A DNA stretch of 64,000 nucleotides from Peptococcaceae bacterium SCADC1_2_3 (GTDB taxonomy: Bacteria > Bacillota > Desulfotomaculia > Desulfotomaculales > Nap2-2B). A program made the translations under genes and the position numbers. The stretch spans positions 27,192 through 91,191 of the forward strand of contig JJNX02000002.1 in NCBI GenBank assembly GCA_000681355.2. Direction: 5' to 3'. Every line of letters starts with the position of its first letter. Positions within the stretch are counted from its first letter, which is position 1. Shown piece by piece: positions 1 to 64,000 of the stretch. The notes beneath the pieces are model-generated. The model was given only the letters and a program-made list of their open reading frames with translations. It did no database searches and was not told where the DNA came from.

Positions 1-616
1 GATTTTTTAACTTTTGGCGCAAACGCTTGATGTGCGTATCTATTGTCCGGTAATCACCAGGGTAGGCGTAGCCCCAAACATTTTCCAGCAATTGTTCACG
101 TGAATAGACGCGCCGGGGGTGGGAAGCTAAAAACCACAATAGCTCAAATTCTTTGGGGGTAAATTGAATTTCCCGGCCATTAACCTCCACCCTGCTAGCG
201 GAGTGATCAATTAACAGACCCGGGTAGCTCAGGACCGTATTTTGTTCGCCGGCTTGCTTTGCACGGCGCAGTACGGCCTTTACCCGGGCCAGCATTTCCC
301 GGGGGCTAAAGGGCTTGGTAATGTAATCGTCAGCACCCAGTTCCAAACCCATCACCCGGTCAAATTCTTCTCCCCTGGCGGTGAGCATAATGATGGGGAC
401 GGACATGGTTTTTCTAATTTCCTTGCAGACGGACCAACCATCCAGCCTGGGGAGCATGAGATCGAGTAAGATCAGGTCGGGGGCGAAAGAGCGCGCCATA
501 GTCAGCGCTTTCTCGCCGTCCTCGGCTGTTTCCACCCGGAAACCTTCCTTTTTCAGGTACATGCTGACCAGTTCCCGCACGGGTTCTTCGTCTTCCACGA
601 CTAAAATAGTTTCCAC
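1..616 (-). CDS. OmpR/PhoB-family response regulator (3' end runs off window)
   Basis: Minus-strand translation from GTG at 616: VETILVVEDEEPVRELVSMYLKKEGFRVETAEDGEKALTMARSFAPDLILLDLMLPRLDGWSV...LTARGEEFDRVMGLELGADDYITKPFSPREMLARVKAVLRR...FTPKEFELLWFLASHPRRVYSREQLLENVWGYAYPGDYRTIDTHIKRLRQKLKN. Receiver plus winged helix. Missed by the ATG-based ORF track. Confidence 0.93.
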   Translation of the reverse strand, partial: METILVVEDEEPVRELVSMYLKKEGFRVETAEDGEKALTMARSFAPDLILLDLMLPRLDGWSVCKEIRKTMSVPIIMLTARGEEFDRVMGLELGADDYITKPFSPREMLARVKAVLRRAKQAGEQNTVLSYPGLLIDHSASRVEVNGREIQFTPKEFELLWFLASHPRRVYSREQLLENVWGYAYPGDYRTIDTHIKRLRQKLKN

Positions 617-865
617 GTGTAACACTCACCTTTCTGGTTGAATTAACCTTTTTGACCGACCCCGCAAATATAAAAATTATACCAGGTATTTGTTACAATT
701 TTGTGAACATATTATGGATAAATAATGAATTGTTTGGTTTGGGTAATTGTTCGGAAATATTCTATACTTTATTCACAGATTGGTCACAAACGCCTGCTAT
801 AATTAATAGTGACCGGTCAATTAAAAGAAAAACACATTTTCAAAATGGGAGGAGGTGAAAAGAGA

Positions 866-1483
866 ATGAACATGCCGAAGAAAAAAATTACCCTGGTTAC
901 CCTGATTGCTTTTGTGCTGGTAACGTTCATTGCGGGAATCGCCTTGGCCCAAACCGGGGATGAAAATAGCCAAGGTCAAAATGGCCCCCCGGCCCTTTTT
1001 CAGACATTCCTTGGTAAACTGGCAGCAAACTTGGGTATAGATCAGGATAAGCTCCAGCAAGCCATCCGGCAGACCGAGCAGCAGATGGTCGACGAGGCGG
1101 TCCAGCAAGGGAAAATAACCTCGGATCAGGCAGAGAAAATTAAGGCCCGGCAACAAAACGAGCCTGGTTTCTTTGGTTTATTTCGGAAAGGATGTCCGGG
1201 AGCCGGCGAGGGAAAAGGGTGGCTAGTCAAGGGCGCTAACCTTGAGACGCTGGCCCAGACCCTGGGTCTAAGTGCAGATGAACTGAAGGCCCAGCTAAAA
1301 GAAGGGAAAAAGCTTGCTGACATCGCCAAACAGCAGGGCGTATCCATGGATCAACTGCGCCAAAAAATGCAGGAGGCCAGGATTCAGGATATTAAACAAG
1401 CGGTAAAGGAGGGCCGGCTAACCCAGGAACAGGCCGACCGGCTTCTTCAGAGAATGCAGGACAATGTAAAATATGTGCAATAA
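866..1483 (+). CDS. Secreted protein with signal peptide and DUF2680-like helical repeats
   Basis: ATG at 866 behind GGGAGGAGGTG; signal peptide MNMPKKKITLVTLIAFVLVTFIAGIALAQ; repeated LG(I/L)..D(K/E)L and ITSDQAEKI / LTQEQADRL motifs. Confidence 0.6.
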   Translation: MNMPKKKITLVTLIAFVLVTFIAGIALAQTGDENSQGQNGPPALFQTFLGKLAANLGIDQDKLQQAIRQTEQQMVDEAVQQGKITSDQAEKIKARQQNEPGFFGLFRKGCPGAGEGKGWLVKGANLETLAQTLGLSADELKAQLKEGKKLADIAKQQGVSMDQLRQKMQEARIQDIKQAVKEGRLTQEQADRLLQRMQDNVKYVQ

Positions 1484-1642
1484 GCGGGAAAGCGCTAAGA
1501 ACATTTCCCATGAGTGAGGCCACCAGAATAGAACCAGGACTATGCACTAAAAGTTAATTTTTGAAATGGCATGTCTTTTTTATAGGCATGTCATTTTATT
1601 TATTGGTCTATTGTACAGCCTGATTTTTGGTCAGTTGTTACC

Positions 1643-1930
1643 TTATTTGTTTTGCCATCTTTTTAATTTTGGGATAAATCCTTCGGTTATTTCTTTTATC
1701 TGATCTTCCGGCATTATTTTCATTTCTGACATAAATCCCGCTACTTTCTCAATCATCTGTTCCATAGTTATGTCAGGGTCTGTAAATTGTCCATTTTGAT
1801 AGCAAAATTTACAGTAATCATCATTCTTGCTGCCACCGGCATTTGTTCCGAAATCTTCGGGCTTTTCCATGGGCATCCCACAGCTCTGACAAAAAGGCCC
1901 TTTTGGTTGTTTTTGTTCCACTATTTTCAC
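1643..1930 (-). CDS. Zinc-ribbon domain protein
   Basis: CQSCGMPM...YCKFCYQNGQFTDPDITMEQMIEKV; four-cysteine ribbon of the putative zinc ribbon type. Confidence 0.75.
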   Translation of the reverse strand: MKIVEQKQPKGPFCQSCGMPMEKPEDFGTNAGGSKNDDYCKFCYQNGQFTDPDITMEQMIEKVAGFMSEMKIMPEDQIKEITEGFIPKLKRWQNK

Positions 1931-2297
1931 CTCCTTGTTTCAGGTACATTTTATAAGGGCAGCGTCCCAGAATTGGGTGGAATTTTACTTCCAAGATACA
2001 TCCTATCATTACCATAAAATCTTTTCAAGGATTTATCAAGCTATGTATAAATTTTTGCCTATTCATTTACTTTGCCGGCAACAGGTGCATGCATAAGCTG
2101 CCTGACCAAAAAGAGCATTATAGGTTGACTGTCACTCAACTATCATGATAAGTATAAAGAGAGAAAAAAAGAGGGGTTGAGTGGCAAAAAATATCCTTAG
2201 CGCTGGCTGCTGCCTGACCGGTATTGCTTAAATTAATGAAAAGTCAGCCTGGTGGCTTTGCTATGTTAAGAATTAAACAATGAAGGAGGTAAATATA

Positions 2298-3065
2298 ATG
2301 GATGAAAAAAAGAAAGAGAAAACAAAGGAGGTCGTAAAAGAAAGATATTCTCAAATAGCCAAAGAAGTAGGCTCATGCTGTCCTATATGTGCTCCTTGTG
2401 GATTTGATGCGATTGAGCAAGCGAAAAAAATCGGCTACTCTGAAGAAGAACTAAAAAATATACCAGAGACTGCTATTATAGGGTTAGGGTGTGGTAATCC
2501 AACTGCTTTGGCAGAACTAAAAGAAGGCGAGACCATTTTAGACCTCGGCTCGGGTAGCGGTATAGATGTATTTTTGGCTGCTAAAAGAGTCGGTAAAACA
2601 GGTTATGTTATAGGCGTTGATATGACAGAGGATATGGTCAAGAAGGCAAAAGAGACTGTAATTCGTTATGGGTATAAGAATGTAGAATTTAGAGTAGGCG
2701 AGATTGAGAATTTGCCGGTAGAAGATAGCTCAATTGATGTAGTTATAAGCAATTGTGTAATAAACCTCTCGGTAGATAAATTAAAGACTTATCAAGAAGT
2801 ATTCAGGGTTTTAAAGCCTGGAGGTAGAGTACTCATCTCTGATTTGGTAACCGAAGGTGAGCTCCCGGAAGATATTAAACATAGTTTTGAAGCTTGGGCA
2901 GGGTGCATCGCCGGAGCTCTGGAAAAGAAAGAGTATTTAAACACAATTAAAAATGCCGGCCTTAAAGATATTACGGTGGTTTCCGAAAAGCTATTTTCTG
3001 AACCAGAAATGGACAACAGACTACTTGAAAAAATAATTAGCCTTCAAGTAAAAGCATATAAATAA
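2298..3065 (+). CDS. arsM: Arsenite S-adenosylmethionine methyltransferase
   Basis: CCPICAPCGFDAIEQAKKIGYSEEELKNIPETAIIGLGCGNPTALAELKEGETILDLGSGSGIDVFLAAKRVG; ArsM-like Cys residues plus class I SAM motif; RBS ggaggt before ATG 2298. Confidence 0.85.
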   Translation: MDEKKKEKTKEVVKERYSQIAKEVGSCCPICAPCGFDAIEQAKKIGYSEEELKNIPETAIIGLGCGNPTALAELKEGETILDLGSGSGIDVFLAAKRVGKTGYVIGVDMTEDMVKKAKETVIRYGYKNVEFRVGEIENLPVEDSSIDVVISNCVINLSVDKLKTYQEVFRVLKPGGRVLISDLVTEGELPEDIKHSFEAWAGCIAGALEKKEYLNTIKNAGLKDITVVSEKLFSEPEMDNRLLEKIISLQVKAYK

Positions 3066-3232
3066 AATTGAAATGCTTGTGCCCGGCGTACTTTATGGGC
3101 TAACTTTAAAACCTTTGGCGTAAGGAATTATTGAATTGGTTACTGTTTTAAATTATAATATAATAAATTGGAAATTGCTAAAACTTAATGAGCTTAAAAA
3201 CTATTACCATATACTTACACTGAGGTTCACCA

Positions 3233-3667
3233 ATGAAAATAATAGAAAAAAAAGAGAAACAAAATTTATTGATCTTACAAAAAATATTCAGTCAATTCCA
3301 GGAAATAATTGCTGTATATTTATTTGGCTCATACCTGGAAAAAAAGGAGCAAGCCAGGGATGTAGATTTAGCAATTCTCTTAAAAAAACCTGTAAAAAGT
3401 GTTGTGCCTTTTTACATGAAGCTTTACCCCCTCCTGGCAGAGGTATTTGCTCCTTTAGAAGTGGATTTGCTATTTTTAAATTCTATTTCTTTACCAATAT
3501 GCTTTGAAGTTATTTCTACCGGAGCAACTTTATATTGTTCTGATGAAGATGCTCGAACCGATTTTGAATATATTATTTCCGGCAGACATATGGACTTCAA
3601 GTATCACCTGGAAAAGGCACGGCAAGAGCTTTATGAATTGCTAAAGGAGGAAGCTCCTTTTGTTTAA
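3233..3667 (+). CDS. MNT-type nucleotidyltransferase (putative MntA antitoxin)
   Basis: LFGSYLEKKEQARDVDLAIL nucleotidyltransferase GS...DxD motif; overlaps a downstream HepT gene. Confidence 0.75.
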   Translation: MKIIEKKEKQNLLILQKIFSQFQEIIAVYLFGSYLEKKEQARDVDLAILLKKPVKSVVPFYMKLYPLLAEVFAPLEVDLLFLNSISLPICFEVISTGATLYCSDEDARTDFEYIISGRHMDFKYHLEKARQELYELLKEEAPFV

Positions 3668-4085
3668 TCAGGCCCTGATAGCAGAAAGGATAGGGATAAT
3701 TCAAAGTTCGGTAAGTAGATTGAAAAAACTTGCGCGTACGCCCCAAGAACAATTCTGTATTGATGAAGATTCGGTAGATATTGCTGAAAACAGGCTGCAC
3801 CGGGCACTGGAAGCTTTATTTGACCTGGGCCGTCACCTGGTGGTAAAGTCGGGGGCAGGTGTGCCGCCTGATTACCGTTCCGTAATTGAAAAATTAAAAG
3901 AAGCTCAAATATTGCCAATTGAATTTGCTCAACAAATTACAGGTATGGCTGGCTATCGAAACCGCCTGATTCACGAATATAATAAAGTTACTCCAGAAGA
4001 ACTTTATGAAATTATTCAAACCCGTCTATCAGATTTTACCATATTCTGTAAGTATGTGGTTGATTATTTGCAAGAAATAAAATAA
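3660..4085 (+). CDS. HepT-like (DUF86) toxin
   Basis: RNRLIHEY matches the HepT RX4HXY motif; overlaps the MNT gene. Confidence 0.75.
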   Translation: MFNQALIAERIGIIQSSVSRLKKLARTPQEQFCIDEDSVDIAENRLHRALEALFDLGRHLVVKSGAGVPPDYRSVIEKLKEAQILPIEFAQQITGMAGYRNRLIHEYNKVTPEELYEIIQTRLSDFTIFCKYVVDYLQEIK

Positions 4086-4451
4086 GCTTCGGTATAATGA
4101 TGATTGATTTCTCGACCATTTTTTCTCCTCCATTTATCTGTGGCAACGTTCACCCTTGATACTCTCCACAATAGTTCCATTATTTTGCCACAAAGTTTGT
4201 TCTTGTTTCTAATTAATGTTCTCTATTATTTTTTTAAAAGTCAATAAACAATAATTACAAAAAAAAGCTATTAAACTAAAAAAATACTTTACACCCGATC
4301 TATTAAGTGCTATAATAAATCAAGCTCAATTTAATAGGTTTAGTGAGGTACACTTCTTTTATCCCTTCTCATAATTGTCTAAGTGGTCGGGGAAAGTAAG
4401 AAAGTGAATCCCTTTACCAAGTGGGCAATAAATATTTGAGGAGGAACTTTT

Positions 4452-4757
4452 ATGTTTCAAGACAAAACCTTAACCTGTCGAGATTGCGGGAACGAATTTG
4501 TTTTTTCATCCAGTGAACAAGATTTCTTTGCTGAAAAAGGATTTACAAACGAACCAGGTCGTTGTCCCCAGTGTAGAGCGGCTCATAAGCAGCAGAACCG
4601 TGGTGGTGGTGGTTACGGCCGCATTAACCGTCCGCAACAGGAAATGCATGACGCTGTTTGTGCAACTTGTGGAATTGAAACCCAGGTACCTTTCCGTCCT
4701 AGTGGCGATCGTCCTGTATACTGTCGTGATTGTTTCAAAAAAAATAGCAGATATTAA
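4452..4757 (+). CDS. Small zinc-ribbon protein (zf-trcl-like, two CxxC pairs)
   Basis: LTCRDCGNEFVFSSSEQDFFAEKGFTNEPGRCPQCR...CATCGIETQVPFRPSGDRPVYCRDCF; RBS gaggagg. Confidence 0.8.
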   Translation: MFQDKTLTCRDCGNEFVFSSSEQDFFAEKGFTNEPGRCPQCRAAHKQQNRGGGGYGRINRPQQEMHDAVCATCGIETQVPFRPSGDRPVYCRDCFKKNSRY

Positions 4758-4768
4758 TTTTGGACAAA

Positions 4769-4806
4769 AAAAGCTCCCCTACTTCTTAGTAGGGGAGCTT
4801 TTTTTA
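4769..4806 (+). terminator. Rho-independent terminator
   Basis: AAAGCTCCCCTACttctTAGTAGGGGAGCTTTTTTT perfect stem plus T tract directly after the zinc-ribbon gene. Confidence 0.93.
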
Positions 4807-4893
4807 TTTAACCTTGTTAAGCTTTCCCCGCACGTATTAAAATGGCACTAATTAAACTAAAATAGTTTAATTAGTTTCGATGTAAATTATGCT

Positions 4894-5945
4894 TTGGGGA
4901 GGGCATTGTTTTTGAATAAGTCATGTTGCCGCAGGGTTACTTTCATGCTCGTTGTGCCAACCCTGCTATTTTTATTTCTAAGCGGCTGTCAATTTACGAA
5001 AAAGGAGCAGTCGCTTACCGCTAACGGAACCATTGAGGCCACGGAAATAAAGGTCGTGGTTGAGGTTGGCGGAGCATTAAAGAAGCTGTCCGTAAAAGAA
5101 GGAGATCGTGTACAGGCAGGCCAGATCATTGGTCAGTTAGACGAAACATATTACCGGATCCTGGTAGAACAGGCTAAGGCTGGTGTAGCAGGAACCCAGG
5201 CTTCTTTGGCGGAAGCCCGGGCCGGGACCCGCGAACAGGAAATTGAAGCCGCCGGCCGGGAGGTAGATCGTTTAGCGTCTCAGGTGGCCAGCGCTCAGGA
5301 GCAAGTAGCTTTCCAGGAAGATAATTTGAAGCGGGCCAGGGAACTCTTCCAGGCTGGAGCGTTGCCAGAGCAGGAAATGATAACTCAGGAAGTCCATTAT
5401 AATAACGCCCGCCACCAACTGGAAGGAGTCAAAGCGCAACTGGAAGCCGCCAAGGCCAGGCTTGCCTTATTACAGGCAGGCACAGCCGGGAACAAACCAT
5501 AGAACGTTTGACAGCAGCAACCAGACAAAATGAGGGCAGCCTAGAGCTGGCTCAACTAAACCTTAAGAAGACTAGGCTGGTAGCACCAGCCAACGGGATA
5601 GTAGCCGGCTGTAATTTTGAAGAAGGTGAATTAATCCGCCCCGGAGCAGAAGTAGTAACTCTCCTTGATTATAAAAATCTGTGGTTGAATGTCTATGTTC
5701 CGGAAAATAAACTAAGCCAGGTGAAGGTGGGACGACGGGTACAAATCCAGGTGGATACTTACCCGGGTAAGACCTTTTCTGGTCAGGTAGAGTATATTTC
5801 TCCGCAGGCCGAATTTACTCCCCGCAACGTTCAAACCAAAGAAGACAGGGTAAATCTGGTTTTTCAGGTGAAAATCCGGGTGATTGAAGGACAGGAAGAA
5901 CTTAGACCGGGATTGCCGGCCGATGTTAAATTTATTTCCAATTAA
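4894..5945 (+). pseudogene. HlyD-family efflux adaptor, frameshifted
   Basis: ORFs 4894..5502 and 5508..5945 are two halves of one HlyD protein. Removing 2 nt near 5481 restores LLQAGSREQTIERLTAATRQNEGSLELAQLNLKKTRLVAPANGIV. Confidence 0.85.
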
Positions 5946-6050
5946 TCTTGTAATGAAGAATGACTATAAACATGGGCTAAAAATTTATTTTGAGGGATTA
6001 AAGTTGTCTACCGGGTTAATAACAAACAACGGGAATAAGCCAGAGTACGC

Positions 6051-6772
6051 TATTGAAGTAAACGGCTTAAGCAAAAACTTTGGCCCCCTCCAGGCAGTAC
6101 GAAACGTTAGCTTTCAAGTGCCCACCGGCAGCATCTTTGGCCTTTTAGGCCCCAATGGTTCCGGCAAAAGTACTATTATCCGCATGCTCTGCGGACTTAT
6201 GCACCCCAGTGCCGGCAATGGACAGGTAGCTCGGGCTGGATATTGTTACTAAGGCTGAAAACATTAAGGCCAGCATAGGGTATATGTCCCAAAAATTTAG
6301 CCTTTACGAGGACTTAACGGTAACCGAAAACCTGTATTTTTTTGGCAGTATTTATGGTCTGGGCAAACCAGAAATAACCCGGCGGTGTCAAGAACTCTAC
6401 CAAAAGATGAAGCTAAACGGGTTGGAAAAACAGTTAGTCAGCACATTATCCGGCGGCTGGAAACAACGTTTGGCTCTGGCTTGTGCTTTTATTCACCAAC
6501 CCCGGTTGTTGGTGTTGGATGAACCAACTGCCGGGGTAGACCCGGTTTCGCGCCGTCTTTTATGGGATTTATTAGGTGACCTGTCTACTGAAGGAATAAC
6601 TATTTTAGTTACTACCCACTACCTGGATGAAGCCAATCACTGCCACTTGGTGGCCCTAATGAACCGGGGGTTTTTATATGCCTTCGGGCCTCCCGGACAG
6701 TTAGCGGCCGAGGAAGGTCTGGACAGCCTGGAAGACGTTTTTATTAAAATGGCCTCCAGTGGAGGTGATTAA
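6051..6772 (+). pseudogene. ABC transporter ATP-binding protein, frameshifted
   Basis: Walker [10 protein letters not shown] in ORF 5884..6252; signature TLSGGWKQRLALA and Walker B LLVLDEPTAGVDP in ORF 6284..6772. Removing 1 nt near 6231 rejoins [29 protein letters not shown]. Confidence 0.85.
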
Positions 6773-7909
6773 ATGAACTAGCGGCGTTTATTTACCATTA
6801 TGCGTAAAGAATTCACCCAAATCCGCCGTGATCCCCCCAGTTTGATTATTGTTTTTATTATGCCGGTTTTTATGCTGCTGCTTTTCGGTTACGCCGTAAA
6901 CACTGATGTGGATCATATTCCCCTGGCGGTATGCGATCAAGACCAGAGCCAGGCCAGTCGCTTGCTGACGCAAAATCTCATCAACACCGGGTACTTTGAC
7001 CTGGCTTACCAGGTGAAAAACAACGAAGAGTTAAAAGCTCTTTTGGATAGCGGGAAGATCCGGGCCGGACTTGTAATTCCCGCCGGTTATGCCCGGGACT
7101 TGCGCCGGAGGGAGACTGCCACTGCTCAACTGCTGGTGGATGGTACTGACCCTTTAGTTGCCCGTACTGCTTTTTCTGCGGCAGAAATAGTGGGTCAAGT
7201 TAATTCCCAGGAACTGCGGCTAACTGCTTTAGGCAGAGAAGGCCTAACCATTGACCTGCGAGGCCCGGCCATCGACCTGCGCACCAGAGTCTGGTATAAT
7301 CCCGGCCTGGAAAGCTTGAAGTTTAATATCCCGGGTCTGATTGGCCTGATTATGCAAAACGTAACTATGATGCTCACAGCCTTTGCTCTGGTGCGGGAAC
7401 GTGAACGAGGCACCTTAGAGCAATTAATGGTTACTCCGGTAAAAGGGTCTGAACTAATGATTGGTAAGCTTATCCCTTACGTAATCATTGCCTTCGTGGA
7501 TATGGGCCTGGCTTTAAGTATCGGTACCCTATGGTTTAAAGTACCGGTAGCGGGAAGCATTTTTTTACTCCTGGGGTTGACCCTGCTCTTTCTGGTCTTT
7601 GCTTTGGGATTAGGTATGTTTTTCTCCACCATTGCCCGCACCCAACTGCAGGTTATGCAGATGACCATGCTTTTTATTTTACCTAGCGTATTACTAAGTG
7701 GTTTTATCTTTCCCCGGGCCTCTATGCCCTTACCCATCCAATACCTGGGAAATATCATCCCCCTTACCTATTTCCTGGATATATTACGGGGAATCATGCT
7801 TAAAGGCATTGGTATTAACTACCTCTGGGGTGATATTATTCCCTTGCTTGGGTTTGGCCTGGGAATTATTGCCCTGGCTTCGTGGCGCTTCCGGAAGCGA
7901 ATAGAGTAA
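6773..7909 (+). CDS. ABC-2 type permease; TAG at codon 3 of the natural start, possibly rescued by ATG at 6800
   Basis: ATG AAC TAG CGG CGT TTA TTT ACC ATT ATG CGT AAA GAA; downstream LFTIMRKEFTQIRRDPPSLIIVFIMPVFMLLLFGYA and RERERGTLEQLMVTPVKGSELMIGK are ABC-2 permease motifs. Confidence 0.8.
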
Positions 7910-8028
7910 AATAAAAAATCCTTGGTATTCTTTCACTGCAAAAGCAGGAAAAAGACCTGAACTTGTTGAAATATTCATAATAAGCTATCTAAGCTATGGT
8001 ACATAATAGCCAGAGGCGGTGAATATTA

Positions 8029-8841
8029 ATGCCCGGGTTACAAATAGCGGTATGTGTTAAATTTATTCTCGACCCAAAAGATATATCTGAAGAAAGCATA
8101 GATCCTGCAACAGGCACAATAAATCGCACTAAATACAAACTAGTTATTAATCCTTTAGACAAACATGCGCTTTTTGCCGCCCGTCAACTGCAAAAGATAG
8201 CCGGAGGGGCAGTTACCGTAGTTAGTATGGGACCGCCTTCCATTGCTGAAGATTTAACCGAAACTTTAGCCCTAGGTGCAGATCATGCTTTTCTACTTAG
8301 CGACCCGCTATTTGCCGGAGCAGATACATTAGCCACTTCTTACGCCCTGGCCTGCGGCATTAAAAAGTTCGTCAGCGACTTTGATATAATTTTATGCGGA
8401 GCCAGAAGTCTGGATGGAAGCACCGCCCAGGTAGGACCTCAACTGGCAACTCATTTAGAGGTGACTTGCGTAACCAACATATCCGCCTTAAGTTGGAAAC
8501 AGGATGGATTTTTTAACCTCAGGATGAAGCTGGAAGATGGTTATTTGTCTTTCGCCGCCAAACCCCCGGTGCTGTGTACGGTAAACCGGGATCTTAACAC
8601 GCCTCACCCACCAACATTAATGGATATTGTTATGGCTCGAAGTAAAAATGTTGCCGTTATTTCTACCCAAGATTTAGACCTTGATTTAAACCGCGTAGGA
8701 CTAGCCGGTTCCCCTACCCGGTTTAAAGACATGTTTTACCCCCCGTCAAAGCGAAAAAGAGATTTGCTTACAGGTTCACCGGAGGAAATGGTAAAGACAT
8801 TATTTCAAGAATTAAGAACGAAAGGCATGTTCGGCCAATGA
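8029..8841 (+). CDS. etfB: Electron transfer flavoprotein subunit beta
   Basis: IAVCVKFILDPKD...NPLDKHALFAARQL...GGAVTVVSMGPPSIAEDLTETLALGADHAFLLSD. Confidence 0.92.
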   Translation: MPGLQIAVCVKFILDPKDISEESIDPATGTINRTKYKLVINPLDKHALFAARQLQKIAGGAVTVVSMGPPSIAEDLTETLALGADHAFLLSDPLFAGADTLATSYALACGIKKFVSDFDIILCGARSLDGSTAQVGPQLATHLEVTCVTNISALSWKQDGFFNLRMKLEDGYLSFAAKPPVLCTVNRDLNTPHPPTLMDIVMARSKNVAVISTQDLDLDLNRVGLAGSPTRFKDMFYPPSKRKRDLLTGSPEEMVKTLFQELRTKGMFGQ

Positions 8842-9821
8842 AACCTGAAATTTGGGTATTTATAGAAACGCGTTGGGGAAAAATAATGGCGGTAAGTATA
8901 GAATTAATTGGTCAAGCGCGTAAGTTGGCCTCACAAAACTATGAGGTGGCGGCTATTTTAACGGGAGATAACTTAAATCCTTTTTTAAGCCCGCTAATTA
9001 AAGCCGGGGCTGATAAAATCTACGTTTTTGCCCATCCCGCTTTAACCAGTTATCGCAGCGATTTGTATCCTAGCCTTATTGCCCAGTTAGCCAATAAATA
9101 CCAGCCAGCCGTGATTTTGGTAGGAGCTACCACTATAGGCCGGGACCTGGCCCCGGCAGTCGCAGCGCTATTATACACCGGTTGTGTAGCTGATTGTTGC
9201 CAATTATACTTTGACGCCAAGGGAGAATTGCTTCAAATTGTACCTGCTTTTGGTATCCATGCCATGGCTACCATTGTCACTCCCAATCACCGGCCTAAAA
9301 TAGCCACCGTACGTCCTGGTGTTTTTCCTAAACCAAAGGATGCTTCATGTACCGGCAAAATAGAATATTTATCCCTTAGCTTGCCTCCTGAAAGATTAAT
9401 TTTTCAAGAAGCTATACGCGAGACAATTTCTCCTTCCTCCTTAATTGAGGCAAGCGTTGTTGTTGCCGGAGGTAGCGGTATAGGCTGTCAAGAAGGGTGG
9501 GACATGTTGCAAGAACTAGCTATCCTCCTGCATGGCGCTTTAGGTGGCACCCGTCCTGCCGCAGATGATGGCTGGATTCCGGAAAGCCAAATGATTGGGC
9601 AAAGTGGGCAAATTATTCGCCCGGATTTATATATTGCGGTAGGTATTTCCGGAGATATGCAACATATGGTCGGGGCTCAAGATGCAAAAGTGATTGTGGC
9701 TATTAATAAAGATAAGCGGGCCCCTATTTTTCAACAAGCAGATTATGGTATAACAGGTGATTATAAAGTAGTTATACCCCTTATGCTTAATTTTATTAAA
9801 AATAAAGAGGAGGATTTTTAA
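8838..9821 (+). CDS. etfA: Electron transfer flavoprotein subunit alpha
   Basis: C-terminal FAD domain VVAGGSGIGCQEGWDMLQELAILLHGALGGTRPAADDGWIPESQMIGQSGQIIRPDLYIAVGISGDMQHMVGAQDAKVIVAINKD. Confidence 0.93.
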   Translation: MKPEIWVFIETRWGKIMAVSIELIGQARKLASQNYEVAAILTGDNLNPFLSPLIKAGADKIYVFAHPALTSYRSDLYPSLIAQLANKYQPAVILVGATTIGRDLAPAVAALLYTGCVADCCQLYFDAKGELLQIVPAFGIHAMATIVTPNHRPKIATVRPGVFPKPKDASCTGKIEYLSLSLPPERLIFQEAIRETISPSSLIEASVVVAGGSGIGCQEGWDMLQELAILLHGALGGTRPAADDGWIPESQMIGQSGQIIRPDLYIAVGISGDMQHMVGAQDAKVIVAINKDKRAPIFQQADYGITGDYKVVIPLMLNFIKNKEEDF

Positions 9822-9822
9822 G

Positions 9823-10968
9823 GTGAATCTTCAATTTACCACCGAACAAGAACTATTACGTAAAACAGTAAGAGAATTTGCGGAAACCCAAGTTGCCCCT
9901 TTGGTAGAAGAAATGGAACGAACAGATGAAATGCCCATGGAGTTGGTTAAAATAATGGCCGACCAGGGCTATTATGGAGTCACGATTCCGCAAACCTATG
10001 GAGGATCGGGTCTGGGTCATGTAGCCCGGCTTATTATCCTGGAGGAAGTGGGCCGGATTTCAGCCGCCGTTAGTATGTCCTTGCAGTGTCTTCAATTTGG
10101 CGGGGGCTGCCTTAGTAGTTCAGGAAATGAGGCGCAAAAACAAAAATACATTCTTGATTTTATCCAGGGAAAAAATATAGCCGCTGCTGCCATTACCGAA
10201 GCTACGGGAGGATCTGACCCTTCAGCCACAGCCACAGAAGCAATTGAACATGATGATTATTATCTTCTTAACGGACGTAAGGTCTTTATTACTAATTCTA
10301 ATATTGCCAATATGGCCGTTGTTCTGACCAAAACAAAAGACGAACCAAAAAAAGAATTTAGTACATTTATTGTAGATAAAAGCATGGCTGGTTTTCGGGC
10401 CGGACGAGTTGAAAATAAAATTGGCTTTAAGGGTTGTGGAACTGGTGAGCTAGTTTTTGAAAACTGTAGAGTACCAAAAGAAAATCTTTTAGGCAAACCA
10501 GGTCAGGGGTTAGCTATTGCCTTAAAAGGAGTTAGTGAATATGGCCGGGTTGGTATTATTGGAGTGGCGTTAGGAATAATGCAGGCTTCTTACGAGGCAG
10601 CTTTAAAATTTTCCCGCGAGCGGGTAATGTATGGAAAACCAATCAGCAACCTTCCTGCTGTTTATTACCGCATTGCGGAAATATACGCTGACCTTGAAGC
10701 CAGCAGGTTATTGGCTTACCGGGCCGTTTGGCTGCTTGACCAGGAAAAATATGCTGATGTCGAAATAGCGGCGGCAAAATTTTTCGTTACGGAAGCTGCA
10801 CTGCGCTGCACACGTAAAGCAATGGACATTCATGGTGGTTATGGTTGCATTAAAGAATACGCAGTAGAAAGATACTGCCGTGATGCTCAGCTTTTAATTC
10901 CTGCTGATGGAACTAACGATATTCAACGGATGGTGGTTGGCCGCACCCTTGCGTCCAGTAAAAAATAG
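9823..10968 (+). CDS. Acyl-CoA dehydrogenase
   Basis: GTG start; ITEATGGSDPSATATEA, YGCIKEYAVERYCRDAQLLIPADGTNDIQRMVVGR; immediately downstream of etfBA. Confidence 0.92.
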   Translation: MNLQFTTEQELLRKTVREFAETQVAPLVEEMERTDEMPMELVKIMADQGYYGVTIPQTYGGSGLGHVARLIILEEVGRISAAVSMSLQCLQFGGGCLSSSGNEAQKQKYILDFIQGKNIAAAAITEATGGSDPSATATEAIEHDDYYLLNGRKVFITNSNIANMAVVLTKTKDEPKKEFSTFIVDKSMAGFRAGRVENKIGFKGCGTGELVFENCRVPKENLLGKPGQGLAIALKGVSEYGRVGIIGVALGIMQASYEAALKFSRERVMYGKPISNLPAVYYRIAEIYADLEASRLLAYRAVWLLDQEKYADVEIAAAKFFVTEAALRCTRKAMDIHGGYGCIKEYAVERYCRDAQLLIPADGTNDIQRMVVGRTLASSKK

Positions 10969-11095
10969 TTTAAAAAACAAATATCCGGAACCGGAATAAT
11001 ATTTAATTGACAACAAAAAACTTAATGGTAAAATACTTGTAAATATAATCTTACCGAAATTTCTAAAAGTCTTAAGTAAGAGAGAGGGTAAAAAT

Positions 11096-11572
11096 ATGAT
11101 TCCCGTTAGTGTAAAAGGAATTGCTTATGATGCTTCCGGCAACCCGGTTGTTCTTTTAATTGACCAAAAAGAAGAGCGGGTTTTACCTATTTGGATAGGT
11201 CCGTTAGAAGCCCATGCTATTGCCGTAGCTTTGGAGAAAGCAAACTTACCCCGCCCTTTAACTCATGATTTATTGAAAAACGTATGTGATCGTTTAGGTG
11301 CTCAGGTATCCCAAGTAGTAATTAGTGACTTGCTGGATAATACTTTTTACGCTGAGGTTCACCTGGTGTTACCAAAAGAAGAATTGGTTTTAGATGCCCG
11401 GCCAAGTGATGCAATAGCATTAGCCCTGCGTGCCGTTACACCTGTTTTTTTAAGCGATAAACTTACCAGTCATATGTTAAACATTAAAGATTTATTTGAC
11501 GAAGAAGCCCAGGCCGAATTGCAAAATATACTCAATACCAGCGAAGAAGAGGAAAAAAAGTTGCTGCATTAA
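11096..11572 (+). CDS. Bifunctional nuclease (BFN/DUF151) family protein
   Basis: VLLIDQKEERVLPIWIGPLEAHAIAVALE...RPLTHDLL...DARPSDAIALALR. Confidence 0.9.
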   Translation: MIPVSVKGIAYDASGNPVVLLIDQKEERVLPIWIGPLEAHAIAVALEKANLPRPLTHDLLKNVCDRLGAQVSQVVISDLLDNTFYAEVHLVLPKEELVLDARPSDAIALALRAVTPVFLSDKLTSHMLNIKDLFDEEAQAELQNILNTSEEEEKKLLH

Positions 11573-12435
11573 CATTGGTGCGCAGGATAAGAGCCTAATA
11601 CTCGTAACGAAAGAGTATGATTTACAATTTCGTCTAGTGCTTTACGCACCTCTTTGTCTAAACGATGGCCTAAAAAATCAATAAAAAAGAGGTAATCTCC
11701 CAATTTACGTTTGGCGGGACGGGATTCAATCCGGGTAAGGTTAATATTGCGCCGGGCAAATTCGGCTAAAATACTGTAAAGCGCTCCGGGACGATCCTTA
11801 ATTGTAACTATAACGGACGTCTTGCAACCAGGGACTTGTTCATTATCTTCCAGTCCAACGACCATAAAGCGGGTAGCATTATCGGGATAATCATTTATAT
11901 TACTAGCCAATACCTGTAAGCCGTTATTTTCAGCCGCCAAAGTTGTCCCAATAGCTGCCCAAGGCTCATGACTGCCGGCTACTAAGGCGGCAGCACTAGC
12001 GGTGCTGCTTGTTTCTATGGTCTCTACGTCAGGAAAATTTTGTTCAATATAGTTCCTGCACTGAGCCAACGGCTGGGGATGGGAGATAATTTGCTTTAGG
12101 CCGGACAGCTTCGTACCGGGACGGACTAATAAGTGATGTATTACCGCTAGAATTATTTCTTTTTGGAAATATATATTAAAAAAATTATGGGCCAGTAAGT
12201 CTAGAGTTTGGTTAACCGCTCCTTCTACAGAATTTTCTAAAGGTACTATTCCCACCGTCACGGTCCCTTTTTCTACGGCTAACAGCACTTTTTGCAGAGA
12301 CGAAAAGGGGGTAAGCATAATTTCGTCTTGGTGCTCATTTTTAGACATATCTTTTTTTATCTTTTCTTCAATATAATAACGGACCGCCAACTCAGAAAAG
12401 GTACCCGGAGGGCCAAGGTAACCAATATTTAGCAT
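11569..12435 (-). CDS. pheA: Prephenate dehydratase
   Basis: IGYLGPPGTFSELAVRYY...VPLENSVEGAVNQTLDLL...TRFMVVG, ACT domain KTSVIVTIKDRPGALYSIL...NLTRIESRPAK. Confidence 0.93.
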   Translation of the reverse strand: MLNIGYLGPPGTFSELAVRYYIEEKIKKDMSKNEHQDEIMLTPFSSLQKVLLAVEKGTVTVGIVPLENSVEGAVNQTLDLLAHNFFNIYFQKEIILAVIHHLLVRPGTKLSGLKQIISHPQPLAQCRNYIEQNFPDVETIETSSTASAAALVAGSHEPWAAIGTTLAAENNGLQVLASNINDYPDNATRFMVVGLEDNEQVPGCKTSVIVTIKDRPGALYSILAEFARRNINLTRIESRPAKRKLGDYLFFIDFLGHRLDKEVRKALDEIVNHTLSLRVLGSYPAHQC

Positions 12436-12476
12436 TAATAACTCCTTTCTATAAAAATACTGCTTTCCTTAAAAAT

Positions 12477-13418
12477 TTATTTTTTTATTTTATTTTTTCG
12501 TTCTATTTCCTGATGGTACTTTTTGGCTGCGGTGGCCGCTATGGCGCCATCCGCTACCGCCGTTACGATTTGACGCAAGTTCTTTTTCCGCACATCACCG
12601 GCCGCAAATAACCCCGGACATTTGGTCCCCATTTCCTCGTCAGTAACAACATACCCCTGCTCGTTTAATGTTGCCAGGTCTTTTACCAGTTCAGAGTTGG
12701 GCCGTGTCCCACCATAAACAAAAACTCCTGCCACCTCAAGATGCCGGCTTTCACCGGTACGCACATCTTTAATCTTAATTCCTGTTACCACTTCATCTCC
12801 GTGTATTTCCTTTACGGTATGATTTAAAATAAATTCTATCTTAGGATTTTCCCTGGCCCGAAGCAAGTTGATTGTTGCTGCCTGCAGTTCTTCTCTTTTG
12901 TGGATAAGATACACCTTAGCCGCAAAGTTAGTCAAAAACAAAGCTTCTTCAACCGCGGCGTCGCTACCGCCAACTACCGCAATATGCTTATCCCGAAAAA
13001 AGGCGCCGTCGCAAGTAGCACAATAAGAAACCCCCCGGCCATGAAAATCATGTTCTCCTTTTACTTTTAGCAGCTTTGGTTGCGTGCCGGTAGCCAGGAT
13101 GACGGCTTGCGCCTTTATTTCCTCACTGCTTGTATTAACCATAAAGATACCGTTGGCCCAAGTTAGGGACTGTACCTGATCAATAATAAATTTTACCCCA
13201 AAGTGACGGGCCTGCTTTTCCATTTGCGCCATCAGCTCAGGACCGCTAATCCCATCGGCAAAGCCAGGGTAATTCTCAACCAGGTATGCAGTCGCCGCTG
13301 TACCGCCGGGGACTCCTCTTTCAATTAAAACTACGTCTAGATTAGCCCGGGCAGCGTAAATTCCTGCGGCCAAACCTGCGGGTCCGCCGCCAATAATGAT
13401 GAGTTCTCCTTTTTCCAT
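12477..13418 (-). CDS. trxB: Thioredoxin-disulfide reductase
   Basis: IIGGGPAGLAAGIYAARA, redox CATCDGAFF, VVGGSDAAVEEALFL, GLFAAGDV. Confidence 0.93.
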   Translation of the reverse strand: MEKGELIIIGGGPAGLAAGIYAARANLDVVLIERGVPGGTAATAYLVENYPGFADGISGPELMAQMEKQARHFGVKFIIDQVQSLTWANGIFMVNTSSEEIKAQAVILATGTQPKLLKVKGEHDFHGRGVSYCATCDGAFFRDKHIAVVGGSDAAVEEALFLTNFAAKVYLIHKREELQAATINLLRARENPKIEFILNHTVKEIHGDEVVTGIKIKDVRTGESRHLEVAGVFVYGGTRPNSELVKDLATLNEQGYVVTDEEMGTKCPGLFAAGDVRKKNLRQIVTAVADGAIAATAAKKYHQEIERKNKIKK

Positions 13419-13438
13419 CTTATTTTTACCTCCGCTTC

Positions 13439-13478
13439 GGGCAGGCAGGATGCCTACCCTACAAGCCTGCCCTACTTA
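13439..13478. repeat. Related CAGGC-palindrome repeat between thrB and trxB
   Basis: GGGCAGGCAGGATGCCTACCCTACAAGCCTGCCCTACTT; shares AAGTAGG end and CAGGC(W)...GCCTG arms. Confidence 0.6.
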
Positions 13479-13485
13479 TCCTGTT

Positions 13486-14391
13486 TTATGGCTTAACCTC
13501 TAAAGCCCTTGCTCCCGTCAGACTGGGTTCCAAAACCATGGTTTTGGCCGGCACCCCATTTTCTCTAAAGGTCTCACTCATCACCTGGGCAATATGTTCC
13601 GGATTACGGTCAACAAAAGCAGCTATGGCCGGGCCAGCACCACTTAAGGTCACCCCTCGCGCTCCGGCCAGGCGAGCCGCGGCAAAAACTTTTTTCATCC
13701 CCGGAACAAGTGGCGCCCGGTAAGGTTGGTGAAGGCGGTCTTCCATAGCCGTAGCCAAAAAACTTAAATCTCCCTGGTGCAAGGCAGCTACTAACAAGGC
13801 TAACCGGCCCAAATTAAAAACCGCATCCTGTAAACTTACCTGTTGGGGCAGCACTTCACGTGATTTTTTCGTCGCTAAAGAATAACCAGGAATGCCAATG
13901 ATCACCCTTAACCCGGGAGGAGGGGAAATCTTCAGGCATTTTATTTCACTATCTACCGGAACAGAAACTAAAATTCCTCCGTAAATGGCCGGCGCCACGT
14001 TATCTGGATGCCCTTCTATGTTTGCCGCCAGGGTAAGAATATCTTTTAAGGATAGCTTGCCGCCGGATAACGCGTTGGCACCAATTAAACCACCCACAAT
14101 GGCGGCCGCGCTGCTCCCCAATCCCCTGGTCACCGGAATATGATTAATTAACTTAATTTTAAGACCCTTTAGGGGATAATTAATTTGCTTAAACAAGCGA
14201 CATACTGCCTGGTAGACAATGTTTCTTTCGTCACGGGCTATTTCTTTTGCTCCTTCGCCAATCACTTCTATGGAAATACCAGCGGCTTTTTGTTCCAGCT
14301 CAATAATATTATAAAGCTTAAGCGCCATTCCCAGGCAATCTAAGCCGGGTCCGAGGTTAGCCGTGGTGGCAGGAACCTGGACGCGGACCAT
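13486..14391 (-). CDS. thrB: Homoserine kinase
   Basis: GHMP kinase: RVQVPATTANLGPGLDCLGMAL...PVTRGLGSSAAAIVGGLIGAN...GVTLSGAGPAIAAF. Confidence 0.95.
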   Translation of the reverse strand: MVRVQVPATTANLGPGLDCLGMALKLYNIIELEQKAAGISIEVIGEGAKEIARDERNIVYQAVCRLFKQINYPLKGLKIKLINHIPVTRGLGSSAAAIVGGLIGANALSGGKLSLKDILTLAANIEGHPDNVAPAIYGGILVSVPVDSEIKCLKISPPPGLRVIIGIPGYSLATKKSREVLPQQVSLQDAVFNLGRLALLVAALHQGDLSFLATAMEDRLHQPYRAPLVPGMKKVFAAARLAGARGVTLSGAGPAIAAFVDRNPEHIAQVMSETFRENGVPAKTMVLEPSLTGARALEVKP

Positions 14392-14405
14392 AAAAATCCC
14401 CCATT

Positions 14406-15707
14406 TTAAGTTTCTTCCCCTTCTACCCTAATAAAATTACATACTTCTTTAACTGCTGACAACTGGCTTATCAGATTTAGGGCTGCGCGGAAATTTTGTT
14501 CCTTAACCCGGTGGGTAACCAAAACAATTTCAGCCTGCTGGTCAAGGTTAAGCTTTTGAATTACGGAAGCCAGACTAACTTTTTTATCCCCAAAAGCATA
14601 AGCTATGGAAGCCAATACTCCAGGACGGTCATCTACTATTAAGCGTAAGTAATACTTACATTCAACTTCTCCTATTGGTTTGATTGGTTTTTGAGCATAA
14701 CAAGTACACTTAATAATTCCCGGTACTTTATACAAACGGTGGCGAGCAGCGTCCATAATATCCGCAACCACTGCGCTGCCTGTTGGCAGCGCTCCGGCTC
14801 CTTGCCCGTAAAACATTGTATCCCCCGCCGCATCACCCCTGATGAAAATAGCGTTGAACACTCCATTAACCGCCGCTAAAGGATGACTTTGGGGAATGAG
14901 AGCCGGATGTACCCGTACTTCCACCCCTTCCGGAGTTTCTTTGGCCATCCCCAACAACTTAACGGCATAGTTCAGCTCCCGGGCGTAATTAATGTCCCTG
15001 GCGGTTATACGGGTGATTCCCTCAACGTATACATCGTTAATTAACACGCGGGTATTAAAAGCAATAGAAGCTAAAATAGCAATTTTACGCGCGGCATCCA
15101 GCCCTTCAATATCGGCTGTCGGGTCTCTTTCCGCGTAACCTAACTCTTGCGCCTCTAAAAGAGCGTTGGTAAAATCAACTCCCTGATAGCTCATTTTAGT
15201 TAAAATATAATTGGTCGTACCGTTAATAATCCCCATAACTTCTTTAATCTGGTTTGCCGCCAGACATTGCTTTAAGGGACGGATAATAGGTATACCGCCG
15301 GCTACGCTGCCTTCAAAAAGCAAATCTGCTTTCCCTGCGGCGGCGGCTTCAAAAAGTTCTTTCCCGTGTAAAGCTAGCAAATCTTTATTAGCGGTAACTA
15401 CACTTTTACCACGTTCTAAAGCGGAAAGCACGTAATTTAAAGCAGGTTCTAGACCACCTATTAATTCCACCACAATCTCTATTTCAGGATCTTCTAAAAT
15501 ATCGCGATAATCTTTGGTTAAAAGTGCCGGGTCAAGCTCCATGCCCCTGTCTTTGGCTAAATCACGCACTAAAATACGGGTTACTTTAATTTCCGCTCCT
15601 ACTTTTTGCGTAAGATTGTCTTTATTACCCGTCAGGATACGGTAAGTCCCTTGTCCTACAGTCCCTAAGCCTAATAAGCCTACCTTTATTATTGGAAACA
15701 AGCACAT
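14406..15707 (-). CDS. hom: Homoserine dehydrogenase with ACT domain
   Basis: VGLLGLGTVGQGTYRIL...VVTANKDLLALHGKELF...GIINGTTNYILTKM...DPTADIEGLDAARK; ACT VDDRPGVLASIAYAFGDKKVSLASVIQK. Confidence 0.95.
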   Translation of the reverse strand: MCLFPIIKVGLLGLGTVGQGTYRILTGNKDNLTQKVGAEIKVTRILVRDLAKDRGMELDPALLTKDYRDILEDPEIEIVVELIGGLEPALNYVLSALERGKSVVTANKDLLALHGKELFEAAAAGKADLLFEGSVAGGIPIIRPLKQCLAANQIKEVMGIINGTTNYILTKMSYQGVDFTNALLEAQELGYAERDPTADIEGLDAARKIAILASIAFNTRVLINDVYVEGITRITARDINYARELNYAVKLLGMAKETPEGVEVRVHPALIPQSHPLAAVNGVFNAIFIRGDAAGDTMFYGQGAGALPTGSAVVADIMDAARHRLYKVPGIIKCTCYAQKPIKPIGEVECKYYLRLIVDDRPGVLASIAYAFGDKKVSLASVIQKLNLDQQAEIVLVTHRVKEQNFRAALNLISQLSAVKEVCNFIRVEGEET

Positions 15708-15817
15708 TACTCCTTTTTACCAAAAAAACTTAATGTGCTTATTATTATAACATTAAAGAATTTTAGAGGCAATGTTAGCTAATCAAAAATTCAATTAATC
15801 TATATATGGCTCAATAA

Positions 15818-17296
15818 TTAAATAATAATGCAAATTATACCGCCACCTTCGTTAACAATACGCTGCATAGTTTCTTGCAGTTTATATTGGGTATTTTCCG
15901 GTATCCGGTATAGTTTATTTTGAATACCCTCCCGCACTAAATCATGCAAGGATTTACCGAATATTTCTGACTGCCAGATTTTTTGGGGATTTTCTTCAAA
16001 TTCAGCCATCATATAGTGCACCAACTCTTCACATTGTTTTTCCGTTCCAAAAATAGGAGTAATTTCAGTGTCAATATTGGCCTTAATCAAGTGAATTGAT
16101 GGGGCACTGGCTTTAAGTCTTACTCCAAAACGACTGCCCTGTCTCATTAATTGGGGTTCTTCTAAAATCAATTCGTCTATACCGGGAATAACCACTCCGT
16201 AGCCGGATTCTTTCACCTCTTCCAAGGCGCCGGCCACTTTATCGTACGCTCTTTTAGCCCCGGTCAATTCCTTAAATAAACGGTATAGCAAACGTTCATC
16301 ATCCACCTGAAAGCCTGTTTCCTCGCTTAACGCTTTAAAATACATTTCAGGAGGTGAGGATGTATCAATAACGGCTACACCGGTACCCATATCCATTTCG
16401 TTTAGTTTTGTTCCGGAAATAAAATCGTACTGCGCCAAATTTTCTACGGCACTATTAACGTCCCGTAAGCGCCGGATGTTTTGAACTGTTTCCTGAACAA
16501 CCTGATCGAATTTTTCCCGTAACCAATGCTGAGAGTATAATTCCTCTATCCAGGAAGGTAAGTTAATTTTTACTTCATTTACGGGGAATTCAAATAAAAC
16601 ATTTTCCAAAATAAATAAGATGTCTTGTTGGGTTAGGTGTAAACAATCCACAGGCAAAACAGGAACGTCATATTTTTGGGATAAATCTTCCGCTAATTGA
16701 ATGGTTTCAAAATAATCCGGGCTCGTGCTATTTAGCAGTACTAAAAAGGGGCGGTTGATATCTTTAAATTCCGCAATAACCCTTTCTTCTGCCTCTACGT
16801 AATTTTCCCGCGGTATATCAGTTATGCTGCCATCGGTGGTTACCACAATGCCCATGGTGGAATGTTCAGAAATAACTTTACGCGTTCCCACCTCGGCTGC
16901 TTCCTGAAAAGGAATGGGTTCTTCAAACCACGGGGTGGTAACCATCCGCGGCCCGTTTTCTTCCTCTTCATAACCAAGCGCTCCCTCCACCCGGTAGCCC
17001 ACACAATCAATTAACCGTATTTTTACTTGAAGACCAGGGGCAATGCTTATTTCTACGGCCTCATTTGGTACAAATTTTGGCTCTGTGGTCATTATGGTTC
17101 TCCCCGCACCACTTTGCGGTAATTCATCTTTAGACCTTTCCTGATCATACGGATTTTTAATGTTGGGAATAACTAATAATTCCATAAAACGTTTAATAAA
17201 GGTTGATTTACCTGTACGTACTCCACCACTTACGCCCAAATAAATATCACCACCAGTACGTTCAGCAATGTCCCGAAAAAGATCTGATTTTTCCAT
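15818..17296 (-). CDS. spoIVA: Stage IV sporulation protein A
   Basis: MEKSDLFRDIAERTGGDIYLGVSGGVRTGKSTFIKRFMELLVIPNI...RTIMTTEPKFVPNEAVEI; full-length SpoIVA pattern. Confidence 0.96.
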   Translation of the reverse strand: MEKSDLFRDIAERTGGDIYLGVSGGVRTGKSTFIKRFMELLVIPNIKNPYDQERSKDELPQSGAGRTIMTTEPKFVPNEAVEISIAPGLQVKIRLIDCVGYRVEGALGYEEEENGPRMVTTPWFEEPIPFQEAAEVGTRKVISEHSTMGIVVTTDGSITDIPRENYVEAEERVIAEFKDINRPFLVLLNSTSPDYFETIQLAEDLSQKYDVPVLPVDCLHLTQQDILFILENVLFEFPVNEVKINLPSWIEELYSQHWLREKFDQVVQETVQNIRRLRDVNSAVENLAQYDFISGTKLNEMDMGTGVAVIDTSSPPEMYFKALSEETGFQVDDERLLYRLFKELTGAKRAYDKVAGALEEVKESGYGVVIPGIDELILEEPQLMRQGSRFGVRLKASAPSIHLIKANIDTEITPIFGTEKQCEELVHYMMAEFEENPQKIWQSEIFGKSLHDLVREGIQNKLYRIPENTQYKLQETMQRIVNEGGGIICIII

Positions 17297-17525
17297 GCCT
17301 AAGACTCCTTTCTAAAAAATGAAATTTTTACTGGCATACATTAACAATAATATATATATGAGCCTGGCAACAGAATATAACTTTAACCAAAAAAAACTGG
17401 ATTTTTATTTTTAATTTTTTTTTAAAAAAAGAAGGAGATTGGCAAAGATTGTCGAACAATTTAATATAATAAAGAAGTTGGCAGAGAAAGCGAGGTGATT
17501 TAAGGCGCATTTACTAAGGGTTCTG

Positions 17526-18149
17526 TTGGTAGTATTGTTGAGTGTGGCTTTATTTCCACTAAGCGCTATGGCCGATGTTTACGTGGTTGAAAAGGGAGAT
17601 ACTTTATATTCCATTGCCCTCAAAAATAATACTACCGTAAGCGCTTTACAAGATAAGAATAATTTAAAAGATACATCTATTTTTACCGGACAAAAATTAA
17701 ATATATCTGTTGTATCTACTGCTTACCATTCATCCTTAACGACAGACAGTGTATCGCGTGGAATAAGTTTTTCAGGTGTACGTACGATTTTAGGAAAAGC
17801 CTTATCTTTGCTGGGAAGTAGGTATGCGTACGGCGCTAGTGGACCAAGGGTATTTGATTGCTCTGGTTTTACTTCTTATGTTTTTAAAAGTCTTGGTTTT
17901 AACCTGCCTCATAATGCTGCTGCCCAGGCTGCCATTGGTAAGCCGGTAAGAAAGTCAGAGCTTTTACCCGGCGATTTGGTTTTCTTTAGTTATTACGGTA
18001 ATAGAGGAATCAATCACGTAGGAATTTACAGCGGCAATAACAAGTTCATTCATGCATCCTCTTCTTCCAGAGGGGTAATTTATTCCTCATTACGCGACGC
18101 TTATTATCAAAATAATTACCGGGGAGCAAGAAGGATACTTTATAAGTAA
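17526..18149 (+). CDS. Secreted LysM + NlpC/P60 peptidoglycan hydrolase
   Basis: Signal peptide; LysM YVVEKGDTLYSIALKNNTTVSALQDKNNL; NlpC/P60 FDCSGFTSYVFKSLGFNLPHNAAAQ...PGDLVFF...NHVGIYSGNNKFIHASS. TTG start with no obvious ATG; start uncertain. Confidence 0.88.
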   Translation: MVVLLSVALFPLSAMADVYVVEKGDTLYSIALKNNTTVSALQDKNNLKDTSIFTGQKLNISVVSTAYHSSLTTDSVSRGISFSGVRTILGKALSLLGSRYAYGASGPRVFDCSGFTSYVFKSLGFNLPHNAAAQAAIGKPVRKSELLPGDLVFFSYYGNRGINHVGIYSGNNKFIHASSSSRGVIYSSLRDAYYQNNYRGARRILYK

Positions 18150-18157
18150 CTATAATC

Positions 18158-18291
18158 GTAACTACTCAGGTTCATAGGGGCAAAGGCACAGAGGCACAAA
18201 GTTTTTTTGCCAGACTTGCAGATCTCTATACGTTTTCATTTCACTTTAGACCTTTGTGCTTTTGAACCTATGTGCCTACCTAAGTAGTTAC
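18158..18291. repeat. Long inverted-repeat intergenic element, first copy
   Basis: GTAACTACTCAGGTTCATAGGGGCAAAGGCACAGAGGCACAAAG ... CTTTGTGCTTTTGAACCTATGTGCCTACCTAAGTAGTTAC. Confidence 0.8.
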
Positions 18292-18570
18292 CTATTATAT
18301 CATAATATCTTATCTTTTCCAGATAATTTAAGGCGTCTTATAACAGACGCCTTAAAATTTACTTCTTTTGATTACCTTATCCATATTTACTATAATTATT
18401 TATCTCTTTACTACATCCATTTACCTTTGACATTTACTTTAAAAACTAAATTAATTTACCTCAAATTTACGGCTATACGCTTAAAGCTTAACCCATTTCC
18501 CACCCCCTCAAATCTACTGTTGTTATATTATATGACCGACTATAACCCATCTTTCCTGGTAATTTTTGAT

Positions 18571-19407
18571 TTACTCGCCAAGTAAAGTAGGGTAACGCAG
18601 TTGAGGACAGTTGCACTCCGGGTCAAGCTTTATATTGCGTAAAGCGTAGAGCAAAATTTTTCCCATTCGCGGGGCTTCCTGATAAAATATCCTGCTTAGC
18701 GTATCATGCTGCCAATCTTCAACAACCCCTTCGGCATAATTGGCGACTATATCTATTCGAGCGTAACAGGCAGCTATTTCTCTGGCCAGATATGCTTCCG
18801 GACACATACTTTGCCCCACTATATCGGCCCCTAAACGCCCCAACATGGCAATTTCCGCCGGGCTTTCAAAGTGGCGGCCGTCGGTGACGGCGTATATGCC
18901 GCGGTCAAAAACACGTCCTGTTCCATCTGCATTACACAACCGGGCAGCTTTTATCAAGTTAATTCTGATTTGCGGACAAACAGCCTGGCGCATAGCCAAA
19001 AGATAATCGCTGCTTAACTCTATATCTTTGCGCAAGGAAAAATCCAGGTAGTCAGAAGATATAACCAGGTCATACGGGTTTAAAAGGTGGTTTATAGAGC
19101 CCACGCCACCTTCGGCAATAATCTTTTTCACCCCGGCTTCTTTTAACACCCAGAATAACCGTAGTGAAGCCTGTCCCCGCTTAATTCCTTTTCGCCACCC
19201 GTGGAGTTTAACGTGAAGTACTTTTTTGTCTTCAAAAATAAACAATTTAAACCGCGGACTTTCTCCGTACGGAGTATCGAAAACTAAATTATTTTTTAGT
19301 ATCTTTAAGCCAGGAAAATTCAGGTCTTCCGGAAAATTACTTCCGCACGTTCCTGAACCGCCAATTATAGCAAAATCTACCTGGGGAATTTCCTGGCACA
19401 TAAACAA
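18571..19407 (-). CDS. MTAP/PNP-family nucleoside phosphorylase
   Basis: FAIIGGSGTCG...GVKKIIAEGGVGSINHLLNPYDLVISSDYLDF...ESPAEIAMLGRLGADIVGQSMCPEAYLAREIAACYA. Confidence 0.8.
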   Translation of the reverse strand: MFMCQEIPQVDFAIIGGSGTCGSNFPEDLNFPGLKILKNNLVFDTPYGESPRFKLFIFEDKKVLHVKLHGWRKGIKRGQASLRLFWVLKEAGVKKIIAEGGVGSINHLLNPYDLVISSDYLDFSLRKDIELSSDYLLAMRQAVCPQIRINLIKAARLCNADGTGRVFDRGIYAVTDGRHFESPAEIAMLGRLGADIVGQSMCPEAYLAREIAACYARIDIVANYAEGVVEDWQHDTLSRIFYQEAPRMGKILLYALRNIKLDPECNCPQLRYPTLLGE

Positions 19408-19480
19408 TCACCTTATTAGTACCTTTTAGTACTTTATTATTAATTAATCAAAAATAACTAAAAATAACTAAGTACATTTT

Positions 19481-19510
19481 AAGTAGGGCAGGCTTCTAGC
19501 CTGCTCTTTT
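19481..19510. repeat. Related CAGGC-palindrome repeat beside adk
   Basis: AAGTAGGGCAGGCTTCTAGCCTGCTCTTTT. Confidence 0.65.
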
Positions 19511-20201
19511 AGCAACAAGAGGGAAGAGAATCATCATAATCTGAAATATTAGAAGTGGTCTTTATACTGGTAATAACCTCGGTTAACACTTTATTAATTT
19601 CCTGATCCCCGTTAATATTTTTAAGCAGTTTCTTTTGAATATAATATTCAATCAAAGGCTGGGTTTGATTTTCGTAAACATCCAAACGGTTAGAAACGGC
19701 CTCTTCATTATCATCGCTGCGCTGATATAATTCCCCGCCACAGTTATCGCATTTTCCTTCCTGCTGGGGGGGATTAAATAAAATATGATAGCTTGACCCG
19801 CAATTGCGGCAAATCCGTCGCCCCGTTAACCGGGCCATAAGTCTTTCCCGGGGAACGTCAATATTAATTACCCCGTTTAAATTAATCTTTAAGGCTTCAA
19901 TTGCTTCATCCAAGGCAATAGCCTGCGGTAAAGTCCGGGGAAAACCGTCAAGTAAAAAACCTTTTTCTTGACAATCATCCTGGGATAAACGTTCATTCAC
20001 CATTCCCACCACAACTTCGTCAGGTACCAGCTCTCCTTTATCCATGTACTCTTTGGCTCTTTTACCCATTTCGGTACCTGCTTTAATTGCTTCCCGAAAC
20101 ATATCTCCGGTAGACACATGGACAAGGCTAAATTCTTTTACCAGTCCTTCGGCTTGTGTTCCCTTACCGGCACCCGGTGGGCCCATGATTAAAAGTTTCA
20201 A
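19509..20201 (-). CDS. adk: Adenylate kinase with zinc LID
   Basis: [15 protein letters not shown]...GFPRTLPQA...[18 protein letters not shown]...[14 protein letters not shown]; lone copy, not in a ribosomal operon here. Confidence 0.9.
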
Positions 20202-20223
20202 ATAAACCCCTCCCTAAAAATAA

Positions 20224-20300
<77 letters not shown>

Positions 20301-20338
20301 CCTAACTAGTTTATTATGCTACAATTCCCACCTAAAAG

Positions 20339-20851
20339 TCAAGGCCGGAAGTCCTGGGCTTCAAAATTAATAAAGCGTAAAGCCTGTTCGAAAAATGGTT
20401 TTACAAGCATAAACTTATCCTGGGCCAAAGAAGTTTCTGGCTTAAAATAAGCTAAAAGTTCTTTTTTAAAAAAGCCGATTTTTTGCCAGGCCGCATACGT
20501 ATTTTTCTCCCCTCCGTTAAATAAAAACGAGAAATCTTTTTGGTCAGCCAAACCGGTATCCCTTAAGATATTAATTAAACCAGTTACTAACCAGCTAGCA
20601 CTTATTTCTTTTTCGGTTAATTCTTCAGCCTTTGCATATTCTTTTCGGTCTTGAACTTGAGTTAAAAGAAAATCAAACAGCGCATAAACATCATCTTCCT
20701 GTAAAATATTTAATGACTCGACGGCTAGAACAGCTACCGCCCTAGCGCTTACTTTTTGCGTTAAACTTTCCCCATAACTCATACCAATAACCCTGCATAT
20801 TTCTTTTACTTTTTCTGCCGTCCAAAGGTCCAGGTTACAACAACCGTACAT
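20339..20851 (-). CDS. Hypothetical protein
   Basis: 170 aa intact ORF in a gene-sized gap, codon usage like neighbours; no family recognised. Confidence 0.6.
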   Translation of the reverse strand: MYGCCNLDLWTAEKVKEICRVIGMSYGESLTQKVSARAVAVLAVESLNILQEDDVYALFDFLLTQVQDRKEYAKAEELTEKEISASWLVTGLINILRDTGLADQKDFSFLFNGGEKNTYAAWQKIGFFKKELLAYFKPETSLAQDKFMLVKPFFEQALRFINFEAQDFRP

Positions 20852-20966
20852 TTTTTCAACCCTCCATTTTTAACAAGCAAATTTGTTATTGTTAGCCTAA
20901 AATTTATTATACCAAAAAATGTCCGTGCTTTCCAATTAAACTTTTATCCTAACCCGTTTATTTACT

Positions 20967-21773
20967 TTATGGTTTGCACGTTTTACACGGTTGATACCCT
21001 GTCTTTATTGCTTCCTCTCGCTTCCCAAACTCCACTCTGTTTCGCGGCGCTATTTTTTGGGCCCATTGACAGTTGGGCCGGTGGAACTTTTTAGAGTTGG
21101 AATTGCCAATGTATTTCGTTTCGGTGTTTGCCTTGTTGAAAACGGAAGCAGGCGCTGGCACCTTTATGATTCCCCACAGCCCTTTTTCCGCTTCCCTTGC
21201 CTCCTTTTGGAATTCTATAAACATATCCGCGTATTTTACATTTGGCGGAACAGTCATTACCTGAGCCATGCCAACCAGGAGTAATGCAGCGTTAAACATT
21301 ACCTTCCGCACCTCGGTCTTTGAGCTATCACGAGGCGGCATAAGCCACACGTAAGCTAAGAGACGACCGTACTTGTCCCGCTGGGCCACGTCAATTTCCA
21401 AGTAAATGGTTTTATCAGACAACTCTTTCCTGGTGTAAATTGCCGCCTCTTTCCCGTACGGCTCTATTGTGCGAGTGCTCTCCGGAGTATCTACGCCAAT
21501 GAAGCGCACTTTTTCCTTACGGCCGTTTTCCAGGCGCACATGGATCGTATCCCCGTCTACCACGTAAATAACAGTAGACTTAAGAACAGGCAAACCTTTT
21601 CTTTCAGGTAAGGCAGTTACAGGAGATTTTTCCGCTGCCTCAGGTTTATTTTCAATCTGCCCATTCATACCCCCTGGCGCTTCCGGGGCAACAACTCCTT
21701 TCCCGCAACCCGCAGGCAAAATCAATAAAATCATTAAAATTATAAAAAGACGAACCAAAAGCATTTTAGACAT
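20967..21773 (-). CDS. Lipoprotein thermonuclease (SNase-like) with C-terminal Cys/His metal-binding-like domain
   Basis: LILPAGCGKG lipobox; VDGDTIHVRLENGRKEKVRFIGVDTPEST...VAQRDKYGRLLAYVWL; C-terminal KKFHRPNCQWAQKI...GYQPCKTCKP. Confidence 0.88.
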   Translation of the reverse strand: MSKMLLVRLFIILMILLILPAGCGKGVVAPEAPGGMNGQIENKPEAAEKSPVTALPERKGLPVLKSTVIYVVDGDTIHVRLENGRKEKVRFIGVDTPESTRTIEPYGKEAAIYTRKELSDKTIYLEIDVAQRDKYGRLLAYVWLMPPRDSSKTEVRKVMFNAALLLVGMAQVMTVPPNVKYADMFIEFQKEAREAEKGLWGIIKVPAPASVFNKANTETKYIGNSNSKKFHRPNCQWAQKIAPRNRVEFGKREEAIKTGYQPCKTCKP

Positions 21774-21885
21774 GATATTTCGCTTGCTCCACTAATTCAA
21801 AAAATATATCTTGTTTTGCCGGTTTATTTATATTATACTATGTTAGGCAATAGGATAGCCGACAAAAATAACTTTATACCATTAT

Positions 21886-21962
<77 letters not shown>

Positions 21963-21977
21963 AAGGATATTTTATTT

Positions 21978-22631
21978 ATGATACGAAAGTTTCGCGGAAT
22001 ATTACTTGTAATCATTCTGCTCCTGTTCTTTTGTAAGCTGTTTAAAGATATGGCCTCCCATAAAATCTGTGCTTTCGATAGGACAATTACCCATTTAATC
22101 AGATACTACACAAACTCAGAAATAACAGTAGTAATGAAAGGTATCACTTTACTGGGTTCTGCCAACGTAATATTTCTAATTGCAATAGGGACAATCTCCA
22201 CCTTTTTTATCCTGCGACGGCAACTATTAGAACCTCTATTTTTGACTGTTGCTACAACGGGAAGCTGGCTATTGAGCGAGTTATTAAAATGGAGTTTTCA
22301 CCGGCCCCGTCCAACTGTAAACCAACTATTAAATATCACCGGCTACAGCTTTCCCAGTGCCCATTCCATGGTAAGCTTGGTTTTATATGGCGCCATTGCC
22401 TATTTGCTTTGGATACGTTTACCTTCCACACGCTTGCGTTGGTTTTTAACAAGCAGCTTTGTTTTGCTTATCGTTTTTATCGGCATAAGCAGAATTTATT
22501 TAGGAGTCCATTATCCCAGTGATGTGTTGGCTGGATTTGCCGCCGGTGGAATTTGGCTAACCTGTTGTGTGCTGGCACTAAATGTTGTTAGTTACCGTAC
22601 GAGGTTAGCCCGCAAGGATCTGATCAATTAA
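21978..22631 (+). CDS. PAP2-family phosphatase
   Basis: KWSFHRPRPTVNQ...YSFPSAHSMVSL...GISRIYLGVHYPSDVLAGFAAG. Confidence 0.9.
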   Translation: MIRKFRGILLVIILLLFFCKLFKDMASHKICAFDRTITHLIRYYTNSEITVVMKGITLLGSANVIFLIAIGTISTFFILRRQLLEPLFLTVATTGSWLLSELLKWSFHRPRPTVNQLLNITGYSFPSAHSMVSLVLYGAIAYLLWIRLPSTRLRWFLTSSFVLLIVFIGISRIYLGVHYPSDVLAGFAAGGIWLTCCVLALNVVSYRTRLARKDLIN

Positions 22632-22665
22632 ACCGCTTATTGGAGAGCGCTTAAGCGGTTGTTTC
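22631..22665 (+). terminator. Rho-independent terminator
   Basis: AACCGCTTattggagagcgcttAAGCGGTTGTTT directly after the PAP2 stop codon. Confidence 0.7.
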
Positions 22666-22889
22666 AATTCTCTCTTAGGGTAATTTTTACTAATACCGAG
22701 AGTTTACATAATACTATGTTCCTTTCAGTATGGCGCGTAATTTTGAGTTTTAAGAAAGAATTAAGGCTCATTGCTTACGGCAAAAGTTTCGCCACTTGGT
22801 CTGGTTAAATATGACATTACCCAAACGAACGATGCTCACTTTATTTTGCGGAACCGCTATTTTTTTCTTTCTTAAGTTTAAGCCTTAAT

Positions 22890-23801
22890 TTAAGCCCGGG
22901 GATGGGTCTGGTTATAAACTTCTCTTAAACGTACATCAGTCAAGTGAGTGTAAATCTGGGTAGTAGTAATATCTACGTGTCCCAGTAATTCCTGGACTGA
23001 CCTTAGATCAGCCCCGTTTTCTAACAGGTGAGTGGCAAATGAATGGCGTATAGTATGAGGAGCAATTTCTTTTTTAATGCCCGCTAGGCGGGCGTATTTT
23101 TTAATAATTTTCCAAAAACCCTGCCTGGTAAGCTGTGTGCCCCTTTGGTTGACAAATAATATTTTAGTTCTTTTGTTTTTAAGGAGCTTTGACCTTCCTT
23201 GCGTAAGGTATAGGGAAACATAACGGGCGGCTACCGACCCCAGGGGAATAATCCGCTCCCGGGACCCTTTTCCCAAAGCCAGCACAAAACCATGCTCTAA
23301 ATCAAGATGCTCTAATTCAAGAGAAATAAGCTCGGTTACCCGCATGCCGGTAGCGTATAAAAGCTCTAACATTGCTTTGTCACGCAGTCCCGCCGGTTTG
23401 GCTAGGGAAGGTTGACTTAAAAGAGTTTCAACCTCCCGGAAAGTAAGCACCTGAGGCAAGTGCTGGACGAGGTGCGGGGATTCCAGGCTATCTGTTGGGT
23501 CAACACTAACATACTCTTCGTTTAAAAGAAAACGGTAAAATGATCGAATGGCGGCTAAATGACGGGAAATTGTAGCCGGTGTAAGGTTTTTCCGGTGAAG
23601 TTTTAACAAGTATGCCTGCACTGTTTGCCGGTTTATTTGGGTTGTCAGATCTAATTCTTTTTTAAGACAATAGGAAAAAAAATCCCTAAGGTCAAAACGG
23701 TAAGAAACCAGAGTATTTAAGGCCAGCCCTTTTTCTACGGCTAAATAATTTAAAAAATTGGTCAATAATTCTTCCGGATTTTCCGCTTTTGTACTTTCCA
23801 T
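22890..23801 (-). CDS. xerD: Tyrosine recombinase XerC/XerD
   Basis: FLNYLAVEKGLALNTLVSYRFDLRDF...YATGMRVTELISL...HTIRHSFATHLLENGADLRSVQELLGHVDITTTQIYTH; catalytic R-H-R-H-Y present. Confidence 0.88.
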   Translation of the reverse strand: MESTKAENPEELLTNFLNYLAVEKGLALNTLVSYRFDLRDFFSYCLKKELDLTTQINRQTVQAYLLKLHRKNLTPATISRHLAAIRSFYRFLLNEEYVSVDPTDSLESPHLVQHLPQVLTFREVETLLSQPSLAKPAGLRDKAMLELLYATGMRVTELISLELEHLDLEHGFVLALGKGSRERIIPLGSVAARYVSLYLTQGRSKLLKNKRTKILFVNQRGTQLTRQGFWKIIKKYARLAGIKKEIAPHTIRHSFATHLLENGADLRSVQELLGHVDITTTQIYTHLTDVRLREVYNQTHPRA

Positions 23802-23822
23802 TTGCTTAGCCGGTCCTTTCTA

Positions 23823-24932
23823 TTAAATTCGAATTAGCCGATATTTTCTTGTGCCTAAGCCGGTTTCTTCACCATACTTTAGCTGGCGCTGCCAGTCTAT
23901 CGTGGGCCAAAGAGCTTTAAATTTATCTTCTCCTTCGGGGCACGCGGCAAGACGTGAATTAGGCAAACCTCTTTCTTTATTCACCAAATCTACGCAGGCC
24001 TGATCCAGGGCTACCGGATCAAGCGAAGCCAATATACCAATATCTCTTACGATTGAAGCATCCGTCCAGCCGTAACAGTCGCACTCCGGGGAAACATTTT
24101 GGACAAAATTAATAAAACCGGCTTTGCCTGGTTTATTTTGCAATACTCCGGCACAATACTCAACTATTTTTTCCTGGATAATGTCCGGTTCAGTCTTCCA
24201 GTTAATGGCAATTGCTTGCTCAGGACAGGTGACGGTACATTCCCCACAGCCAATACATTTTTTAGAATCAATGGTGGCCTTAAAAATTTTTCTATTAACT
24301 TTAATAGCCCCGGCAGGACACCATTTACTGCAACGGGCACAACCCATACATTTTTCCTGATTTATTTCCGGCAAAATATCGGAATGCATCATTTGTTTGC
24401 CGCTGCGGGAACCAGAACCCATACCCAGATTTTTTAATGCTCCGCCAAAACCAGTAGCTTCGTGACCTTTAAAATGGCTAACCACCAGTAAGGCATCGGC
24501 ATGGTAAATGGCACTGCTTATTTTTACTTCTTTAAAGTGTTTTAGCTGCACCGGTACATTAAGAAAATCTTTGCCCGTCAGGCCATCAGCAATAATTAAA
24601 GGAGCATCCACCACGGCGTAAGCAAAACCATTTTCAATGGCTATTTGCAAGTGATCAACGGCATTGGCCCGGCTGCCCACGTAAAGTGTATTGGCATCCG
24701 TGAGAAAAGGTTTTCCGCCTATTGATTTTACTATATTTACCAGTCTCCGGATATATTGGGGACGAATGTAGCCGGTATTTCCCCTTTCCCCAAAATGTAA
24801 TTTAAAAGCCACTAAATCTTTGGGGGCCACAATTTCCCTTAACCTGGCCTGAACAAACAGCTTTTCTACTTTTTCCAAAAGGCCTTGTCCGGGCGTGATG
24901 CGCAAATCGGCCCAATAAACCTCGGCGGCCAT
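23823..24932 (-). CDS. DUF362 protein with 2x[4Fe-4S] ferredoxin domain
   Basis: VAFKLHFGERGNTGYIRPQ...CMGCARCSKWCPAGAI...CIGCGECTVTCPEQAI. Confidence 0.88.
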   Translation of the reverse strand: MAAEVYWADLRITPGQGLLEKVEKLFVQARLREIVAPKDLVAFKLHFGERGNTGYIRPQYIRRLVNIVKSIGGKPFLTDANTLYVGSRANAVDHLQIAIENGFAYAVVDAPLIIADGLTGKDFLNVPVQLKHFKEVKISSAIYHADALLVVSHFKGHEATGFGGALKNLGMGSGSRSGKQMMHSDILPEINQEKCMGCARCSKWCPAGAIKVNRKIFKATIDSKKCIGCGECTVTCPEQAIAINWKTEPDIIQEKIVEYCAGVLQNKPGKAGFINFVQNVSPECDCYGWTDASIVRDIGILASLDPVALDQACVDLVNKERGLPNSRLAACPEGEDKFKALWPTIDWQRQLKYGEETGLGTRKYRLIRI

Positions 24933-24989
24933 TTTTTCACCTCAATTATATAAAATTCTTCCTGATTGATTTTTTTCCTGTTTTTAAGT

Positions 24990-25616
24990 TTAAAAATATT
25001 TAACTATAACCTGGGTTAACCAGGAAGAAAAATAAGCTTTTATAAAAGCAGATCCTAGAATTACTACGGTTATAACCAGCATTATCAAAGTGTAACGCAA
25101 AAAGGTGGGCCACAGGGCAAAATTAAAGTTTCTGGGCTTGCGGACAAGGTATAAAGAAAAAGAAATAGCTGTTCCGGCCCCTATTATTAAGGCCGGCAGG
25201 TATAAAAGACCGGCGGGCAAAATAGCGGCGGCGAATAAAAAAAACCCCGGCCAGCCAATATTTTGGACCAAAAAAAATGTCGTAAACCCGAAGATAAAAC
25301 CCTGCCCAAAAATTAACCCCAGGATTAACGGGACACCAATCACCGTTAACCCTAATAAATATACTATTCCAATAATAATTAAATGATCTGCCAGCGTACT
25401 TTTAACTACCGTAAGAGACGTGACGGGTAACTGCCCTGCCTGACTGGTGAATTTATTTACTAATCTAGCTAATTCGTTGACCTGGTTGGAAGGAAGGCAG
25501 TTTACACCCTTGCCGCCACTAATTACGCCCGACGTAAAGACAACCGCGATAATCAGGTAAAGTAGCCAGCTTTGCCGGATATGGCTCATAAAAGACCGTA
25601 GCCAGCTTTGAAGCAC
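24990..25616 (-). CDS. spoIIM: Stage II sporulation protein M
   Basis: SpoIIM-like membrane topology; FTSGVISGG...GLIFGQGFIFGFTTFFLVQNIGWPGFFLFAAAILPAGLLYLPALI. Confidence 0.85.
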   Translation of the reverse strand: MLQSWLRSFMSHIRQSWLLYLIIAVVFTSGVISGGKGVNCLPSNQVNELARLVNKFTSQAGQLPVTSLTVVKSTLADHLIIIGIVYLLGLTVIGVPLILGLIFGQGFIFGFTTFFLVQNIGWPGFFLFAAAILPAGLLYLPALIIGAGTAISFSLYLVRKPRNFNFALWPTFLRYTLIMLVITVVILGSAFIKAYFSSWLTQVIVKYF

Positions 25617-25756
25617 CTTTTTTCTTCCTTTCCCTGCCTCTTCTTTGTTTATACATTTTGTACTTGTTTTATACTTATGGAAGAAAAAAAGGATTTATAC
25701 CGGTGGACAGAAAAGCAATAGTAGAGCAATGCGGACCGGCCCGAAACTTTATTAGT

Positions 25757-27226
25757 TTATTCTGGCAGCGATAAATCCAACTGAAAGCGCACGGGTCCCC
25801 GATATTTTTTACCATTATTTAAACTGAAAGATTTATGCAAAGCGTACTTAGAATCGGGATGTGACCAAGACGTGGCTATCGCTCCGTGTCCTTTTGGAAA
25901 AACCGTTACCTCAACCGTTCCCGGATCTGTACCCTCTTTAAGATAATCTAACGGTGCAAGAGAAGCCTCTTTATCAACCAAGTCGTCCTGCTCCGATACA
26001 CACAGCAGCCACCTTATTTTTTTATCTTCAATATGCCTCAGGTTAAGTTCCCTGCCGAACAACCTTACGGGCAGAGTTCCGTCTTTGGTTATGGGTATAG
26101 TGTAAGAATCATAGCTCATTTTAACAATATTTTCGGGAAGATCTCTCCGGTCGCAAACCAACCAATAGTTTACGGCTGCTGCCGTTTTACTAATGCCTCC
26201 GTTTTCAAAGTTTTGCAGTTCCTTTAAAAAAACAGCCACGGGTGTTTCGCGCTCAATACTCTTCAGTTTATATACCCATGACATTATATCCCCGTCAACC
26301 ACCTGATTGCCGTTGGGTAAAACTTTAGTGGCGTAACCTAAATCCTTAAACCTTGGAGGTAGATTTTTCATGTATTCTACAAGAGAACCGCTTTTTGTGC
26401 CATCCACCGGCGCCACGCACGTTATAACGGCATCAGCCAGTTCGTCCAGTTTGCCCGAAAGGATACTGCACAAAGCAATAAAACCTCCCTGACAGAAGCC
26501 ATTTAAAGTTACTTTCTTACCATATTTTTCTTTTAACTGACTACAGAAAAACATAGTATCGTTTATATCGTCTTCGCCGGTCATTGCCTGTACTTCCGGA
26601 GTATTTTCAATGTCTTTTACTACTCGCAAGTAGGTCGGTATCCCTTGATTTGCGAAGGCATGTACATAGCTTTTTTGCTCTTTAGGTAAAAAGGCGAGGA
26701 TATTTGGACCTAACACGTAAGGTGGTATAACAAGAATTGGTTTTTTGCCGTTTGTTTGAGCAGGTTCCATGTTTTTGTCGACCGGAAGTATTTTATAGAG
26801 CATAAAACGGTCTGTCTCGCTCACCTTAACGCATTCACCCTTTTCGGGATGAAGGCCGTATTCTGTCTTAATTTCTTTTAAAGCCTTCGGATATTCAAAG
26901 GCCATCATATCTATACCTCTCAACAATGCCGACAGATAACTGTAGAGAGTTTCTCCTTCTTCGTATAATACGGTATTCAACCATGCGTTAAACAATCTTT
27001 GATTATAATTAAATACAGCTTTCAGACTGCCTTTATAACTTTCTTCGATAAGCCAAAAATTAAACCGCAAAAGCTCTAAAGAATCATACATATTCTGGTA
27101 TACTGTTGTCCTTGCTGATTTTTCCCGCTCTACCCTTAAAAAAGCCTCGAACGATTTCCAAAAGGGCAACATATAATCAAATTGATATTTTTCTGTTATT
27201 TGCGTTATTTCCATTTTTATAACCAT
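25757..27226 (-). CDS. PHA synthase-like alpha/beta hydrolase
   Basis: KPILVIPPYVLGPNILAFLPKEQKSYVHAFANQGIPTYLRV and Cys nucleophile elbow LNGFCQGGFIAL, as in PhaC (GxCxGG). Confidence 0.7.
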   Translation of the reverse strand: MVIKMEITQITEKYQFDYMLPFWKSFEAFLRVEREKSARTTVYQNMYDSLELLRFNFWLIEESYKGSLKAVFNYNQRLFNAWLNTVLYEEGETLYSYLSALLRGIDMMAFEYPKALKEIKTEYGLHPEKGECVKVSETDRFMLYKILPVDKNMEPAQTNGKKPILVIPPYVLGPNILAFLPKEQKSYVHAFANQGIPTYLRVVKDIENTPEVQAMTGEDDINDTMFFCSQLKEKYGKKVTLNGFCQGGFIALCSILSGKLDELADAVITCVAPVDGTKSGSLVEYMKNLPPRFKDLGYATKVLPNGNQVVDGDIMSWVYKLKSIERETPVAVFLKELQNFENGGISKTAAAVNYWLVCDRRDLPENIVKMSYDSYTIPITKDGTLPVRLFGRELNLRHIEDKKIRWLLCVSEQDDLVDKEASLAPLDYLKEGTDPGTVEVTVFPKGHGAIATSWSHPDSKYALHKSFSLNNGKKYRGPVRFQLDLSLPE

Positions 27227-27243
27227 CCCTTTCTTTCTGGAGC

Positions 27244-27816
27244 TTAAACAAGATTTAGGACGCGTGCCAAGCCGTAAGCCATTTCATTGGCCAAACCCTG
27301 CAGGAAACTTTCATCAGCTAGTTTTTCAGCGTCGGTTGATGTATCAATAAAAAGACACTCAAGCAAAACGGCTGGCATGGCAGTAGAGCGCAACACGGCA
27401 AAATTAGCTGCTTTTTTGCCCTGACCATGTTCTTTTACATTTATTTTCTTTAGATAAGCCATAATTTGATCGTGTAAAATCGCCCGCAGTTCATCAGTAT
27501 GTTTTTCCACTGCCGTTGAATGAACATAGCTTTCAAAGCCTGTTCCCCCGCCGGCGTTGATATGAATACTACAAAAGTAATCTGCTTTCAACCGGTTGGC
27601 AATGTTAGCCCGCTCATAAAGCGATACGTAACGATCATCTTCTCTGGTGAATTTAACGTTTAAATCATAAGGAGCCAGTTTTTCGGCGCAAACCTTTGCC
27701 AGTTTTAAAGTTAAGTCTTTTTCCTTTAGTAGCACAGGCATCTTGCCTGTGGTTTTTCCAACTGCCCCAGGGTCTTCTCCACCATGGCCAGGATCCAGAA
27801 CTAAAATTTTAGGCAT
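27244..27816 (-). CDS. N-acetylmuramoyl-L-alanine amidase (Amidase_3), carrying an in-frame palindromic repeat
   Basis: KILVLDPGHGGEDPGAVGKTTGKMPVLLKEKDLTLKLAK...RANIANRLKADYFCSIHINAGGGTGFESY...VLLECLFIDTSTDAEKL. Confidence 0.9.
   Translation of the reverse strand: MPKILVLDPGHGGEDPGAVGKTTGKMPVLLKEKDLTLKLAKVCAEKLAPYDLNVKFTREDDRYVSLYERANIANRLKADYFCSIHINAGGGTGFESYVHSTAVEKHTDELRAILHDQIMAYLKKINVKEHGQGKKAANFAVLRSTAMPAVLLECLFIDTSTDAEKLADESFLQGLANEMAYGLARVLNLV
27728..27757 (-). repeat. Palindromic repeat (short form) inside the amidase gene
   Basis: AGTAGCACAGGCATCTTGCCTGTGGTTTTT; same core as 34823..34901 and 47684..47762; encodes KTTGKMPVLL. Confidence 0.75.
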
Positions 27817-28000
27817 TTCTAATCCTCCCAAGCTTATTTACTTGTTTTTGTTATATCAACCAGATATTATCGTAATGCTATCTATGTTTCTAGAAATATC
27901 CTAAATTACTTTATTCTATAAATATTTTCTTTTTCCTTCATATTTCGCGAAAAGAATAGTATTATAATTAAACAAAAACTGAACGGGTGAAAATACAGCC

Positions 28001-28291
28001 ATGAAATGTTGTTCAGTTCGATTTTACGCTGAACTCAATGATTTTTTTCCCCGGGAGCGAAGGCAAGTTGCCTTCAACCATTTCTTTTCCGGGCAGCCTA
28101 CCATTAAGGACTTAATCGAGTCCCTGGGTGCACCCCATACTGAAGTGGATTTAATCCTGATTAACGGTGAGTCCGTGGAATTCTCCCGGCGAGTGCAAAA
28201 CGGCGACCGTATCAGCGTTTATCCAGTTTTCGAAACCATTAATATTTCTTCCATCATACATGTCCGCCCTTTTGGATCAGGCGGGCCTTAA
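28001..28291 (+). CDS. Stand-alone Mut7-C ubiquitin-like (MoaD/ThiS fold) domain protein
   Basis: VRFYAELNDFFPRERRQVAFNHFFSGQPTIKDLIESLGAPHTEVDLILINGESVEFSRRVQNGDRISVYPVFE; the ORF stops where the Mut7-C nuclease domain normally follows. Confidence 0.7.
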   Translation: MKCCSVRFYAELNDFFPRERRQVAFNHFFSGQPTIKDLIESLGAPHTEVDLILINGESVEFSRRVQNGDRISVYPVFETINISSIIHVRPFGSGGP

Positions 28292-28296
28292 AAAAA

Positions 28297-28324
28297 TAAC
28301 TGCTTTGAAGCAGTTATCGAAAAC
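28297..28324 (+). terminator. Hairpin terminator
   Basis: GATAACTGCTTtgAAGCAGTTATC-like stem right after the Mut7-C ubiquitin ORF. Confidence 0.55.
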
Positions 28325-28400
28325 TAATCGGAACCTACTAATCTGATAGGGGCCGAAAAATTATTGTCCCAAATCTCAGAGCGAAAATTAACATATTAAA

Positions 28401-28489
28401 TGGTGCCGGAGACCGGACTTGAACCGGTACAGTGATTACTCACCGCGGGATTTTAAGTCCCGTGCGTCTGCCAATTCCGCCACTCCGGC
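28401..28489 (-). tRNA. tRNA-Leu(TAA)
   Basis: Minus strand GCCGGAGTGGCGGAATTGGCAGACGCACGGGACTTAAAATCCCGCGGTGAGTAATCACTGTACCGGTTCAAGTCCGGTCTCCGGCACCA; long variable arm, anticodon TAA. Confidence 0.96.
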
Positions 28490-28552
28490 AACAAGACTCA
28501 TCACTACAAATTTACCATAATAATTGTGAGTTTGTCAACCGGCTTTATGTTG

Positions 28553-28774
28553 CTATACCTGGATTACTTCTTTAACTTCGGGAATTGATTGTTTAATTGT
28601 GCGCTCAATTCCTTGTTTTAATGTGAATGTGGACATGGGGCAACAGCCGCAGGCTCCTGTAAGCCGCACTTTTACCACGCCATCGTCAGTAACATCTACT
28701 AATTCTACATTCCCACCGTCTCTTTCTAAGGCGGGTCTTATTTTGTCCAAAACATCCTCTACTTTTGTGCGCAT
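28553..28774 (-). CDS. NifU-like C-terminal domain (Fe-S scaffold) protein
   Basis: [63 protein letters not shown]. Confidence 0.92.
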
Positions 28775-28987
28775 TCTACCTCAAAACTCCTTTCTTTTTT
28801 CTGCTTATTTCCTAGTCTTGATTATCCCTAAAACCATTTTAACTAAGCTCTCTTTATAATATCCAAAAGCAGTTTTATTAGCAAGAAGAATTTAAAGCAT
28901 ATTTTTGTTTATAATCTTATAATCCTTGAAAACTAAGGTTTTTCAATATTTATAGCCTAAAAAGGGGTGATTAAAAAATATCATTTT

Positions 28988-30169
28988 TTATTCCTGCCTT
29001 AAAGCTTCAATGGGGTTCATTTTAGCCGCCCTACCGGCAGGATATAAGCCAAAGAAAATACCAATGGCGGCGGAAAAGGCAAAGGCAATAAGCACGGTAC
29101 CAAAGGAAATTAAAGGCGGCCATTTGGCCAGGCGGGCAACCAGCATTGAGCCCCCGGCCCCAATGATAATTCCCAAAAGACCCCCGGCCAGACACAAGAC
29201 TATCGCTTCAATTAAAAACTGCTTTAGGATATCCTTTCGCCTGGCCCCCAGGGCCAGGCGAATACCGATTTCACGCGTTCTTTCCGTAACCGAGACCAGC
29301 ATAATGTTCATTACCCCAATGCCGCCTACCAGCAAGGAAATACCGGCTACCGCCCCAATAATCAGGGTAATTATGCCGGTTATTTTACCGGCAATTTTCA
29401 TTTGCTCTTCCAGGCTGATGGCTTTATAGCGGTCTTTAACGTTATGACGGCGCTCTAAAACTATTACCGCTTTGGCCATAGCGGCACTAATTTTTTCCCG
29501 GTTAGCCACTATACCTTCCATTTGTTGAATTATCCTTTGACCCGATATATCCTGGGCAAAGCTCAAAGGTACATAGATTCTTTTGATGGTCTGGATTCCC
29601 AAAAAGCCGCCTTCTTCTTTGGTTAAACCAATCACTTGGACCGGACGGTTATTGATGGTGACCCTTTTGCCCACGGGGTCAAGGCGGCCAAAGATTTCTT
29701 CGGCCAGGGCCTGGTCCAGCACAACAACCGCCCTGGTTGTTCCCGGCCTTTGACTAAGAAAACGGCCCTTTACCACTTTAACGTTGGCAATTTGAGCATA
29801 ATCAGCCTCCGTGCCAATTACCTGGGCCGGTTTTTTATCTTTTGGCCCCCGCACTACGGCCGAAATATAATTGGTTGGGGCCAGGTAAGTAATTTCCGGC
29901 ACTAATTCTTTTATTACGGCTATATCCTGATAGGTAAAGTCATGCTCTCCCAGTGGTTCTCCTTCCTGCCAGTTTACGGAAATGGCAAAAATATTAGTCC
30001 CTATTTTCTGCAGTTCAGCCATTAATACGGCCTGACCTCCTTGTCCTACGGCTACCACGGTAATTACAGCGGCAATACCAATCACAACGCCCAGGATAGT
30101 TAGGGAAGAGCGCATTTTATTTACCCAAAGACTTTCCAGGGCAAGGCGTAAACCTTCGATGAAATTCAC
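28988..30169 (-). CDS. MacB-type ABC transporter permease
   Basis: ALESLWVNKMRSSLTILGVVIGIAAVITVVAVGQGG...GGIGVMNIMLVSVTERTREIGIRLALGARRKDIL...YPAGRAAKMNPIEALRQE. Confidence 0.93.
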   Translation of the reverse strand: MNFIEGLRLALESLWVNKMRSSLTILGVVIGIAAVITVVAVGQGGQAVLMAELQKIGTNIFAISVNWQEGEPLGEHDFTYQDIAVIKELVPEITYLAPTNYISAVVRGPKDKKPAQVIGTEADYAQIANVKVVKGRFLSQRPGTTRAVVVLDQALAEEIFGRLDPVGKRVTINNRPVQVIGLTKEEGGFLGIQTIKRIYVPLSFAQDISGQRIIQQMEGIVANREKISAAMAKAVIVLERRHNVKDRYKAISLEEQMKIAGKITGIITLIIGAVAGISLLVGGIGVMNIMLVSVTERTREIGIRLALGARRKDILKQFLIEAIVLCLAGGLLGIIIGAGGSMLVARLAKWPPLISFGTVLIAFAFSAAIGIFFGLYPAGRAAKMNPIEALRQE

Positions 30170-30867
30170 CGGTTATTCACCTCTGGTGGAACAGATATGA
30201 TTTCTTCTTTAATTAATTGGCCATCGCGAAAAAACAAAATGCGTTTGGCGTAAGCGGCTATTTCCTGCTCGTGAGTAACCAGCACAATAGTGGTTCCCTG
30301 CCGGTGCAGTTTTTTAAAAATGGTCATGACTTCCGTACTGGCGCGAGAATCCAGGTTTCCGGTAGGCTCGTCGGCCAAAATTACGGCGGGCTGGTTGACC
30401 AGGGCCCTGGCGATAGCCACCCGCTGTCTTTCTCCCCCGGAAATTTCCGGAGGGCGGTGCCCGGCCCATTCCAAAAGGCCTACCTGGTTTAGGACTTCCT
30501 GAGCACGCTGCCGGCGTTCTTTGGCCGGCGCTCCGGCGTAAATCATGGGCAACTCTACGTTCCGCAGGATATTTAAACGGGGTAAAAGATTAAAGGTTTG
30601 GAAGACAAAACCTATTTTCTGGTTGCGGACGCGGGCCAGTTCATCTTCGTTTAAGAGACTGACTTCACTATTGTCTAAGAAATAGCTTCCCGAAGTGGGG
30701 CGGTCAAGACAACCAAGGATATTTAAAAAAGTGGATTTGCCGGAGCCGGAAGGGCCCATAACGGCCACAAACTCTCCTTTTTCAATGGCCACGGATACTT
30801 CCTTTAAGGCCGTAAAAGAAATTTTTCCGCTCTGGTAAACTTTTGTTAATTGCTTGACGGTTATCAT
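30166..30867 (-). CDS. ABC transporter ATP-binding protein (LolD/MacB type)
   Basis: GPSGSGKSTFLNILGCLDRPTSG...ISGGERQRVAIARALVNQPAVILADEPTGNLDS. Confidence 0.95.
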   Translation of the reverse strand: MITVKQLTKVYQSGKISFTALKEVSVAIEKGEFVAVMGPSGSGKSTFLNILGCLDRPTSGSYFLDNSEVSLLNEDELARVRNQKIGFVFQTFNLLPRLNILRNVELPMIYAGAPAKERRQRAQEVLNQVGLLEWAGHRPPEISGGERQRVAIARALVNQPAVILADEPTGNLDSRASTEVMTIFKKLHRQGTTIVLVTHEQEIAAYAKRILFFRDGQLIKEEIISVPPEVNNR

Positions 30868-32114
30868 TTTTCTTTTTCCTTTTCCTTTACGGTTTGTCCC
30901 TGCCGCAGGTTTTTAGGAGGGTTAATAATTACTTTTTCGCCTTTTTTAACTCCTTGTTTAACCTCCAGGTAAAGTTCATTACCCGGACCGGTCTTAACCA
31001 GGGTGTACCTGGCCCGGCCCTCTTTAACCACAAAGACGGCCTGTTCCTTGTCTTTCTCTATTACGGCTTCGTAAGGAACTACCGTAGCCCTTTTGCTTTC
31101 TTTGGTGGTGATGGTTAAATCAACCGTGTAACCGGGGCGCAAGCCTTCCGTTGAGCCAAAAGGCTTTATTTCTACGGCAACGGCGGGATTTGGGTTGTCT
31201 TGTTTGGCTTCATCCAAAGCAGACTTAACGGCCGTTGGCGCTACCCGGCTAATCATCCCCCGGTATTCTTTTTGGGGCAGGGCGGGGCAGGAAAACCTTA
31301 CTTTTTGGCCTTGAGCTAAAAGGCCGCTGTCGCTTTCGGCTATATCAGCGTTTATCTCCAACTGTTCAGGGTTGCCGATAACAAAAAGAAGGGTGCCGGG
31401 TGAAACATAGCTTCCCTTCTGACCGTTGCAAATTAGCACCACTCCCTCTTGACCGGCCCTTAAAACAATATTTTCCATCTGCTGACGGATGTTTTTTACC
31501 TCCACCCGGGCCTGCTCCATCCTTGCCCGGGCGGTTTCTACTTCTTCTTTGGAAGGGCCGTTAACTAAAAGGTCATAACCGGCTTTGGCCGCCTGGTAAT
31601 TTGCCTCCCGTTTTTTTGCCTCCCTTTCAGCCTCTTCCAGCTCTATTATTGTGATCGCTTCCTGTTCAAATAACCGGTGGGTGCGCTCCAGTTTCTTTTG
31701 GGCGTCTTTTAATTCCAATCCGGCTTGGGTTAAAGCAGCCTTTTCCCGTACAATTTCTTCCGGACGGGGACCGCTTTGCAGTTTGGCCAGTTCTATTTCC
31801 TGGATGTTTAAACCGGCCAGAGCCTCTTCCAGGCGGTTTTCAAGGGAAGTTTGATCCAAACGGGCAAGAACCTGGCCTGCCCCTACCATATCTCCTGCCT
31901 CTGCCGCAAGTTCGGTTAGCAAGCCGCTGCTTTCAGCGTAAATTTCTTGTTTACCTAAAGCCTCAACCCGGCCGGTGGCAAAAACAGTAAACACCAGGTC
32001 TTTTAATTCCACTGAAGCGGTCTGGACCAAAACAGGTGCTTCTTTAGCCTGCCTGGATAGATTAAAGTAAACCGTGGCCCCGATAACTAAAATAAGACCA
32101 ATAATTAACAGCAC
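30864..32114 (-). CDS. Efflux periplasmic adaptor (HlyD/MacA type)
   Basis: Signal anchor, coiled coil with LQSGPRPEEIVREKAAL, barrel-sandwich residues; overlaps the ABC genes. Confidence 0.9.
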   Translation of the reverse strand: MLLIIGLILVIGATVYFNLSRQAKEAPVLVQTASVELKDLVFTVFATGRVEALGKQEIYAESSGLLTELAAEAGDMVGAGQVLARLDQTSLENRLEEALAGLNIQEIELAKLQSGPRPEEIVREKAALTQAGLELKDAQKKLERTHRLFEQEAITIIELEEAEREAKKREANYQAAKAGYDLLVNGPSKEEVETARARMEQARVEVKNIRQQMENIVLRAGQEGVVLICNGQKGSYVSPGTLLFVIGNPEQLEINADIAESDSGLLAQGQKVRFSCPALPQKEYRGMISRVAPTAVKSALDEAKQDNPNPAVAVEIKPFGSTEGLRPGYTVDLTITTKESKRATVVPYEAVIEKDKEQAVFVVKEGRARYTLVKTGPGNELYLEVKQGVKKGEKVIINPPKNLRQGQTVKEKEKEK

Positions 32115-32178
32115 TTTTCCCGGGAAAAAGCGCTTTTTTACAACCGGTTGAGTATTTATTTCCGCACTTAAAATGGAC

Positions 32179-32928
32179 TTAAAAACCTCCTAATCCTTTA
32201 GCGCCAAAGGGGTTGGCTATTATAACCGCCCCGTAAATTACCCAGAGAATAAAGATAAAGGCCGCGGTTTTACTAAAGCTTGTTTTTAAAGCCACCGCTC
32301 CACCCAAGGCAAGCAAGGCAATAGACCACAGGCCAAAAGGGTCAACGAGGGATAAAACCCTAAAGGTCAAACTGCCGCTTTCGGCCGGTAAAAACATGGC
32401 TAAACTGGTGGTGATATTTTTTAAGTCTTCGGCCGGGCGCAGGGCAATTAAGACGCCCTGGATTAAGCCGGCTATGGTGGTGGGGACATAAGCAAACACA
32501 CTCACTGCGTAAAGAGATCTGAAAGATGTTCTTTTGCTCGTTAAGTAGCCAAACAAAAGAAGTAAAACTGCGGTAAGCAGCCAGAACAAAAGGGGTCCGA
32601 TAACCGCACCTAAAATAGCCGTAACCGAGGTTACCGTCCCGGCTATTCCTTTAAAGGCCGCGGCCTCTGGCGGCATTGGCCCGGCTTTTTCCATCATTAA
32701 AGCCGTAAAATCTTTTAGCTTGGGTAAACAAAGCAAGGCGATCAGCAAATTTACCGCGCATAATACGATGGCACCGCCAATAAAATTAGGACGTTCGGCA
32801 ATGTCCAAAAAAGCAGGGCGAGGGTTGACTATTACGCCGGTTAGTCTTTGCCAGAGGCTAAGGTTTTTAATCCCGGCGCCAGGCTCAGGGGTATTATCAG
32901 GAACATTATCAGGAACATCATTAACCAA
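32179..32928 (-). CDS. Yip1-family membrane protein
   Basis: LTGVIVNPRPAFLDIAERPNFIGGAIVLCAVNLLIALL...multiple TM segments, YAVSVFAYVPTTIAGLIQGVL. Confidence 0.7.
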   Translation of the reverse strand: MVNDVPDNVPDNTPEPGAGIKNLSLWQRLTGVIVNPRPAFLDIAERPNFIGGAIVLCAVNLLIALLCLPKLKDFTALMMEKAGPMPPEAAAFKGIAGTVTSVTAILGAVIGPLLFWLLTAVLLLLFGYLTSKRTSFRSLYAVSVFAYVPTTIAGLIQGVLIALRPAEDLKNITTSLAMFLPAESGSLTFRVLSLVDPFGLWSIALLALGGAVALKTSFSKTAAFIFILWVIYGAVIIANPFGAKGLGGF

Positions 32929-33047
32929 TTTATAACACCGCCTTTAAAAATAATGATTCTTAGTTTAATATTATTCTTCTTTAACTTCCTAATTTCCTGC
33001 AAAATATTACATTTTCTAAAAATTATTAAGGACAAAATGCAAAACAA

Positions 33048-33441
33048 AATGGGGGTCAGGTCTTGAAATATCATTTTTTAACCAGCCTTTACTTGAACAC
33101 CTTACTGGTCGTTGCTGACCGTTGTGTAATGAATTTTTATCTGCTTAGCTGTCTCATGCCGGTAGAAATGTTAGCGTCAGGAGTTTCGAACATGAGGTGA
33201 TAATGGTTATCCATGAAACAATAAACATGACATGACCAATTGTATCGTTTTAAAACCAAGCCCAGTATACTTTAGAAAATTTTCTCTATCCCGGTCACCG
33301 CTGAAAATCTTTTGCTTCGCATTTCCGCGGGTAGTGATATGGTGATATGGCAGACAGCACCAGGATACTCTATTCTTAATGGTCTGGTCATGTGGATATT
33401 ATAATAAACATTTTCTTATATTTCAAGACCTGACCCCCATT
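33048..33441 (-). mobile_element. Decayed REP-associated tyrosine (Y1/HUH) transposase element with 24-bp inverted ends
   Basis: AATGGGGGTCAGGTCTTGAAATAT (33048-33071) is the exact reverse complement of ATATTTCAAGACCTGACCCCCATT (33418-33441). The minus-strand interior reads MTRPLRIEYPGAVCHIT...and, out of frame, FMDNHYHLMFETPDANISTGMRQLS. Confidence 0.85.
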
Positions 33442-33547
33442 CACCCCCTGACAAGACAACACCGCTAATTGGTTTTCATAAAGTTACCGTAAAAATTTCT
33501 TGACAACGAATTAAAAGTTTGTTAAATTAATTAGGACATTTAAAAAA

Positions 33548-33656
33548 CTCCTTGAAAGCGGTCCCGTGAGGCCGGTAAGGAAAAATAAGGGTTAAAAATA
33601 AGATTTTTAAGAGGTTAAACTTAAACCTGCTTACCGGTGAAGCAGGTTTTTTAATG
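33548..33656 (+). promoter_or_regulatory. PyrR-type attenuator leader of the pyr operon
   Basis: GCGGTCCCGTGAGGCCGGTAAGG (PyrR binding-loop-like), then terminator AACCTGCTTACCGGTGAAGCAGGTTTTTT; CCGGTAAG at 33572 is complementary to CTTACCGG at 33630, giving mutually exclusive folds. Confidence 0.8.
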
Positions 33657-33735
33657 TAAACTTAAATGACCACTCAATTACCATGACCTACCATTTAACT
33701 ATCATGACAAGTAAAAGAGAAAAAAGAGGGGTTGA

Positions 33736-34692
33736 ATGGCATTAAAGAATGAAAGTATGAGCTTAAAAAAGAAGCACTTGCTTGATATGCAAAGTATTGC
33801 TCCAGAGGAAATTAAACTTATTTTAGACACTGCTTCTTCAATGAAAGAAATTCTTTTCCGGTCCATTAAGAAAGTGCCTACCCTAAGGGGACGTACTATT
33901 GCCAATGTTTTTTACGAACCAAGCACCAGAACGCGCGTCTCTTTTGAGCTGGCGGCTAAGTACTTGAGCGCTGATTGTATTAATGTTTCTGCTGCGGCCA
34001 GCAGTATTGTTAAAGGTGAAAGCTTGGTGGACACCGCCCGCACCCTAAGAGCCATGGGGGCTGATGTAATTGTGCTGCGCCACCCGTATTCAGGGGCCCC
34101 ATATCATCTAGCCAAACTGGTTTCGGCTTGTGTAATTAACGCCGGCGATGGAACGCACGAACACCCTACCCAAGCACTTTTAGACCTGTTTACGGTGCAG
34201 GAGGCAAAAGGTGAACTAGCAGCCTTAAAAATAGCAATTGTTGGTGATATTTTACACAGCCGGGTGGCCCGTTCGAACATTTTGGGTTTTACTAAAATGG
34301 GGGCAACGGTGAGAATATGTGGGCCAACTACCATGATTCCCGTAGCTATTGAGCGCACTGGCGCCCATCTTTACACCCAGGTGGAAGAGGCTTTAGACGG
34401 GGTTGACGTGGTTATGATGCTGAGGCTGCAGTTAGAGCGGCAGCAACAAGGACTGTTTCCTAGTGTAAGGGAATACACCCGGTTATACGGGTTAGACCAG
34501 CAGAGATTGGCCCTGGCAAAGCCCGATGCCTTGGTAATGCATCCGGGACCGTTAAATAGGGGCGTGGAAATTACTAGTGCGGTCGCCGATAGTGCTCAGT
34601 CGGTAATTAATACTCAGGTAACTAATGGGGTGGCGGTACGAATGGCGCTTTTATATCTTTTAGCCGGACGTTTTACGGGAGGTCAAGAATGA
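33736..34692 (+). CDS. pyrB: Aspartate carbamoyltransferase catalytic subunit
   Basis: [19 protein letters not shown]...[15 protein letters not shown]-like...[19 protein letters not shown]...[13 protein letters not shown]. Confidence 0.96.
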
Positions 34693-36053
34693 AGTTACTG
34701 CTTAAAGACGGTAATGTAATCAATCCTTTAAATAAAACTATTAATATACAGGACATACTAATTGTAGATGGTAAAGTGGCAGCCATAGGAAGGGAATTGG
34801 CCGCCAGCTTAGACTTAGACTTAAGTAGGTCAACCAGTGGCACAGGCTTCCAGCCTGTGGTTTTTAATGATGAAGAGACAATCAAGGACGCTTGTCCTAC
34901 CATTTCTGTTATTAACGCCAAAGGTAAGTATGTGGTTCCAGGATTAATTGATATGCATGTCCACCTGCGTGAACCAGGTTTTGAAGAGAAGGAAACAATT
35001 GCTACCGGTACCCAGGCTGCGGCCCGGGGGGGATTTACCGGTATAGTTTGTATGCCGAACACTGAACCGCCTGCCGATAATCAGGCGGTTATTTCTTTTA
35101 TTCAGCAAGTGGCCCAAAAAACAGGAGTAGTTAATGTCTTTCCGGTAGGAACCATAACGCAGGGCCGGGCCGGAAAAGAGCTTTCGGAAATGGCCTCACT
35201 GGCGGCGCAAGGGGTAGTCGCCTTCTCTGATGACGGGGCCCCGGTAGTTAACGCCAAATTAATGCGTCACGCTATGGAATACGCTAAAATGTTGGACTTG
35301 CCCGTTATTTCCCACTGTGAAGAACCGGCTTTGGCTGCGCAGGGCATGATGCACGAAGGGTTTACGTCAACCATGTTGGGCTTGAAAGGTATTCCTGCCG
35401 CCGCTGAAGAGGTTATGGTCGCCAGGGATATTATCTTAGCCAATTTAACCGGTTGTCACCTTCATATTGCCCACGTAAGCACTGCCGGCAGCGTAGAGTT
35501 GGTGAGAGCGGCCAAAGAAAAGGGAATAAAGGTAACCTGCGAGGTTACCCCTCACCATTTTACCTTAACTGATGAGGCGGTAAGTAGTTATGACCCCCAA
35601 ACAAAAGTAAATCCTCCCTTGCGAAGCAAAGCCGATGTAGTTGCTCTTCAAGCAGGACTTAAGGACGGAACCATTGACGTTATTGCAACTGATCACGCGC
35701 CGCATACGCAAGAAGAAAAAGAACTGGAATTTGAGCTAGCCCCTTTTGGAATGGTGGGCTTAGAAACAGCGGTTGGTTTAGTCTGGACAAAACTGGTTAT
35801 CCCAGGAATTCTGACTTCTTGCGAAGCCGTGGCCAAAATGACGGTTAATCCAGCCCGTATTTTAAACCTTAAGAAAGGCTTAATTGAAATAGGAGCGGAA
35901 GCAGATATTACCGTTATTGACCCTGAATTAACTTGCGTGGTAAAACCAGAAGAATTTGCCAGTAAAGGACGCAATACCCCTTTTAGCGGTTGGTCCTTAA
36001 AAGGCTTACCTGTAGCTACCATTGTAGGTGGCGAGGTTAAGTGGATAAAATAA
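34689..36053 (+). CDS. pyrC: Dihydroorotase, with repeat-encoded internal insertion
   Basis: [53 protein letters not shown]...HCEEPALA...[13 protein letters not shown]. Confidence 0.95.
34823..34901 (+). repeat. 79-bp palindrome-rich repeat in frame inside pyrC
   Basis: AAGTAGGTCAACCAGTGGCACAGGCTTCCAGCCTGTGGTTTTTAATGATGAAGAGACAATCAAGGACGCTTGTCCTACC; 73/79 identical by eye to the reverse complement of 47684..47762. Confidence 0.9.
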
Positions 36054-36145
36054 GGGGACGGTTCTGTTGACAGCTAAGACAGCTAAGAGTAAATATGACT
36101 GGACTTGAAAAGGATTTAATATACGCTGTCAACAGAACCGTCCCC
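36054..36145. repeat. REPIN/MITE-like inverted repeat between pyrC and carA
   Basis: GGGGACGGTTCTGTTGACAGC ... GCTGTCAACAGAACCGTCCCC perfect 21-bp inverted ends. Confidence 0.88.
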
Positions 36146-36167
36146 AAGGCAAGGTGGTGAAATGTAA

Positions 36168-37283
36168 ATGAAGGCCCTGATTGCTTTAGAAGACGGTACT
36201 ATTTTTGAAGGGGAATCTTTTACCGGTTCCGGAGAGATTAGCGGGGAAATTGTTTTTAACACCAGCATGACCGGTTACCAGGAAATCTTGACCGATCCTT
36301 CTTATAAAGGGCAAATTGTAACCATGACTTACCCTTTAATCGGTAATTATGGTATCAACCAAGAGGATATGGAATCCCGGCGCATCCAGGTAGAAGGTTT
36401 TATTGTGCACGAGTACCAACCTTTTTACAGCAACTGGCGCGCGAATAAAAGCCTGGCGCAATTTTTAAAAGAGAACAAGGTTTTAGGAATTGAAGGGGTA
36501 GATACCAGAGCCCTGACGCGGCACCTGCGCCTGGAAGGAGCTATGAAAGGGGTGATTTCCACGCTTGATTTAGATCCTGCTTCCCTGGTAAAAAAAGCGA
36601 TTAATGCTCCTTCTCTAATCGGGCGTGATTTAGTGCGTGAGGTTACCTGGCCCAAACCATATTACTGGAAAGGTGGTCCGATTGAAGAACCGCTTCCGAC
36701 ACCTTTGACACCATACCGGGTGGTGGCTTTAGATTTAGGAGTAAAATTTAACATTCTCCGTCAACTGGAAAAAGAATGTACGGTACTGGTTTTGCCGGCC
36801 CATACCAGCGCGGCCAAAATTCTTTCCTTAAACCCGGACGGTATCTTTTTATCTAACGGCCCGGGCGACCCGGCCGGGGTTAGTTACGTGGTGGAAACTG
36901 TCCGCCGGTTAATTGGCCAAAAGCCCATTTTCGGTATATGTCTGGGGCACCAGATTTTAGGGCTAGCATTAGGGGGTAAAACCTTTAAACTAAAGTTTGG
37001 ACACCGGGGGGCCAACCAGCCGGTAAAAAATTTATTATCTGGCCGGGTGGAAATAACCGCTCAGAATCACGGCTTTTGTGTTGATCTTGATTCTCTTGAT
37101 CAAGAGGCAGTCGAGCTTACCCACCTTAATTTAAACGATAACACGTGCGAGGGGATGCGACACCGCCAACTACCTATTTTTTCCGTGCAGTACCACCCGG
37201 AAAATTCTCCTGGACCGCATGATGCCAGTTATCTTTTTGACCAGTTTTTTGAACTCATGAAAAAACATAAAAACAGGAGCTAA
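36168..37283 (+). CDS. carA: Carbamoyl-phosphate synthase small subunit
   Basis: [64 protein letters not shown]...[16 protein letters not shown]...[14 protein letters not shown]. Confidence 0.96.
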
Positions 37284-37288
37284 AAAAT

Positions 37289-40200
37289 ATGCCGAGACGA
37301 GACGACCTAAAGAAAATATTAATTATTGGTTCGGGACCTATTATAATTGGGCAGGCCTGTGAGTTTGATTACTCTGGGACCCAAGCATGCAAAGCGTTAC
37401 GTGAGGAAGGCTTTGAGGTGGTGCTGGTAAACAGCAACCCGGCCACCATTATGACCGACCCGGAGATGGCTGACCGTACTTATATTGAACCCATTACTCC
37501 TGAGGTAGTAGCTAAAGTAATTAAAAAAGAACGGCCGGATGCCCTTTTACCGACCCTGGGGGGGCAGACTGCTCTTAACACGGCCGTTAAGGTTGCGGAA
37601 ATGGGCGTGCTTAGCTCTTTTGGGGTGGAAATGATTGGTGCTTCCCCGCAGGTAATTCATAAAGCAGAGAACAGGGAGCTTTTCCGGCAGGCCATGCAAA
37701 ATATTGGCCTGCGTGTTCCAAAAAGCGGTATTGCCCGCAATCGTGAGCAGGCCGGACAAATTGCCCGGGAAATAGGGTTTCCCCTTATTATTCGCCCCAG
37801 TTTTACCTTGGGAGGAACAGGAGGCGGTGTCGCGTACAGCCGTGAGGATTTGGATGTTTTGGTCGCCCAAGGGCTTGACCGCAGTTTGATTCACGAGATT
37901 ATGCTGGAAGAATCTGTTATTGGCTGGAAGGAATATGAACTTGAAGTAATGCGCGATAAAAAAGATAATGTGGTTATTATTTGCAGCATTGAAAACCTTG
38001 ACCCGATGGGGGTTCATACGGGGGACAGTATTACCGTTGCTCCCGCGCAAACTTTAACGGATAAAGAATACCAGTTAATGCGGGACGCGGCCATTGCCAT
38101 TATCCGCGAGATAGGGGTAGAAACAGGCGGCTCTAACATTCAATTTGCGGTTAACCCTGAAAATAGCGAAATGGTAGTCATTGAAATGAACCCGCGGGTT
38201 TCGCGCAGTTCAGCCCTGGCTTCTAAGGTTACGGGCTTTCCCATTGCTAAAATTGCCGCCAAACTAGCGGTAGGATATTATTTAGATGAGCTTCCCAACG
38301 ATATCACCAAGGAGACAAAGGCTTCCTTTGAGCCTACCATTGATTACTGCGTGGTAAAAATTCCCCGCTGGACCTTTGAAAAATTTCCGGATACCGAAGA
38401 TTTAATTACCACGTCCATGAAATCAGTGGGCGAAGTGATGGCCATTGGCCGGACTTTTAAAGAAGCCTTGCAAAAAGGCCTGCGCTCTCTAGAAATTGGC
38501 TGTCCTGGCTTAGATACCGGTTGGCTGAAAAGCTCCTTGCCTTCCCGGGAAGAAATTGAACAAAATCTTCTAACCCCTAACTCCAAGCGTATTTTTTACC
38601 TGGGGGCGGCTTTTAAAGCTGGTTTAAAATGCGAGGAGGTTTATGAACTAACCAAAATTGACCCCTGGTTTTTGCAGCAGGTTAAGCAAATTATAGACTT
38701 AGAGCAGGAAATTGCCGGCACGAAACCTCTACCGTTAGACCGGTTAAAAAAAGCAAAAAAGTACGGGTTTTCCGACCGCCAGTTAAGTATTTTAACATCA
38801 AGCACCGAGGAAGAAATAAGGCAAAAGCGTAAGTCAGCCGGCCTACACCCGGTTTATAAACTGGTGGATACTTGCGCGGCTGAGTTTGAGGCTTATACTC
38901 CTTATTACTACTCCACATACGAAGTAGAAGATGAAGTAAGGGTTGATCCAACCAATAAAAAGAAGGTAATGATTTTAGGGAGCGGGCCTAACCGCATCGG
39001 CCAGGGTATTGAGTTTGATTACTGCTGCGTGCACGCCTCCATGGCCTTGCGGGAAGAAGGCTATACCTCCATTATGGTGAACAGCAATCCGGAAACGGTA
39101 AGTACGGATTATGATATTTCTGACCGGCTTTACTTTGAACCTTTAACCTTAGAGGATGTCCTGCATATTGTGGAAAAAGAAAAACCCTTAGGGGTGATTG
39201 TTCAGTTTGGCGGGCAAACTCCCCTTAATTTAACCATTCCGCTTCACAAAGCCGGCGTTCCAATTTTAGGTACTTCCCCGGACAGCGTTGACCGGGCTGA
39301 AGACCGCAAGCGTTTTCAAGTCCTCCTAAAAAAATTAGGTTTGAGCCAGCCACCAAACGGCACAGCCATAAATTTAAAAGAAGCCATCCAGGTGGCCAAC
39401 TCAATTGGTTATCCGATTGTGGTGCGACCTTCGTACGTTTTAGGAGGAAGGGCAATGCGCATTGTTTATGACGCAGCGGACTTAAAAACCTATATTACCT
39501 CCGCCGTTCTTGCTTCTCCGGAGCACCCGGTGCTAATTGATAAATTTTTAGAAGATGCAATTGAGGTGGATGTAGACGCCATTTCTGACGGAGAAACGAT
39601 TGTTATTGGGGGCATTATGGAACACATTGAAGAAGCCGGTATTCATTCCGGAGACAGCGCCTGTGTGCTTCCCTCCCACACTTTAAAGCGTGAGGTTTGC
39701 GCCCAAATTAAAGAAAGTACCCGGGCATTGGCCAAAGAGCTAGGGGTAATTGGTTTAATGAACATTCAGTACGCGGTTAAAAATGACCTGCTTTACGTGT
39801 TGGAAGTTAACCCCCGTGCTTCCCGCACCGTTCCTTTTGTCAGTAAAGCCACCGGAATTCCTTTAGCCAAACTGGCCACCAAGGTAATGCTGGGTAAAAG
39901 CTTAAAAGAACTGGGATTGACGTCAGAAAAGGAAATAACGCACATTGCAATTAAAGAATCTGTTTTTCCCTTTGACCGTTTTCCTGGGGTGGATATTTTG
40001 CTGGGACCAGAAATGAAATCTACTGGCGAAGTAATGGGCATTGATTCTTCCTTTGGCCTTGCTTTTGCTAAATCTCAGTTAGCCGCAGGGCAAATGCTGC
40101 CTACGGCAGGTAGTGTCCTACTCAGCGTGCGTGATCATGATAAGCCGGCCCTTTACGCGGTAGCCGAAAAGTTTCACCAGATGGGTTTTGGTATTTTGGC

Positions 40201-40507
40201 CACCCGCGGAACAGTTGCCTATTTAAACCAAAAAGGCATTCCGGCCAAAAGAATATTAAAGGTTTCGGAAGGACGTCCTCACGTGGTAGATCGCATTAAA
40301 AACGGGGATATTCAAATGGTAGTAAATACCTCTTTAGGCAAAAGACGTACTCAGGATTCTTACCTAATTCGCCGTGCTTGTGTGGAGTACCGTCTTCCAT
40401 ACGCCACCACTATTGCCAGTGCTCACGCTATGGCTCAGGGTATCGACGCCATCAAGCATAACCGGCTTACAGTAAAAGCAATTCAAGAATACAACTTTGG
40501 TAGTTAG
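37289..40507 (+). CDS. carB: Carbamoyl-phosphate synthase large subunit
   Basis: [65 protein letters not shown]; two ATP-grasp halves. Confidence 0.97.
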
Positions 40508-40528
40508 TAGAGTAAAAAAGAGAGACAA

Positions 40529-40579
40529 GGGGACGGTTCTGAAAAGGATTTAATATATGCTGTCAATAGAACCATCCCC
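40529..40579. repeat. Internally deleted copy of the 36054 repeat
   Basis: GGGGACGGTTCTGAAAAGGATTTAATATATGCTGTCAATAGAACCATCCCC; matches both ends of 36054..36145, about 41 nt of interior missing. Confidence 0.85.
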
Positions 40580-40586
40580 TTGGCTC

Positions 40587-40675
40587 TCCTAACGGGTGCA
40601 AATCACCGGCTGCAAATGAAGCGCATCTGAATTTGCAGTCCGAGTCCGAGTCCGAGTAAATTTGCCTTGTTAGAC
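40587..40675 (-). other. attC-like integron recombination site 1
   Basis: Minus strand GTCTAAC AAGGCAAATTTAC TCGGACTCGGACTCGGACTGCAAAT tcagatgcgcttc ATTTGCAGCCGG TGATTTGCACCC GTTAGGA; R''=GTCTAAC (RYYYAAC), paired arms with unpaired bases. Confidence 0.8.
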
Positions 40676-40698
40676 ATTTTGGGGGTATCTGCCAATAG

Positions 40699-41475
40699 TC
40701 AAAAAATAATATCTGCAAATAAAAGGTCTCTTAATTCAAAGTATTTGTCGTACTCTGAATCACTCATTTCCCCGAACATAGCCTTACGGTCTAAATATAG
40801 ATATTCATTTTTTAACTCCTCAAATTTACTTTTGTTTAATTTGGGGGGTATCTCAAAATCTTCGTCTTCAAAATCATCCTCATCCGATTCGGATGTCAGG
40901 TATGTAAGGTAATGCTGTTTATACAATTTACAATACAATTGATATGGTTCCATTTTAGAATATTTCTCGTAATACTTATTCCATATACCTTCAATAAATT
41001 TCTTTTCTTCATCACTTAAAAGATTTTCCATGTATGTTTTGTACCTGTATTTGTCGAACGATTTTTCCAAATTTTTTGAAATCCATTTATCAAACGATTC
41101 TTTTGCTTCTTTTTTTTCTCCGTTTTTCAAATATGAAAACGCAAGAAATAGACCTTGGTCATAATCAATGGTATTTGAGGTCTTTAAAGTTTCTATTGCC
41201 TTTATATAGTTTCTTGTGAAGAGATATGCTTTACCAAGTTGGTTATCCCATATAAGCTCGAAAGTATCTTTTCTATCAATAATTTTCTGATAAGTTTTCA
41301 CACCGTTGTTTGTATCACCCATTTCAAGATATGAAACAGCAATATCTGATAAAGAAATCATATCTTCAGGATATTTTAAGGCTATCTCTTCTAATTTATC
41401 TATTCTTTGTTGAACATTTTTTGAGTTACGCCATGCATCGTTTCTTTCCTTTTTGCATTCCTCGCTTTTATCCAT
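40699..41475 (-). CDS. TPR-like hypothetical protein (cassette gene)
   Basis: MDKSEECKKERNDAWRNSKNVQQRIDKLEEIALKYPEDMISLSDIAVSYLEMGDTNNGVKTYQKIIDRKDTFELIWDNQLGKAYLFTRNYIKAIETLKTS; TPR-like helical repeats. Confidence 0.7.
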   Translation of the reverse strand: MDKSEECKKERNDAWRNSKNVQQRIDKLEEIALKYPEDMISLSDIAVSYLEMGDTNNGVKTYQKIIDRKDTFELIWDNQLGKAYLFTRNYIKAIETLKTSNTIDYDQGLFLAFSYLKNGEKKEAKESFDKWISKNLEKSFDKYRYKTYMENLLSDEEKKFIEGIWNKYYEKYSKMEPYQLYCKLYKQHYLTYLTSESDEDDFEDEDFEIPPKLNKSKFEELKNEYLYLDRKAMFGEMSDSEYDKYFELRDLLFADIIF

Positions 41476-41498
41476 ATTCTCCCTCCATCATACTACAT

Positions 41499-41635
41499 AC
41501 CTAACGCTTGAGCCCACCTGCCCTTGACACAATGTCTTTGCGGATTAACCCTTAAAAGTATATTGTCTCTTCTGCCAGTGAATATTCAATTTGCCGCACG
41601 GGTGACAAGGGTCAGGTGCAGCGATTTGCTAGCCG
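41499..41635 (-). other. attC-like integron recombination site 2
   Basis: Minus strand GGCTAGC AAATCGCTG CACCTGACCCTTGTCAC ... GTGTCAAGGGCAGGTG GGCTCAAGC GTTAGGT; R'=GTTAGGT matches GTTRRRY, arm CACCTGACCCTTG / CAAGGGCAGGTG has one unpaired base. Confidence 0.85.
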
Positions 41636-41650
41636 TAATGAATATTATTT

Positions 41651-41998
41651 CTATTTCTTGACAGCATCTTTTTCTCTAAGCCACTTTTCTGTTCCGATTT
41701 CCTGTCTCTCAGTAATTTCACTCTGTCGAGCAAGAACAGATTTTTTTGCTTCTTCTATACTCAGAGACGGGTCATAGAAGTCTGTAAACGTTTTGCATGG
41801 AAATTCATCGCATAGACCACAATGCTCTAATTGTTTCTTGTTAATGCAACAATCGTATAATGGACAAACTTCAACTTTCATCTGAGCTGTCCAGAATGGC
41901 TTACCGTTTACATTGCCACATCCTTGGCACTGCTTCTCAAGGTACTCGCAAGTGCCACAATATAACCCGCATACAGGTGCTAATGCCTTGTCAATCAT
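41651..41998 (-). CDS. DUF3795 Cys-rich protein (cassette gene)
   Basis: MIDKALAPVCGLYCGTCEYLEKQCQGCGNVNGKPFWTAQMKVEVCPLYDCCINKKQLEHCGLCDEFPCKTF. Confidence 0.8.
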   Translation of the reverse strand: MIDKALAPVCGLYCGTCEYLEKQCQGCGNVNGKPFWTAQMKVEVCPLYDCCINKKQLEHCGLCDEFPCKTFTDFYDPSLSIEEAKKSVLARQSEITERQEIGTEKWLREKDAVKK

Positions 41999-42326
41999 CT
42001 CTGTCTGCCTCCCTTTGCACGCCAGAATAACAGGCCTTGCAGGGTTCAATCTTAACATCTGCTAATTGCAATGCTTCTGTCTCAATGGATTTGTCTTCCT
42101 CCTTTACTCCTTCAAAGGCTGATTGGAGTAGTTGATACGAGCTGCCATCTTTTAAGGTATCACATATTTTTTCTGTTAATCCCGCAATATCTTGAATCAG
42201 TCGCTCACTTCCATCTTGAATACGAATGGAAACGGGACATCCTGCTCCCAACAAAAATGCAATTCTGCTCTTATCAGACGCCAATGCTTGTTGCAGAATT
42301 TCTATTTGACGATATGGATAGTTCAT
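41991..42326 (-). pseudogene. Chimeric fragment: SIR2-like N-terminus fused to FMN-reductase-like fragment
   Basis: SRIAFLLGAGCPVSIR...LIQDIAGLTEKICDTL (SIR2-like GAG motif), then abruptly LADVKIEPCKACYSG (flavodoxin/NADPH-FMN reductase-like); 111 aa only. Confidence 0.55.
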
Positions 42327-42353
42327 TTTAAAATCCTCTTTATTTTGCTCAAA

Positions 42354-42444
42354 CTACAACGCATGCCTATTTTTTTGAGTACACATAATGACTGAACTCA
42401 TCTGCCGCCAACACTGCGAGTTCGGCTGCAGCGACTTGTTAGGT
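42354..42444 (-). other. attC-like integron recombination site 3
   Basis: Minus strand ACCTAAC AAGTCGCTGCAGCCGAACTCGCAGTGTTGGCGGCAGATGAGTTC...GCATGC GTTGTAG; R''=ACCTAAC. The upstream gene's TAA stop lies in this box, as is usual in cassettes. R' is degenerate. Confidence 0.75.
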
Positions 42445-42717
42445 TTTCTTCTCCTTTACTTTATACTTTTTGGGCAGCAGTGGAATTAAACAACGTAAAG
42501 CCCTATTCACAGATTCCGAGTCTGGAAAATACGTTCGAATATCTGGTTCTAGAATAACTGCGCCCTCCTTTGGCATCACGTCTTTAACAACCGTTGTGCC
42601 ATCCGCCTTATGAACAGTGATCGTATATCCAGCTTGCATGGCCCTATAATGCTTACCACGCACTCCGCCCGTAAAATCATATTCGGCACGCATATCGTTA
42701 CCCTCTACCTGTGCCAT
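42439..42717 (-). CDS. Antitoxin partner of the BrnT-like protein
   Basis: NDMRAEYDFTGGVRGKHYRAMQAGYTITVHKADGTTVVKDVMPKEGAVILEPDIRTYFPDSESVNRALR; directly downstream of the BrnT-like reading frame. Confidence 0.65.
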   Translation of the reverse strand: MAQVEGNDMRAEYDFTGGVRGKHYRAMQAGYTITVHKADGTTVVKDVMPKEGAVILEPDIRTYFPDSESVNRALRCLIPLLPKKYKVKEKKT

Positions 42718-42718
42718 T

Positions 42719-42991
42719 TTAGTCACCCCCTTCTTCATGAAGTTTCCGCTCTGATAATGTTGCCTTACGACAACTGATAATACGTATGTTTGACCTGCGC
42801 TCGGTATAAACCACTACCAGCACACGGCCTTTGTCAGAACTGCCGATGTCAATATACCGTTGTTCATCCACTGAGTGGTCAGGGTCAGGTATCGTTATTG
42901 AGAAGGGGTCGAGAAAAACCGTTATAGCTTCATCAAAACTGACTCTGTGCTTTTTGAGATTCGTTTTGGCTTTCTCTTCGTCCCACTCAAA
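42719..42991 (-). pseudogene. BrnT-family toxin lacking its start, fused to a RelE fragment
   Basis: Open frame without ATG: FEWDEEKAKTNLKKHRVSFDEAITVFLDPFSITIPDPDHSVDEQRYIDIGSSDKGRVLVVVYTERRSNIRIISCRKATLSERKLHEEGGD*. Confidence 0.8.
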
Positions 42992-43176
42992 TAGTTGCCG
43001 ACACGGATGCGATAGCGTCTTGGATATTTCCTCATCGATTTAACGCCATGAATCTTTTGCAATGTTGTGATTTCTGACAAAACCGTAAAAACAAGCTCAA
43101 CAATCTGATCGTAAATAGGCTGCTTGCTTAACTTTTTAAGGTCTTTAAGAAATAGTTTACGATATAAAACCTTCAC
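42992..43176 (-). pseudogene. RelE/ParE-family toxin, C-terminus lost
   Basis: MKVLYRKLFLKDLKKLSKQPIYDQIVELVFTVLSEITTLQKIHGVKSMRKYPRRYRIRVGNY, then runs out of frame into BrnT sequence. Confidence 0.7.
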
Positions 43177-43181
43177 CTTAA

Positions 43182-43397
43182 CTATTCCTCTAAATAAGCC
43201 AACGCTTCTTTGTGATTCAACAAAGGAGTATTTTGGGCTTCATCCATTGCCTTGCTTAGACAGTAATCCTCAATTTCCTCAGATAATTCTTTAATAGAAG
43301 CATCATCTTTTAGAAACAGCTGTCTCCATAGTTCAATGGGAAGCACAACCGCCTTTTGTTGACCGTTTTTGTCTGTCAAATACTCAACTTCAAACAT
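43182..43397 (-). CDS. Antitoxin of the RelE-like toxin
   Basis: MFEVEYLTDKNGQQKAVVLPIELWRQLFLKDD...; small gene directly upstream of relE fragment, RBS taggagg. Confidence 0.6.
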   Translation of the reverse strand: MFEVEYLTDKNGQQKAVVLPIELWRQLFLKDDASIKELSEEIEDYCLSKAMDEAQNTPLLNHKEALAYLEE

Positions 43398-43424
43398 AAA
43401 TAATCCTCCTATTGCATGTGTTAA

Positions 43425-43431
43425 ACCCAAC
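43425..43431 (-). other. Candidate attI/first-cassette core site
   Basis: Minus strand GTTGGGT (GTTRRRY) at the boundary between the first cassette gene and the intI-like intergenic region. Confidence 0.45.
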
Positions 43432-43665
43432 GATTATTATACCGGATCGGTACATTCCCTCAATTTATGGTTAATGATAATATATTTTAATCAAAGAAAC
43501 AAGTAATTATTGAAGAAAAATCTTCTTGACTGCCCTAATTGGTCCATAATAGATATTATATTATGCAGAATCCATATATCGTAGGCAGGAACTTATATGA
43601 GAGAGAAAATGTTACCTTCACAAACCCTTCTTGATTTTCAGTAATATCTGCTTTCACGAAAGCTC

Positions 43666-44243
43666 GTGCCGGAAAAAAGCGTAACCTTCTACGCCTATTG
43701 GGCCAACCGGTATCTCACGTTCTCGAAACGCCTGAAGAATGCTGATGCGGCAGAGGTGCTCCGGATATTTCTTGAGGACCTACAATCCCGGGATAACATT
43801 GCCGACCGGCAGATACAGCAAGCCAAAGAGACCATTCAGCTCTACAGCGATCATTTTCACGGTGGAAAAACGGCCGGGGTTGATGACGACGACGCAAAAA
43901 CGCCCCTCGCCCCTTTCGACAAGGATTTGGTCATGGTAAACATCCGGGAGGCCATCCGTGTGAAACACTATTCTTTTAGCACGGAAAGAACTTATATGGA
44001 TTGGGCAAGGCGCTTTTTCGATTACGCCGGCACTATGAAAGGCGGGCTTCTTCGAGAAACACCGGGCGCTGAAGATATCCGGGAGTTCTTGACGCATTTG
44101 GCCGTCCACAAGAAGGTTTCCGCTTCGACACAGAATCAGGCATTTAACGCCCTCCTGTTCCTGTTCCGGAATGTTTTAAAAATCGAAATCGGCGATTTGA
44201 GCAGCACCATCCGGACAAAGCGTGGACCGAAACACCCTGTCTC
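43666..44243 (+). pseudogene. Integron integrase (IntI-like tyrosine recombinase), C-terminal catalytic part missing
   Basis: VREAIRVKHYSFSTERTYMDWARRFFDYAG...EDIREFLTHLAVHKKVSASTQNQAFNALLFLFRNVLKIEIGDLSSTIRTKRGPKHP is IntI-like N-terminal core-binding sequence; N-terminal extension VPEKSVTFYAYWANRYLTFSKR. ORF then reads into antisense hemL. Confidence 0.78.
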
Positions 44244-45557
44244 TCAAGTGCCGGTAAAGGCTATGGCCTTTTTAAAAGCCTCAATGGTTTGACTAATTTG
44301 CTCTTCCGTATGGCTCAAAGAAATGAAACAGGTTTCAAATTGGGAAGGCGGGAGATAAATTCCTTGGGCTAACATTCGATGGAAGAAACGGGCGTATTTT
44401 TCTGTATCTGAATGACAGGCTGTTTGGTAATCTTTAACTTTTATTGGGGTAAAAAAGATGGTCACCATAGAACCAATATAGTTAATCGTAATTTCTGCTT
44501 CCGCTTCCTGAATAAGGCAAGTTAAATTGCTAACTATATATTTAGTCTTACGGACTAAATCATCGTAGATGCCTGGTTGTTTTAATGTCCTTAAAGTAGC
44601 CAAGCCTGCGGCTACCGCTAAAGGATTGCCCGCCAATGTTCCGGCCTGGTACACTGGTCCAACGGGGGCAACCTGTTCCATAATCTGGCGTTTACCCCCG
44701 TAAGCCCCTACAGGCAAGCCGCCCCCAATTATTTTACCTAAACAGGTTAAATCAGGTTCAATCCCGTAAATTTCCTGGGCGCCGCCATACGCCAGGCGAA
44801 AACCGGTAATAACTTCGTCAAAAATTAATAAAGCTCCGAAACGCCGGGTTAATTCCCGTAAACCTTCTAAAAAACCTGGTTGGGGTAAGATAACCCCCAT
44901 ATTACCGGCAACGGGCTCAATAATTACCGCGGCAATATTTTCCCCTTCTCTGGTAAATACTTCATTCAGAGCTGTCAAATCGTTGTAAGGAACAACAATT
45001 GTTTCCGCAATAATATTGGGCGAAATACCGGCACTGGTTGGCATTCCAAGCGTAAGCGCACCTGAGCCTGCTTTAACTAACAAATAATCGGCGTGTCCGT
45101 GGTAGCAACCTTCGAATTTTATTATTTTATTTCGTCCGGTATATCCCCGGGCTAACCTTAAAGCACTCATGGTTGCTTCAGTCCCAGAATTAACCAGGCG
45201 AACCATTTCTATCGAGGGTACGGCCGCTACAATTTCTTTGGCTAAAGCTGTCTCCAGCTCAGTGGGGGTACCAAAGCTAGTACCTTTATTTAATGTTTCT
45301 TCCAGGGCTAAAATTACCCTGGGATGCCGGTGGCCTAAAATTAAAGAACCCCAACCACCCAGATAATCTACGTACCGGTTTCCGTCAATATCATAAAGAA
45401 ATGCTCCTTCACCTTTTTCCATAAAAACAGGTTGGCCGCCGACAGCTTTAAAAGCCCGCACCGGGCTATTTACCCCACCAGGAATAAACTGTTGGGCCTT
45501 TTGGTAACTATCTATAGATTTTGAGAAATTTTGAGACACATATTTCACCTTCTTCAA
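44244..45557 (-). CDS. hemL: Glutamate-1-semialdehyde 2,1-aminomutase
   Basis: [58 protein letters not shown]...[37 protein letters not shown]. Confidence 0.96.
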
Positions 45558-45619
45558 TCTCTTCGCGTGTATAGTTAATTGTTGATGTATAATTCGCTAA
45601 GCAATTATAAGTTAAATTA

Positions 45620-45949
45620 TTACTTTTTATTATCTGTATTATCTTCAAGCCACTTAAGATAATCCTTGCTTCCTGTAACCAGAGGCAGGGCTATAACTTC
45701 GGGTACTTCGTAAGGGTGCATTTCTATTATGGTACTTTCCAGTTCACTGTAAAGTTCTTTTTTGGTCTTAATAAGACATAACCATTCTTCAATTTTTTCA
45801 ATTTTATTATGCCACCAGTAGGTGCTTATTATTGGTCCTACAATTTGAACGCAAGCGGCTAGTCTTTTAGCTACGATTTTTTGAGCGATTTCTTCGGCCG
45901 TATCTTTATTTTCCGTAGTAGTAATTACCTGTAAATAATTTTCTAACAT
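45620..45949 (-). CDS. cutA: Divalent cation tolerance protein CutA
   Basis: VITTTENKDTAEEIAQKIVAKRLAACVQIVGPIISTYWWHNKIEKIEEWLCLIKTKKELYSELESTIIEMHPYEVPEVIALPLVTGSKDYLKWL. Confidence 0.95.
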   Translation of the reverse strand: MLENYLQVITTTENKDTAEEIAQKIVAKRLAACVQIVGPIISTYWWHNKIEKIEEWLCLIKTKKELYSELESTIIEMHPYEVPEVIALPLVTGSKDYLKWLEDNTDNKK

Positions 45950-46083
45950 TAGACACCATCCTATACCCTGTTTTGAATGAAGAAATAAAAGAAAAGGCAG
46001 GGGTTAAAAGGTTAAATTAAAGTTTTTGGCGGCTTTTAACTTCCTACCTTATAGTAACAGTAGCTTCAGAAAATCAAGCTTTT

Positions 46084-46692
46084 TTATTCTACCAATAGCT
46101 TGTATGATTCGGATAACTTAATGCCTGTGTAGCCTCTAATTTGCTCAATCCCTTTGTCAGTTATTTTTATCCAATCAGAGCTATCTACTATATTACCGCT
46201 GCCTCTTCGTTCAATCAGATCTCCTTGATGTAAAACTAAGATTTCCGGGGCTAAAATTCCGGTGGTTGTTTTCATCAGAGAAGCAAAGTTTTTCACGCTA
46301 AGGCTACTTTTTGGAGAATGACGATTTTCTTCCTCTAAGATTTTAAGGGCTACATTTTGAACGGAATATGAATTATAGTATAAAGCCAGATCTTTTTTAT
46401 CTTTCCAAAGCTTATATTCTTCTTCAGTTATGATGGGCCAATAGTCTATATTTACTAGTTGGTCGGTAAAAATATTAAGATACTCGTAAACCGGTTTCTT
46501 AAAGGCTAAATCCTTAAGTTTGCGTAAGCCAATAAGCTCTACTTCCATCTGGGCCATCTTAATAAATTGTTCACTGATTCTAAAAGTACCGTACCTCTCG
46601 TTAAATTTTCCGTTTAACTCTACGCCAGGAACTTCAAAATTACCTTTTCGGATAAAGTTTAACCTTACAATAACCGGCCTTTTCAGTTCCAT
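46084..46692 (-). CDS. Hypothetical protein
   Basis: Intact 202 aa ORF; no family recognised. Confidence 0.6.
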   Translation of the reverse strand: MELKRPVIVRLNFIRKGNFEVPGVELNGKFNERYGTFRISEQFIKMAQMEVELIGLRKLKDLAFKKPVYEYLNIFTDQLVNIDYWPIITEEEYKLWKDKKDLALYYNSYSVQNVALKILEEENRHSPKSSLSVKNFASLMKTTTGILAPEILVLHQGDLIERRGSGNIVDSSDWIKITDKGIEQIRGYTGIKLSESYKLLVE

Positions 46693-46849
46693 GTTGTATG
46701 CCCCCTTTTTAATATAATTTCTTTAATTTCTTTTTCTGCCCGTTTGTTACTATCTAGTTTAATAATAACTTATTTTTTTTGTTTTTGTCCATAGTTTAAA
46801 CTAAAAATTACTCTCTTCCTGTTTTTTTAAATAGAATGTGTTATGATAA

Positions 46850-47089
46850 CTATTCAGGTAGGCACATAGGAGCAAAGGCACAGAGGTCCAAAGGGAAATA
46901 AAAACAGGTTGTTTAGGCTATAGGCTGTAGGCTGTTAGTCGCGCATAATTTTCTTCTACAGCCTAACTGCCTATAGGCTATCCACCTGAATAGAACGAAT
47001 GCTTAGCAGTTTAATCAGAAAGTTAAGCAGCAAGTAGGCAAAAAACTTTGTGCCTGTGTGCCTTTGCCCCTATGAACCTGAGTAGTTAC
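46850..47089. repeat. Long inverted-repeat intergenic element, second copy
   Basis: CTATTCAGGTAGGCACATAGGAGCAAAGGCACAGAGG ... CTTTGTGCCTGTGTGCCTTTGCCCCTATGAACCTGAGTAGTTAC, flanked by 12-bp direct repeat GTGTTATGATAA (46838-46849, 47090-47101). Confidence 0.8.
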
Positions 47090-47139
47090 GTGTTATGATA
47101 AATATGTTATTTTTTTTTGTTTAAGTAAGGATAAATGTT

Positions 47140-47688
47140 ATGCGCCTTCTTTTACATACTTGCTGCGCTCCCTGTACAATATTCCCGGTCGAGTACTTGC
47201 GGACCCAAGGATACGAGGTTTACGGCTATTTTTTTAATCCGAATATTCATCCTTATACTGAATGGCTCAAACGTAAAGAAGCCTTGCAAAATTATGCTCA
47301 AGTGGTTCAATTGGAAATGCTTTACGACGAAGGATACCAGTTAGAAGAATTTTTGCAGCAAGTTGTTTACCGGAAAAAAAATAGGTGTTTATTTTGTTAT
47401 GCTTTTCGTTTGCATCAGGCAGCCAAAATAGCTAAAGAAGAGAATTTTAATATTTTTAGTACCACTTTATTGGTCAGTCCTTACCAGCAACACGATCTAA
47501 TTAAAGAAATTGGCAAAGCAGCAGGAGCAAAAAACGGGCTAACTTTTCATTACGTAGATTTTAGACCGGGCTTTAGAAAAGCACAAAAACAAGCTAAAGA
47601 ATTAAACCTTTACCGTCAGCAGTATTGTGGCTGTATTCTTAGCGAACGCGACAGATATTACCCAAAAGTAAGCAGAAAGAAGCGGTAG
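47140..47688 (+). CDS. queH: Epoxyqueuosine reductase QueH (DUF208)
   Basis: MRLLLHTCCAPCTIFPVEYLRTQGYEVYGYFFNPNIHPYTEWLKRKEAL...CLFCYAFRLHQAAKIAKEENFNIFSTTLLVSPYQQHDLIKEIG...YCGCILSERDRY. Confidence 0.93.
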   Translation: MRLLLHTCCAPCTIFPVEYLRTQGYEVYGYFFNPNIHPYTEWLKRKEALQNYAQVVQLEMLYDEGYQLEEFLQQVVYRKKNRCLFCYAFRLHQAAKIAKEENFNIFSTTLLVSPYQQHDLIKEIGKAAGAKNGLTFHYVDFRPGFRKAQKQAKELNLYRQQYCGCILSERDRYYPKVSRKKR

Positions 47689-47762
47689 GATAAGCATCCT
47701 TGCTTGTCTCTCCATCATTAAAAACCACAGACTGGAAGCCTGTGCTACTGGTTGACCTACTT
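47684..47762 (-). repeat. 79-bp palindrome-rich repeat, intergenic copy
   Basis: Reverse complement AAGTAGGTCAACCAGTAGCACAGGCTTCCAGTCTGTGGTTTTTAATGATGGAGAGACAAGCAAGGATGCTTATCCTACC; the queH stop codon TAG lies within it. Confidence 0.9.
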
Positions 47763-47766
47763 GATA

Positions 47767-48948
47767 TTAGCCGGTTTTTCTGGCTATACCAGATGAAACG
47801 GCTTCCGTAGCTACTGCTTTGGCTACTGCCGGAGCTACTCTTAAGTCAAACGGGTTAGGAATAATATAATCTTCCTTAACCTCCGTATCAGATACCAAAG
47901 AAGCAATAGCGTAAGCAGCGGCAATTTTCATTTCTTCCGTAATGGCTCTTGCCCTTACGTCAAGCGCACCTCTAAAAACACCAGGAAAAGCCAGGACATT
48001 ATTTATCTGGTTAGGAAAATCAGAACGGCCCGTCCCAACTATTCTGGCCCCGCCAGCTTTAGCTTCTTCAGGGTAAATTTCAGGAACAGGATTAGCCATG
48101 GCAAAAACTATGGCTTCCTGGTTCATGCTTTTCACCATCTCTTTGGTAACTATCCCGGGCATGGATACCCCAATAAACACATCAGCCTGTCTGATTGCCT
48201 CCCTTAGACCGCCGCAGATTTTTTCCCGGTTGGTATGTTTGGCTATTTCCTCTTTAAAAGGATTAAGACCACCGGCACGGCCTTCGTAAATGGCCCCTTG
48301 GCGATCACAAACAATTAAAGATTTTACTCCCATTCGCAGCAACAACCGGGTGCACGCAATCCCGGCTGCCCCAGCCCCGCTGATGACAACCTTAATACTT
48401 TCGATTTTCTTGCCCGTAAGCCGCAGCGCGTTTAGCAGGGCGGCGGTAACTACAATGGCCGTTCCGTGCTGGTCATCGTGGAAGATAGGGATATTTGTTT
48501 CGGTAATAAGACGTTTTTCAAGTTCAAAACAACGCGGAGCGGCAATATCCTCCAGATTAACTCCCCCAATGGTCGGCTCAAGCCATTTTACAAACTGGAC
48601 AATTTCTTCTACTTCCCTGGTTTTAAGACACAAAGGAAAGGCATCCACTCCGCCAAAGTGTTTGAATAATACGGCCTTACCTTCCATTACCGGAAGCGCC
48701 GCTTCCGGCCCTATATCGCCTAGCCCTAAAACTGCTGTTCCGTCCGTGATTATGGCTACCAAGTTTCCTTTACCGGTATACTTATAAACCAGCTCCACAT
48801 TTTGGCTAATTTCTTTACATGGTTCGGCCACCCCTGGAGTATACGCCAAACTAAGGTCTTGAATGTTTTGCAGGGGAACCTTGCTTTTTATTTCAATTTT
48901 TCCTTTATACAAACAGTGAAATTTTAAGGCTTCTTCCTTAAGTCCCAA
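47767..48948 (-). CDS. NAD-dependent malic enzyme
   Basis: SLAYTPGVAEPCKEI...LGLGDIGPEAALPVMEGKAVLFKHFGGVDAFPLCL...FHDDQHGTAIVVTAALLNALRL; probable TTG start. Confidence 0.93.
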   Translation of the reverse strand: MGLKEEALKFHCLYKGKIEIKSKVPLQNIQDLSLAYTPGVAEPCKEISQNVELVYKYTGKGNLVAIITDGTAVLGLGDIGPEAALPVMEGKAVLFKHFGGVDAFPLCLKTREVEEIVQFVKWLEPTIGGVNLEDIAAPRCFELEKRLITETNIPIFHDDQHGTAIVVTAALLNALRLTGKKIESIKVVISGAGAAGIACTRLLLRMGVKSLIVCDRQGAIYEGRAGGLNPFKEEIAKHTNREKICGGLREAIRQADVFIGVSMPGIVTKEMVKSMNQEAIVFAMANPVPEIYPEEAKAGGARIVGTGRSDFPNQINNVLAFPGVFRGALDVRARAITEEMKIAAAYAIASLVSDTEVKEDYIIPNPFDLRVAPAVAKAVATEAVSSGIARKTG

Positions 48949-49049
48949 ATTTATACCCCCCCCATAACATTTAACCACTGTTAAACGAAAACGCGTTCCT
49001 GTTTTTGTCCCATAACTTGCCGGTGTTTGAACAGGGGTTCAATACTACG

Positions 49050-49595
49050 TTATGCTCCGTCTGCTTTTTGCACCGCCTTATGTTTCTCATTGGCTAAACA
49101 TCTCTGCAAGTATGCTTGAACCTCGTTTGTTCGCTTTTTCAGAATTTCGCCGGCGTAATCGGTGACTACATGCGGAAATTCCTGATTGATTTCGTTCTGT
49201 AAGTTGGGTATGGCACGCGTTTCCAACCTTCCAATCATAATATCACCATAAGGAATACCCTTCGCTTTAGCAATTAACCAATCAGAAAACAGCCCCAACC
49301 GCAAGACCGCGAAGGCTGCTTCATATCCGTCCTTGGCTTTTATCTCCAAGCCTTTAATGTCCTTTTGTCCAATCTGCACTGTGTCGCTAAGTGTCGTCTT
49401 CACCTCGATCGAGAAGTTGGGGAATGTCGAGTGGTCGCTAACGTCTATATCCACTCCTTGAACAGAACGCTCGACAACCCGCTTAAAACCTAAGCGACAA
49501 AAGGAGATCGCCAATAGAATCTGGCATACTTTACCAAACTCAGTCGGATGTCGTTCGCGCACTCTCTTTAGCCTGTCGAATGTTCCGGCATCCAT
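49050..49595 (-). CDS. PD-(D/E)XK nuclease-like protein (defence candidate)
   Basis: FGKVCQILLAISFCRLGFKRVVERSVQGVDIDVSDHSTFPNFSIEVKTTLSDTVQIGQKDIKGLEIKA; D...EVK spacing compatible with PD-(D/E)XK. 3 nt from the ATPase gene. Confidence 0.5.
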   Translation of the reverse strand: MDAGTFDRLKRVRERHPTEFGKVCQILLAISFCRLGFKRVVERSVQGVDIDVSDHSTFPNFSIEVKTTLSDTVQIGQKDIKGLEIKAKDGYEAAFAVLRLGLFSDWLIAKAKGIPYGDIMIGRLETRAIPNLQNEINQEFPHVVTDYAGEILKKRTNEVQAYLQRCLANEKHKAVQKADGA

Positions 49596-49598
49596 CGG

Positions 49599-51758
49599 TT
49601 ACTCCACCTTAACTTCTGGTCCTGTACCCTCAGTCCACTTTTCCATCGTGTAGATTCCTTTCTTCTTCGTCAACTTGCTGCGTAGGTGTGTGCCAAAATC
49701 ATCCTCTGACGTGGCGATGACAAGTTGCTTGTCCTCCAGCACACGATTGAGAATATTGGCGAGCCTCTCCTTATGAGCAGGGTCAAGGCTCTGCGAAGGA
49801 TCATCAAGCAAAATAGAGGCGATATTGTGCGTGAGGTCCTTCGAGGTCGCCAGTGCCAGGAAGATACTCAAGGCTGCGCAGTTTATGTCCCCCTTGTTCA
49901 AAATCCGTAATGCAACTTCGGACTCTCCATCACGTACTGCCATCACCTCGTATTTTTCTGGGTCGATCTCGATGTCGGGGTAATCGCTGCGCTGAGCCAG
50001 TTCACGATAGATGGCAGAAATCGCGGTCTTCGTGGATTTAATTTTTGCTTCGGCAGTTGTTCGCAACACGGCTTGAATCGCCTCACGAATTGTCTCAATC
50101 CTATCGCCGAAGGTGTGGGCAGCGCTCCGCGATTCTCCGGCCTTCTTGTATTCAGGGCTATCCTTGACTTTGGACAGGTCATCAATACCTTTTCGAAGAT
50201 TAAGCACCGCGATGATTAGCCTTACGTCTTCCAACCCATCATCCATTGCGTTCAGGCGGTTGTTGCTTTGCTCGACGGCAGTACGAATCGCCGCTAAATC
50301 CTCGTCCACCTTTGCAATCTCTTGAGTGACGAGAACCAACGGGTCTTCCGCATCTGAAATCTTTTTCTTTAGAGCAGTGGCGATTGCATTGGTGGAGTCT
50401 CGAACCTCTTTGCTCTTAATGCTAACTTGCAGTTGCAAGGATTCAACCTGTCGAATCACTCCCTTGAGATTCGTTTGCTCAGACTCCAGATTTCGAATTT
50501 CCTCCTCAATCAGTGCGAAGGTACCCTTCATCTCCTCCCGCCACGTTTTTAAATGATCGCGCACATGGACAGCATCAAAGTCACCCCGCTGACAAACTGG
50601 GCATTCCTTCATTTCTTCACTTTTTGCAGATTCCAGAAGTTTCAATGTCTCTCGAATAACGCCGGCACGGTTGTTTATAGTGGTGAGACGATTCCTTGCG
50701 TTAGGCAGCAGTTCATCTTTGACTTTCCTCAACCTTTCCGCAACGACCAATGAGTCGCCGTGCGTGTTCTTCAGTTCCTGAATCTTGCCATCCAGTTCCC
50801 TCAGGGTATTTCGCTTGCCTTCAAAGTTGGTTTTCAGACTGTTGAGTTCATTTCTGCGCTCCAGCAATTCAGTCTGACGAACAAGGACAGGTTGCTTATC
50901 CCGTAACTTCCTGACAGCCCCCTTTCCCGAGTTTACAAACGGCTCTAAATCCTCAAGAATCTGGAACCCGGGCAAGGTTGGCGACGTCAATCCATAGTCG
51001 TTAGCAAAGCCCTCGATTGTCCTTGCAACGGCTTCGCAACACACCTTTGCTCCGTTGAGGGACAGTTTTTCTTGTTGAATACCGCGCGCCTTGGCATCAT
51101 TCTCAGCCCGAACCAAATCATTGCGCTTAATCTCCCTTGTCATCGTTACGGTTTGCTCAATACTGTTAAATTGACTATCTATCTCACGCAGCTTATCAGG
51201 GACTTTCGCTCGCGTGATTCCCTCCAACTGGTTGCGCAAATCTGCAAGTCCCATGAGCCGATCAAGCGCGTTCTTTCGGGCACTAGGTGATTCAACAAGC
51301 AACGCATTAATGACCTCTTGGTGAAGATGAACGCAACTGATGTAATCAGGCAGTTCAACTCCCAGCATGACGCGTAGTCCTGCCTCGTCTTCGTGGAGGC
51401 TGCCGTCATTCATTTGATAGTAAAATTGGGGCTGTCCACGTCGTTTGTGGTCGCAACGATAAACCTTAAGCAGTTCTCCATCCCGCTCAAAAGTGACTTC
51501 CACACTTGCCTCACTTGACCTTTTGTTTCTGACCAACCAATCTTTACGCTCCTGTATTCCCGTGTCACTCATGTTAGCGACCTTGTTACCAAACATACAC
51601 CACTCAATAGCACTCAACGCGCTGCTTTTGGCTCCTCCCTGAATCCCTAAGAGCAGGGTGCATGGTTCGTCGAACCTAAATTCCTTGGTACCCGCTTCTT
51701 CCGGAAACCCCCGAAATCCTTTCACTTTGACCGAGGCCAGCCGATAGTTTCCCATCAC
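49599..51758 (-). CDS. SMC/Rad50/RecF-like ATPase with CPVC zinc hook
   Basis: VKGFRGFPEEAGTKEFRFDEPCTLLLGIQGGAKSSALSAIEWCMFG; coiled coil; MKECPVCQRGDFDAVHVRDH hook; LNKGDINCAALSIFLALA; ASILLDDPSQSLDPAHKERL. Confidence 0.85.
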   Translation of the reverse strand: MMGNYRLASVKVKGFRGFPEEAGTKEFRFDEPCTLLLGIQGGAKSSALSAIEWCMFGNKVANMSDTGIQERKDWLVRNKRSSEASVEVTFERDGELLKVYRCDHKRRGQPQFYYQMNDGSLHEDEAGLRVMLGVELPDYISCVHLHQEVINALLVESPSARKNALDRLMGLADLRNQLEGITRAKVPDKLREIDSQFNSIEQTVTMTREIKRNDLVRAENDAKARGIQQEKLSLNGAKVCCEAVARTIEGFANDYGLTSPTLPGFQILEDLEPFVNSGKGAVRKLRDKQPVLVRQTELLERRNELNSLKTNFEGKRNTLRELDGKIQELKNTHGDSLVVAERLRKVKDELLPNARNRLTTINNRAGVIRETLKLLESAKSEEMKECPVCQRGDFDAVHVRDHLKTWREEMKGTFALIEEEIRNLESEQTNLKGVIRQVESLQLQVSIKSKEVRDSTNAIATALKKKISDAEDPLVLVTQEIAKVDEDLAAIRTAVEQSNNRLNAMDDGLEDVRLIIAVLNLRKGIDDLSKVKDSPEYKKAGESRSAAHTFGDRIETIREAIQAVLRTTAEAKIKSTKTAISAIYRELAQRSDYPDIEIDPEKYEVMAVRDGESEVALRILNKGDINCAALSIFLALATSKDLTHNIASILLDDPSQSLDPAHKERLANILNRVLEDKQLVIATSEDDFGTHLRSKLTKKKGIYTMEKWTEGTGPEVKVE

Positions 51759-51770
51759 CTGTCCACCTCC

Positions 51771-52004
51771 TTACTTCAGTCTCATCTTTTTCATCAACGC
51801 CCCGTGGGCATCATTGTAAGCACTATGTAGTTCTTGCATCTTAGCGCCGACAATGCCGGCCACTCCTTTTGACGAATTGCTTTCAAACGCCGCGAGGACT
51901 TCTTTATAGAGGTCTGTCAACGCTTGCTCGTGCTTCGAATCAGTCGCTCGACTCTTCAGTTCTGCAAAGACCTTTTCGTTGTCTGTCATTTGCCGTTCCT
52001 CCAA
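51771..52004 (-). CDS. Small protein, first gene of the SMC-ATPase operon
   Basis: MTDNEKVFAELKSRATDSKHEQALTDLYKEVLAAFESNSSKGVAGIVGAKMQELHSAYNDAHGALMKKMRLK; 12 nt upstream of ATPase. Confidence 0.6.
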   Translation of the reverse strand: MEERQMTDNEKVFAELKSRATDSKHEQALTDLYKEVLAAFESNSSKGVAGIVGAKMQELHSAYNDAHGALMKKMRLK

Positions 52005-52181
52005 CCTTTTGTAATTCGACGGACCGTTCTGACCTCACTGAAACAAACCAATAAGAATTCTTACTGCTTCCTCAATGGGCGCAATTTCATATTACGATTC
52101 CACTATAAATGGAGTTTTTGCGAAAAAAATTTGGGTAAGTGTCGTCAGGCACGAACCTTTTATGCTGTGTGAGGCGACGTC

Positions 52182-52559
52182 CTATAGGAACAAAATTTCC
52201 ACATCCCTTATCTTTTCAAAATCCTTGTTCATTGTAACCACTTTCAACCCACAATATTTGGCCATGCTGTATTGATAAGCATCATCAAAATCTAAATTCA
52301 GACTTTTCCTGACGTTTACAACCTCTCTATACAGTTCCATCGGCAATGAGAGAAGTTGGGTAGTGGGTAAGACGTCTTCAACAAATTTCTGAAGAATGTC
52401 CTCTTTGCCGTATTTGAACAAGATTACACCAATAGAGTGCAAAGAGAAATCTGTTATGTTGAGATTTCCGATATTGTTATCCAGAAACTTCTTACAACTT
52501 TCCTTCTTATCCTGCCTCAACAGTATTTCTAAAAATACATTCGTATCCACTAAAAACAT
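52182..52559 (-). CDS. PIN-domain toxin (VapC-like)
   Basis: MFLVDTNVFLEILLRQDKKESCKKFL...NLDFDDAYQYSMAKYCGLKVVTMNKDF; PIN acidic residues. Confidence 0.85.
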   Translation of the reverse strand: MFLVDTNVFLEILLRQDKKESCKKFLDNNIGNLNITDFSLHSIGVILFKYGKEDILQKFVEDVLPTTQLLSLPMELYREVVNVRKSLNLDFDDAYQYSMAKYCGLKVVTMNKDFEKIRDVEILFL

Positions 52560-52777
52560 TATCTCCACTCCAAAGCCCTATGTTGCAATTCAACAGAAGT
52601 GAATTTCTCCCGTATCTCAGATAAGCCCCCTTCCCAGTCAAACTTGAACTTCTTTGCCTTGGTTTCCTTGCCCTTGTACTTCTTTAGCAGAAACTCCATA
52701 TAATCCAAAACCTCCCTCCTTAAATCTTCAGGGAGCTCTTGCATTTTCACCTCGATTTCCTTTTCATATTCATACAT
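52559..52777 (-). CDS. DUF2281/VapB-like antitoxin
   Basis: MYEYEKEIEVKMQELPEDLRREVLDYMEFLLKKYKGKETKAKKFKFDWEGGLSEIREKFTSVELQHRALEWR; adjacent to PIN gene. Confidence 0.8.
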   Translation of the reverse strand: MYEYEKEIEVKMQELPEDLRREVLDYMEFLLKKYKGKETKAKKFKFDWEGGLSEIREKFTSVELQHRALEWR

Positions 52778-52889
52778 GATTATAACCATTCCTTTCTAGG
52801 CACAAAACCTTAATGAAAGCATTTCTTACAGACTTTTCGCCTCCTTAATATATTCTATCTCTGTTTACTTAAAGGATGTCGCCCATCGG

Positions 52890-53022
52890 CTGAGCGTATC
52901 TGAAGTCCAGCCGTTAGGCTGGATTTAGGCGGAATGCTGAAGGTACGAAGCCAGATACGCTCTGTTGTCCGAGTGCGATAGCACCGAGCAACCCAAAGGG
53001 TTGCGAGAGTTCCGAACCCCGC
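52890..53022. other. Hairpin-dense structured non-coding segment
   Basis: GAGCGTATCTG (52892) pairs with CAGATACGCTC (52952); CCAGCCGTTAGGCTGG, GTGCGATAGCAC and GCAACCCAAAGGGTTGC hairpins. Confidence 0.6.
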
Positions 53023-53034
53023 TCATTTCTTCGT

Positions 53035-53370
53035 TTATTTTTCAATAATATCTCCCAATTTACTTTTCAAAACAGGAATATCCTTTTTAACCGTATCCCA
53101 TACAGCATCTATATCCACACCTAAATAATCATGTATCAGTTTGTCTCTCATTCCTGCTATATCTTTCCAGGGTACTTCAGGATATCTTTCTCTAATCTCT
53201 TTAGATAACCTCTTTGTAGCCTCACCTATTATCTCGATCTGCCTTATTACCCCATCCTGTGTAAGATGATTATCTATGAATTCTCCATATCTTATACCGT
53301 GGGTATATTCCTCTATTCTGGATATGGCATCTAAAACGTGCTTTAGATACACAGAGTCGTCTTTTTTCAT
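53035..53370 (-). CDS. HepT-like (DUF86) toxin
   Basis: [47 protein letters not shown]4HXY. Confidence 0.88.
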
Positions 53371-53651
53371 CCGTAAATTACCTCCATCTCTTTTCTTATC
53401 GTATCAATTAAATATGGACTTATGGATTTTTCCGTCAACAAATCCACTTTTATTCCTAAAACTTCAGATAACTCTCTTTCTATCCTCACAAGTTCAAGAA
53501 GGCTTTTTCTTCCTGAAAATTCCACGATAACGTCTATATCGCTTTCAGGTTTCTCTTCTCCTCTTACATAAGAACCAAAGATAGCTATTTTTCTCGCCCC
53601 TTGATTTTTAAGGGCTTGGACAATTTTTTCGAAGACTTCTTCTCTATTCAT
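53367..53651 (-). CDS. MNT-type nucleotidyltransferase (MntA-like antitoxin)
   Basis: [25 protein letters not shown]. Confidence 0.88.
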
Positions 53652-53685
53652 GCTTATTCACCTCTCAAAGCAGGGTTCGGAATTT

Positions 53686-53885
53686 CGGACAACGGGGCGC
53701 GGGGTTTGCGAAGGGGTCGCGTAGCGCACCCTTTGGGTGCAGCGAAGCGAAACCGCAAACCCCGAAGATGGGCGAAGTTCGCGAGCGAAGCGAGCGAACA
53801 GAGACCATCAAGGGGCGAAGCCCCGCGCCCCGATGGGTGGGAAGCTTATGAGCGAGCGAAGCGAGCGAATTTCCCGCCCATCTCA
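53686..53885. repeat. GC-rich nested palindromic repeat region
   Basis: GGGGCGCGGGGTTTGCG...CGCAAACCCCG, two copies of GCGAGCGAAGCGAGCGAA, GGGGCGAAGCCCC, GGGCG(GGA)...TTCCCGCCCAT. Confidence 0.75.
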
Positions 53886-53960
53886 TTCACAGACGACAAT
53901 GTCGTTTTTTGTTCAGTTTTGGAGGTATAGACGACTATGTCGGATATACCTTCCTATAGA

Positions 53961-54083
53961 CTAACTGCTTTTATCTTCCTGAAAGATCTGGTCTAAAGGA
54001 TTTCTTATTCTCATAAAATCTTTGTTGCTTACATGAGTATATATCTCGGTAGTTTTAGAGCTTTTATGTCCTAATTGCTTTAT
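53961..54083 (-). pseudogene. C-terminal remnant of a tyrosine recombinase
   Basis: Minus strand IKQLGHKSSKTTEIYTHVSNKDFMRIRNPLDQIFQEDKSS*; conserved LGHxSxxTTxxYTHVS catalytic tail only. Confidence 0.85.
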
Positions 54084-54203
54084 GCTTTAGGTTATCAATT
54101 GAGGAGAGGATCGCTACAATTTCTTCCTTGCTTAAAATTATGGCTGGGATTGCTTCGGCGTTTCCTTACTCAGTTCGGAACGCCTTACAATCTTTAGGTA
54201 TAT

Positions 54204-55463
54204 TTAAGTCCTGACCTGTCCTTCTCCCATGATAATATATTTATAAGTGGTAAGTTCTTTCAATCCCATGGGACCGCGGGCGTGCAGCTTTTGCGTGGAA
54301 ATACCTATTTCGGCGCCAAACCCGTACTGATAGCCATCAGTAAAGCGGGTGGAAGCGTTTACGTACACTGCGGCGGCGTCTACTTCCCGTAAAAAACGCC
54401 GGGCTTTAGTGTAGTTTTCCGTAATAATGGCCTCGGAGTGGCCCGTGCTGTATTTATAAATATGATTTATAGCCTCATCCATACTGTCTACTACCCGTAC
54501 GGCTAAAATTAAATCCAGGTACTCGGTCGCCCAATCCTCTTCCGTAGCCTCGAATACCCAAGGAATTATATCTTTTGTTACCGGGCAACCCCTTATTTCC
54601 ACCTTTAATTCTTTTAATTTTTCCAGCATAACCGGCAAAAAAGAAGAAGCAATTTCCTGGTGCACCAGTAACGTTTCCATAGCGTTGCAAACCCCGGGCC
54701 GCTGGCATTTGGCATTTATTGTAATCTCTTGCGCCATATCCAGATTGGCCTCGTTATCCACATAAATGTGACAGTTTCCTACCCCGGTCTCAATTACCGG
54801 AACGGTGGCATTTTGAATGACGGTTTGAATTAACCCGGCCCCACCGCGCGGAATAAGGACATCAATCAACCCGTTTAACTTTAGCATTACGTTAACTGCC
54901 GCCCGGTCGGTATTTTCAACCAACTGAATAGCTCCTTCGGGAACTCCTGCATAACGAGCCGCCGTAGAAATAACAGTCGTAATGGCCAGGTTAGAATTAA
55001 TTGCTTCTGATCCACCGCGTAAAATAACCGCGTTGCCTGCCTTTAAGCACAGGCCGGCCGCATCTACCGTCACATTGGGCCGGGCCTCGTAAACAATACC
55101 CACCACTCCAAGGGGAACGCGCTGCCGGCCCACCTGAATGTTTTTCGCCGCCAGCCACATAGCCTCAACCTCACCCACCGGGTCAGGCAAAGAGGCTACC
55201 ACGTGCAAGCCTTCAGCCATTTCTTCAATCCTCTTGGGATTTAAAGTTAAGCGGTCAATTAGGGCTGAAGTTAACCCTTTGCTTTGGGCTTTTTGGACGT
55301 CTACTTCATTAGCCTCTAAAATAGCGCTCTTGTTTTTTACCAGGTTATCTGCCATAGCGTAAAGAGCCTTGTTTTTTACCTCGCCGGGCAAATAGGCTAG
55401 CCGCCGTGCGGCTTCTTTGGCCCGGGATGCTTTTTCTCTTACCTCGTTTTCTACCGTTAACAT
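54204..55463 (-). CDS. proA: Glutamate-5-semialdehyde dehydrogenase
   Basis: LPDPVGEVEAMWLAAKNIQVGRQRVPLGVVGIVYEARPNVTVDAAGLCLKAGNAVILRGGSEAINSN. Confidence 0.96.
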   Translation of the reverse strand: MLTVENEVREKASRAKEAARRLAYLPGEVKNKALYAMADNLVKNKSAILEANEVDVQKAQSKGLTSALIDRLTLNPKRIEEMAEGLHVVASLPDPVGEVEAMWLAAKNIQVGRQRVPLGVVGIVYEARPNVTVDAAGLCLKAGNAVILRGGSEAINSNLAITTVISTAARYAGVPEGAIQLVENTDRAAVNVMLKLNGLIDVLIPRGGAGLIQTVIQNATVPVIETGVGNCHIYVDNEANLDMAQEITINAKCQRPGVCNAMETLLVHQEIASSFLPVMLEKLKELKVEIRGCPVTKDIIPWVFEATEEDWATEYLDLILAVRVVDSMDEAINHIYKYSTGHSEAIITENYTKARRFLREVDAAAVYVNASTRFTDGYQYGFGAEIGISTQKLHARGPMGLKELTTYKYIIMGEGQVRT

Positions 55464-55499
55464 AAAAAATAAAACCCCCTTCTAGCTTTTAAACGATTA

Positions 55500-56624
55500 T
55501 TATCTTATAACCAGATTATTACGGTGAATTATTTCTTCATAGTCCTTATGTCCCAGGATATGGGATATTTTTTTTGTTTGTATCCCTTTAATTAATTCAA
55601 CTTCCCGGGCCGTAAAATTAACTATTCCGCGGGCAATTTCTTTACCTGCCGGGTCAATAACGCTAACGGTATTACCAATTTCAAAATCTCCTTCGACTCC
55701 CAAAACCCCCGAAGGAAGCAAACTTTTCCCTTTCTTTGAGATGGCCTCCGCTGCCCCGGCATCCACCTGGATTTTACCCTGTAAGAGAGTATTATAGGCA
55801 ATCCAGCGTTTTTTGTTTTCTAATCTGCCGGTGGGCCAAAAAACCGTACCTAATTTTTCTCCGTCCATTATCCGCCGGATTACATTTTTTTCACCGGCTA
55901 AGGCCAGCACCGTTATTATCCCTGAATGCATGGTTATCTGCGCGGCCTGAAGCTTGGTAGCCATTCCCCCGCTGCCTAAAGCCGTGCCCACTCCACCCGC
56001 AAGCTGTTCTACTTCGGGTGTTATTTCTTTAACCTCAGAAACAAAGCAGGCTTTTGCCGAACGCCGGGGGTCGGCCGTATACAGCCCGTCAACATCTGAA
56101 AGAAGAATGAGCAATCCGGCATCCGCCAGCCCGGCTACCAAGGCAGCCAGGTTATCATTGTCGCCAAACTTAATCTCCTCTATGGCCACCGTATCATTTT
56201 CATTAATAATAGGAATAACCCCTATATGAAGTAAAGTGCATAAGGTATTGCTAATGTTTAAAAAACGCTTGCGGTCAGCAAAATCTTCCCGGGTAAGAAG
56301 CACTTGACCAACCGTCACCCCATATTCCGCAAAAAACTTGGCGTATAGGTTTAACAAAGCCCCCTGCCCTACCGCCGCCGCCGCTTGTTTTTCGGGAATA
56401 GTTTTAGGGTGCCGCAAATAACCCAGCTTGTTTACTCCCATCCCGATAGCCCCGGAAGTTACCAGCATGACCTCCCGCCCTTGATTGTGCAAATCAGCTA
56501 ACTGGCGGACAAGGTGCTCTATTTCTGTTAACTTAGGGCGGCCGGTAGGATAAATTAAGGAGCTAGAGCCTACTTTGACTACTAGCCGGTTTACTTTAGT
56601 AAAATCTCTTTTCTCTGTCATCAA
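55500..56624 (-). CDS. proB: Glutamate 5-kinase with PUA domain
   Basis: RLVVKVGSSSLIYPTG...VTSGAIGMGVNKLGY...FGDNDNLAALVAGLADAGLLILLSDVDGLYTADPR. Confidence 0.95.
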   Translation of the reverse strand: MMTEKRDFTKVNRLVVKVGSSSLIYPTGRPKLTEIEHLVRQLADLHNQGREVMLVTSGAIGMGVNKLGYLRHPKTIPEKQAAAAVGQGALLNLYAKFFAEYGVTVGQVLLTREDFADRKRFLNISNTLCTLLHIGVIPIINENDTVAIEEIKFGDNDNLAALVAGLADAGLLILLSDVDGLYTADPRRSAKACFVSEVKEITPEVEQLAGGVGTALGSGGMATKLQAAQITMHSGIITVLALAGEKNVIRRIMDGEKLGTVFWPTGRLENKKRWIAYNTLLQGKIQVDAGAAEAISKKGKSLLPSGVLGVEGDFEIGNTVSVIDPAGKEIARGIVNFTAREVELIKGIQTKKISHILGHKDYEEIIHRNNLVIR

Positions 56625-56661
56625 GTCACCAACGTAAATAGACCTTATGTCATTTTATTTT

Positions 56662-57666
56662 TTATTTTCTTGGCAGACTGGCTAAAATATCAGCTACCCG
56701 GTACGTAAGAGCCTTCAGGCCCTCTCCGGTTAGGGCGCTTACGGGAAAAATTTCATACTGGTTTCCTAAGGTTTCTTTTAACCCGGTTAAATTTTGGGCC
56801 GCGTCAGGTAAATCTATCTTATTGGCGGCAATTATTTGGGGACGTGAGGTTAAAGCAGGGTCATAAAGGGCTAGTTCTTCTCTTAGGATGCGCAAATCTT
56901 CGCGCGGGTCCCGTCCTTCCATACCAGATACATCAAGCACATAAATAATCAAGCGAGTTCGTTCAATATGACGTAAAAAACGGTGCCCTAAGCCAACTCC
57001 TTGGTGAGCACCCGCGATTAAACCCGGAATATCCGCCAACACAAAGCTATACCCGGTTTCTACCCTAACCACACCCAAATGAGGGTTAAGGGTGGTAAAA
57101 GGATAATCCGCAATTTGGGGGCGGGCGGCTGAAACACGTGAAATAAGGGTAGACTTACCGGCATTAGGAAATCCCACCAAACCTGCATCTGCCAACAGCT
57201 TTAACTGTAATATTAACTTCTTTTCTTCACTTAATTCACCTTTTTCCGCCGTACGAGGCGCCTGTTGGGTGGAGGTAGCAAAATGAGCGTTGCCTCTCCC
57301 CCCTTTTCCGCCCTTGGCTACCACAACTTCCTGACCGTGAGCAGTTAAATCGGCAAGGATCTCTCCGCTAAGAGCATCCTTCACCACTGTTCCCACCGGT
57401 AACCGAACTATCAAGTCTTCTCCTGACTTACCGTGCTTATTTTTACCCTGACCGTGCATACCCCGGTCAGCTTTGTAGTGCTGTTGGTAACGAAAGTCAA
57501 CCAAGGTATTTAAACCTTCGTCAGCATGCAGGATAATACTACCCCCGCGGCCCCCGTCTCCTCCCCAAGGCCCGCCAAAAGGCACGTATTTTTCTCGCCG
57601 GAAAGCTATACATCCGTTTCCCCCATCCCCACCTTTAATGTAAATTTTAGCCTCATCATAAAACAT
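56662..57666 (-). CDS. obgE: GTPase ObgE
   Basis: MFYDEAKIYIKGGDGGNGCIAFRREKYVPFGGPWGGDGGRGGSIIL...ADAGLVGFPNAGKSTLISRVSAARPQIADYPFTTLNPHLGVV. Confidence 0.97.
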   Translation of the reverse strand: MFYDEAKIYIKGGDGGNGCIAFRREKYVPFGGPWGGDGGRGGSIILHADEGLNTLVDFRYQQHYKADRGMHGQGKNKHGKSGEDLIVRLPVGTVVKDALSGEILADLTAHGQEVVVAKGGKGGRGNAHFATSTQQAPRTAEKGELSEEKKLILQLKLLADAGLVGFPNAGKSTLISRVSAARPQIADYPFTTLNPHLGVVRVETGYSFVLADIPGLIAGAHQGVGLGHRFLRHIERTRLIIYVLDVSGMEGRDPREDLRILREELALYDPALTSRPQIIAANKIDLPDAAQNLTGLKETLGNQYEIFPVSALTGEGLKALTYRVADILASLPRK

Positions 57667-57676
57667 ATTTTTCCAC

Positions 57677-58231
57677 CTAAATAATTACGGTGATACAGCC
57701 TTCTTCCTTTTTTTCCGTTAAGGTTACCTCACCCTTGTACAAAGCTAACCGCTGACGAAAGAGGTTAATTTGCTGGTGCACAAGCGCAGGAATTTCTCTG
57801 GCCGCCGGTTTGGCAAAGCAAAAACGCCAAATACATCGTTTTCTTTCCCAGACCAGACTAACCTCTAACCGGCCGTTAGCCAAACCAAAAGAAGCCAGGT
57901 AGGAAATAATTACGTAAAATACGGTTTCCAGTAACGTCCCTATTACGTCACCAGAGGTAGAACAATTAGCTAAGTCATCCTGAATATCAAAAATAACTTC
58001 AATGCCATAATCCCTGGCTTTTTTTTGTTCCACTAAAAGTACGGTGGTAACCTCGGGGATTTTTAAACAAAAAATTTTTCCCTGCTCTCTAAGCAGACCG
58101 CTAATTTTTTGGATGTAGTCGTGGGCAATTTCTTGTTTCTGCAACTGCAAATATCCAGAAATTACTTGCAAGTGATTGATAAAATCATGCCGCTGTTCCC
58201 TAACCACTTCTAATATTCCCTTCAAGTCCAT
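57677..58231 (-). CDS. Spo0B-like sensor/phosphotransferase
   Basis: EVVREQRHDFINHLQVISGYLQLQKQEIAHDYIQKI; SpoOB_a HDxxNHLQ helix; position next to obgE. Confidence 0.8.
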   Translation of the reverse strand: MDLKGILEVVREQRHDFINHLQVISGYLQLQKQEIAHDYIQKISGLLREQGKIFCLKIPEVTTVLLVEQKKARDYGIEVIFDIQDDLANCSTSGDVIGTLLETVFYVIISYLASFGLANGRLEVSLVWERKRCIWRFCFAKPAAREIPALVHQQINLFRQRLALYKGEVTLTEKKEEGCITVII

Positions 58232-58259
58232 CTTTATTTACCTACCTAAACTAAAAAAT

Positions 58260-58290
58260 GGCCAGCTAGGGCTTTAAAGCTGGCCTATTA
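58260..58290 (-). terminator. Terminator downstream of rpmA
   Basis: GGCCAGCTAGGGCTTTAAAGCTGGCC stem with A/T tracts. Confidence 0.6.
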
Positions 58291-58313
58291 AATAAATCTT
58301 TTAAATCCCCCGG

Positions 58314-58580
58314 TCAAACTACCTGCGCTACAGGCATTATATGGACCTGTTTCTTATCTTTACCCTTGCGCTGGAAGGAAACCATCCCATCTACCAGGGC
58401 AAACAATGTATCATCTCCACCCTTGCCTACCCACTGGCCAGGGTGAATTTTCGTTCCTCTTTGACGCATAATAATGCTTCCGGCTCTGACAAACTCGCCA
58501 TCCTGACGCTTAACGCCAAGCATTTTAGGCTGCGAATCCCGGCCATTCCGGGAACTACCTACTCCTTTTTTATGAGCCAT
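58314..58580 (-). CDS. rpmA: 50S ribosomal protein L27
   Basis: [72 protein letters not shown] aggaggtg before ATG at 58580. Confidence 0.97.
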
Positions 58581-58627
58581 TATATCCACCTCCTGATTTT
58601 CTAACGGCAAATTTTCTTAACTTTAAC

Positions 58628-58939
58628 TTACGCCTCTATTTTTTCTACCGCCACCTGGGTAAATGACTGCCGATGCCCCTTTTTGCGCCGGTAATTTTTC
58701 TTGGCTTTATATTTAAAAACAATAATCTTACGGTCTCGCCCTTGACGGACAGCTTTAAGAATGACGCGGGCTCCTTCTATCACTGGCGTCCCTACCCGAA
58801 ATTGACCATCTTTTTCTACCGCCAGTACTCTTGAAATCTCTATCTTTTCCCCGGGTTGAATAGGCAGCTTTTCCACCCGCAACACATCGCCCTCCTGCAC
58901 CCGGTACTGCTTGCCACCCGTTTCCATAATGGCGTACAA
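58628..58939 (-). CDS. rplU: 50S ribosomal protein L21
   Basis: [41 protein letters not shown]...[26 protein letters not shown]. Confidence 0.97.
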
Positions 58940-59080
58940 AAATACTCCCCCTTTTATAACTTAAGCCCGTCTTAGGCGATATAATCTATTCCTTTACTAA
59001 CTATAAACACATCTTGCTCTTTTGTCAATATATCCGTAAAAACCACTTATTTTATTTTCTAAATAAACCACTATTTTTAT

Positions 59081-60028
59081 TTAACTACGTTCATCTACCA
59101 CGTAATTTTCCAGCACCCCTATTTTTTCAATTTCAATTCGCATCACATCCCCGGGTTCTAAGTAAACTGGGGGTTCGCAAAAAGCACCCCCTCCTGCCGG
59201 GGTACCCGTAGCAATAATATCACCAGGAAGCAAAGTCACTACTTGGGAAATAAAAGTGATTAAATAATTAAGGCTAAAAATCATTTGAGCCGTACTGGAG
59301 TTTTGGCGCAACGCCCCATTAACCCAGCAACGAATGTAAAGATTTTGGGGGTCAACAATTTCGTCAGCCGTCACTAAAAAAGGTCCCAAAGGAGCAAAGG
59401 TGTCAAATGTTTTACTCCGCACCCACTGCCGGTCGCGCCGCTGAATATCCCGGGCCGTAACATCGTTCATAATCGTATAACCGGCCATAAATTTTGGCGC
59501 TTCTTGCCTTTGAATATTCCTTCCTTTTTTACCGATAATTACCGCTAATTCCGCTTCGTAATCCAGTTGACTGGTAATTGAAGGACGAATAACCGGCTGT
59601 TTTGTAGCGCAAAGGGCAGAATTAAATTTCGCAAAAATTATAGGGCTTACCGGTATTTTTGCCTTTTGTTCTTCACAATGGTCGTAATAATTTAAACCAA
59701 TACAAATTATTTTCCCTGGCCGGGTTAAAGGGGGAAGAAAATCAATTTTTTCCTCCCTAAAAAGTATCTTTTCAGGGAGCGAAGCAAGAAGTTCTTTTTC
59801 ACCTGCTATTTCTTCCATATATTTTAAAACTTTTTTTGTTACTTTTTCAGCCCACTGCAACCCCTCCGGTCCGGCCGCCAAAAGTTCTTCCATCTCCTGC
59901 ACCAAAAATTTTTCCGCAGGACAAAAAACTAAACTGGCCTGAACAAGGTCAATTACCCAACCCTGAACCCAAACACCCAGCTTTTTTTTAGATTGCTCGC
60001 CTTTAGCACAATAGGTCACTAATTTCAT
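59081..60028 (-). CDS. Fumarylacetoacetate hydrolase family protein
   Basis: PGKIICIGLNYYDHCEEQ...LDYEAELAVIIGKKGRNI...MNDVTARDIQRRDRQWVRSKTFDTFAPLGPFLV...GDIIATGTPAGGG. Confidence 0.93.
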   Translation of the reverse strand: MKLVTYCAKGEQSKKKLGVWVQGWVIDLVQASLVFCPAEKFLVQEMEELLAAGPEGLQWAEKVTKKVLKYMEEIAGEKELLASLPEKILFREEKIDFLPPLTRPGKIICIGLNYYDHCEEQKAKIPVSPIIFAKFNSALCATKQPVIRPSITSQLDYEAELAVIIGKKGRNIQRQEAPKFMAGYTIMNDVTARDIQRRDRQWVRSKTFDTFAPLGPFLVTADEIVDPQNLYIRCWVNGALRQNSSTAQMIFSLNYLITFISQVVTLLPGDIIATGTPAGGGAFCEPPVYLEPGDVMRIEIEKIGVLENYVVDERS

Positions 60029-60087
60029 CTTCTTTACCCCCGAAAAGTAGCCCAAAGGAAACGTGCGCGTTCCCGTAAGAAACTTTT

Positions 60088-61755
60088 TTACTTTACCAGC
60101 TTTGCCCGGGCATAAGTACGGTAAACTTTGCTAACTTCAACGGGCACTATTTCACCTACCAGGGAGCCGGCTCCCTCAATGTCCACTATGAAACCATTTA
60201 AACGGGCAATTCCGTCATTAAGTTTGTTAACGTGGGGTTCTTCTACCTTAACTTCTAACACCTGTCCCGGTTTAACCGGCTGGAAGCCACCGGCTTGAAT
60301 ATCGGCCTGATCATATAACGGACGCATGGTTACGGTTTCAATATGCTGGACTGTCGAGCCGCGAATATAAAGTCTTTTACCTGTTCTTTGCTCTAATTCC
60401 TTTAAATTAGCGCCGCCGCTGCCGATTAAACGAGCCGCAACTGCCGGATGAGCTTCAATTAAAATGGTAGGGCTTGAGGTACGCGCCGCAAACTCATAAA
60501 TATTATTTTTAAAATTAATACCTACGGTTTCTTCAGATAAAACTTTTCCTCGACCTTCACAATACGGACAAGGTTTTTGCATTACTTCAGCCAGGCTGGG
60601 CCGTGCTTTTTTCCGGGTCATTTCTACCAACCCCAAAGGCGTAATGCCTAAAATATTTACTTTAGTCTTATCCTTTTTAATTTCCTCTTCCAGTGCCTGC
60701 AAAATTTTTTGGCGGTTTTCCTCTTTCTCCAAATCAATAAAATCTACAATAATAATCCCGCCTATATTTCTAAGCCTTAAGGAGCGTCCTATTTCCGCCG
60801 CGGCTTCCAAATTTGTCCTTAATACGGTCTCCTCTAAATTTTTATCTCCTACATATTTCCCGGTATTTACGTCTACCACGGTTAAAGCCTCGGTCTGGTC
60901 AAAGATAAGATAGCCCCCGCATTTAAGCCATACTTTGCGCAACAAGGCCTTTTCCAATTCCTGTTCCAGGCCGTATTCCCAAAAAATATTATCGTGTTCT
61001 TCTAGAATTACCTTGCTTTTTAAGTGAGGAGCAGAAAGGTCCAACAATTCTATTATTTTTTCGTACTCGTGGCGCGCATCCACAATTAACCGGTTTACCT
61101 CAGGGTCAAATACATCCCTTAAGATACGCTGTATTAATTCCAGATCCCGGTGGATTAAATTAGGAGCAGAGCTGTTTTTGGCCTTATTTAAAATTTTCCG
61201 CCAAAGCTTAACCAGCACGTCAATATCTTGACCCAGTTCTTCCTCCTCCAACCCTTCAGCCATGGTACGCATAATTATACCCATACCGGCCGGTTTAACC
61301 TTCCGGGTGAACTCTTTTAACCTTTCACGCTCTTTTTCGGCTTCAATCCGGCGGGAAATCCCCACGTTATCTACGGTAGGCATCAATACGGCGTAACGCC
61401 CGGGTATGGTCAGGTGGGTTGTTACCCGTGGACCCTTAGTCCCAAGAGGTTCTTTAACAATCTGGACAATAATTTCCTGGCCTTTTTTAACCACGTCAGT
61501 AATGTTGTTCTGTCCGTTTGTTCTTACGGCAGATAGGGCGTCTTCAACATATAAAAAGGCATTTTTTTCTAAACCTATATCCACAAAAGCCGCCTGCATG
61601 CCGGGCAGCACATTTTCAATCCTTCCCTTAAAAATATTCCCTACCAGGCGCTGCCCTACCGCTCTTTCTATATGTACTTCAACCAGCAATTTATTTTCTA
61701 AAACGGCTACTCTTGTTTCTTCTTCGCCTGCGTTAATAATAATTTCTTTAAACAT
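60088..61755 (-). CDS. rng: Ribonuclease G
   Basis: RLVGNIFKGRIENVLPGMQAAFVDIGLEKNAFLYVED...TVVDVNTGKYVG...NIGGIIIVDFIDLEKEENR...CPYCEGRGKVLSEET. Confidence 0.95.
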   Translation of the reverse strand: MFKEIIINAGEEETRVAVLENKLLVEVHIERAVGQRLVGNIFKGRIENVLPGMQAAFVDIGLEKNAFLYVEDALSAVRTNGQNNITDVVKKGQEIIVQIVKEPLGTKGPRVTTHLTIPGRYAVLMPTVDNVGISRRIEAEKERERLKEFTRKVKPAGMGIIMRTMAEGLEEEELGQDIDVLVKLWRKILNKAKNSSAPNLIHRDLELIQRILRDVFDPEVNRLIVDARHEYEKIIELLDLSAPHLKSKVILEEHDNIFWEYGLEQELEKALLRKVWLKCGGYLIFDQTEALTVVDVNTGKYVGDKNLEETVLRTNLEAAAEIGRSLRLRNIGGIIIVDFIDLEKEENRQKILQALEEEIKKDKTKVNILGITPLGLVEMTRKKARPSLAEVMQKPCPYCEGRGKVLSEETVGINFKNNIYEFAARTSSPTILIEAHPAVAARLIGSGGANLKELEQRTGKRLYIRGSTVQHIETVTMRPLYDQADIQAGGFQPVKPGQVLEVKVEEPHVNKLNDGIARLNGFIVDIEGAGSLVGEIVPVEVSKVYRTYARAKLVK

Positions 61756-61769
61756 TTTAAAACTCCCCT

Positions 61770-62528
61770 TCAAGGTATTAATAATTCTTGGGGACCCAGT
61801 TCGGTACGGATAATTTTTGCTTCATCAAGGTCAACTTGAGCCGGAAAATCCGCTAAAAAAACCTGTAGAACCTGATCCGGGCGAACATTGCCCATACTTC
61901 CCAACCTTAATTCCATTTCCAAAAAAATTTCATTTGCTTTTACCTGTCCTTTTAAAGAAAAGATTCCCGGCCGAATATTTTGCTCTTTTTCTTTTTCTTC
62001 CTTTTTCTTGTTTTTTTTCTTAGGCTTAAGCAGACGATGAATAATAATTTCGTCGGCCGCTAAAAAAGTCTGAATATAATTAGCCAGCTCTTCGGCCTTA
62101 ATTTCTCCGGTTAAAGGTATCCTGGCCTGATAAGCAGCCCGGCGGGCGAGCATCACCAGCGAGGGTCTGTCTTTTGACATTTTTGGCAGCATCCAGGCTT
62201 TATTTACCCTTAAGCCTTCCGGAAGCACATCATTTAACAAAGAGCATAAGCTGTCCGGCGTTAACGCCCTAATTAAATTCAGGTCCAGGTATTCTTTTTC
62301 CCCAGCTATCCCTACGGGCAACGGAGGTCCATAGCTTAAATCAGGATGAGGGTTAAACCCCTGGGTTAAAGCTACGGGCAAACACGCCCGCCGGACAGCC
62401 CGGGTAAAGGTTCTGATTAAATCATGGTGCGAAAAATAACGGGCCAAACCCATTTTAGAAAACTGGAGCCGGTACCACCAAAAGGTATTTACTGGTTTTT
62501 GCGGGAGTACAGGGCTAAGATCTACCAT
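61770..62528 (-). CDS. TIGR03936-family (DUF2344) radical-SAM-linked protein
   Basis: RLQFSKMGLARYFSHHDLIRTFTRAVRRACLPVALTQGFNPHPDLSYGPPLPVGIAGEKEYLDLNL. Confidence 0.92.
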   Translation of the reverse strand: MVDLSPVLPQKPVNTFWWYRLQFSKMGLARYFSHHDLIRTFTRAVRRACLPVALTQGFNPHPDLSYGPPLPVGIAGEKEYLDLNLIRALTPDSLCSLLNDVLPEGLRVNKAWMLPKMSKDRPSLVMLARRAAYQARIPLTGEIKAEELANYIQTFLAADEIIIHRLLKPKKKNKKKEEKEKEQNIRPGIFSLKGQVKANEIFLEMELRLGSMGNVRPDQVLQVFLADFPAQVDLDEAKIIRTELGPQELLIP

Positions 62529-64000
62529 TCATTACCTCCGGGTTTCCGGCTATAACTTCGTTTACTTCCGGGGCTATTATTTCCGGAGCCACCCCAAAGG
62601 CCGGACATAAACCACACCCTGCACATTTTCCCCTCCGGCAGGCAGGAGTCTGCTGGCCCTTTAGGGCCAATTCCATCTCCTGCCGTAAAAAATCCTTACT
62701 TACCCCAAGATTTAAATGATCCCACGGCAGTACCTCGGCATAATCATAACACCGGTTAGCGTAAAAAGCCGGGTCCAGTCCCATCTGTTGAAAAGCATCG
62801 CTCCAACGCTCAAATTGAAAGTATTCCGACCAGCCATCAAAACGGCATCCTTCCCGCCAGGCTTTTTCAATCACCCGGCCAAGCCGGCGATCTCCCCGGG
62901 CTAACACGGCTTCAATAAAACTCATTTCGGGCTCGCTCCACCGAAAAATCAGGTTGCGTCCTTTTAACTGCTCCCGCAAGCGTTTTTGCCTCTGCCGCAA
63001 GACAGCTATCTCGGCCTGGGGTTCCCACTGAAAAACAGTGTGCGCTTTAGGAACAAAGGAAGAAACGCTTACGGTAACCTTTAACCTGGCGGGGGAGACT
63101 TTTTGGTCTATCCCCATCCTTAACACCCGGTAGGCCAGCCTGGCTATCTCAATTACATCCTCCTCAGTTTCCGTGGGTAAACCAAGCATAAAGTACAGCT
63201 TAACCGCGGACCAGCCAGCCTTAAAGGCGGACGAGACCGCGGCCATTAAATCTTCTTCCGTAACCCCCTTGTTAATTACCTCGCGCAACCGCCGGCTGCC
63301 GGCTTCCGGAGCAAAGGTAAGGCCGGCCCGGCGAACCCGTTGGACTTCCTGCGCCAAAGCCACCGAAAAGGTATCCACCCGCAAGGAGGGCAATGAAACG
63401 TTTATCCCTTGATCTTCAAAACGGTCAAGCAAAAATCTGGTTATTTCTTTTATCTGCGAATAATCGGCCGAACTTAAAGAAATAAGTGAAATTTCATCAT
63501 AACCAGTACTATGGACTAATTTTTCCGCCTGGGAAAGCAGGGTAGCGGGAGTTTTTTCCCGCACGGGACGGTAAATAATCCCGGCCTGGCAAAAACGGCA
63601 GCCGTGCGTACAGCCCCGCATAACCTCCAGCATGACCCGGTCATGTACAATTTCTATTCCCGGCACAATCAAGCGGGTAGGAAAAGAAGCCTGGTCAAAA
63701 TTAGTCACCACCCGGCGCGTTACCCGGGCGGGAATGTCGTCCTGCGTTGGCTTAACCGCTTCAATTCTCCCGTCAGACCGATAACTCACCAGGTAAAAAG
63801 AGGGGACATAAATCCCGGCAATCTTCGCCGCCCGGTAAAGAAACTGGCGGCGGGAACAGCCTTCTCTTGACATCAGCTTGTAAAGGTCTAACAATTCCTG
63901 AATTACCTCTTCACCCTCCCCAATTACAAACAAGTCAATAAAATCGGCCAGGGGCTCAGGGTTGCAGGCACACGGCCCGCCGGCAATAACCAAAGGTTCT
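62515..64000 (-). CDS. TIGR03960-family radical SAM protein (5' end outside window)
   Basis: MLEVMRGCTHGCRFCQAGIIYRPVREK...DEISLISLSSADYS...PSLRVDTFS...LTFAPEAGSRRLREVINKGVTEEDL; CX3CX2C motif. Confidence 0.93.
   Translation of the reverse strand, partial: EPLVIAGGPCACNPEPLADFIDLFVIGEGEEVIQELLDLYKLMSREGCSRRQFLYRAAKIAGIYVPSFYLVSYRSDGRIEAVKPTQDDIPARVTRRVVTNFDQASFPTRLIVPGIEIVHDRVMLEVMRGCTHGCRFCQAGIIYRPVREKTPATLLSQAEKLVHSTGYDEISLISLSSADYSQIKEITRFLLDRFEDQGINVSLPSLRVDTFSVALAQEVQRVRRAGLTFAPEAGSRRLREVINKGVTEEDLMAAVSSAFKAGWSAVKLYFMLGLPTETEEDVIEIARLAYRVLRMGIDQKVSPARLKVTVSVSSFVPKAHTVFQWEPQAEIAVLRQRQKRLREQLKGRNLIFRWSEPEMSFIEAVLARGDRRLGRVIEKAWREGCRFDGWSEYFQFERWSDAFQQMGLDPAFYANRCYDYAEVLPWDHLNLGVSKDFLRQEMELALKGQQTPACRRGKCAGCGLCPAFGVAPEIIAPEVNEVIAGNPEVMNGRS

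Follow-up and report, generated by a model that had tools for sequence, protein, structure and literature searches.

The 26-bp palindrome GTAG-CACAGGC-ATCTT-GCCTGTG-GTT, found inside an amidase gene at positions 27729-27754 of the window (the 64,000-nucleotide stretch of Peptococcaceae bacterium SCADC1_2_3, contig JJNX02000002.1, that was analysed), is a REP of the GTAG superfamily: a tagged stem-loop, multi-copy and mainly extragenic. We consider it very probable, at roughly 87%, that this REP was mobilised into the amidase by a RAYT (REP-associated Y1 HUH transposase) and that its frame was kept by selection. REPs take their name from being extragenic; in this one small genome at least seven Pfam-confirmed genes contain them as inserts that code for protein. 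The element and its host gene are:

27729-27754, plus strand: type A REP hairpin, GTAG-tagged; minus-strand in-frame reading TTGKMPVL in the amidase; net gain of 21 bp over the ortholog from the same genus.
27244-27831, minus strand: Amidase_3 gene (N-acetylmuramoyl-L-alanine amidase), host of the REP, supported by Pfam, orthologs and dN/dS.

A palindrome encoding TGKMPV within an amidase, reported at 27728-27757 by a first-pass annotation of the same DNA, is indeed present (the interval reads AGTAGCACAGGCATCTTGCCTGTGGTTTTT) and is read on the minus strand. The open frame 27244-27831 (minus strand) translates as DPGHGGEDPGAVGKTTGKMPVLLKEKDL and matches Amidase_3 (PF01520, E 4e-43), with the start of the protein likely at codon 6, at MPK; antisense frames were rejected as real genes on the basis of Pfam matches and orthologs. 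When folded, the 26-mer forms a hairpin of −9.3 kcal/mol (z = −5.2). Homologs had been expected to lack the loop, and they do. The ortholog in a genome of the same genus (G003; 91% identity over the aligned part) has exactly 21 bp fewer at the insertion point, its coding strand reading GTTGGAAATAACTTGAAGGAAAAA versus GTTGGAAAAACCACAGGCAAGATGCCTGTGCTACTAAAGGAAAAA in the window's genome (G000), and its protein VGNNLKEK versus VGKTTGKMPVLLKEK. The loop is likewise absent from all 27 more distant homologs inspected, which read DPGxxG, about two residues, and then (L)xEK. The ortholog in a second congener, G002, is filled; under the simplest history the element entered the common ancestor of G000 and G002 once the G003 lineage had diverged. 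Substitutions that also distinguish the empty site from the filled ones obscure the exact target site and any target duplication. Between congeneric orthologs dN/dS is 0.11-0.19, and the gene is under purifying selection. An intein was rejected as an explanation, the insert of 7 residues being far too short.

The other members of the family that occur in the window, together with the second host gene, are:

34825-34900, plus strand: two-hairpin REP unit GTAGGTCAACC...GTCCTAC, in frame in pyrC; type A hairpin at 34837-34860, GTAG tags outside.
34689-36053, plus strand: pyrC (dihydroorotase), host of this unit, identified by Pfam; the insert is present in all three congeners covering the region, with differing in-frame lengths.
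47685-47760, minus strand: intergenic copy of the pyrC-type two-hairpin unit; its type A hairpin (47725-47748) is the third type A copy in the window.
13440-13462, minus strand: sister REP hairpin (type B) GTAGGGTAGGC-ATCCT-GCCTGCC, with 47 genome copies at ≤2 mismatches.

The pattern CACAGGC-N5-GCCTGTG has two exact copies in the window; at ≤3 mismatches there are 5 matches compared with 1.26 expected, and none of 100 shuffles reaches 5. Natural variation of loop length in the amidase family could by itself suggest an ordinary lineage-specific loop that is palindromic by accident. Such convergence is refuted by the copies, and we regard it as having next to no probability in view of the perfect 7-bp arms, the tag, the ten copies in the genome, the shuffle control, and the occurrence of the exact 24-mer pattern GTRGCACAGGCWTCYWGCCTGTGG in at least 118 stretches of contigs from other genomes.

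Common to the type A copies are a GTRG tag, a CACAGGC/GCCTGTG stem and a GGTT tail; the tag directly 5' of the stem is GTAG in the amidase and GTGG in most copies. This agrees with the form of the GTAG superfamily, in which an unpaired GTAG or GTRG tetranucleotide stands at one end of a stem-loop of 20-40 bp. The terminal tag CGTC that defines the Rickettsia RPE and the CGTC REPs is thus not the one carried here. A longer target signature, GGTTTTT, was rejected, since GGTT alone is common to the copies and the further T's are not. Accordingly, the earlier claim that the amidase and pyrC elements share their ends and architecture survives in part: the hairpins are related, but the pyrC copy belongs to a longer two-hairpin unit, and only GGTT is consensus. 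Type A hairpins number 10 in G000 (2.6 Mb), 12 in G002, and one each in G001 and G003; outside the genus, two one-mismatch matches were the only ones recovered from 37 relatives, and one of these, in G021, looks unrelated in its loop. Type B hairpins number 47 in G000, 44 in G002, and one or two in G001 and G003, with none in seven other relatives scanned. The further genome copies that had been predicted are therefore abundant, and we found no homolog with the same peptide encoded by unrelated DNA. The two types often occur as head-to-head pairs that resemble REP doublets. The REPIN doublet form (inverted REPs with tags outward) can be recognized in the pyrC unit and in the copy at 47685-47760, whose ortholog in G002 (L050) has an indel of its own; the amidase copy is a single hairpin.

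Seven of the ten type A copies lie outside convincing genes and three inside; among the type B copies examined, in sampled loci, roughly a quarter are inside genes and most are outside or at gene ends. Most copies are intergenic, although the greater part of a bacterial genome is taken up by genes, which fits a coding entry that is tolerated, with a selective filter, and not favoured; of the two alternatives offered by the first-pass annotation, tolerance stands and preference does not. The filter can be seen in the reading frame of the retained copies. The GTGG form is free of stops in all six frames, while the GTAG form closes one of them (in the direct reading), and the retained intragenic copies are biased to the frames that read TGxxPV. 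Intragenic cases were defined as copies that fall within the longest open frame and have 60 or more codons to either side, a definition under which 230 distinct copies yielded 30 cases. TGxxPV corresponds to two of the six frames, and one third of the cases would be expected to show it; it was read in 25 of the 30. When repeat copies in one gene and homologous genes were counted once, by hand, 20 independent cases remained, of which 15 read TGxxPV (binomial test against one third, p = 1.7e-4). Pfam support is available for only part of the genes in this count, and three of the five exceptions have it (AcrB-type, PMT_2, HemN). The amidase, pyrC and ftsQ copies all use the TGxxPV frame.

Independent in-frame insertions of one family in both orientations, as proposed for the amidase and pyrC, are borne out, and ftsQ and several hosts of type B can be added to them. 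The pyrC copy codes for a 16-residue stretch within a whole inserted unit of 76 bp with two hairpins. This insert is present in G000, G002 and G003 (the gene of G001 is cut off at that point) and absent from the outgroups compared; in G002 a type B hairpin is nested in the loop, making the insert 24 bp longer with the frame intact, and in G003 the insert is eroded, again with the frame intact. The ftsQ gene (POTRA_1 and FtsQ_DivIB_C domains) carries a type A hairpin in frame in G000; its insert is eroded in G001 and G003, and in G002 it is a nested form that is 51 bp longer and in frame. The insert is absent from the outgroups compared. With dN/dS of 0.11-0.39 over amidase, pyrC and ftsQ, the three type A host genes are under purifying selection. 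Type B copies in 20 loci examined were found in frame in recJ (two copies), queA, an aroK-aroB fusion and an MPG DNA glycosylase; a further copy lies near the start of an alpha/beta hydrolase gene, and the hairpin is also present in a protein of 491 residues that has no Pfam match. QueA and RecJ have extra residues at the type B site relative to solved homologs; MPG shows no clear net gain and is a weaker case. The recJ gene of the window's genome (L401:2-2803) also contains repeated PTTDDRRPTTNDQQPTTD-like peptides, perhaps from another in-frame short repeat family.

These histories bear on two other accounts of why the inserts are retained. According to the first, the hairpin is retained because it works at the mRNA or DNA level, as an attenuator, a stabiliser, a gyrase site or a replication site, the peptide being a by-product. 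The hairpin folds well, and REPs are often transcribed and have DNA or RNA roles in other bacteria (PMC3733652). The palindrome has decayed, however, in pyrC of G003 and in ftsQ of G001 and G003, while frame and insert persist, and therefore structure is not the conserved feature; the frame bias, moreover, points to selection at the protein level, and we judge this account quite improbable. The second, in which the peptide benefits the host protein instead of being a tolerated scar, is only slightly less so. It would agree with the persistence of the pyrC and ftsQ inserts across the genus and with the location of the element near the active-site motif of the amidase, but the inserts vary in sequence and length between species, their carriers are unrelated proteins, and the position is naturally variable, being a loop of varying length in solved amidases (e.g. 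4rn7).

As for the mechanism, the most likely course is that a RAYT inserted a copy of the REP into the amidase gene in the form of folded single-stranded DNA. In published work on other systems, the GTAG tag and the hairpin are recognised by TnpAREP, which cuts single strands at CT or CA (PMC8266576). The amidase would thereby have gained the 7-residue loop TTGKMPV between its conserved DPGHGG and KEKDL motifs, at a site that is probably surface exposed, and would have stayed functional because the net gain is 21 bp and the frame is stop-free in the REP. Selection would then keep only those copies that preserve the frame and are located in loops.

The pattern GTRGCACAGGCWTCYWGCCTGTGG extends over about a dozen phyla (Verrucomicrobia, Planctomycetes, Deltaproteobacteria, Cyanobacteria, Omnitrophota, Acidobacteria, Nitrospirae, Lentisphaerae, WOR-3, Chloroflexi, Sumerlaeota and others), and RAYT genes adjoin the exact REP in loci of Acidobacteria, Deltaproteobacteria and Verrucomicrobia. 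In L096 and L178 inverted REPs enclose the RAYT gene; in L144 it has the REP on one side and a REP-coded TGKMPVPP peptide on the other. Within the genus, the RAYT of L178 as query matches no gene in G000, G001 and G003 and gives only a weak partial match in G002; the genomes of the genus are 70-96% complete and could be missing a gene. This search result, like the numerous short indels around the type A copies, would also agree with copies that multiplied through recombination or replication slippage from hairpin to hairpin, no transposase being involved. We nevertheless find that alternative unlikely, if the least so of those considered, since the GTRG tag and the hairpin mark the limits of what was inserted, and RAYT genes of other phyla are bracketed by that very sequence; mobilisation by a RAYT is the more probable reading for the genus. 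The PF01797 genes of G000 were rejected as movers, as no type A or B hairpins flank them. Two separate observations were made in the course of this survey. The window contains a decayed Y1-transposase element at 33048-33441 (remnant 33140-33328, minus strand, one stop), whose perfect 24-bp terminal inverted repeats, AATGGGGGTCAGGTCTTGAAATAT, fit the GGGGWSAS motif of TIRYTs (PMC3733652). In the cyanobacterial loci L078, L130 and L398, tandem in-frame runs of REPs (SCGTGILPVADNYTTSP repeats) occur in a hydantoinase/oxoprolinase linker and in another ORF.

Elsewhere an entire transposase is in frame inside host enzymes. In a Udaeobacter locus (L178, 1535-5485) a REP-RAYT-REP unit lies in frame within carB. 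A search of REP-bearing genomes with this RAYT gave long open frames in many of them, including an in-frame RAYT at the same carB position in nine Verrucomicrobia species (L178, L230-L234, L236, L237, L239, L272); although the genomes are metagenome assemblies, the junction is seen again and again in independent species. The RAYT-bearing carB is the only carB found in every one of the nine genomes. The carB of G092 holds a RAYT of a clearly different family with other flanking peptides, so that two RAYT families occupy one site; in G105 and G106 the site is uninterrupted. The carB-embedded RAYTs keep an HVH or HVHA motif, and their dN/dS is 0.09-0.19 where computable. In-frame RAYT domains are also found in recG (L260-L266, L274, L276), in a Sua5-type threonylcarbamoyl-AMP synthase (L244, L245, L278) and in leuS (L269), with differing flanking repeat peptides (e.g. 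GSARVSRVGDGVAPS), as well as in a DUF1156 protein of a deltaproteobacterium. It is an even question whether this REP represents a coding-compatible mobile family, in which REP-RAYT-REP units would enter essential genes as open frames, the transposase being translated as an internal domain of the host protein and long kept, and of which the small in-frame REPs of the window would be non-autonomous relatives.

With an empty site, filled sites and later in-frame changes to compare between congeners, one can trace what becomes of a newly gained in-frame insert, and the frame bias tests directly whether a selfish repeat is under selection at the protein level. If a RAYT can indeed persist inside the only carB as an internal domain that is translated, the low-copy, vertical survival of RAYTs becomes testable, and the surrounding essential gene could protect them.

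These results can be compared with systems already described. The window copy alone is not a new kind of element, because intragenic in-frame GTAG and CGTC REPs have already been described (Di Nocera et al. 2013, PMC3733652), for example GTAG-20 of Opitutus terrae, with GTGG tags. Like them, the present element combines a GTRG tag with a short palindrome, is multi-copy, has some copies in frame, including in repair genes, and is RAYT-associated in other phyla; unlike them, it is hosted by an uncultured Firmicutes genus, one near-identical sequence extends over about a dozen phyla, the frame bias has been measured, and REPs are nested within REPs in frame. Whole in-frame RAYTs in sole-copy genes are not described in the text of PMC3733652 as searched. 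The RPE of Rickettsia are also palindromic repeats in frame in functional genes, but RPE-4/6 are classed as CGTC type and RPE-1 is longer, whereas the tag here is GTRG. With REPIN/RAYT systems (PMC3116915, PMC8266576) the family shares the inverted doublet of the pyrC unit, with GTAG tags outside, and a RAYT as the presumed mover; it differs in that the amidase copy is a single hairpin and a RAYT of that type was not detected in the genus. A literature search of open-access papers for the hairpin and peptide strings gave no match, and against that literature the cross-phylum family, the frame bias, the nested in-frame copies and the in-frame transposases look new.

Follow-up and report, generated by a model that had tools for sequence, protein, structure and literature searches.

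Lamassu (ABC-3C) anti-phage systems are operons in which the effector, the middle component (MC) and the ATPase follow one another in this order (LmuA-LmuC-LmuB); LmuC, the middle component, is absent only from some, two-gene, Lamassu systems. LmuA consists of an enzymatic N-terminal domain and a C-terminal docking domain. LmuB is a sensor of about 650 aa, often zinc-hooked, whose effectors are exchangeable and include PD-(D/E)XK nucleases; its catalytic glutamate is generally replaced by a glutamine, and it probably hydrolyzes ATP slowly (PMC10586767). With the DdmABC system of V. cholerae, phage infection leads to abortive death through a Cap4 effector (PMC12409362).

Rad50-Mre11 (SbcCD) associates a zinc-hook ATPase with a metallophosphoesterase (Mre11/SbcD). 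PbeABCD/DndFGH-type systems have a related SMC-like ATPase, with a 56-85-aa gene before the PbeC gene and another small gene after it. Wadjet (JetABCD) uses an SMC-like ATPase and a nuclease against foreign DNA.

The locus described here lies in a window of 64,000 nucleotides from Peptococcaceae bacterium SCADC1_2_3 (contig JJNX02000002.1). It consists of three genes, which code for a small protein, an ATPase and a candidate nuclease, and is probably related to the Lamassu anti-phage systems, as a rare member that had not been described.

Organization of the locus

The preliminary description of this DNA had read three packed genes on one strand, with VapBC, HepT/MNT and an integrase remnant as neighbours. 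The ORFs are indeed present, on the minus strand, at 49050-49595, 49599-51758 and 51771-52004, separated by 3 and 12 nt, and Pfam recognizes the neighbours as VapC/DUF2281, HepT/MNT and a truncated phage-integrase SAM domain (Table 1). The integrase fragment lies some 5 kb from the trio and belongs to a different insertion.

The translation of gene 1 likely starts at the ATG at 51989 and not at the TTG at 52004, because a GGAGG sequence just upstream of the ATG spans this TTG; the homologue in another phylum (L003, see below) agrees with the later start. Gene 2 starts at GTG 51758 or ATG 51755. A promoter scan gave no excess, and the terminator count was about 1 sd or less from that of shuffled sequences. 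Tandem GCGAGCGAA units at 53772-53869, which translate as SERSER-like repeats, form a short repetitive element adjoining the HepT/MNT pair.

Table 1. Positions of the features of the locus in the window, and of the homologous genes in contig L003.
Feature	Position	Strand	Description
Gene 1	51771..51989	-	72-aa small protein, ATG 51989; outside known families; 65% identical to L003 5774-5998; dN/dS 0.20
Gene 2	49599..51758	-	718-719-aa Rad50/SMC-like ABC ATPase; PADLOC LmuB match, Pfam AAA_23/SMC_N; 73% identical to L003
Gene 3	49050..49595	-	181-aa probable PD-(D/E)XK nuclease, judged from its motif
Mobile cassette	49053..52090	-	extent of DNA homology shared with Acidobacteria MAG contig JACQSX010000046.1 (79% identity, 3042 alignment columns, 3.04 kb)
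Cassette 3' junction	49036..49050	.	chromosomal homology with cassette-less congeners G399 and G401 stops here; G400 homology reaches 49191, inside the nuclease gene
VapC-type PIN toxin and DUF2281 protein	52182..52789	-	neighbour outside the system; Pfam PIN E=5.9e-13, DUF2281 E=3e-18
HepT/MNT toxin-antitoxin pair	53035..53651	-	neighbour outside the system; Pfam HepT-like E=3e-30, NTP_transf_2 E=2e-18
L003 trio	5774-5998, 6001-8151, 8158-8712		same order as in the window; 65, 73 and 78% aa identity

The ATPase

Gene 2 codes for an SMC/Rad50-type zinc-hook protein which is LmuB-like by profile. The motifs that had been quoted for it are all found: a P-loop variant, GIQGGAKSS (residues 37-45), in which the canonical last glycine is an alanine; a CPVC zinc hook (residues 385-388); a degenerate signature, LNKGDINCAALS (residues 619-630), which contains LNKGD, with an asparagine in place of the serine; and the Walker B motif LLDDPSQSLD (residues 649-658), in which the catalytic glutamate is an aspartate. 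The ATPase of L003 has the hook and carries identical changes in the P-loop, the signature and Walker B. Where LmuB generally has a glutamine (PMC10586767), the ATPase of the trio thus has an aspartate, which by analogy may be a substitution in the same spirit. Together with the loss of the signature serine, it suggests that the protein hydrolyzes ATP slowly.

A comparison with the PADLOC models, one of the checks proposed in the preliminary description, matches the ATPase to LmuB (PDLC03859, E=8.8e-36, residues 3-698, 122 bits; 8.6e-24 for a second LmuB model), ahead of the best PbeC model (3e-13, 47 bits), and genes 1 and 3 have no acceptable match. The specificity of these models was controlled with LmuB-, PbeC- and DndD-type proteins gathered from the same phylum: the four PbeC-type proteins and the DndD-type one strongly favour the PbeC/DndD models, and the five LmuBs favour the LmuB models. 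In Pfam, the protein matches AAA_23 (E=4.7e-11) and SMC_N (E=1.1e-10), and the Rad50 hook model with an E value of only 0.095. The DDPxQxxD form of Walker B is seen in LmuBs which have MC1 partners, and the LmuBs of L004/L005 have DQP.

A structural model of gene 2, built from 22 sequences derived from the loci, has a pLDDT of 70.5; the heads and the hook flanks are confident and the middle of the coiled coil is poor. The first Foldseek match is Rad50 (7zr1, E=3.6e-18), and the LmuB of Salmonella Lamassu comes soon after (9hqx, E=1.7e-11). The fold therefore cannot discriminate between Rad50 and LmuB.

In a PMSF tree of the ATPase head domains, eight LmuBs form one clade (support 100/99), three MC1-type LmuBs and L020 a second one (99/96), and PbeC/DndD a third one (98/95). 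The two ATPases of the trio form a separate deep branch, apparently outside the LmuB clades. The best tree sets them beside the MC1-type LmuBs, with a support of only 76/75, and p-AU values of 0.27-0.47 (0.37 for SbcC) do not reject a pairing with SbcC, with PbeC/DndD or with all LmuBs.

The candidate nuclease and the small protein

Gene 3 probably codes for a nuclease, judging from its motif and from its Rad50-like partner. The motif, GVDIDV-x(8)-FSIEVKT, occupies residues 47-68 (GVDID 47-51, IEVK 63-66), which confirms the earlier reading GVDIDV...SIEVKTT, and it is conserved in L003. The strict form, a pattern written with gene 3 in view, is present in 0 of the 259 other proteins sampled; the loose form has a chance rate of about 0.03 per 181 aa. 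The C-terminal region resembles no family searched. The preliminary description would have given up its reading had structure prediction shown gene 3 to lack a nuclease fold; the structure predicted from a two-row alignment (pLDDT 44) is too poor to decide for or against such a fold, and its Foldseek matches are meaningless; this low-confidence model has a helix-helix-strand-strand-strand succession at positions which fit a nuclease.

Searches of Pfam, NCBIfam, PHROGs and PADLOC with genes 1 and 3 gave no credible match, and the PDB sequence search gave chance matches only. Gene 3 does not match the LmuA, Cap4 and CTD models; among the controls, Pfam recognizes CTD1 in two of three LmuAs. Similarly, gene 1 does not match the MC models, and Pfam recognizes MC1 (MComp1) in three of four control MCs; L037 is the MC1-type control in which recognition fails. 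In HH comparisons, gene 3 is not above shuffled controls against YraN, VRR-type and Hjc-type nuclease sets, and genes 1 and 3 are at noise level against the sets of LmuA, MC, PbeB-position and PbeD-position proteins.

Gene 1 was also considered as a PbeB, which it matches in position and size, but without profile similarity. In the PbeABCD-like operons L059-L064, a 56-85-aa gene precedes PbeC, at the PbeB position; no PADLOC model recognized the examples tested.

A second copy in another phylum

One close relative of the trio was found, in contig JACQSX010000046.1 (L003) of an Acidobacteria groundwater MAG, using exact peptide seeds on a collection of genome contigs with one genome per species (84,980 species); short exact peptide patterns may miss distant relatives in other phyla. 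The preliminary description had made its three-gene reading depend on the co-occurrence of the three homologues, and in L003 they do occur together and in the same order.

The homology between the window and L003 is confined to 52090-49053: it begins some 100 bp ahead of gene 1 and stops where gene 3 ends. Since it is limited to the cassette and the other contig is from another phylum, the cassette has moved between phyla. The dN/dS ratios between the two copies (NG86) are 0.20, 0.22 and 0.26 for genes 1, 2 and 3, and third-position changes dominate; this supports that all three genes are coding, and not ORFs that arose by chance, and they are under purifying selection. Together they form a conserved and co-transferred unit.

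In L003 the cassette is flanked by 42-nt inverted repeats, 95% complementary, which are also present at an IS-like gene with transposase-type HTH domains; this suggests that the cassette was captured by an IS in the Acidobacteria MAG. Inverted IS-like ends are seen at L003 4946-5679 and 8851-8988, on either side of the cassette.

Gain, loss and rarity

The malic-enzyme flank continues without the cassette in two congeners, G399 and G401: the homology stops at about 49036-49040, and then comes a gene which, from our own reading of its sequence, we call CotF-like. In the congener G400, a DNA search detected the junction together with the terminal 142 nt of gene 3 (96%). Next come a fragment with a methyltransferase-like SPPYN motif, an AbiEii gene and then the CotF-like gene. 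The cassette was therefore inserted before the split from G400, in which it was eroded. Presence and absence among the congeners correspond to gain and loss of the cassette.

A more distant relic is found in G756, from another family of the same order. There, two pieces of the ATPase (residues 130-223 at 36-37%, residues 549-664 at 27%) are directly followed by a piece of the candidate nuclease (residues 96-167, 32%, E=2e-4), which indicates that the order ATPase then nuclease is old. This relic adjoins a DUF488 gene and a McrBC-like pair (McrB-like AAA and DUF2357/PDDEXK_7). The two relics, in G400 and in G756, are independent, and both have defence surroundings.

The phylum (399 genomes), the class (113), the phylum of the MAG (297) and relatives of the MAG (149) were surveyed with either protein or with a two-row profile; nothing came up but the two intact copies and a single distant relic. 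The plasmids, phages and viral contigs searched hold no relatives of the trio. All these searches together brought up two intact copies and two relics. The lineage is very rare, and its rarity limits the evidence but also makes the find new.

Other rearrangements are seen in this part of the genome. A 3.8-kb stretch, 40498-44267, is missing from the congener G401, where the segments that match its flanks, 37366-40497 and 44268-46052, adjoin each other. The truncated phage-integrase SAM-like ORF (43666-44292) is located in this stretch, which is a second, separate insertion. The malic-enzyme and proA sides flank a single defence/toxin-antitoxin interval at 49040-54200 in the window, whereas in three congeners the two sides are found on separate contigs and have other neighbours; the interval is likely a rearrangement breakpoint or hotspot. 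In G399 (L055 4401-6542), 365- and 320-aa genes located past the CotF-like gene are another occupant of the region.

Relation to known systems

The trio resembles Lamassu in that one operon encodes a small protein and a candidate nuclease together with an SMC-like zinc-hook ATPase of some 700 aa. The DDPxQ Walker B motif is that of MC1-type LmuBs, and a CPxC hook is common, although not universal, in LmuB. However, the order is small protein, ATPase, nuclease, whereas in the LmuB loci of the phylum LmuA (327-522 aa) and the MC (about 150-250 aa) come first and LmuB comes last wherever the flanks are complete (the first genes of L035 and L069 are incomplete or atypical). The small protein (72 aa) and the effector (181 aa) are far shorter than the MC and LmuA, and gene 3 has no recognizable C-terminal docking domain. 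As gene order and the families and sizes of the small protein and of the effector differ, the trio lacks the set of features that defines Lamassu. The preliminary description had proposed a "divergent Lamassu-like or separate system". This wording is fair, since the ATPase is hooked and LmuB-like and the trio recurs in the same order, but membership of Lamassu proper is not supported; the working principle may be shared.

With PbeABCD the trio shares a related SMC-like ATPase whose gene lies between two small genes, but the ATPase favours LmuB over PbeC models, genes 1 and 3 are unlike the proteins at the PbeB and PbeD positions, and the cassette has no PbeA helicase. Regarding Wadjet, the comparison is based on the literature, apart from weaker Foldseek hits. 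The trio lacks kleisin and KITE subunits, it has a short zinc-hook ATPase in place of JetC, and its nuclease is a different one.

Possible function

The genomic context suggests an anti-phage function, and we give somewhat better than an even chance to a mobile three-gene defence cassette which works like Lamassu. Two copies of the Rad50/LmuB-like ATPase would join at their hooks and heads, and the dimer would recognize features of foreign DNA, such as ends, hairpins or the stalled-replication structures of phages and plasmids. The 72-aa protein may be a subunit or an adaptor of the ATPase complex, and thereby a functional stand-in for LmuC. The 181-aa PD-(D/E)XK-type nuclease would be kept inactive on the ATPase; the engagement of DNA would activate or release it, and it would then cut DNA, which would end in the loss of the element or in the death of the infected cell. 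By analogy with DdmABC, phage infection would lead to abortive death. This sensor-effector scheme is the most economical account. In favour of it are the LmuB profile match, which true PbeC/DndD proteins do not share, the CPVC hook, the DDPxQxxD Walker B and the Rad50 fold of the ATPase, the conservation of the trio across phyla under purifying selection, the two relics beside defence genes, the gain and loss among congeners, the fit of the gene 3 motif to PD-(D/E)XK, and the published picture of LmuB as a sensor with exchangeable effectors (PMC10586767). Against a Lamassu-like cassette, genes 1 and 3 match no Lamassu component, the model of gene 3 has a pLDDT of 44, the tree places the ATPase with a support of 76/75, the closest solved folds are those of Rad50 rather than LmuB, and the lineage is very rare.

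It is possible, and we put it forward tentatively, that the trio is a separate defence family and no subtype of Lamassu, in which an independent lineage of Rad50-like sensors has paired with a small subunit of its own and with an orphan family of nucleases.

The main rival of the sensor-effector scheme is a direct-acting machine similar to SbcCD (Mre11-Rad50), with a PD-(D/E)XK nuclease in place of Mre11. The ATPase would grip ends or hairpins and the nuclease would trim foreign DNA, without gated suicide, and the machine might still be defensive. Indeed, the heads, the fold and the zinc hook are Rad50-like, Rad50 chains come first among the structural matches (E=3.6e-18), the p-AU of 0.37 for a grouping with SbcC does not reject it, and the gene of the candidate nuclease starts 3 nt after that of the ATPase. 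This reading is nevertheless unlikely. The sequence profile favours the LmuB models, and the P-loop, the signature and Walker B are degenerate; the aspartate and the lost signature serine suggest slow hydrolysis, as proposed for LmuB (PMC10586767). The trio also has an additional small gene, which would code for another subunit, and it is mobile and rare, not housekeeping. Moreover, gene 3 has no family match to the Mre11/SbcD metallophosphoesterase, and no phosphoesterase was recognized in the cassette shared with L003.

That the trio is a true, highly divergent Lamassu with a rearranged order, in which gene 1 would code for a cut-down LmuC and gene 3 for a minimal LmuA, is decidedly improbable. 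The LmuB profile match, the position of the ATPase beside the MC1-type LmuBs in the best tree (76/75) and the DDPxQxxD motif common to these LmuBs argue for it; on the other hand, operons with complete flanks end in the ATPase, after a 327-522-aa effector and an MC of about 150-250 aa, and the HMM and HH tests show no relation for genes 1 and 3.

A module for DNA repair or for the maintenance of a mobile element, and not for defence, is very unlikely: Rad50-like proteins are repair enzymes and the cassette of L003 lies between 42-nt inverted IS-like ends (95% complementary), but extreme rarity, transfer across phyla and loss in congeners fit defence better, and defence or toxin-antitoxin genes are near three of the four sites. 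It is least probable of all that gene 3 is not a nuclease and that the trio acts otherwise, for instance as a toxin module: the loose motif can arise by chance (about 0.03 per 181 aa) and neither fold nor profile supports a nuclease, but the strict motif is in 0 of 259 other proteins (with the pattern made with gene 3 in view), the low-confidence model has its helices and strands in the right places, and the partner is a Rad50-type ATPase.

Implications

If the trio is functional, SMC-based immunity extends to a lineage whose effector (181 aa) and cofactor (72 aa) are far smaller than those of Lamassu, and the cassette would be a minimal system for asking how a Rad50-like sensor gates a nuclease. 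The probable nuclease belongs to a family which is absent from all the libraries searched. If the trio is a separate family, the combination of an SMC-like DNA sensor with an exchangeable killer nuclease arose more than once. Because two phyla carry the cassette intact, and close relatives have either a relic or an empty site, its spread and its loss are directly traceable.
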